From positions 1-21,956 of the IMG/VR virus record IMGVR_UViG_3300017755_000131: a stretch of 21,956 bases of DNA, one strand, 5' to 3'. This document shows, piece after piece, positions 1 through 21,956 of this stretch. Both the position numbers and the translations under genes were made by a program. Source of the DNA: a virus. The notes under the pieces are model-generated. The model had not been told where the DNA came from, made no database searches, and saw nothing but the letters and a program-made list of their open reading frames with translations. How positions within the stretch are numbered: the stretch's first letter is position 1; the number at the start of each line of letters is the position of its first letter.

Positions 1-2
1 AA

Positions 3-233
3 AAAGATTTAGAAGCTGCCAATACTTTTATAGACGGTGTGCCCAAAGGAAATATGGTCAGTCCACAAGTCCAGGAATTGTACATGTTGGTTGAATACTT
101 ATCAACTAATGTAGAAAAATTAAAAGAACAAATGGAAGCTGAGATACCTCTTATACTTAAGAATGAAATGGTCATACAGTTTCATGAAGAAAGATTAATA
201 GATTTAGAAGAAAGAAAGAATGGAAACCATTAA
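3..233 (+). CDS. Small hypothetical protein, 5' end cut by window edge
   Basis: The frame is open from the left edge of the window to the stop at 231-233, so the true start probably lies outside. A GTG at 39 is a possible internal start but has no convincing Shine-Dalgarno. The visible 77 residues are mostly helical and charged. A heptad-like stretch (VEYLSTNVEKLKEQMEAE) suggests a short coiled coil, followed by a basic tail ending in RKNGNH. The next gene starts 14 bases before this stop, so the two are probably translationally coupled. It lies just upstream of exported and lysis-related genes, in a late or virion region. No family was recognised and no function is assigned. Confidence 0.6.
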   Translation, partial: KDLEAANTFIDGVPKGNMVSPQVQELYMLVEYLSTNVEKLKEQMEAEIPLILKNEMVIQFHEERLIDLEERKNGNH

Positions 234-441
234 AGTTGTATTTGCTATACTTATGATACAGAATGGTTCTATTGTAGAAATGGTGCCTACGAAAGGCATG
301 AGTGATTGTTTAAAAACTAAACGTATTGTTGCCAGAAATATTGGTGAAGATCAAGAAGGTATTTACATGCAATGTAAAGAAGTAAAAGCAGAATTATATG
401 AAGATATGGGAAGGTTAAAGATTAAAAAACTATATGACTAA
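220..441 (+). CDS. Hypothetical 73-aa protein
   Basis: A complete short gene that starts inside the end of the previous frame and ends inside the start of the next one (8-base overlap ATGACTAA). The upstream purine-rich stretch (GAAGAAAGAAAG) can act as a weak ribosome site. The protein opens with a hydrophobic beta-like stretch (VVFAILMIQNG), then has two Cys (around residues 29 and 51) and an acidic/basic tail. The pattern KxVFAILMIxNGxIVEMVP looks like a small soluble beta fold rather than a membrane helix. The tight overlap with both neighbours supports it as real. No family recognised. Confidence 0.65.
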   Translation: METIKVVFAILMIQNGSIVEMVPTKGMSDCLKTKRIVARNIGEDQEGIYMQCKEVKAELYEDMGRLKIKKLYD

Positions 442-1165
442 AAGTATTATAATAGCTGTAGTAATTACAGTATGTATGTTGTGGGGCTTTAGTGCTTTGA
501 TGAATTCTGCTATGGCAGATGTAACTGGTGCTGGCTCTACTACCAATACACAAAACACTACTGGATCATCAGCTAGCAACACAGCAATTACAGGTGGCTA
601 TCATAGTGAGGCTACAACTAATTATCAAGATGGTTCATCTTCTAATTCAACTACAAATAACAATACTACAAATACTAATAACAGTTATACTGGTGATAGT
701 AGAGTAGTGCCTTCAGCTTCTGCACCTAGCATATCGGCTATGTCACAAGATTTATGTGTGGTTGGAGTGTCTGGTGGCATTCAAAAGTTTGGATTAGGTG
801 CCAGTGTTGGCATTACAAAACGTGATATGAACTGTGAAAGAATGAAACTATCTAAATTATTATATGATTTCAATATGAAAGTTGCAGCTGTATCTATACT
901 ATGTCAAGATGCTAGAGTGTTTCAAGCTATGGAACATGCAGGAACTCCATGCCCATTCCAAGGTAAGATTGGAGATGCCGCTAGAGAAGAGTGGAATAAG
1001 TATGATAAACAACGACCAGATTATGAAGAATATGTGGCAGCATTACGTTACATGGAAAGAGTAGACAATAAAATAACACAACAATTAGAAGCAGAGGATG
1101 CCCCTGACGATGCTCAAATTATTACAGATAGTAACGGTAACATTATTAAGCTCGGCAATAACTAA
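434..1165 (+). CDS. Exported Ser/Thr/Asn-rich protein
   Basis: 243 aa. The N-terminus is a basic residue followed by a hydrophobic core (residues 5-23) and a small-residue site (NSAMA-D, about residue 28), a good signal peptide. Residues 30-90 are almost entirely Ser, Thr, Asn and Gly, a low-complexity linker. The rest (about 100-243) is a compact domain with conserved-looking Cys (DLCVVG, MNCERMKL, ILCQDARVF, TPCPF) and a helical charged C-terminus. The four cysteines fit an exported, oxidised protein. It sits directly before a second exported protein and the lysozyme gene, so a role in the host envelope, adsorption or the virion exterior is possible. Function is inferred only from position and signal peptide. 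Confidence 0.75.
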   Translation: MTKSIIIAVVITVCMLWGFSALMNSAMADVTGAGSTTNTQNTTGSSASNTAITGGYHSEATTNYQDGSSSNSTTNNNTTNTNNSYTGDSRVVPSASAPSISAMSQDLCVVGVSGGIQKFGLGASVGITKRDMNCERMKLSKLLYDFNMKVAAVSILCQDARVFQAMEHAGTPCPFQGKIGDAAREEWNKYDKQRPDYEEYVAALRYMERVDNKITQQLEAEDAPDDAQIITDSNGNIIKLGNN

Positions 1166-2873
1166 AGCAGACACAGTAATAGTTATACCAGATACCCCAA
1201 ATGTAGGAGATACAACCACAGTTACAACTGTCACTACAGGTAATCCTGTAACGACTAACAATTTACTTTCACAAGATTGGATTGATGGTAGCTGGGTTGG
1301 CACAATGTTTCCTGACTCATCAGATATAAATGAGAATACTTGGTTGACTGGTAAAGATGGCAAGTATGCAGAGACTACACTAAACTCTGAAGATTATGTA
1401 ACAATAGAAGAGTTGCAACAAGGATTTACATCTAGCTTTGGTGCACAAATAAGATGGTGGAATAATGTTGAGTCTACTGTAACCATGACTCAATCTATTA
1501 GTAATGGTATCGACAGCACTACACAGAGCACAACTTTTGAAGACACAACAAACTCTAGCTATCAGGTAAATCCATACGGCAATACTTTAATAATGAACCC
1601 TGATGCCGATATGACGCATGGCACTGCAACATATAGATTTGATTTTAATATACAGGGTAATAAAAACTATAACGGAGGCCATGCAGGTGTCGATGTACGA
1701 GATCCTACAGCAGTCATAGATTATACGGCACTTAGTTCTACTACAGTTACTACAGTAGAATATTGTTGGCAAAAGAATCCACCAACGTGTCCTGGACAAG
1801 ACGAGATAGATATTGTTGAAGACATTATAGATGACATTGATACTATTATTTATGATATACCTGATGATTTCTTTGATCCAGAGCCTATACCAATAGAGAT
1901 TGACTACTCATTCAATCCTGATTTGTTTGAAGAAGAAGAGTTTGATATACAAGATGACTATATAATAGCTGACGAATTTTTTTTTGAAGACGATTACTAT
2001 CAAGATGACTTTTACGAAGACATTGAATTGGCATACGTTCCTGAAACAAGTATCGACATGGATATGGATGTAGAAGTGTTTGAAGAAATGCCACTTATAG
2101 AAGAAGTTTATGAAGCGATACCTGAAGACATGTTTGCAGAAGAATTTACAGAAGACATGCAAGAAGAATTTATTGAAGATGTTGAAGAATATTTTGAGGA
2201 GGATATAAATGCCAACGTTATTGAAGATCCTATGGAAACAGGATCAGGTGCTGAACTTGCAGAAGGAACTACAACCATGGATGCCGATGAGGAGTTTGTT
2301 GAAGTGGCTGAAGAAGTTATTGAAGAAGTTATTGAAGAAGAGCCAACAGAAGAGATAGCAAGTGAAATTGAAGAGCAACCCAGTAGCGAAGAGCCTATTG
2401 CAAACGAACCAGAACCAGCAACAGAAGTTGCCGAACAAGAAGAAGCAATCGAGGAACCAGTTAAAGCAGAACCTAAAGGAGACATGGAAATTGATTTAGA
2501 TGTTAAGGTTGCAAAACTTGAAGAGGCTATAAAATCTAAAATAAAAGATGTGTCTCAACAAGTAAATGCTACACTAACCGTTGTAAATGAAATAGTTAGT
2601 CGTGAGATGATATCACAACAACCTGACATGTCATCTTACTTTACTGCTAACTTAGCATTGTTTGATACAAGGCAGTTACCATCTGGCAATCAAGATTTCT
2701 TTTTACAAAGTAGCCTTGATAGCTACAGCAAACCTATTTATGTTGCACAAGCAAACATAGCAGGTACAGATCCAGTTGTACAGTATCAAATTAAAGTACA
2801 AAAAGCAAAAACAAAAACAGATAACGCATATAGAAAATTAAAGGAGTTATTAAATGCAAGGAATGTTCAATAA
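1098..2873 (+). CDS. Large acidic exported protein, overlaps previous gene by 68 bp
   Basis: 591 aa. Residues 1-25 form a signal peptide (hydrophobic LLQIVTVTLLSSA, then ITKADT). The ATG at 1098 or the in-frame ATG at 1110 both keep it intact, so the start must lie inside the preceding gene. Residues 26-235 are Thr-rich with alternating hydrophobics (TTTVTTVTTGNPVTT), suggesting beta structure, with two Cys near CWQKNPPTC. Residues 240-450 are extremely acidic, dominated by E and D with F, Y and I at intervals. Residues 460-591 are helical and more basic (VKVAKLEEAIKSKIKDV and a Lys-rich tail). The acidic block could bind Ca2+ or other cations. Not recognised; possibly an envelope- or fibre-associated late protein. 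Real coding is supported by the signal peptide and the well-formed C-terminus. Confidence 0.75.
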   Translation: MPLTMLKLLQIVTVTLLSSAITKADTVIVIPDTPNVGDTTTVTTVTTGNPVTTNNLLSQDWIDGSWVGTMFPDSSDINENTWLTGKDGKYAETTLNSEDYVTIEELQQGFTSSFGAQIRWWNNVESTVTMTQSISNGIDSTTQSTTFEDTTNSSYQVNPYGNTLIMNPDADMTHGTATYRFDFNIQGNKNYNGGHAGVDVRDPTAVIDYTALSSTTVTTVEYCWQKNPPTCPGQDEIDIVEDIIDDIDTIIYDIPDDFFDPEPIPIEIDYSFNPDLFEEEEFDIQDDYIIADEFFFEDDYYQDDFYEDIELAYVPETSIDMDMDVEVFEEMPLIEEVYEAIPEDMFAEEFTEDMQEEFIEDVEEYFEEDINANVIEDPMETGSGAELAEGTTTMDADEEFVEVAEEVIEEVIEEEPTEEIASEIEEQPSSEEPIANEPEPATEVAEQEEAIEEPVKAEPKGDMEIDLDVKVAKLEEAIKSKIKDVSQQVNATLTVVNEIVSREMISQQPDMSSYFTANLALFDTRQLPSGNQDFFLQSSLDSYSKPIYVAQANIAGTDPVVQYQIKVQKAKTKTDNAYRKLKELLNARNVQ

Positions 2874-3132
2874 ATTATCAGCATATGCCGCACTTATTGG
2901 TGTGATTGGTGCCATCGGTGGTGGCTTCATGGCATGGGGTGAGTTTAATAATCGTATAGCACAGCTAGAGAATAAAGAATTTATAGTCAATGAGACTGTA
3001 GATCTATCAGGAATCATTAAAGAAATAGAAGCTATTAAAGGTGATATTAAAATTAATGGTGCAGCATTAGAGTATCTTGATGCAAAGATAGAAGAGATAA
3101 AGGCTTTGCAATCAAATCCCCTGTTAAATTAG
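2854..3132 (+). CDS. Small membrane protein with coiled coil
   Basis: 92 aa. A Shine-Dalgarno (AAAGGAG) precedes the ATG, which lies 20 bases inside the previous gene. Residues 8-28 are a glycine- and alanine-rich transmembrane helix (YAALIGVIGAIGGGFMAWG). Residues 30-88 are a charged helix with heptad character, and the C-terminus is short and polar. One N-terminal membrane helix plus a coiled coil, next to a lysozyme gene, would suit a spanin-like or holin-like lysis factor, but no diagnostic motif proves this. It could equally be a small virion membrane-channel protein. Confidence 0.7.
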   Translation: MQGMFNKLSAYAALIGVIGAIGGGFMAWGEFNNRIAQLENKEFIVNETVDLSGIIKEIEAIKGDIKINGAALEYLDAKIEEIKALQSNPLLN

Positions 3133-3140
3133 GAGTATAT

Positions 3141-4808
3141 ATGGTAGACACATTAGCACCAAAAAAAGTATTTAGCCAAAGAGATCTGGATAAAAGTTTA
3201 GTATCTGCATCTCCTACTACACAAAGTATTTTATCTCCATCAAAAAGTGTATTAGAAAGTTCTCCTAATCCTACTACTCAAAATGATTTACTAAGTAAGC
3301 CACAATTAGATTATGTCATAGATCAAAATGAAATATTTAATATGATGCAGAATGTAAAAAAACAATCTCAAGCTATGGTTAGTGAAACAAATCAAACTGT
3401 TAGATCTTCTGAAGAAATTACAAAAGAGAAACAAACAGGAGAGCGTGCACAAAGAGAAACTCCTCAAGGTCAAGGATTAGTTATGAGACCTGTAGAATAT
3501 GCAGCTAATGGGGTTAAGGACAAAGAAGTAAGTGGTCCAATTTTAGTTGGTGAAAAAGGGGCAGAGCTTGTAGTGCCTACTGGAGAAGGAAAGGTTAGTA
3601 TATTAGATGCAAAAACTACAAATGGACTTATGCAATACCCAGGTTATGATGATGAAATGATAACTACAAAAGAAGTTGCTCCAGAATTAAATAAGCCAAT
3701 GTTTAAAAAGAAAGAAAAAGAAAAAAACTTTAGAGGTGGCAGTAAAAATTTTAGAAATCAAGAAGAATTTATTCCTATAACACGAGCAGATGAAGACGAA
3801 AATTTTCTGGACTATATGAAAAGTGTGGAAAATCCAAAGCTCTCATCTGGAAATTTAAAAATGCTTAAGCATAAGTCAGCAGAAGGCGGTCAAGATACTG
3901 TTGGATATGGGCATAAACTTACAGATAAAGAAATTAAAACTGGTAAGATATATGGGTATGATATAGACAGTCTAACATTAGAAGATGTAAATGAAATTTT
4001 AAAATTAGATTTAAGTAAAGCCTACGCATCACTATCAGAAAAATTTGGAAAAGATTTTGCAGACCTTGATGATAGAAGAAAACAAATGGCTATAGATTTT
4101 CAATTTAATTTAGGAGGGTTAGAAAAATTTCCTATATTTACTGAGGCTTTATTTGCTGGTGATGAAGCTATCATGAAAAAAGAATATGAGAGATCTTTTG
4201 AAGACCCACGATCTGGTGAAATGAAACTTTTAAAAGATAGGAATAAAAAATTTAGAAGAGAGTTTCTTGATGCTTACAGCCAGTCTCTAATGGGAAATAC
4301 AATAAGAAAAGCAGAGAAAGGTGCATCAGGAGTAGACATAGGTAAGGCAGAACCAGCAGGATTCTTTTTTAGAAATCCTAGGACTCCAGATAAACCATCT
4401 GGTCTAGAACAATTGTTTGGGTTTATGTCTAAAGATAAAGATAAACCTTTAGGCGGATCTCCTGGTGGATCTCGTGTCAATAGTATAGTAGAAAATCCAG
4501 TATCTTTACCGACTGATGAAAAAGAACCATTTGATCCTAATAAATTATATGATCCTGATAGTGTTACTGGTATTAGTATAGATTATTTTTATGATAATTT
4601 AGAGGAAATGGTTGAGTACTCTCTTAAACAAAAGATGGGAGAAGATTACAACCCTACTTTTGAAGAGAAGCAAGCCGAGAGAGAAGATCTTATGGGTAGA
4701 TATGATGCATATTTTGATATGCAATTACAAGATACTGATGAAGAAGTGGAAAAAAGAAATTTTGATGAAAGAAATGAAGGAGACCCAGGCTATATAACCG
4801 GGGTCTAA
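3141..4808 (+). CDS. GH24-like lysozyme domain protein, virion-associated lysin candidate
   Basis: 555 aa, preceded by AGGAG seven bases before the ATG. Residues 1-110 are disordered and polar. Residues 131-155 read GPILVGEKGAELVVP, a motif known from tail tape-measure and related virion proteins. Residues about 222-370 form a lysozyme-like domain: HKSAEGG with candidate catalytic Glu248, then DTVGYGHKLT (251-261), matching the T-x-G-x-G-H segment of T4/P22-type lysozymes, and later AIDFQFNLGGLEKFP (317-331), the packing helix of the family. The loop between Glu and Thr is shorter than in T4 lysozyme, so the usual Asp20 equivalent is missing or replaced. The C-terminal 190 residues are charged and unrecognised. 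The length and the tape-measure-like motif argue for a structural lysin that opens peptidoglycan at entry rather than a simple endolysin. Confidence 0.75.
   Translation: MVDTLAPKKVFSQRDLDKSLVSASPTTQSILSPSKSVLESSPNPTTQNDLLSKPQLDYVIDQNEIFNMMQNVKKQSQAMVSETNQTVRSSEEITKEKQTGERAQRETPQGQGLVMRPVEYAANGVKDKEVSGPILVGEKGAELVVPTGEGKVSILDAKTTNGLMQYPGYDDEMITTKEVAPELNKPMFKKKEKEKNFRGGSKNFRNQEEFIPITRADEDENFLDYMKSVENPKLSSGNLKMLKHKSAEGGQDTVGYGHKLTDKEIKTGKIYGYDIDSLTLEDVNEILKLDLSKAYASLSEKFGKDFADLDDRRKQMAIDFQFNLGGLEKFPIFTEALFAGDEAIMKKEYERSFEDPRSGEMKLLKDRNKKFRREFLDAYSQSLMGNTIRKAEKGASGVDIGKAEPAGFFFRNPRTPDKPSGLEQLFGFMSKDKDKPLGGSPGGSRVNSIVENPVSLPTDEKEPFDPNKLYDPDSVTGISIDYFYDNLEEMVEYSLKQKMGEDYNPTFEEKQAEREDLMGRYDAYFDMQLQDTDEEVEKRNFDERNEGDPGYITGV
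4781..4806. terminator. Hairpin between convergent genes
   Basis: The arms AGACCCAGG and CCGGGGTCT pair, with one internal mismatch, around an eight-base AT loop. The stem covers the last codons of the lysozyme gene, whose stop is at 4806-4808. The - strand gene ends at 4813. T-rich but interrupted sequence follows on the + side. It is placed to stop transcription from both directions where the two modules converge. The weak T-tract lowers confidence. Confidence 0.45.
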
Positions 4809-4812
4809 TTCT

Positions 4813-5193
4813 TTACTCTTTAATCTTATAGGGATCTGTACTTAGCTTCGGAACTTTGCCTTCAAATTTTTCACCTGCTAATATACTTTCTATATTTTTT
4901 TGTAGATAAGTTACAGCAGAACCTATGATAGAATCTTTAGTAAAAGTTTCTGCTATCTCTTTAAGACTACATCCATACTGTAATAATAAAGATACTGCTT
5001 TACCAGATGCTCGGAGCTCTCTATCCAAAGTACTTTCATTTGGTTTTATCTTAACCCAAATAGCCATAGGTGTTATGCCTTGTGCACTTACTGTGTAGTC
5101 TACAATAGCTACAACTCTTCTGTCGTCAATGTCCATACGGACTGTATTACTTCTCATTCTATTTGGTACCTCTAATCTTGCCACGTTATCCAT
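4813..5193 (-). CDS. TSCPD-like small protein (similar to C-terminal domain of B12-dependent ribonucleotide reductase)
   Basis: 126 aa. RLEVPNRMRSNTVRM opens the protein like standalone TSCPD proteins of alphaproteobacteria (RLPNRR...). Residues 55-105 (LDRELRASGKAVSLLLQYG, then CSLKEIAETFT) resemble the end of class II ribonucleotide reductase NrdJ, where an AVSxxLQYGxxLEE helix pair is typical. The catalytic reductase domain is absent, so this is an orphan accessory domain, not a working reductase. A role in nucleotide metabolism or regulation of the host reductase is inference. The ATG overlaps the upstream stop as TAATG, with GAAAGG in front, so it is the last gene of the operon. Confidence 0.55.
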   Translation of the reverse strand: MDNVARLEVPNRMRSNTVRMDIDDRRVVAIVDYTVSAQGITPMAIWVKIKPNESTLDRELRASGKAVSLLLQYGCSLKEIAETFTKDSIIGSAVTYLQKNIESILAGEKFEGKVPKLSTDPYKIKE

Positions 5194-5417
5194 TATAACC
5201 TTTCTATTAAATCTTTTATTTCGTAATTAAGTTTTTCAGCATTGCTTTTGCAATGTCTGATTACCGCAGATAAAATGTTAGCATGAAATTTTTCTTGTAT
5301 ACTATCAAGTTCTTTATGCACAACACTTGGATCTGGGTAATCAAGATTGATTGCTATCTCATTTGCACCAGTCAAAGAGACATTCATTCCAAACAGATGT
5401 GAATTATTTTTTTGCAT
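5193..5417 (-). CDS. Hypothetical 74-aa protein
   Basis: Starts 14 bases inside the upstream gene and ends in a TAATG overlap with the downstream one, a strong sign of coupled translation. The N-terminal third is beta-like (MNVSLTGANEIAINLDYPDP). The rest is one amphipathic helix with a Cys (IRHCKSNAEKLNYEIKDLIERL). No family recognised. Confidence 0.65.
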   Translation of the reverse strand: MQKNNSHLFGMNVSLTGANEIAINLDYPDPSVVHKELDSIQEKFHANILSAVIRHCKSNAEKLNYEIKDLIERL

Positions 5418-5637
5418 CTGAATTTTTTGCTACAAAGTCAGCACCGATGTTTGGATCTAATTCTCTCAAACCTTTTGATAATACTTCAATGCCTTGAACT
5501 ACTTCTCCATAAGGTCTAGTAAATAAATATCTTAGTATGCTCTGTACTTGAGATCCAGATATTATATATTGTTTGTCCATTTGCTGTTGATGTGCAGCCA
5601 TCGCTGCCATCTCTTCATTTTGTTTAGCTTCCGCCAT
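5404..5637 (-). CDS. Hypothetical 77-aa protein
   Basis: A strong Shine-Dalgarno (AAAGGAG) lies eight bases before the ATG. The N-terminus is a Met/Ala/Gln-rich helix (residues 1-22), then a small helical domain with YLFTRPYGEVVQGIEVLSKGL. The pattern looks like a small helical DNA- or protein-binding domain, but no specific family is recognised. First of three overlapping genes that end the operon. Confidence 0.7.
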   Translation of the reverse strand: MAEAKQNEEMAAMAAHQQQMDKQYIISGSQVQSILRYLFTRPYGEVVQGIEVLSKGLRELDPNIGADFVAKNSDAKK

Positions 5638-5666
5638 TTTTTATCTCCTTTATTAAATTTTTTCTT

Positions 5667-5765
5667 TCATAGATGCTCAAATATAAACACATTTGAGTCT
5701 CCTAATAGTAACACCCTAGCCAATACTACATTCTCTTGTACGCTTAGATATGGGCGTTTAAACAT
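5667..5765 (-). CDS. Possible 32-aa peptide
   Basis: An open frame of 32 codons fills the gap between the DUF3310 gene and the 77-aa gene. The peptide begins MFKRPYLSVQENVV and continues with a hydrophobic run (VLARVLLLG), so it may be a short amphipathic or membrane-interacting peptide. There is no clear Shine-Dalgarno, and the ATG lies 14 bases after the upstream stop. Its 3' part overlaps a 7-bp hairpin (CTCAAAT/ATTTGAG, 5678-5699). Coding status is uncertain. Confidence 0.35.
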   Translation of the reverse strand: MFKRPYLSVQENVVLARVLLLGDSNVFIFEHL

Positions 5766-5778
5766 GATTTGCTATGTT

Positions 5779-6036
5779 TTATGCATCTGGGTACTCCTTT
5801 TGTTGTGTTTCTACGTCTTGCTCTAAAACTTCTACAATTAATCTCTTTAAGTACCACTCTGCCTTTTCTAAATCTTGAACAGGCTGTCCTTTATACTTAT
5901 ACCTAGCCATGTATTTCATACATGCACCTTTAAGATAACCGTGAAATTCTTCAGTAGTCATAGATTCTTTGATAAGATCTATAGTCTCAGTTTTAGACTG
6001 TCTATAATGCTCTGGAAAATTTACATCATCTGCCAT
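5779..6036 (-). CDS. DUF3310 protein (T7 gp1.7-like nucleotide kinase family)
   Basis: 85 aa. The family pattern is clear: FPEHYRQSKTETIDLI near residue 7, a central GYLKGACMKYMARYKYKG, and DLEKAEWYLKRLI. This matches DUF3310 (P-x-HY, then GxxxGNxxKYxxR, then DLxKAxxYLxxL). In phage T7 this fold is gp1.7, a nucleoside-monophosphate kinase that makes T7 sensitive to dideoxythymidine. AGGAGG lies 12 bases before the ATG, inside the upstream gene, with an 11-base overlap. It probably helps supply nucleotides for phage DNA synthesis. Activity is inferred from the family, not shown here. Confidence 0.8.
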   Translation of the reverse strand: MADDVNFPEHYRQSKTETIDLIKESMTTEEFHGYLKGACMKYMARYKYKGQPVQDLEKAEWYLKRLIVEVLEQDVETQQKEYPDA

Positions 6037-6766
6037 ATCTTTTCTTTACCTCCTGGATATTAACAGTTTCAATATCATACTCTCCACCTTTTACATTACG
6101 TTTAACTATAAGTCCACTCCACCATAGTCTCTGAGTATTATATGCGTATGCTTCTCTGTGTGTCAAGTAGCAACCTGCAGATAATCCCATAATTTTTTTA
6201 CCAGATGGCTTAGATGCAATAGCATAATCTAGTAGATGAGAATGCCCAACAGTAGATGATACTTTATTTTTATTAACCAATGCCCTGGCCATGTTCTCTC
6301 CAGAGATAGCTGTACCCATAACACCACTAGGAAAATTATGTGAATAGTATACACCATCTATGACTGCAGGATATCTGTAATCATAGGTATGCCATCCATA
6401 CTCTGGGTACTTTAGATCTTCTATAGTCATGTGCCCTTCAAGCTCTGGATTATCTTCTACCATACGAAGTATACGATCTTCATGATTACCCAATAGCATG
6501 TGCATTTCAGCATCATGCTTTCCAATACCATCATTAAACTTCTGTAGTGCATCATGTGTATGCTCTACATCTTTTTTGTATCTTCTACCTTCAAATGATT
6601 TTTTCTTTCTATCGTAGCTAGACATAGAGTCCATACTTGCAAAGTCTCCCATACAAATTACTTTATCTACCTTTAAGTCTCTAGCCATTCTACCTGCCCA
6701 AGTAAATCTTTCATTGCTGGCATGAGGTGTGCAATGGGGGTCTCCTATTACTAAGTGTGTTGTCAT
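6026..6766 (-). CDS. Calcineurin-like metallophosphoesterase
   Basis: 246 aa. The metal-binding blocks are present in order: GDPH (D9, H11), MGDFAS (D41), LLGNHEDR (N94, H95), YSHNF (H143) and VGHSH (H175, H177). The length fits small phage phosphoesterases. The substrate cannot be read from the sequence; relatives act on phosphodiesters or nucleotides. The gene is preceded by AAAGGA, and its ATG overlaps the upstream stop as TAATG, so it belongs to the nucleotide and replication operon. Confidence 0.85.
   Translation of the reverse strand: MTTHLVIGDPHCTPHASNERFTWAGRMARDLKVDKVICMGDFASMDSMSSYDRKKKSFEGRRYKKDVEHTHDALQKFNDGIGKHDAEMHMLLGNHEDRILRMVEDNPELEGHMTIEDLKYPEYGWHTYDYRYPAVIDGVYYSHNFPSGVMGTAISGENMARALVNKNKVSSTVGHSHLLDYAIASKPSGKKIMGLSAGCYLTHREAYAYNTQRLWWSGLIVKRNVKGGEYDIETVNIQEVKKRYGR
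6137..6166 (-). promoter_or_regulatory. Candidate internal sigma70 promoter
   Basis: TTGACA, 18 bases, TATAAT on the - strand inside the phosphoesterase gene. Both hexamers are perfect. The predicted transcript would start about 100 bases before the DUF3310 gene. The hexamers also encode ordinary codons, so chance is possible, but the same motif recurs through the window before gene starts. Confidence 0.5.
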
Positions 6767-7059
6767 TAATGTAAATCCTTTTTGTTTTTAAATTCTATTA
6801 AATCAAATACATTATCTGTATCATCTTGTCCATTAGGTTCTAGTATACTACTTTCAAAAGCCATAACTCCTTTTTCATATAGTACATCGGGCTGATCAAT
6901 AGCCATCTTTACCATTCCCTTTGCAATGTAAGTGGCTATGTCACGTTCACTATCAGGTTTAGAATCTATTATACCTAGACTAAATCCATTCTCATGTGGC
7001 GTAATAATTACAGACACTGATGTAAAGAGATCTATATTTATATCATCTTTGTTGCTCAT
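6766..7059 (-). CDS. Hypothetical 97-aa protein
   Basis: The start overlaps the previous stop as ATGA and the end overlaps the next start as TAATG, so it is part of one translated unit. The N-terminal half is beta-like (SVSVIITPHENGFSLGII) and is followed by a helix (DIATYIAKGMVKMAI). The C-terminus is acidic, then basic. No family recognised. Confidence 0.7.
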   Translation of the reverse strand: MSNKDDINIDLFTSVSVIITPHENGFSLGIIDSKPDSERDIATYIAKGMVKMAIDQPDVLYEKGVMAFESSILEPNGQDDTDNVFDLIEFKNKKDLH

Positions 7060-7238
7060 ACTAGCCCCATCAATTCATCAATACCCTTTACTTCTTCATC
7101 ATCTGCAGGCTTGCCTTCTTTTAAAAGTTTTTCTTTTTTATTATTTAGCATAGCTATTGTCTCTGCTACTTCTTTATCCTGTTCTTCTTTCATAAGCTCT
7201 ATGTCTTCATCAGAAAGATTAGCTGGAAATGTTACCAT
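7056..7238 (-). CDS. Hypothetical 60-aa acidic helical protein
   Basis: A very good AAAGGAG lies seven bases before the ATG. The protein is almost wholly charged helix (LSDEDIELMKEEQDKEVAE, then NNKKEKLLKEG) with a short hydrophobic end. A promoter lies just upstream at 7265-7292, so it opens a sub-operon. The pattern suits a small DNA-mimic or partner-binding protein, but this is only impression. No family recognised. Confidence 0.7.
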   Translation of the reverse strand: MVTFPANLSDEDIELMKEEQDKEVAETIAMLNNKKEKLLKEGKPADDEEVKGIDELMGLV

Positions 7239-7239
7239 A

Positions 7240-7602
7240 TTATTCTCCTTTGTTTGTTTGTTTCATAATACCTATAAATGATACACAGTCAAGTACTATG
7301 AGGGGTTTCCTGCCATTCATTTTTAAAACTACGGCAGGTTCTAGTTTAGAATTTGAAATAGATTGATCATAAGCATCATACAATCCTTTCCATGTTTCTT
7401 TATTCTTACATTCAATAGAGAATGGGAATAACTTTTGGGCTTTTTCAGATAGTTTGATGTCTATACCAGACTCTCCCATGATAGCACACCATACATCTGT
7501 ATCTACTTTTAAGCTAGGGAATGCACCAAGTAGTGCATCCCTAACCCAGTTTTGAAGCCTTCGCCCCTTGGCTTTTCTACTGCGTACACTAGAAGCCATC
7601 AT
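7240..7602 (-). CDS. PD-(D/E)XK nuclease, resolvase-like
   Basis: 120 aa. A basic N-terminus (RSRKAKGRRLQNWVRDAL) is followed by ESGIDIK (Glu44, Asp48) and IECKNKE (Glu64, Lys66), the D-x(n)-E-x-K signature of the PD-(D/E)XK fold, then beta strands (PAVVLKMNGRKPLIVLD). Size and layout resemble Holliday-junction resolvases and small phage endonucleases; it is not clearly the T7 gp3 family. Its ATG overlaps the upstream nuclease by 14 bases (AAGGG in front). It probably resolves branched DNA during replication and packaging. Confidence 0.65.
   Translation of the reverse strand: MMASSVRSRKAKGRRLQNWVRDALLGAFPSLKVDTDVWCAIMGESGIDIKLSEKAQKLFPFSIECKNKETWKGLYDAYDQSISNSKLEPAVVLKMNGRKPLIVLDCVSFIGIMKQTNKGE
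7265..7292 (-). promoter_or_regulatory. Sigma70-type promoter for the 7238 gene
   Basis: TTGACT, 16 bases, TATTAT on the - strand, lying in the last codons of the resolvase-like gene. The predicted start near 7258 leaves a 20-base leader with the AAAGGAG site of the next gene. The same TTGACT-N16 form recurs at 17631-17658 and 19924-19951. Confidence 0.6.
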
Positions 7603-8479
7603 CTACCCTTGGATTTTTGACTTCAGTATACCAAACCCACTTAGGGTTTTTTGCTTGAGATTGCTGTTGTGGCAGCATCTGCAAGTTTTCTCCCCAACAA
7701 GGAAACTTGTAAGGGCAGAAACCACATGCCGTACCTAGAACTTTATTGCCTGTCTTCTGCTTTCTAAAGTACTCATCTTCATCTTTGAAACATCTTTTAA
7801 ATTCTTTATCTAAAGTTATAGCTCTTATATTATTATCAATATCACTGATTGCTTTCTCTTTATATTCTTCATCAGCCATTGGTGCCTCTGTTAGTACCCA
7901 TTCTCCTGTAGATTTATTAATTACAATCCATCCACCAAATGGTTTTTGTCTAGCCTCTGCATACATATACCCTTGTGCTAGATATCCAAACAGATCATCA
8001 TCTGCTACTGCATGAAAGCCACCGTTCTCACCAAACTTATTAGTGAATGACCATGGTGATGCACTTTTAATATCCCATACTTTATCTTCAATCTCTACAT
8101 CAAGTGTGCCATTTACTGTGACTCCATCCAATTTATACTCTGTCTTTGTCTGCTCTGATTGTACCTCTACACCAGAGGCTTTCATAATTATCATAGCAGC
8201 TTGCTCTACTAAGTCACCAAAAAAATTTCTCATCTTAAAATTGTATGGCTGTGACTCACCTTTGATACCCCTCTTCTCCATCTGTAATTGGCATAAAGGT
8301 CTTCCGATGTTTGATGCTCTAAGACCAAACTCTTTTTTTCTTTGGTCAGTGAATTGCTTGCGGAATGATTCCATGCAAGCGTCACCAAACTGAGTGATCA
8401 AATCATCGGATACCTCAACCGCATCTTTCGATGCAGCCTCAAGAAACACCCTAACTTTTTCTAGGATGTCTGAACTCAC
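7589..8479 (-). CDS. Cas4/RecB-like exonuclease with Fe-S-type cysteines
   Basis: 296 aa, starting at a GTG that overlaps the upstream stop (GTGA). Nuclease residues: Glu92 in GDLVEQ, Asp127 in NGTLDVEI, then Asp136 and Lys138 in WDIKSAS, followed by a helix with Q169 and Y172 (LAQGYMYAE), the RecB-type QxxxY motif. Four cysteines, Cys63 and a C-x2-C-x5-C at 252-261 (CGFCPYKFPC), match the iron-sulfur cluster of Cas4 and AddB-type nucleases. It lies directly after the ssDNA-binding protein, where T7-like phages carry an exonuclease, so it probably resects DNA in recombination or degrades host DNA. Real cluster binding is inference. Confidence 0.75.
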   Translation of the reverse strand: MSSDILEKVRVFLEAASKDAVEVSDDLITQFGDACMESFRKQFTDQRKKEFGLRASNIGRPLCQLQMEKRGIKGESQPYNFKMRNFFGDLVEQAAMIIMKASGVEVQSEQTKTEYKLDGVTVNGTLDVEIEDKVWDIKSASPWSFTNKFGENGGFHAVADDDLFGYLAQGYMYAEARQKPFGGWIVINKSTGEWVLTEAPMADEEYKEKAISDIDNNIRAITLDKEFKRCFKDEDEYFRKQKTGNKVLGTACGFCPYKFPCWGENLQMLPQQQSQAKNPKWVWYTEVKNPRVDDGF

Positions 8480-9324
8480 GAAGCAAGTATCTCCGCTGGA
8501 TCATCTTCTAGATCTTGCGTTGCTTCTATGATCTTTGCATCAGCTGTAGTAGGAGATGACTTCTTAGCAGAACGCCAGAGCTCTACTATCTCCTCGTTTT
8601 CAGTGTTGATAACATCCTGGAAAGATAAGAGAATCTCTTTTTCTTTGTCAGTAAATGTAACCTCCTCTGGATTGACTGATATATTTGATACATAGAATAC
8701 ATTGCTACCTGCTTTCTTCTTCATGGTTTTAAGTTCAAGTGTGTGATTAAACATTACTTTACCTCTGCGTCTGAGACTTTCTATTGCCTCTCCAACAGGT
8801 TTAAAGTTACTGCCTGTTACTTTCCACAACACTGGTAATTCTTTTACCTCTGTTGTGTCTCCTCCTGGTACACTACCTTTAAAAGAAACTAAGCCATAAA
8901 CTAAACGATAACACTTTATCGCTTTCTGTTTCATTCTCTCTTCATCAGAAAGATTAGCAAGTTCTTTTGCTGGTATCTTACCACATCGCACACCACCTTG
9001 TATATCTATAGCCTCGTCTTTCCAAGACTTAAAGATTATACTTCTGTTGCTATACTCATTCTTGTCTGCATCGTACTTCATGTACTGGTATGCATTCATG
9101 AATGGTCTGAACGTAACAGGCTTTCCGTAAGCCATGCTATCTAGTTCTGGAACATACACACCGTATGATCCTACAGGTACTTCCGCACCATCATCGTTCT
9201 CTGGAAATCTATTTATAGCTAGCTTCGGTAAGAAGTTGCCAGTAGAAGATTTCTCTTGGCCAATCATAGACATGATCTGATCTTGTGATAGACCATCTAT
9301 GTTAGCCACTTCATTATTAGACAT
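8476..9324 (-). CDS. Probable single-stranded DNA-binding protein
   Basis: 282 aa from the ATG at 9324, chosen over an upstream in-frame ATG at 9363 because AAAGGAGG lies nine bases before it and a promoter at 9355-9383 would start transcription near 9348, after the longer start. Residues about 45-240 are mostly beta with aromatic residues and many Lys (FLPKLAINRFP, YGKPVTFRPFMNAYQYMKY, VLWKVTGSNFKPVGEAI), as in phage OB-fold proteins. The last 25 residues are acidic (EATQDLEDDPAEILAS), typical of SSB tails. Position between polymerase and exonuclease supports the role. No exact family motif can be claimed. Confidence 0.6.
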   Translation of the reverse strand: MSNNEVANIDGLSQDQIMSMIGQEKSSTGNFLPKLAINRFPENDDGAEVPVGSYGVYVPELDSMAYGKPVTFRPFMNAYQYMKYDADKNEYSNRSIIFKSWKDEAIDIQGGVRCGKIPAKELANLSDEERMKQKAIKCYRLVYGLVSFKGSVPGGDTTEVKELPVLWKVTGSNFKPVGEAIESLRRRGKVMFNHTLELKTMKKKAGSNVFYVSNISVNPEEVTFTDKEKEILLSFQDVINTENEEIVELWRSAKKSSPTTADAKIIEATQDLEDDPAEILAS

Positions 9325-9354
9325 CAAATTGTCCTCCTTTGTTTGGTTTGTTCT

Positions 9355-9383
9355 GTTATACACTATTTTTACTTCCTTGTCAA
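9355..9383 (-). promoter_or_regulatory. Sigma70-type promoter for the ssDNA-binding protein operon
   Basis: TTGACA, 17 bases, TATAAC on the - strand in the gap after the polymerase gene. The predicted start is near 9348, giving a 24-base leader that includes AAAGGAGG and the ATG at 9324. It lies just after the terminator at 9408-9448, so it begins a new unit. Confidence 0.75.
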
Positions 9384-9407
9384 TAAAATTGTTTAACGAA
9401 AATGCAA

Positions 9408-9448
9408 TAAAAAAATACAGTATATCACAAATAATACGAACACTGTAT
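9408..9448 (-). terminator. Terminator after DNA polymerase
   Basis: On the - strand the arms ATACAGT and ACTGTAT pair around a 20-base loop and are followed by a run of seven T. It lies 22 bases after the polymerase stop and before the ssDNA-binding protein promoter. The stem is short and AT-rich, so termination may be partial. Confidence 0.5.
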
Positions 9449-9469
9449 GTATTATATTTTCATAAATTT

Positions 9470-11572
9470 TCACAAAGCTATTCCTTTCTGTTGGATTATA
9501 ACATTCATATCAAGCCAATCATACCCAATCTTAGTCTCTGTGTCAAGGGGTACATTGAAGTCTATATCATAGTAAGACTTAAGAGAGTCTATAACATTTA
9601 ATGTAGCAAGATCTAATATGTCTGCCATCTTATCTTCCTCGCCTGGATATATATCTGCAACTATAGAGTCATGAACAGTATTAATTAATAAACTCTTAAC
9701 ATCATTTTCTTTCATAAGATTATAAGCATTGATACATGCTATAGGTACAACATCAGCAGTAGCAAATCCTTGAACAGGATAGTTCTTTATTTGTGTAGAG
9801 TAACTAGACCCACCCCAAGCCTGTCTCTGTGCATATGGAAATGCGTACTCTCGACCTGATGGTGTTTTAATTTTTTTATACTGTATAGCATTACTCTGTA
9901 GATCTTCATGCCACTTTGCAATATCTTTATACTTATCTAAGAATGCTTTATAGTATCTCTTCTGATCTTCTGTACCTGACATGCCACCATATAAAGGTTT
10001 GAATGTATGTGCCTTTGCATCTTGTCTAGATACTCCTATAGTATCCGCAGTGAATTGATGGACATCCACCCCATCTTCTATATCTTTCATGCCTTGCTTA
10101 TCTTGTGCCAGAAATACAGCAGTTCTAAACTCTAGCTGCGAAAAATCTATCTCCATTATTTTACCCCCATCAAATCTAGAAGTAATTACTTTACGGATAG
10201 GAAATGTATTACCTCTTGGTTGATTCTGAAAGTTAGGATCACGACTAGATAATCTACCTGTAGCTGTAACACACTGCATAAACTTAGGATGTAGTATGCT
10301 ATCTGCATGTACATGATCTCTCATACCATTTACAAATGTATTTAAATATGTATCAATGGCATTGTATCTAATAATAAGATCAACAAATTCTTTTAGGTCA
10401 CCTTCAGATCTCATTGATATTTTTTTAAGAGTATCTCTATCTGTTTTAAAACCTCCATCAGCTACCTCTGACACACCAACAGGTTCTTGTTTAAACCCTG
10501 CAACTTTGTTTAGATTACTATAGATGAGTCCTGTTCCATCACAGGTCATACATTTAGATAGTTGCTTATACATATTCCCATCAACTTTGAATCTTTGAAA
10601 CTTACCATCTCCATTACACTTATCACATTGAGTTGCCATAGTCTTCATAATAGTTGTTGTGTTGTTGTACACTGCATCCTTAAATTTAGACTTAGAAAAT
10701 ATAGGTCGTTTCTTTTTCTTCTTGGTAGACTTATCTATTCCTATATTAAATAGCTGAGACCATTTCTTTTTGTCATCAACTTTTCTAGAATAAAGTAACC
10801 AAGATAACTGCTCAGTACTTGCAGGATTAATTGGAGTGTCCCCCATCTGTTCCCAGATTATACTCTTAATCTTTTGTGCTATCATACCAAACTCTTCTTG
10901 GAATTCTTTTTCAACTGCATCTAGTTTGTTTGTGTCTATGTGTATGCCATTCATCTCCATATCAGATAGGACAGGAAGAAACTCATTCATCATCTTAGCT
11001 GACTTAAGTAAACCTTTATTGTCTGCCTTCTTAAAGTCTGCCATCTGTGCATCAAACAGAGCTCTAGTAGATACCACATCTTGTCTGCCATACTCTTCAA
11101 TAATATCAACAGGTATATTTTCAAATGATATTTTATCTTTCATGTATTGATCTACTGCATCGGACTTTTGAGATATGCTTCTACGTTTACAAATCTCCTT
11201 TAAAGACAATGGCTTACGCAATCCTCGTAGTAGTACATACTCACCAATCATTGTGTCATACAGCCTGCCATTATATTTAAATCCAGACTCTAGTAGCCAT
11301 ACTAAATCAAACTTTATGTTGTGACCTACTAATAGTTTAGTTCTATCTAGAATATCTTGAACTGCTTTATGATTTGCTTGCGTGTCAAACTCTTTGTGAT
11401 TGTGATTAAAAAAGAAATAGTCTTCATAAATATCTTTGTACTTATGCCACGGTTTAGCTCCAACAAAGTTTACTCCAATACTAACTAAAAAATTATGTGG
11501 ATTAAAAGGTAGTGGATCTACCTTGCCTTCTACAATTTGAAAGCTAGTCTCTACATCTAATGTAGTAATCAT
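9470..11572 (-). CDS. polA: Family-A DNA polymerase with DnaJ-type zinc insert
   Basis: 700 aa, replicative polymerase. Exonuclease: D6 and E8 (LDVETS), NIKFD (85-89), Y161-x3-D165. Polymerase: motif A with D476 (MEIDFSQLEFR), motif B R516-x3-K520-x3-F524-x3-YG, motif C VHDS (633-636, D635). The residue matching E. coli Phe762 is Phe. Between NPASTEQL (about 249-256) and TDRDTLKKI is an insert of about 110 residues with a Lys-rich loop and CDKCNGDG (Cys316, 319) plus CMTCDGTG (Cys341, 344), a DnaJ-like zinc pair. HMO-2011-type phages carry this partial DnaJ domain. It may act in processivity, as the thioredoxin-binding loop does in T7, but sits at a different thumb position. The ATG overlaps the helicase stop (ATGA), with GAGG upstream. 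Confidence 0.95.
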   Translation of the reverse strand: MITTLDVETSFQIVEGKVDPLPFNPHNFLVSIGVNFVGAKPWHKYKDIYEDYFFFNHNHKEFDTQANHKAVQDILDRTKLLVGHNIKFDLVWLLESGFKYNGRLYDTMIGEYVLLRGLRKPLSLKEICKRRSISQKSDAVDQYMKDKISFENIPVDIIEEYGRQDVVSTRALFDAQMADFKKADNKGLLKSAKMMNEFLPVLSDMEMNGIHIDTNKLDAVEKEFQEEFGMIAQKIKSIIWEQMGDTPINPASTEQLSWLLYSRKVDDKKKWSQLFNIGIDKSTKKKKKRPIFSKSKFKDAVYNNTTTIMKTMATQCDKCNGDGKFQRFKVDGNMYKQLSKCMTCDGTGLIYSNLNKVAGFKQEPVGVSEVADGGFKTDRDTLKKISMRSEGDLKEFVDLIIRYNAIDTYLNTFVNGMRDHVHADSILHPKFMQCVTATGRLSSRDPNFQNQPRGNTFPIRKVITSRFDGGKIMEIDFSQLEFRTAVFLAQDKQGMKDIEDGVDVHQFTADTIGVSRQDAKAHTFKPLYGGMSGTEDQKRYYKAFLDKYKDIAKWHEDLQSNAIQYKKIKTPSGREYAFPYAQRQAWGGSSYSTQIKNYPVQGFATADVVPIACINAYNLMKENDVKSLLINTVHDSIVADIYPGEEDKMADILDLATLNVIDSLKSYYDIDFNVPLDTETKIGYDWLDMNVIIQQKGIAL
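9518..9546 (-). promoter_or_regulatory. Possible promoter inside the end of polA
   Basis: TTGACA, 17 bases, TATGAT on the - strand within the last codons of the polymerase. It would read through the terminator at 9408-9448 toward the ssDNA-binding protein gene. Spacing is ideal, but the bases also encode conserved C-terminal residues, so this is weaker than the promoter at 9355-9383. Confidence 0.35.
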
Positions 11573-12777
11573 ACTCTGTACCTCGATAGTTGTGGTTCAA
11601 TATTACAAGTGATCTCTCCATGATAACCTGATATCTTATTCTTACTTATACACAACACCCTTGTAGTGTCAAGGGAATCTAAGCTACCATGTTTACCTAT
11701 GCCTATGATCAAGTCTGCCTCTGCTGCTTTACCTGTCTTTGAGTTCTCCATCATATCAAATGATATACTTGTCTTACCATGTGCGTCTGCTGATGCTTGT
11801 GATATAGCTATAACACAACAGTCATGTCGCTTTGCTATCTCTCTTGCTCCTGTGTATACAGCTCTAAGTTTCTCATCTGTTCGTGAAAAATTACCAACAA
11901 CATTTACTTTATCTAATTGATCAATGATAAGTATATCAGGCTTGTGTTGCTCACAATGATTATTGACATCATCAATAGTCCAATCAACAGTATCCATAAG
12001 TTTAACATTATCTTTTATATCCTTCCATTTGTCTTTTGCTAATTCCATATTATCTACTATCTCTTCTTTAGTCATACCTGTATGTGCATTGATGACTCTC
12101 ATCTGTGTTCTTACTGCAGGCTCCTCATTAATTAGTGCATGTACCTTTGCCCCCTGTGAAGCAAATCCTTGTAGCCCACCAACTAAGTTTACCCAGAATG
12201 CAGTCTTACCAGACTCTGGTCTAGCAAATAGTATTACTAAATTACCTGCACCTACACCTGGCACCTGCTCATTAAGACTTGGAAGATTAAATGAAAACTT
12301 AGTTTGTATATCTAAACTATCCATAAGCTCTGCAATGTCATCAGTTACTGCATCCTCCTCTTGAACTTCTTCGTGTGTGCCTTCAAGTAAAGCATTGATA
12401 TCATTGAAAGATCTAGAGTGCCCATTGAATATGTCTGTTGCTACTACTGCAATCTTATGAGCAAGATTACGTTTGTGTACAGCACTAAGTATATCTTCAA
12501 CAACATCCTCATTAGGCTCTTGTTCATCTCTGATCTCATCAACCATTGATCTAAAGTTTACTTGTGCTGCTCTGGTTAAAGCAGGATTATATTTTTCTAA
12601 ATGTAAATCTATAAGTTCATCTATAGATAAATCTTTTTCATAGTCTTCATGTGCTTTCTGTATGGTAGTGAACACACTTCCAAGACCATTAGTAAATGTA
12701 GTCTTAGATACTTTTGATTTGTTTTTATCATAAAACTTTTTCTTTAGTAATAGTTTTATCAGTTGTCGTTCTTGCAT
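11569..12777 (-). CDS. DnaB/gp4-like replicative helicase
   Basis: 402 aa. Walker A is ARPESGKTA (185-193). A catalytic Glu lies in LINEEPA (218-219), and Walker B is DILIIDQLD (281-289). A later AISQAS segment followed by a MMENSKTGKAAEADLIIGI region matches RecA-fold helicases of the DnaB family. The N-terminal 150 residues are helical and lack a zinc finger; the primase is a separate gene immediately upstream, unlike T7 gp4 where both are fused. It should unwind duplex DNA at the fork with the primase and polymerase. AAAGGAG precedes the ATG, which lies 19 bases inside the primase gene. Confidence 0.88.
   Translation of the reverse strand: MQERQLIKLLLKKKFYDKNKSKVSKTTFTNGLGSVFTTIQKAHEDYEKDLSIDELIDLHLEKYNPALTRAAQVNFRSMVDEIRDEQEPNEDVVEDILSAVHKRNLAHKIAVVATDIFNGHSRSFNDINALLEGTHEEVQEEDAVTDDIAELMDSLDIQTKFSFNLPSLNEQVPGVGAGNLVILFARPESGKTAFWVNLVGGLQGFASQGAKVHALINEEPAVRTQMRVINAHTGMTKEEIVDNMELAKDKWKDIKDNVKLMDTVDWTIDDVNNHCEQHKPDILIIDQLDKVNVVGNFSRTDEKLRAVYTGAREIAKRHDCCVIAISQASADAHGKTSISFDMMENSKTGKAAEADLIIGIGKHGSLDSLDTTRVLCISKNKISGYHGEITCNIEPQLSRYRV
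11645..11672 (-). promoter_or_regulatory. Sigma70-type promoter for DNA polymerase
   Basis: TTGACA, 16 bases, TATAAG on the - strand inside the final codons of the helicase. Predicted start near 11638, about 66 bases before the polymerase ATG. It would let polymerase be expressed separately from the primase-helicase transcript. Confidence 0.6.
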
Positions 12778-13550
12778 AGGATCTCCTTTATCATCGCAGG
12801 TCTATAATATTTTAGATCATCTTTTAATATAGCAACTCTAGTCTTTACCTTTGCACTCTCTAATGATTTTGCTATGTCATATGATTTTGTTGTTGCGTCT
12901 CTATCTAAAGCAACTATTACTTCCTTAAACTTTTTTTGTATTACAGGAATAAAAGAGTCAGACAGACTTGTACCCATAAGTGCAACGCCTGCAAAATTTG
13001 ATGAGACTGCACAAGCCGAAGCACAGTCTTCCACTACTACTGCAACATCACCCTCACCACAAATGTAAGGATAATCTTTTCTACCATACACATACCATTT
13101 AGGTACAATGTCTGCACGCATTGCCCTACCAACACCACCTATAATCTTATGGCTATCATCTTTAATTAAGAACACAGCTCTATGTGCCTGTGGATCATAT
13201 TGTATGTTAGCCATACCTTTGTTGTATGCATCAATACAATTGTTTTCATTTAAATATTTTGCTACTCTATGAGTAGAGTGGCCTGGCTGAAAGTAATCAG
13301 GAACCACCCAATTTACTTTGTCTTCTTTCTTTTTGTTTACCATATAAGTAATATCCTCCATTGTTTTTTCTGTATCAAGAACTCCCTTTGCATTGCATGA
13401 TGCACTAAAGCAATACCATTTCATCTGTCCGCTATCTTTGGTCAGCTGTAACGTGTTGTTATGAAAGCAAAAAGGGCAATCCATTCTTATGGACTGCCCT
13501 GTATGTATTGGTATGTTCTTTATTACTTCTGTTTGTTCTCTGTAATTCAT
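12759..13550 (-). CDS. DNA primase with zinc finger and TOPRIM domain
   Basis: 263 aa from the ATG at 13550; a TTG six codons upstream is less likely. Zinc ligands CPFC (25, 28) and Cys47 and Cys52 (WYCFSASC) form the template-recognition finger. The TOPRIM domain shows VVVEDCASA (Glu174) and IVALDRDA (Asp216, Asp218), with GVALMGTSLSD between them. It makes RNA primers for the polymerase and pairs with the separate helicase downstream. No Shine-Dalgarno precedes the ATG, and the -10 of a strong promoter ends six bases before it, so the mRNA may be leaderless. A terminator-like hairpin lies inside its first 30 codons. Confidence 0.85.
   Translation of the reverse strand: MNYREQTEVIKNIPIHTGQSIRMDCPFCFHNNTLQLTKDSGQMKWYCFSASCNAKGVLDTEKTMEDITYMVNKKKEDKVNWVVPDYFQPGHSTHRVAKYLNENNCIDAYNKGMANIQYDPQAHRAVFLIKDDSHKIIGGVGRAMRADIVPKWYVYGRKDYPYICGEGDVAVVVEDCASACAVSSNFAGVALMGTSLSDSFIPVIQKKFKEVIVALDRDATTKSYDIAKSLESAKVKTRVAILKDDLKYYRPAMIKEILCKNDN
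13469..13500 (-). terminator. Terminator-like hairpin in early primase codons
   Basis: On the - strand AGGGCAGTCCA pairs with TGGATTGCCCT (11 bp with one G-U) around a six-base loop and is followed by TTTTT. It begins about 50 bases after the predicted transcription start at 13550. It lies in codons of the zinc finger, so it may be a coding coincidence or a true premature terminator controlling entry into the replication operon. Confidence 0.45.
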
Positions 13551-13556
13551 GCAAGG

Positions 13557-13585
13557 CTTATACCACAAATGCTATATTCTGTCAA
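13557..13585 (-). promoter_or_regulatory. Strong sigma70-type promoter for primase-helicase
   Basis: TTGACA, 17 bases, TATAAG on the - strand, between the methyltransferase and primase genes. The -10 is followed by six bases and then the primase ATG, so the start site would fall on the ATG itself. It shares the TTGACAGAAT block with the promoters at 21768-21796 and 21835-21863. Confidence 0.75.
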
Positions 13586-14501
13586 GTCCTTCCGCAACTC
13601 CTATGGCTTTTCCTAACTGATATATTATTTGTGGCACCACTGCATTGCCTAATGATTTAAGTCTGTGTGCCCTATTGGAAACCCCATGAGCCACTCTACC
13701 CACATCGGGTTCAAGCTCCCACCAGCTTGGGTTGCTAATGTCGGTGTATTCCTCTTGGCTTCTGAAGGACTCCTGCCATTGTCCTTCCAACATCTGCTTG
13801 TTGGTGTCTGATACATCTTCACTGCCAGACTTAGAGGTGTTCCCCCTTGTGCGTACTTCTTCTTCCTGTCTGATGTATCCGTTGTTGCTGTTGGCCAAAG
13901 CATTTTCTCGTGTGCCACCTGATCGTTCAGACTTATTGGCATACCCTTGTCTATCTTCATCTTCATTCTCTTCTTGCTTGATGCCCCTCGATTGCAGTGT
14001 GCGTCTGGAGTTCTCCATACTTTGTCCGATGAAGAACGTTCTGTATCTTTGGTGCGGTGCGTTGACGCTAGCAGCTGGAAGTACGAAACATTTTGTTTGG
14101 AAGCCTTCTTCTTCCAAGTCAGAGTGCACTTGTTTGAATACCATGCCGTCTTCGATGTTAATAATTCCTCGCACATTTTCTCCAATAACCCACCTTGGTT
14201 TTGCTTCTCTAATGACTCGTAACATTTCTGGCCAGAGATAGCGATCATCACTTGTGCCTTTTCTTTTTCCTGCAAATGAGAATCCTTGGCAGGGGAATCC
14301 TCCAACGACAACGTCAGCTGTTGGGGGATTGTAGGTTTTGACATCTTCATGTATTGGTACTCCTTTAAAGTTTTTAGTTAATATTTTTTTGCAGAACTTA
14401 TCCATCTCTACAAACTGTAGAGTCTCAAAGTATCCCGTTGCCTCAAGTCCAAGTGCGAAACCACCTATGCCTGAGAATAAATCTATTGTTGTTAATTTCA
14501 T
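13572..14501 (-). CDS. dcm: C5-cytosine DNA methyltransferase
   Basis: 309 aa from the ATG at 14501 (AGGAC in front), preferred to a GTG at 14561 that would include a terminator hairpin. All key motifs are present: I, DLFSGIGGFALGLE (7-20); IV, GGFPCQGFSFAGKRKG with catalytic Cys71; VI, GENV (107-110); VIII, QRYRTFFIG (151-159); X, LGNAVVPQI near the C-terminus. The target-recognition region (about 162-265) is Ser/Asn/Glu-rich and low in hydrophobics, unlike a typical folded TRD. It transfers methyl groups to cytosine in a sequence that cannot be read here, probably protecting phage DNA from restriction. Base composition is visibly richer in GC than its neighbours, suggesting transfer. Another 233-codon frame lies inside it. 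Confidence 0.9.
   Translation of the reverse strand: MKLTTIDLFSGIGGFALGLEATGYFETLQFVEMDKFCKKILTKNFKGVPIHEDVKTYNPPTADVVVGGFPCQGFSFAGKRKGTSDDRYLWPEMLRVIREAKPRWVIGENVRGIINIEDGMVFKQVHSDLEEEGFQTKCFVLPAASVNAPHQRYRTFFIGQSMENSRRTLQSRGIKQEENEDEDRQGYANKSERSGGTRENALANSNNGYIRQEEEVRTRGNTSKSGSEDVSDTNKQMLEGQWQESFRSQEEYTDISNPSWWELEPDVGRVAHGVSNRAHRLKSLGNAVVPQIIYQLGKAIGVAEGLDRI
13649..14350 (-). CDS. Overprinted ORF inside the methyltransferase gene
   Basis: 233 codons on the same strand in another frame, wholly within dcm. AAAGGAG (14360-14366) lies nine bases before its ATG, an ideal ribosome site. The frame resembles a family often annotated beside phage dcm genes: WYSNKCTLTWKKKASKQN, then FQLLASTHRTKDTE, then repeated (W/Y)xTP units (WRTPDAHC, LWPTATTD, YQTPTSRCWKD), and finally GGSLNPMWVEWLMGFPIG. 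The N-terminal half overlaps conserved methyltransferase motifs, so some likeness to other phage ORFs is forced by dcm itself. The second half, opposite the low-complexity TRD, looks more like a folded protein than the dcm frame does. Function unknown. It may be a real overlapping gene or a conserved shadow. Confidence 0.4.
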   Translation of the reverse strand: MKMSKPTIPQQLTLSLEDSPAKDSHLQEKEKAQVMIAISGQKCYESLEKQNQGGLLEKMCEELLTSKTAWYSNKCTLTWKKKASKQNVSYFQLLASTHRTKDTERSSSDKVWRTPDAHCNRGASSKKRMKMKIDKGMPISLNDQVAHEKMLWPTATTDTSDRKKKYAQGGTPLSLAVKMYQTPTSRCWKDNGRSPSEAKRNTPTLATQAGGSLNPMWVEWLMGFPIGHTDLNH

Positions 14502-14512
14502 AATGTGTCCTA

Positions 14513-14548
14513 TAAAAAGATGGGGTAGGTAACGACCAAACCTACCCC
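14513..14548 (-). terminator. Terminator or attenuator in dcm leader
   Basis: The arms GGGGTAGGT and ACCTACCCC (9 bp, perfect; 14522-14548) enclose a nine-base loop and, on the - strand, are followed by ATCTTTTTAT. The hairpin ends about 20 bases before the dcm ATG and about 60-80 bases after the promoter at 14611-14639. This can make a short leader RNA of about 90 bases or attenuate dcm. Confidence 0.7.
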
Positions 14549-14610
14549 TTGAAACGAACACTACCTCTACAGCATGCTTCGTGTTTTACTATGTCCGATT
14601 CAATACAGTA

Positions 14611-14639
14611 AACATACACTATTTTTTAGTGTCTGTCAA
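14611..14639 (-). promoter_or_regulatory. Sigma70-type promoter for dcm leader
   Basis: TTGACA, 17 bases, TATGTT on the - strand, overlapping the end of the 72-aa gene. Predicted start near 14604, leaving a roughly 100-base leader before dcm that contains the terminator hairpin. Confidence 0.6.
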
Positions 14640-14837
14640 TTCCTCTTTTAGTTTATCTTTTAGATTATCTTTTATCTTTTTGGCAGTCGCTTTATCAACA
14701 CCATCTATGATAAGATGTGTGTCCCACCAATCTTCTTCTTTCTTTTTATTAGCCATGTCTCTCTCATGTCCTTCCTTGTAGTAGTTATACATGTTTCTGT
14801 AAAAACAATTTGTAAATTGTGGGCTATTGTCTCTCAT
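14619..14837 (-). CDS. Hypothetical Lys-rich protein, start uncertain
   Basis: Up to 72 aa. The first ATG overlaps the previous gene by 14 bases, but the first 27 residues are not very protein-like, and in-frame Mets at residues 16 and 28 are alternatives. AAGGAAGG lies somewhat far before the second of these (MANKKKEED). The C-terminal 45 residues are convincing: WWDTHLIIDGVDKATAKKIKDNLKDKLKEEL, a short strand followed by charged helices. No family recognised. Last gene before the dcm promoter. Confidence 0.5.
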   Translation of the reverse strand: MRDNSPQFTNCFYRNMYNYYKEGHERDMANKKKEEDWWDTHLIIDGVDKATAKKIKDNLKDKLKEELTDTKK

Positions 14838-15048
14838 CTATGTAGATAACAAAGCTATCAGCTTCGTCTCCATTAATAGAATGATGCCAATTGCCTTGGC
14901 CTCTCCATCTTCTCACTACCCTATGAGTAGTGCGACTGTTGAGATACTTCCTAACATTCTGAAAGAACTCTTCGCCTTCATCTGTATTAGGCACACCCTC
15001 AAAGACATAACGCCCTTGAAGGAGTCTTTCACTTGGAGCTCTACTCAT
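14824..15048 (-). CDS. Hypothetical 74-aa protein
   Basis: Starts in an ATGA overlap with the SH3-like gene. The N-terminus reads RAPSERLLQGRYVFEGVPNTDEGEEFFQNV. A basic, Trp-containing middle (THRVVRRWRGQGNWHHS) and an acidic, beta-like end (ADSFVIYIDERQ) suggest a small folded nucleic-acid-binding protein. No family recognised. Confidence 0.65.
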   Translation of the reverse strand: MSRAPSERLLQGRYVFEGVPNTDEGEEFFQNVRKYLNSRTTHRVVRRWRGQGNWHHSINGDEADSFVIYIDERQ

Positions 15049-15371
15049 TCTGCTATATCCTCCGCTGGTGTTAGCTTTAACTGATTGCCTTTGTATTGTA
15101 ACTTAACAGTATATAACTTACCATTAAACTTAATCCAATCTATTGTTTGAAGATTGATGTTACGGTACTCAGCTTTAGCAGTGTCCCATACAATCATAAA
15201 CTCTTCTTTATTAGTTGTTCTCTTTCCACCTCTCAGATGTTTCTTTACACCTAGCATACAATTCATAACTCTATCTTCTCCGTTCTTCTTTGTGAACTTT
15301 GCAGAGAATATTTTAGAACCTACGATTTTATGTAGTTGATCTGAAAAGGTTTGTCGTTTTAGTCTTTGCAT
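15045..15371 (-). CDS. Sm/SH3-like beta-barrel protein (WYL_2/DUF2693 type)
   Basis: 108 aa, with AAGGAGG five bases before the ATG. The core IFSAKFTKKNGEDRVMNCMLGVKKHL, then EEFMIVWDTAKAEYRNINLQTIDWIKFNGKLY, matches the small phage and bacterial family in which xVxFTKKDGxxRxMxC is followed by xxVxWDxxxxxxRxxxLxxI. Members are predicted SH3-like barrels that may bind nucleic acid or act as small regulators; function is unknown. It leads a three-gene operon served by the promoter at 15508-15536 and a structured leader. Confidence 0.65.
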   Translation of the reverse strand: MQRLKRQTFSDQLHKIVGSKIFSAKFTKKNGEDRVMNCMLGVKKHLRGGKRTTNKEEFMIVWDTAKAEYRNINLQTIDWIKFNGKLYTVKLQYKGNQLKLTPAEDIAE

Positions 15372-15400
15372 TTCTGCCTCCTTGGTTGTTGTTAATAAAC

Positions 15401-15469
15401 GAGAGAGGCTTATAGACTAACTAGTTAGCCATTCCCACCTCTCTCTATCCTCATACACACTAGCTAGTG
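15401..15469 (-). promoter_or_regulatory. Structured leader with two 12-bp palindromes
   Basis: Between the promoter and the SH3-like gene, the leader holds the perfect palindromes CACTAGCTAGTG (15458-15469) and CTAACTAGTTAG (15417-15428). The second lies inside a larger hairpin whose 8-bp outer stem is GAGAGAGG (15401-15408) paired with CCTCTCTC (15438-15445). They may be operators for a dimeric regulator or RNA hairpins. No known RNA family was recognised. Confidence 0.55.
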
Positions 15470-15507
15470 GAAGGCTCTGTACCTTACATAACGCATGAGA
15501 ATATCGT

Positions 15508-15536
15508 ATAATAGCACTATCATATCACTATGTCAA
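15508..15536 (-). promoter_or_regulatory. Sigma70-type promoter
   Basis: TTGACA, 17 bases, TATTAT on the - strand, with the -35 over the stop of the cysteine-rich gene. Predicted start near 15501, giving a leader of about 130 bases before the SH3-like gene. Confidence 0.7.
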
Positions 15537-16213
15537 TGCGTCTTAAATATAACTGATTGCTTCTTCATTGACCAACACAGACCACAATCGGCACAACTCT
15601 TGGCTTTGCCTGTCTGCTCTGGGCATACTACACCTTTGTCTGCTATCTCTTCTGAGTTAGCTGATAGTATATCTCTTGTGTAATCTGAGAATCGTACTGA
15701 GAATCTATCCCATTGTGCTGTGCGTATTCTCTTGATCTCATCTCCTATGTCTGTGCCTGGGTGCCAATGTGTGTACCCCCAGATAGCAAGTCCAGGAAAT
15801 TTATCAAGGCATCTCTCCCAGAACTGTACATAATCTACTGAATAGAAATCACCAAGCACATGAAGTCGTACAAGAAACTTATCATGCTTCTTCTGTATCT
15901 CTGTGAGGTCTGCGTATAGTTTGTGTGTCAGTCCCTTGCCATGTGATATCCTGTGTGCGAATGGCATGTTATTGCCATAGCAATCATCCCAATGACCACA
16001 AGTACGAGGGCATGTGGCTCTCTCTTCTAATGTTAGTGTGAATATAGGTCTATCCTTATGCATGCCCTTGCTTACCTTCTTACCTAACTTCTTATTGATA
16101 ACAGGCTTCAGAGCTTTATAAGGATAGAACTCCACCACCTTGATCGTTTTAGTGTAGATGGTGTGACCGTTTTTAATCTTGTCTAAAGATATTTGTGAGT
16201 AATTTTTTTTCAT
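15533..16213 (-). CDS. Cysteine-rich phage protein of unknown function (GP88-like layout)
   Basis: 226 aa. Two cysteine clusters frame the protein: CPRTCGHWDDCYG (C-x3-C-x5-C) near residue 68 and C-x9-C-x2-C-x2-C near 196-212 (ending in CADCGLC). Between them is FLVRLHVLGDFYSVDYVQFWERCL, a conserved core that recurs in a family found in alphaproteobacteria and their phages. The layout resembles GP88-type phage proteins and could hold metal or an iron-sulfur cluster, but it lacks the CxxxCxxC of radical SAM enzymes. Its ATG overlaps the upstream stop (ATGA), has no Shine-Dalgarno, and lies six bases after a -10 element. Function unknown. Confidence 0.7.
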   Translation of the reverse strand: MKKNYSQISLDKIKNGHTIYTKTIKVVEFYPYKALKPVINKKLGKKVSKGMHKDRPIFTLTLEERATCPRTCGHWDDCYGNNMPFAHRISHGKGLTHKLYADLTEIQKKHDKFLVRLHVLGDFYSVDYVQFWERCLDKFPGLAIWGYTHWHPGTDIGDEIKRIRTAQWDRFSVRFSDYTRDILSANSEEIADKGVVCPEQTGKAKSCADCGLCWSMKKQSVIFKTH

Positions 16214-16725
16214 ACAGCTATACTATGTGATTCGTTTACTTGTGTCAACCACCAAGCAGGTGCGTCTACACCCTTCGCCCACTTAGCAAAATATCTTTTA
16301 TCATTCCAATAATATTTTCTGTATGCTTCTATGTAGTTATCACATTTGTATTCATCTGGCATACATTGTGGTGGTGTAGTAAATCCTATGTCTGGAATGT
16401 TTACAGTTCCTATTATATATTCTCTTGCTAACACTTGAAGTATTCTATGTGACTTGTGCTTCTTGAAAAATCTATAGTTGTACTGTTGTGAGATTGTTAC
16501 TGCATGATCAAATGCCCAATCAAAGTTTGCCCTTGAGTCTCCAGTCCATATGGTCATTGGGTGTTTGGGATATGCAGATTTGTAGAGCTCTTCATGTTCT
16601 CCCATGTGTCTTTGGTATGCGGTAGATAACATCTGGCATGTCTCAAGCAACATCTTGGGTACATGCTTATCACATAACATCTTTGCTGATACTTCTGGCA
16701 TCTCATCTAAAAAAAATATATTCAT
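16210..16725 (-). CDS. Conserved phage protein with CDKHVxKM motif
   Basis: 171 aa, with AAGGAG six bases before the ATG. The opening MNIFFLDEMPEVSAKMLCDKHVPKMLLETCQMLSTA is a recognisable motif of a widespread phage family. Further blocks are HPMTIWTGDSRANFDWAF, IPDIGFTTPPQCMPDEYKCDN and EAYRKYYWNDK. The conserved Asp, Lys, His and Trp suggest an enzyme, but the reaction is unknown to me. I have seen such proteins labelled as pyrimidine-dimer glycosylases and cannot confirm this. It ends in an ATGA overlap with the cysteine-rich gene. Confidence 0.7.
   Translation of the reverse strand: MNIFFLDEMPEVSAKMLCDKHVPKMLLETCQMLSTAYQRHMGEHEELYKSAYPKHPMTIWTGDSRANFDWAFDHAVTISQQYNYRFFKKHKSHRILQVLAREYIIGTVNIPDIGFTTPPQCMPDEYKCDNYIEAYRKYYWNDKRYFAKWAKGVDAPAWWLTQVNESHSIAV
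16220..16248 (-). promoter_or_regulatory. Candidate promoter six bases before the cysteine-rich gene
   Basis: TTGACA, 17 bases, TAGTAT on the - strand in the end of the CDKHV gene. The predicted start falls on the ATG at 16213, which has no Shine-Dalgarno, as at the primase gene. The -10 matches the consensus in only four of six bases. Confidence 0.45.
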
Positions 16726-16784
16726 AATACTCCTTGACTTAAATTAAAATTCATGCTATATGAACCTGTGGTTCCGAGGGGGGT

Positions 16785-17012
16785 CTATATACCATACTGT
16801 ATATGATATTCCTTTTGGTACGTTCGAATCTTTTCTGCATTAGCCTCTCGATATTTCTTACCATACTCATACACTAGTCTCTTCTTGTATGCAATACCCT
16901 CTGGACTTGATAGAAATTTTTCTCTCTCTTCTCGTAAGTTCTTTACTGTGTTGCGAAGTTTGTCCATAGTTTTCTTGCGATAGTATTGCCTATGATATAC
17001 TTTTCTACTCAT
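16785..17012 (-). CDS. Small basic helical protein
   Basis: 75 aa, very rich in Arg, Lys and Tyr. It begins SRKVYHRQYYRKKTMDKLR and ends KKYREANAEKIRTYQKEYH, a motif seen as a repeated unit in phage DNA-binding and HNH-associated proteins. It probably binds nucleic acid through one long charged helix. The start overlaps the upstream stop as ATGA. No specific family claimed. Confidence 0.6.
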   Translation of the reverse strand: MSRKVYHRQYYRKKTMDKLRNTVKNLREEREKFLSSPEGIAYKKRLVYEYGKKYREANAEKIRTYQKEYHIQYGI

Positions 17013-17539
17013 ACTGGCAACCCTTCTAATCTTTTAGCCATAGATTCATAGTCTGGTAGACTTACTTTACTGTATGTTTTCTTGCGAGGTTTACTTACAA
17101 CTACAGGCTTGATAGGTTCGGCTCTGTTAGCCTCAATGATAGGAATTATCTGAGACATTATGTCTGGTCGTTGTAGAAAATTCCTCATACAATCTTGAGA
17201 ATGAAACTGATATTCTATTGTATCAGATACACGCCTACTATACTCTACATAGTATTGAGTTCTACCACCTTGGTTGTATGGTACTAGAGTATCTATCTTT
17301 AAGCGTCTTGTTTCTGAGTATCTTCTGTTCATGAAACCTTCGTTGAGACATTGTTGAAGAAACAATTCTGCTTCTTCTCTGTTGTCAAACACTTCACCTC
17401 TATCTTGTAACTCATAGAACCAATAGTGCTCATAGCCATCGGTGCCATACCATTGTTGTGTTGATGTTCGTGCCATTCGTTTACCACAGTTGGCACAGTA
17501 GATTTTAGGTCTTCCGTTTTTGTCTAGTTCTTGTGTCAT
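17009..17539 (-). CDS. Zinc-binding hypothetical protein
   Basis: 176 aa, first gene of this - strand operon, with AAGGAG ten bases before the ATG. Near the N-terminus is IYCANCGKRM (C-x2-C) and near residue 120 HSQDCMRNF, which may complete a zinc site. The middle is rich in Tyr, Gln and Arg. The last 35 residues are basic (KPVVVSKPRKKTYSKVSL). A nucleic-acid-binding role is plausible. No family recognised. Divergent from the + gene at 17737, with both promoters in the gap. Confidence 0.65.
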   Translation of the reverse strand: MTQELDKNGRPKIYCANCGKRMARTSTQQWYGTDGYEHYWFYELQDRGEVFDNREEAELFLQQCLNEGFMNRRYSETRRLKIDTLVPYNQGGRTQYYVEYSRRVSDTIEYQFHSQDCMRNFLQRPDIMSQIIPIIEANRAEPIKPVVVSKPRKKTYSKVSLPDYESMAKRLEGLPV

Positions 17540-17579
17540 GTCGTTTTTTCTCCTTGTTTAGTTTTTTCTTTTTGTAATA

Positions 17580-17600
17580 CTCAATCCAGAAAGGATTGGG
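17580..17600. other. Hairpin in leader of the 17539 operon
   Basis: The arms CTCAATCC and GGATTGGG pair (6 bp perfect plus one wobble and a closing pair) around AGAAA. It sits between the - promoter (17631-17658) and the ATG at 17539. No T-run follows on the - strand, so it is more likely a leader structure than a terminator. Confidence 0.4.
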
Positions 17601-17630
17601 TTTGGTATAAAAGTTTGAGTTCATGCCCCT

Positions 17631-17658
17631 AGTATAAGCATTTATGTATATAAGTCAA
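17631..17658 (-). promoter_or_regulatory. Sigma70-type promoter for the leftward operon
   Basis: TTGACT, 16 bases, TATACT on the - strand. Predicted start near 17624, with an 85-base leader before the ATG at 17539. The same element (TTGACT-N16-TATACT) occurs at 19924-19951. Confidence 0.65.
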
Positions 17659-17671
17659 GCACTTATATGTA

Positions 17672-17700
17672 TTGACATACACACATGAATACCATATACT
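17672..17700 (+). promoter_or_regulatory. Sigma70-type promoter for the 340-aa gene
   Basis: TTGACA, 17 bases, TATACT on the + strand. Predicted start near 17707, then AAAAGGAG and the ATG at 17737. It is back to back with the - promoter, only 13 bases between the two -35 elements, so one regulator could control both. Confidence 0.75.
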
Positions 17701-17736
17701 AATCACATATCAACGCCAACAAAAGGAGATAATCTA

Positions 17737-18759
17737 ATGGCAAAAACACTAATAGATAAGACTGCAAAGGAGAATATTATTCTACCTCATGCACTCAAGA
17801 CTATCCACGCATTACCTAGTGAGCATAGGAATTCTTATGTAGAAGCTAGAGATAAATGGAGAGAGGCTTACGACCAATCTTGGAATGTAGCCAACAGTTA
17901 TATCACATCACATGTACCACAAGATCAGATACAGATTGTGAAAGAAGTAAGTGATAACAACAAATGGAATCTATCAGGTATGCCTATGGGTAAAGCCATA
18001 GCAGATCTTAAGTTAGAAGATTTTGTTTGTAAAGAATACGACAAAATAAAAAGCACAGTAGGTGAAAGTGGTAGATACAGCCATCATGGTCGTGAGGCAT
18101 TTCATTTAGACCAATGTGTTTCTTTTAATCTAGTATCAAGAGAATCAGATGACATGAGAAGCTATGACGCAAGGGCTGACTTCAACACCTATCCAGATAG
18201 AAGTACCTTTGAATTAGTAGAGCATGACTACCTAAAAGAAAATGGTATCATGGCTGTAGACTCTAAGGAGTACCAAGATAGGTCTTGGAGAGTAAGGGAA
18301 GAGCTAGATACCCAGATCAATAGTCATGAGGCTTATACCAAATGGGTTGTTGACAACTTCAATGACAAAGTTTGTATTCGCTTGAATGTTGATTGTCATA
18401 CTCAAGGCCTGGCTGTTCATGACCTTGATGATTTCAATACTATCAAACAAGAGAAGATACTTAGAAGTAGAATGTCAATGGCTTTGGATAATCTTAAGGA
18501 AGAGAGACAAGGCTACTATGATGATGTCAAAGGTATCTTATCTAAGATAAGAAGTGTTGAGGGATTAATGGAATCTCCACTAGGTAAGATGATGAAGCCG
18601 ATTGAAGGTGACCTTCAAGGTGTCGGTACATCTATTGCCCTAACGCCTCAAGCACAGTTCAGAATCAATAAGTTAAACAATGCCTTAGATGGTATTGCTG
18701 ACACACCACAAGAGGTGCCAAATGTAATCGTGTTGCATGGCATGTCTGGTACTGCATGA
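17737..18759 (+). CDS. Hypothetical 340-aa protein, possibly early
   Basis: A well-formed gene with its own promoter, a good AAAGGAG and a terminator after it. The protein is soluble, rich in Asp, Glu, Lys and Tyr, with long helices at both ends (HRNSYVEARDKWREAYDQSW near 30; MALDNLKEERQGYYDDVKGI near 248). The middle has KYSHHGREAFHL-like and SYDARADFNTYPDR segments and an SHEAYTKWVV helix. No catalytic motif or known family was found. It is the only gene in this direction within the replication half, which suggests separate, possibly early, control. Confidence 0.8.
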   Translation: MAKTLIDKTAKENIILPHALKTIHALPSEHRNSYVEARDKWREAYDQSWNVANSYITSHVPQDQIQIVKEVSDNNKWNLSGMPMGKAIADLKLEDFVCKEYDKIKSTVGESGRYSHHGREAFHLDQCVSFNLVSRESDDMRSYDARADFNTYPDRSTFELVEHDYLKENGIMAVDSKEYQDRSWRVREELDTQINSHEAYTKWVVDNFNDKVCIRLNVDCHTQGLAVHDLDDFNTIKQEKILRSRMSMALDNLKEERQGYYDDVKGILSKIRSVEGLMESPLGKMMKPIEGDLQGVGTSIALTPQAQFRINKLNNALDGIADTPQEVPNVIVLHGMSGTA

Positions 18760-18771
18760 TGAACCCAGAAG

Positions 18772-18843
18772 ATGAGTTCGGCTGGTAGTCGAGCAAATGT
18801 GGTGCAGAATTTCGGCAGTCTGTTAAATGTTGGGACACCATAA
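18772..18843 (+). CDS. Possible 23-aa peptide
   Basis: A short frame (MSSAGSRANVVQNFG and eight more residues) lies between the 340-aa gene and its terminator, using less AT-rich codons than the surroundings. There is no properly spaced Shine-Dalgarno. Coding is doubtful; the interval may instead be 3' untranslated RNA. Confidence 0.2.
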   Translation: MSSAGSRANVVQNFGSLLNVGTP

Positions 18844-18850
18844 CAGCCAC

Positions 18851-18888
18851 AAAAAACCCCACTAAGATAATTCCTAGTGGGGTTTTTT
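18851..18888. terminator. Strong bidirectional terminator
   Basis: AAAAAACCCCACTA and TAGTGGGGTTTTTT form a 14-bp stem with a ten-base loop, with runs of A before and T after. It therefore works on both strands, between the + 340-aa gene and the - small-gene cassette, which converge here. Confidence 0.9.
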
Positions 18889-18903
18889 TAGATCTAAATT
18901 TAT

Positions 18904-19083
18904 TTATTCAGAGCATTCATGGTATATAGAATAATCTTTTTTTTCTTTTTCTTCTATCGTTTCTTTTACAGTTTGATTAGTTAGCCACGCTTCACATCTC
19001 TCTTTAGAGTTATGAGAAAATTCTACATAATGTGAGGTTTCATTTATTGATTTCCATTCTTCTTTTCTTACAACAAGATACAT
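18904..19083 (-). CDS. Small hypothetical protein, 59 aa
   Basis: AAAGGAT lies six bases before the ATG. The protein begins MYLVVRKEEWKSINETSHYV, has a Cys in the middle (KERCEAWLTN) and a Lys/Glu-rich helix toward the end. It reads like a small alpha-beta fold. It is the last gene of the small-gene cassette, ends just before the terminator, and is separated from its neighbour by a pseudoknot-forming leader. No family recognised. Confidence 0.65.
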   Translation of the reverse strand: MYLVVRKEEWKSINETSHYVEFSHNSKERCEAWLTNQTVKETIEEKEKKDYSIYHECSE

Positions 19084-19096
19084 AATTTATCCTTTC

Positions 19097-19145
19097 TCTC
19101 CAAATGTTTACGCTACCCCTAGAGTTTGGAGACGACTAGAGGTAG
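19097..19145 (-). promoter_or_regulatory. Candidate H-type pseudoknot before the 19083 gene
   Basis: Two stems interlock on the - strand. Stem 1 pairs CTACCTCTAG (19136-19145) with CTAGGGGTAG (19113-19122), 10 bp with one G-U. Stem 2 pairs TCTCCAAA (19125-19132), inside the loop of stem 1, with TTTGGAGA (19097-19104), 8 bp perfect. The loops are 3, 2 and 8 bases, which fits an H-type pseudoknot. Its 3' arm stops just before the AAAGGAT ribosome site of the next gene, so folding could control translation. A small ATTCC/GGAAT hairpin lies upstream at 19147-19160. It does not match the riboswitch consensus sequences I know. Confidence 0.55.
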
Positions 19146-19161
19146 GATTCCTAACGGAATA

Positions 19162-19254
19162 TTAGACAGAAGCCACTGCCGAAACTATTGCTAGTGTTGA
19201 CCATATACACAAACATACAATCAAAGCTATTGCATAAAGATATAATAGATTCAT
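19162..19254 (-). CDS. Tiny 30-aa membrane peptide
   Basis: The ATG overlaps the stop of the previous gene (ATGA), so translation is coupled. Nearly the whole peptide is hydrophobic (LYLYAIALIVCLCIWSTLAI), enough for one membrane helix, with two Cys. Too short for family assignment. A role in changing the host inner membrane is only a guess. Confidence 0.55.
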   Translation of the reverse strand: MNLLYLYAIALIVCLCIWSTLAIVSAVASV

Positions 19255-19445
19255 TCTGGGTACAGAGCTCCAACAGGATAGAGTTTAATAAAAACTTCTA
19301 GTCCTTTTTCTCTACTATATTCTTCTTCTTTATAGTTCCTATGCTCTCGGTTAGTACGCCTCAACCAAGTATCAAAGTTAGTTTCTCTTGAATGATTATC
19401 ATTCCATTCAAAAGTTACTGGCTCAACATTAGATTCAAAAGTCAT
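19251..19445 (-). CDS. Hypothetical 64-aa protein
   Basis: GGAAGG lies ten bases before the ATG, which is 11 bases inside the previous gene. Rich in Glu, Arg, Asn and aromatics (FEWNDNHSRETNFDTWLRRTNREHRNY) with a hydrophobic end (EVFIKLYPVGALYPE). No family recognised. Confidence 0.6.
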   Translation of the reverse strand: MTFESNVEPVTFEWNDNHSRETNFDTWLRRTNREHRNYKEEEYSREKGLEVFIKLYPVGALYPE

Positions 19446-19653
19446 TGTGTATAACCTTCCATTGTAATCTGCGTCTTTGTCGCAACAGATAGTTAAGATT
19501 GTTAAGCCACATGATAGTTATATCTGCATAGCGTGTATCACGCACACCTTTGATGGTTGCACGTATTCGTTTTCTATTCCAGTTATATGCTTGTTTACTA
19601 TCAAGATCAAAGTACTTATTATAGTCAGCAGTTAAGTTTCTATTTACAATCAT
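19435..19653 (-). CDS. Small basic hypothetical protein, 72 aa
   Basis: The start overlaps the stop of the zinc-ribbon gene as ATGA, with GGGAGG in front. The sequence is basic, with several Arg runs (NWNRKRIRATIKGVRD, LLRQRRRLQWK) and Tyr, typical of a small nucleic-acid-binding protein. No family recognised. Confidence 0.6.
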   Translation of the reverse strand: MIVNRNLTADYNKYFDLDSKQAYNWNRKRIRATIKGVRDTRYADITIMWLNNLNYLLRQRRRLQWKVIHNDF

Positions 19654-19829
19654 AGCTGCCTCCCTTTGGTTAGTTCAGCAACTATTCTTGAAGTTACATC
19701 ACCTAACCTAATCATACCGCCCTCTCTCTCTGGTGTGGTACAATTAGGACAGTTCTTTGATCCTTCTGGGGTTCGTATAAAGTGATTACCTTTACAGTCA
19801 TCACAATATGGTTGAGTGTTTATAGCCAT
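19650..19829 (-). CDS. Zinc-ribbon protein, 59 aa
   Basis: Two Cys pairs, YCDDCKGNHF (residues 9 and 12) and KNCPNCTTPE (27 and 30), form a C-x2-C...C-x2-C zinc ribbon. The remaining 29 residues form a charged helix (VTSRIVAELTKGRQL). Small zinc ribbons of this kind often bind RNA polymerase or nucleic acid, so a host-transcription role is possible but unproven. The ATG lies 10 bases inside the 18-codon upstream frame, and the stop overlaps the next ATG. Confidence 0.65.
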   Translation of the reverse strand: MAINTQPYCDDCKGNHFIRTPEGSKNCPNCTTPEREGGMIRLGDVTSRIVAELTKGRQL

Positions 19830-19876
19830 AAGATAGCCATAACAATTATATAGATAATTTCTTCTACTAGCATCAT
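19820..19876 (-). CDS. Tiny 18-aa membrane peptide
   Basis: AAAGGAG sits three to four bases before the ATG at 19876, or six to seven before the ATG at 19873. The peptide MMLVEEIIYIIVMAILWL is hydrophobic apart from two Glu. It may be a real membrane peptide or an upstream leader frame whose translation couples to the zinc-ribbon gene, which starts inside it. First frame after the promoter at 19924-19951. Confidence 0.45.
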   Translation of the reverse strand: MMLVEEIIYIIVMAILWL

Positions 19877-19923
19877 TGTCTCCTTTGGTTGATGTGTTGT
19901 GGCATAAGTGCCGATTACTTACA

Positions 19924-19951
19924 AGTATAGCACATCAAAAGGTAGAGTCAA
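19924..19951 (-). promoter_or_regulatory. Sigma70-type promoter for the small-gene cassette
   Basis: TTGACT, 16 bases, TATACT on the - strand, identical in both hexamers and spacing to 17631-17658. Predicted start near 19917, about 40 bases before the 18-aa frame. Confidence 0.7.
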
Positions 19952-19963
19952 TACCTAGTACAA

Positions 19964-20071
19964 TTACAGGATTACTGAAGCAACTGGAAGTATCACAAAG
20001 AATAATACTCCAACATGGAATAGTATTGTTGCTACAATATTTGTATCATTATTATTTTTTTTGTCGTTCAT
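19964..20071 (-). CDS. Tiny 35-aa membrane peptide
   Basis: The peptide starts with polar MNDKKNNNDTN and continues with a hydrophobic helix (IVATILFHVGVLFFVILPVA), a clean single-span membrane layout with an N-terminal basic/polar head. The longer frame from 20167 adds a stretch with poor protein character. No Shine-Dalgarno is seen; a -10 element ends nine bases before the ATG, so the message may be leaderless. Confidence 0.45.
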   Translation of the reverse strand: MNDKKNNNDTNIVATILFHVGVLFFVILPVASVIL

Positions 20072-20080
20072 ACCAATCAA

Positions 20081-20107
20081 CTTATATCTTAGAGCTCTGT
20101 ATGTCAA
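20081..20107 (-). promoter_or_regulatory. Weak candidate promoter with 15-base spacer
   Basis: TTGACA, 15 bases, TATAAG on the - strand before the 35-aa frame. Both hexamers are good, but the spacer is short. Confidence 0.4.
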
Positions 20108-20196
20108 TACCTTTCTAGCAATGGGTTGCGATCTGTCGGTTCTAAACGGCCTGGCCTTTAGCAGCATTTTTTACAATTTCAATTAACTATTAACTC

Positions 20197-20256
20197 ATTG
20201 AAATATATATATATTCCTAGTCAATATTGACTAAGATTATTTAATTAAATCAATGT
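20197..20256. promoter_or_regulatory. 60-bp dyad, operator or replication signal candidate
   Basis: The centre is a 16-bp perfect palindrome, TAGTCAATATTGACTA (20219-20234). Outside it, CATTGA (20197-20202) and TCAATG (20251-20256) form a second inverted pair with exactly the same centre (20226.5). Four ATTGA/TCAAT half-sites are thus symmetric, in strongly AT-rich sequence. Of 30 possible base pairs, 23 match. It lies upstream of the promoter of the 315-aa gene. Confidence 0.6.
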
Positions 20257-20268
20257 ATTAATAGGGCT

Positions 20269-20296
20269 TGTACTAATAGAATAATTAGTTTATAAA
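20269..20296 (+). promoter_or_regulatory. Candidate promoter for the 315-aa gene
   Basis: TTGTAC, 16 bases, TATAAA on the + strand. Predicted start near 20303, then AAAGGA and the ATG at 20342. The -35 is weaker than in other promoters here, which fits a site needing an activator at the dyad. Confidence 0.5.
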
Positions 20297-20301
20297 ATAG
20301 G

Positions 20302-20315
20302 TATTCCTTGCAAGT
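20302..20315 (+). repeat. Left arm of 14-bp inverted repeat
   Basis: TATTCCTTGCAAGT matches, in reverse complement and without mismatch, ACTTGCAAGGAATA at 21299-21312. The two arms bracket the 315-aa gene. The core CTTGCAAG is itself a palindrome. Confidence 0.75.
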
Positions 20316-20341
20316 TTATTTTATAAAGGAATATAAAAAAT

Positions 20342-21289
20342 ATGACTAAAAAAACTTTAAATAATATCACTAATGAAAGTTTAAAAACTGAGGAAAATAA
20401 TATTAAAAAAATATTAGCAGATTCAGTTGAAACTTTAATTAAATTTGATACTGACATTGAAGCAATTAGAATAGACTTGCGAAAAACTCTTTTCCCTTTC
20501 TTAGAAAAGAAATCTATTTTTGAGGATAGAGAAAAGAAAAGTAAGACTGATATTAAAGAGGAATTAAAACCCCTATTTAGTATTGGTAGATTAACTTCAT
20601 ATCTTTATGAGTTAAGCGGTGAAGTTAAAAGCGATCATACAGGAATTAATAAAACTCAATTCGGTAGAATTGTAGAAAGTGTAGTTAAGGAATGTTTGAT
20701 TTTAAAAGAGTGTTCAAATGATGAAAGCCCATATCATAATGAAGTTATGGTGTATTCAGATAAGAACGCTAAGAAAACCCCACAAGGTGAAATACTATCT
20801 AGGTATTGTAGTTCTCCAAAGTGGAATAAGAAAACTAAGGAATTCGAGTTTAAGAATGATAGAATTTCTAAGTTAATAAATGAGTGCTTAGTTATAGAAC
20901 ATCAAAATTTTAAACAAGATTGGAAAAAACAAAACCCAGATACTAATGAATTAGAGACTGTTTACAATACTCAATCTAGTTTAATTAAATGTTCAATAGA
21001 AATGATTGCAACGCTTTACAGTAAAATATTTAAGACTGAAAAAGAAAGTGATACTGACTATTCTTTAGAAGTTCATAAATTATTAACTGAAGTAAACACA
21101 AGATTAACTGATGAATTATTAAGTGATGAAAATAGTATCGCTTTAATTTCAATAGATGATCGAGTTGAGAAAGCATATAAACAATTACAGGCAACATTAA
21201 AAACTATTGATAGTGAAAGAATTCGCATCTTAAAAGCAGATGGTGAAGTTGACTTCTCAATGGTAAAAAAAGAAATAGTAAATAAATAA
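20342..21289 (+). CDS. Orphan 315-aa charged helical protein
   Basis: The frame has its own weak promoter, AAAGGA and a terminator. It is rich in Lys, Glu and Ser, with helices throughout (NIKKILADSVETLIKFDTD; ELKPLFSIGRLTSYLYELSG; IDDRVEKAYKQLQATLKTI). FGRIVESVVKECLILKECS is a possible helix-turn-helix-sized segment. The block YSDKNAKKTPQGEILSRYC is the only markedly polar loop. No catalytic motif and no known family. It lies outside the packed operons, runs opposite to them, is bracketed by inverted repeats and is low in GC, so it may be an acquired accessory gene or a phage regulator/replication protein binding the dyad upstream. Confidence 0.75.
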   Translation: MTKKTLNNITNESLKTEENNIKKILADSVETLIKFDTDIEAIRIDLRKTLFPFLEKKSIFEDREKKSKTDIKEELKPLFSIGRLTSYLYELSGEVKSDHTGINKTQFGRIVESVVKECLILKECSNDESPYHNEVMVYSDKNAKKTPQGEILSRYCSSPKWNKKTKEFEFKNDRISKLINECLVIEHQNFKQDWKKQNPDTNELETVYNTQSSLIKCSIEMIATLYSKIFKTEKESDTDYSLEVHKLLTEVNTRLTDELLSDENSIALISIDDRVEKAYKQLQATLKTIDSERIRILKADGEVDFSMVKKEIVNK

Positions 21290-21298
21290 ATCAATCAT

Positions 21299-21312
21299 AC
21301 TTGCAAGGAATA
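21299..21312 (+). repeat. Right arm of 14-bp inverted repeat
   Basis: ACTTGCAAGGAATA, the exact inverse of 20302-20315, ten bases after the stop of the 315-aa gene. If both arms are in one transcript (start near 20303), the 5' and 3' ends of the mRNA could pair. Confidence 0.75.
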
Positions 21313-21315
21313 ATT

Positions 21316-21350
21316 AAGGGGTACTTTAAACAGTACCCTTTATTTTTTTA
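21316..21350 (+). terminator. Terminator after the 315-aa gene
   Basis: GGGTACT (21319-21325) and AGTACCC (21332-21338) form the core stem, extended by A-T and G-T pairs, with a six-base loop, followed by TTTATTTTTTT on the + strand. Confidence 0.85.
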
Positions 21351-21767
21351 CGGCTACATATTAAAAGCTCCAGCATAGATACCATTATGAAATCTATTAA
21401 AGATTAATAGGTGGTTATTAAGTAGCCTATAAGATACGCAATCTAGTCTGACCTAGTTTATAAATTAATAGCAACCATAAAAGAAATTATTATTAAAATT
21501 TCTATGGGCTGTTATAGATTTTTTTAGAATTGTCAATAAGTTTATATAAATATATTTTATCTAGGAATATCAAGGGGATAGGCAGGTGGTCAGGGGGGGT
21601 GGGTGCTATATCCTATACGCCACTGCTGGAAAATCAGTAGAAATCAATGGTAACCACTTTGGTGGCCACATTAGTATGGTACCTGTAGGGGTCCCCCACC
21701 CATATGGGAGTCCCTAATAGTGTCATTGAGTACTATATGTAAGGCCCTGGGGGTAGGCCCTAATACC
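21351..21767. other. Long non-coding region with GC-rich structured island
   Basis: No convincing gene is seen on either strand. Up to about 21570 it is AT-rich. From 21574 it changes abruptly: a G-rich stretch (21574-21603) with runs of four, six and three G; a hairpin around 21646-21672 with CCAC/GTGG arms; the palindrome CCCATATGGG (21699-21708); and two copies of AGGCCCT (about 21741 and 21754) as well as CCCTAATA (about 21712 and 21757). It may hold a replication origin, a packaging site, or a structured RNA transcribed leftward from 21768. Confidence 0.5.
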
Positions 21768-21796
21768 ATTATACACCCTAGATGCGATTCTGTCAA
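21768..21796 (-). promoter_or_regulatory. Perfect sigma70 promoter, leftward
   Basis: TTGACA, 17 bases, TATAAT on the - strand. Predicted start near 21761, reading into the GC-rich non-coding island. Both hexamers and the spacing are consensus. Shares TTGACAGAAT and GTGTATAAT with the + promoter at 21835-21863. Confidence 0.8.
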
Positions 21797-21834
21797 TAAA
21801 AAAATAAAAAACTTAAATAAAACAAAAAAATAGA

Positions 21835-21863
21835 TTGACAGAATTGCTATATGTGTGTATAAT
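21835..21863 (+). promoter_or_regulatory. Perfect sigma70 promoter, rightward
   Basis: TTGACA, 17 bases, TATAAT on the + strand. Predicted start near 21870. Its leader runs to the window edge and includes CAGTAGTT, which pairs with AACTACTG about 50 bases later, followed by GGTTTTT, then AAGGAAAAA as a possible ribosome site of a gene beyond the window. Confidence 0.8.
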
Positions 21864-21956
21864 AGATAGATATACAGTAGTTACCAACGGGTCACACAGA
21901 TATATAACGAAAACAACCAAGGACATTCACGGAAACTACTGGTTTTTAAGGAAAAA

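Follow-up and report, generated by a model that had tools for sequence, protein, structure and literature searches.

Overlapping frames in a phage dcm gene as the probable two chains of one C5-cytosine DNA methyltransferase

The dcm locus and its second frame

The DNA analysed here (the window) is the 21,956-nucleotide stretch of IMG/VR virus record IMGVR_UViG_3300017755_000131. It carries a gene annotated here as dcm, whose product we call alpha, and its neighbours encode a DNA polymerase, a DnaB-like helicase and a primase, which places the locus in a phage replication region. A second open reading frame, whose product we call beta, begins with ATG, runs for 233 codons to its stop and lies wholly inside dcm at an offset of +1. 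The features of the locus are collected in Table 1.

Table 1. Features of the overlapping gene pair in the 21,956-nucleotide window
Feature	Position	Strand	Evidence
Alpha (dcm frame), 309 aa from its ATG, with C5-methyltransferase motifs I-VIII and X but without motif IX	13572..14501	-	PF00145 2e-48; HhaI similarity; motif counts
Beta (second frame, +1 offset), 233 aa, phrog_1008 family; putative recognition part and motif-IX-like element	13649..14350	-	
AAAGGAG, putative ribosome site of beta, nine bases before the beta ATG	14360..14366	-	
Alpha motifs IV-VIII stretch (alpha residues 76-155), purifying selection on both frames	14035..14276	-	alpha 0.12, beta 0.30
Alpha near-neutral linker (residues 162-268) opposite the constrained C-terminal half of beta	13698..14018	-	dN/dS alpha 0.90 [0.80-1.03], beta 0.29 [0.22-0.37]
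Beta motif-IX-like element LNPMWVEWLMGFPIGHT	13664..13714	-	motif counts, profile match
Alpha motif X region (residues 276-300, LKSLGNAVVPQ); constraint back on the alpha frame	13602..13676	-	alpha dN/dS 0.11

A sequence-only reading of the window had drawn attention to a 233-codon frame at 13649-14350 inside dcm, preceded by AAAGGAG nine bases before its ATG, and this was confirmed on the minus strand. The ending LNPMWVEWLMGFPIG and the WYSNKCTLTWK block that it had described are both present in beta. Of the three (W/Y)xTP units that it had counted, two are exact (WRTP and YQTP), while the middle one is WPTA. It had also taken the dcm frame opposite the second half of beta for a low-complexity target-recognition region. 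That stretch (dcm residues 166-275) is indeed polar and of lower complexity, with D, E, K, R, N, Q, S and T making up 66% of it against 42% in residues 1-165, but the selection analysis below suggests a linker instead. On the opposite strand, an antisense open reading frame of 169 codons with a TTG start (window 13732-14241, plus strand) is open opposite the overlap, possibly as a by-product of dual coding.

Distribution and openness of the second frame

Used as a tblastn query, the second-frame protein matched 58 phage records, four plasmid records and 549 IMG/VR stretches. The second frame was open at +1 in all 83 loci first examined, with an identity similar to that of dcm; at one of these loci (L001), the second-frame alignment extends a few residues beyond the stop. 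When IMG/VR loci were fetched with the dcm protein as the query, 80 of 80 carried the open second frame at +1. Scanning bacterial genomes with the second-frame family yielded 80 more loci, from taxa that include Bacillota, Proteobacteria, Bacteroidetes, Acidobacteria, Nitrospirales, Synergistaceae and Verrucomicrobiia. In 78 of them, the N-terminus of dcm overlaps at +1; the remaining two have no dcm N-terminus beside the match, and both matches lie near the end of the available stretch. Within the main family, alpha and beta were therefore never found apart (80 of 80 dcm-fetched loci and 78 of 78 bacterial loci with dcm), in locus sets picked by similarity searches that partly used the overlapping sequence.

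The number of stops to be expected in the second frame was obtained by shuffling synonymous codons within each dcm gene, which keeps both the dcm protein and its codon make-up. Across 106 genes, this predicts 4.8-14.6 second-frame stops (mean 9.9), and 11.2 for the dcm gene of the window. None was observed in the window or in any of the 106 genes, while the third frame over the same stretch contains 24.6 stops on average.

A few annotators have called both genes, as was done for gp51 of Paenibacillus phage Redbud (‘g50 internal gene’) and K1ind2 ORF28 (‘Mte8-like’). Alpha alone is listed in N15, R9.1 and most of the plasmid records examined. In Escherichia phage N15 (L263, 653-1648), gene 58, described as a ‘possible cytosine-specific modification methylase’, contains an unannotated +1 frame with an IX-like element.

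A few loci depart from this general picture. Compared with that of phage SG4, the pair of Mycobacterium phage Llama (L265, 522-1281) is one base longer; its alpha is split into gp74 and gp75, and its beta frame is broken too, so that both chains seem to have been lost together. In the uncultured phage KM23-C739 (L167, 1501-2337), alpha is seemingly frame-shifted early (the 80-aa cds25), and the annotated methyltransferase, cds26, is the beta frame. An uncultured Roseovarius (OX638333.1, L216-L220) carries five copies of the pair with equal match scores at separate sites on one chromosome, reflecting either repeated prophages or an assembly artefact.

The start of beta is less uniform than its reading frame. 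AAAGGAG and the beta start are identical in the near relatives L004, L005, L008 and L010, but only the nearest relatives strictly retain a strong Shine-Dalgarno, and a clear ribosome site is not universal. More broadly, a Shine-Dalgarno core precedes the first beta ATG in 70 of 106 genes, compared with 45% of third-frame ATGs and 3% of in-frame ATGs. The AAAGGAG and ATG kept in near relatives point, indirectly, to a possible translation of beta from its own start.

Selection in the two frames

Following the logic of overlapping-gene dN/dS methods, we sorted substitutions by what they do in each of the two frames, using simple distance corrections and no tree. Regional dN/dS values were obtained from 44 disjoint pairs with bootstrap intervals. 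Such a codon-level comparison of homologues had been proposed in the sequence-only reading, and its outcome favours a functional second frame. For pairs at 60-99% dcm identity, dNN/dNS in the second frame is 0.13-0.38. Conservation of 4-fold degenerate dcm sites at 60-75% identity is 0.79 inside the overlap, against 0.48 outside it. In the main family, the second frame showed neither the stops nor the neutral evolution that might have spoken against it.

The regional values reveal how the two frames share the gene. In dcm residues 1-40, which lie outside the overlap, the second frame gives the expected null value of 0.86 [0.63-1.18] and dcm gives 0.12. Across motifs IV-VIII (residues 76-155), both frames are constrained, at 0.30 [0.24-0.35] for the second frame and 0.12 [0.09-0.15] for dcm. 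In residues 162-268, the second frame remains at 0.29 [0.22-0.37], while dcm rises to 0.90 [0.80-1.03]; around motif X (residues 276-300), dcm returns to 0.11 [0.08-0.16]. Selection is thus handed from the dcm frame to the second frame and back along the gene, and a 25-residue scan shows the same switch of constraint. Restricting the comparison to the window and its four nearest relatives gives noisy values (0.44 for the alpha linker and 0.26 for beta), in which the second-frame constraint persists.

Where the recognition domain of dcm would be expected, the dcm sequence therefore seems not to matter while the second frame is constrained, and this dcm stretch is probably a linker rather than a target-recognition region. 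The choice originally posed, between a second protein and a widely annotated family that is a mere shadow of dcm, falls to the second protein, and overprinting is strongly supported by the conserved frame, its motifs and purifying selection. The choice was nonetheless too narrow, as over the second half of the overlap it is dcm that is the passenger. Dual coding, the passing of selection between the frames, the obligate co-occurrence of alpha and beta and the way the motifs are divided between them are established here by computation.

Motif IX and the identity of beta

In an ordinary C5-methyltransferase, a single chain continues from motif VIII into the recognition part and motif IX. PCQ (motif IV), motif VI and motif X occur in every one of the 106 dcm proteins, but motif counts found motif IX in none of them. 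The similarity of the window alpha to HhaI is confined to residues 3-158. A monomeric C5-methyltransferase of the PF00145 type is consequently rejected as a description of this locus: alpha lacks motif IX, its recognition stretch is neutral, and the Pfam match of the dcm frame ends at 248 of 324.

The missing motif has a candidate counterpart in beta. A motif IX profile built from five ordinary methyltransferases scored best at LNPxWVEWLMGFPxGW in 86 of 93 second-frame proteins. No enzyme examined combines an in-frame motif IX with an open +1 frame carrying an IX-like element. Phage methyltransferases without an in-frame motif IX (590B, Ivi, SW5, KPN U2874, Soft, SG4, N15 gp58 and K1ind2) have the open frame and the element, while those with one (E. 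coli Dcm, PfAC20, MM1, Javan123 and phiKp_17) have 12-19 stops in the +1 frame.

Profile searches place beta in the PHROG family phrog_1008 (‘DNA methyltransferase’), with matches of 1.5e-24 for the window beta, 1.6e-74 for Redbud gp51 and 1.1e-64 for K1ind2 ORF28. The label gives no role and is silent on members that lie inside dcm. Two mycobacteriophage proteins, Zaka gp90 and Catdawg gp5, are also members of phrog_1008 (at 9e-86 and 5e-59, respectively; hhalign of the pair, E 2.9e-10), and in each of them the IX-like element precedes motif X within a single chain. Their matches to the ordinary-methyltransferase profile phrog_116, at 381-491 (gp90) and 438-482 (gp5), fall directly after the catalytic part covered by alpha; ordinary methyltransferase chains cover approximately 207-499.

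Other searches with beta returned little. Pfam and NCBIfam gave no notable match to the second frame, and solved structures searched by sequence and by profile gave nothing meaningful. AlphaFold produced low-confidence models of beta alone (pLDDT 65 and 62), and Foldseek matched them to no solved fold; in a viral library, a beta model had only weak matches, the best of them partly to likely relatives. Since hhalign of beta against five ordinary methyltransferases gave no signal, the link between beta and motif IX is drawn from position, pattern and the bridge formed by Zaka and Catdawg. The motif pattern, the mutual exclusivity and this bridge make beta best read as the recognition and motif-IX half of the same enzyme. 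The second protein is thus probably the missing target-recognition and motif-IX part of the methyltransferase, and not an unrelated product. In addition, the number of xTP units in beta rises with beta length (r = 0.79), which may indicate a modular recognition region.

A methyltransferase of two overlapping chains

Very likely, the overlapping frames specify a single C5-cytosine DNA methyltransferase made of two chains, in a layout like that of M.EcoHK31I. Alpha would provide the cofactor-binding and catalytic domain (motifs I-VIII), continue into a neutrally evolving linker and end with motif X. Beta, made from its own start and putative ribosome site, would supply target recognition and motif IX, presumably docking where the small domain of alpha is missing to form a heterodimer. 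Alpha alone should then fail to recognise or methylate DNA, and methylation would be carried out by the alpha-beta pair. The phage would probably use this activity to protect its own DNA from host restriction.

The main competing explanation is that beta is an overprinted protein with another job, such as anti-restriction or regulation, which merely lies inside dcm, and that alpha works alone. The lack of a Pfam match or a solved fold for beta is compatible with this, as is the fact that its first half faces the catalytic motifs and does not belong to an ordinary methyltransferase. We nevertheless consider it improbable, because alpha never has a motif IX of its own and its recognition stretch is neutral. 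Moreover, an independent gene should be lost from some dcm genes or relocate, while no separation of alpha and beta was seen in the main family, and Zaka gp90 and Catdawg gp5 tie the beta family to the C-terminal half of methyltransferases. It is less probable still that programmed frameshifting joins alpha and beta into one fusion chain. The fixed +1 offset would suit such a mechanism, and a path from alpha to beta and back to alpha would yield motifs I-VIII, recognition, IX and X in order. However, two opposite shifts would be required to regain motif X, the AAAGGAG start is identical in the four near relatives, and M.EcoHK31I is reported as two polypeptides in the account given in PMC3404938. 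That the second frame is a non-coding shadow of dcm is refuted, to near certainty, by the stop counts, the 4-fold site conservation and a beta constraint that is found exactly where dcm is neutral, even though coupled conservation would be expected for some beta motifs, those that face conserved motifs of dcm.

Comparison with known systems

The beta gene of EcoHK31I lies within the alpha gene, in another frame. M.EcoHK31I, a C5-methyltransferase that recognises YGGCCR, has been described as two polypeptides: motifs I-VIII, motif X and the predicted recognition domain belong to the large one, motif IX to the small one (Lee, Kam and Shaw 1995, as cited in PMC3404938). The phage pair resembles it in layout, with motifs I-VIII and X in the large chain, a motif-IX-like element in the small chain and the small gene inside the large one in another frame. 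The two differ in the recognition domain, which is predicted in the large chain of M.EcoHK31I according to that account; in the phage pair, the corresponding large-chain stretch is neutral and the second frame is constrained.

M.AquI (CYCGRG) is likewise a natural two-chain C5-methyltransferase, split after motif VIII (PMC3404938). Its small chain has both IX and X, whereas motif X of the window pair is in alpha, so the split is not of the AquI type. An AquI-like arrangement with the same beta family does occur in Zaka (gp91/gp90; L164, 1486-2485) and Catdawg (gp6/gp5; L169, 1468-2419), where alpha ends after motif VIII and partially overlaps a beta-family protein with IX and X. This arrangement may represent a step on the way to the full overlap.

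Two further candidates were considered and rejected. The hidden HNH endonuclease of an actinophage methylase (the ShiLan domain, PMC11855218) is also an out-of-frame protein inside a phage methylase gene. It is, however, an inserted homing element, while the window overlap covers core catalytic motifs; no HNH family match was found in Pfam, PHROGs or NCBIfam, and the layout differs. The second candidate, orf14 of Streptococcus phage MM1 (L163, 1643-2068), lies inside orf13 and is annotated as a ‘C5 methyltransferase beta subunit’. It seems to share only the name with the beta described here, because orf13 has its own motif IX and orf14 is not matched by the beta profile.

The two-chain layout therefore has a precedent from 1995. 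Its breadth, and evidence for recognition in beta, were not found in the literature searched, nor was a description of this phage family as overlapping methyltransferase subunits (the search lay mostly outside subscription papers and did not include REBASE).

Implications for phage methyltransferases

It is likely, if somewhat less so than the two-chain reading of the window pair itself, that two-frame, two-chain enzymes are encoded by a widespread class of ‘dcm’ genes, found in phages and prophages across many bacterial phyla. In these, the specificity subunit would be hidden in the +1 frame, a neutral alpha linker would lead to motif X, and the recognition domain would lie in the small chain, unlike the prediction for M.EcoHK31I. 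If so, the alpha gene alone, which many records list as a complete ‘DNA cytosine methyltransferase’, should yield an inactive enzyme without a target, and specificity must be sought in the usually unannotated frame. Such genes further offer a clean natural example of coding constraint passing between frames and returning within one gene, useful both for testing overlapping-gene methods and for studying the origin of split enzymes.
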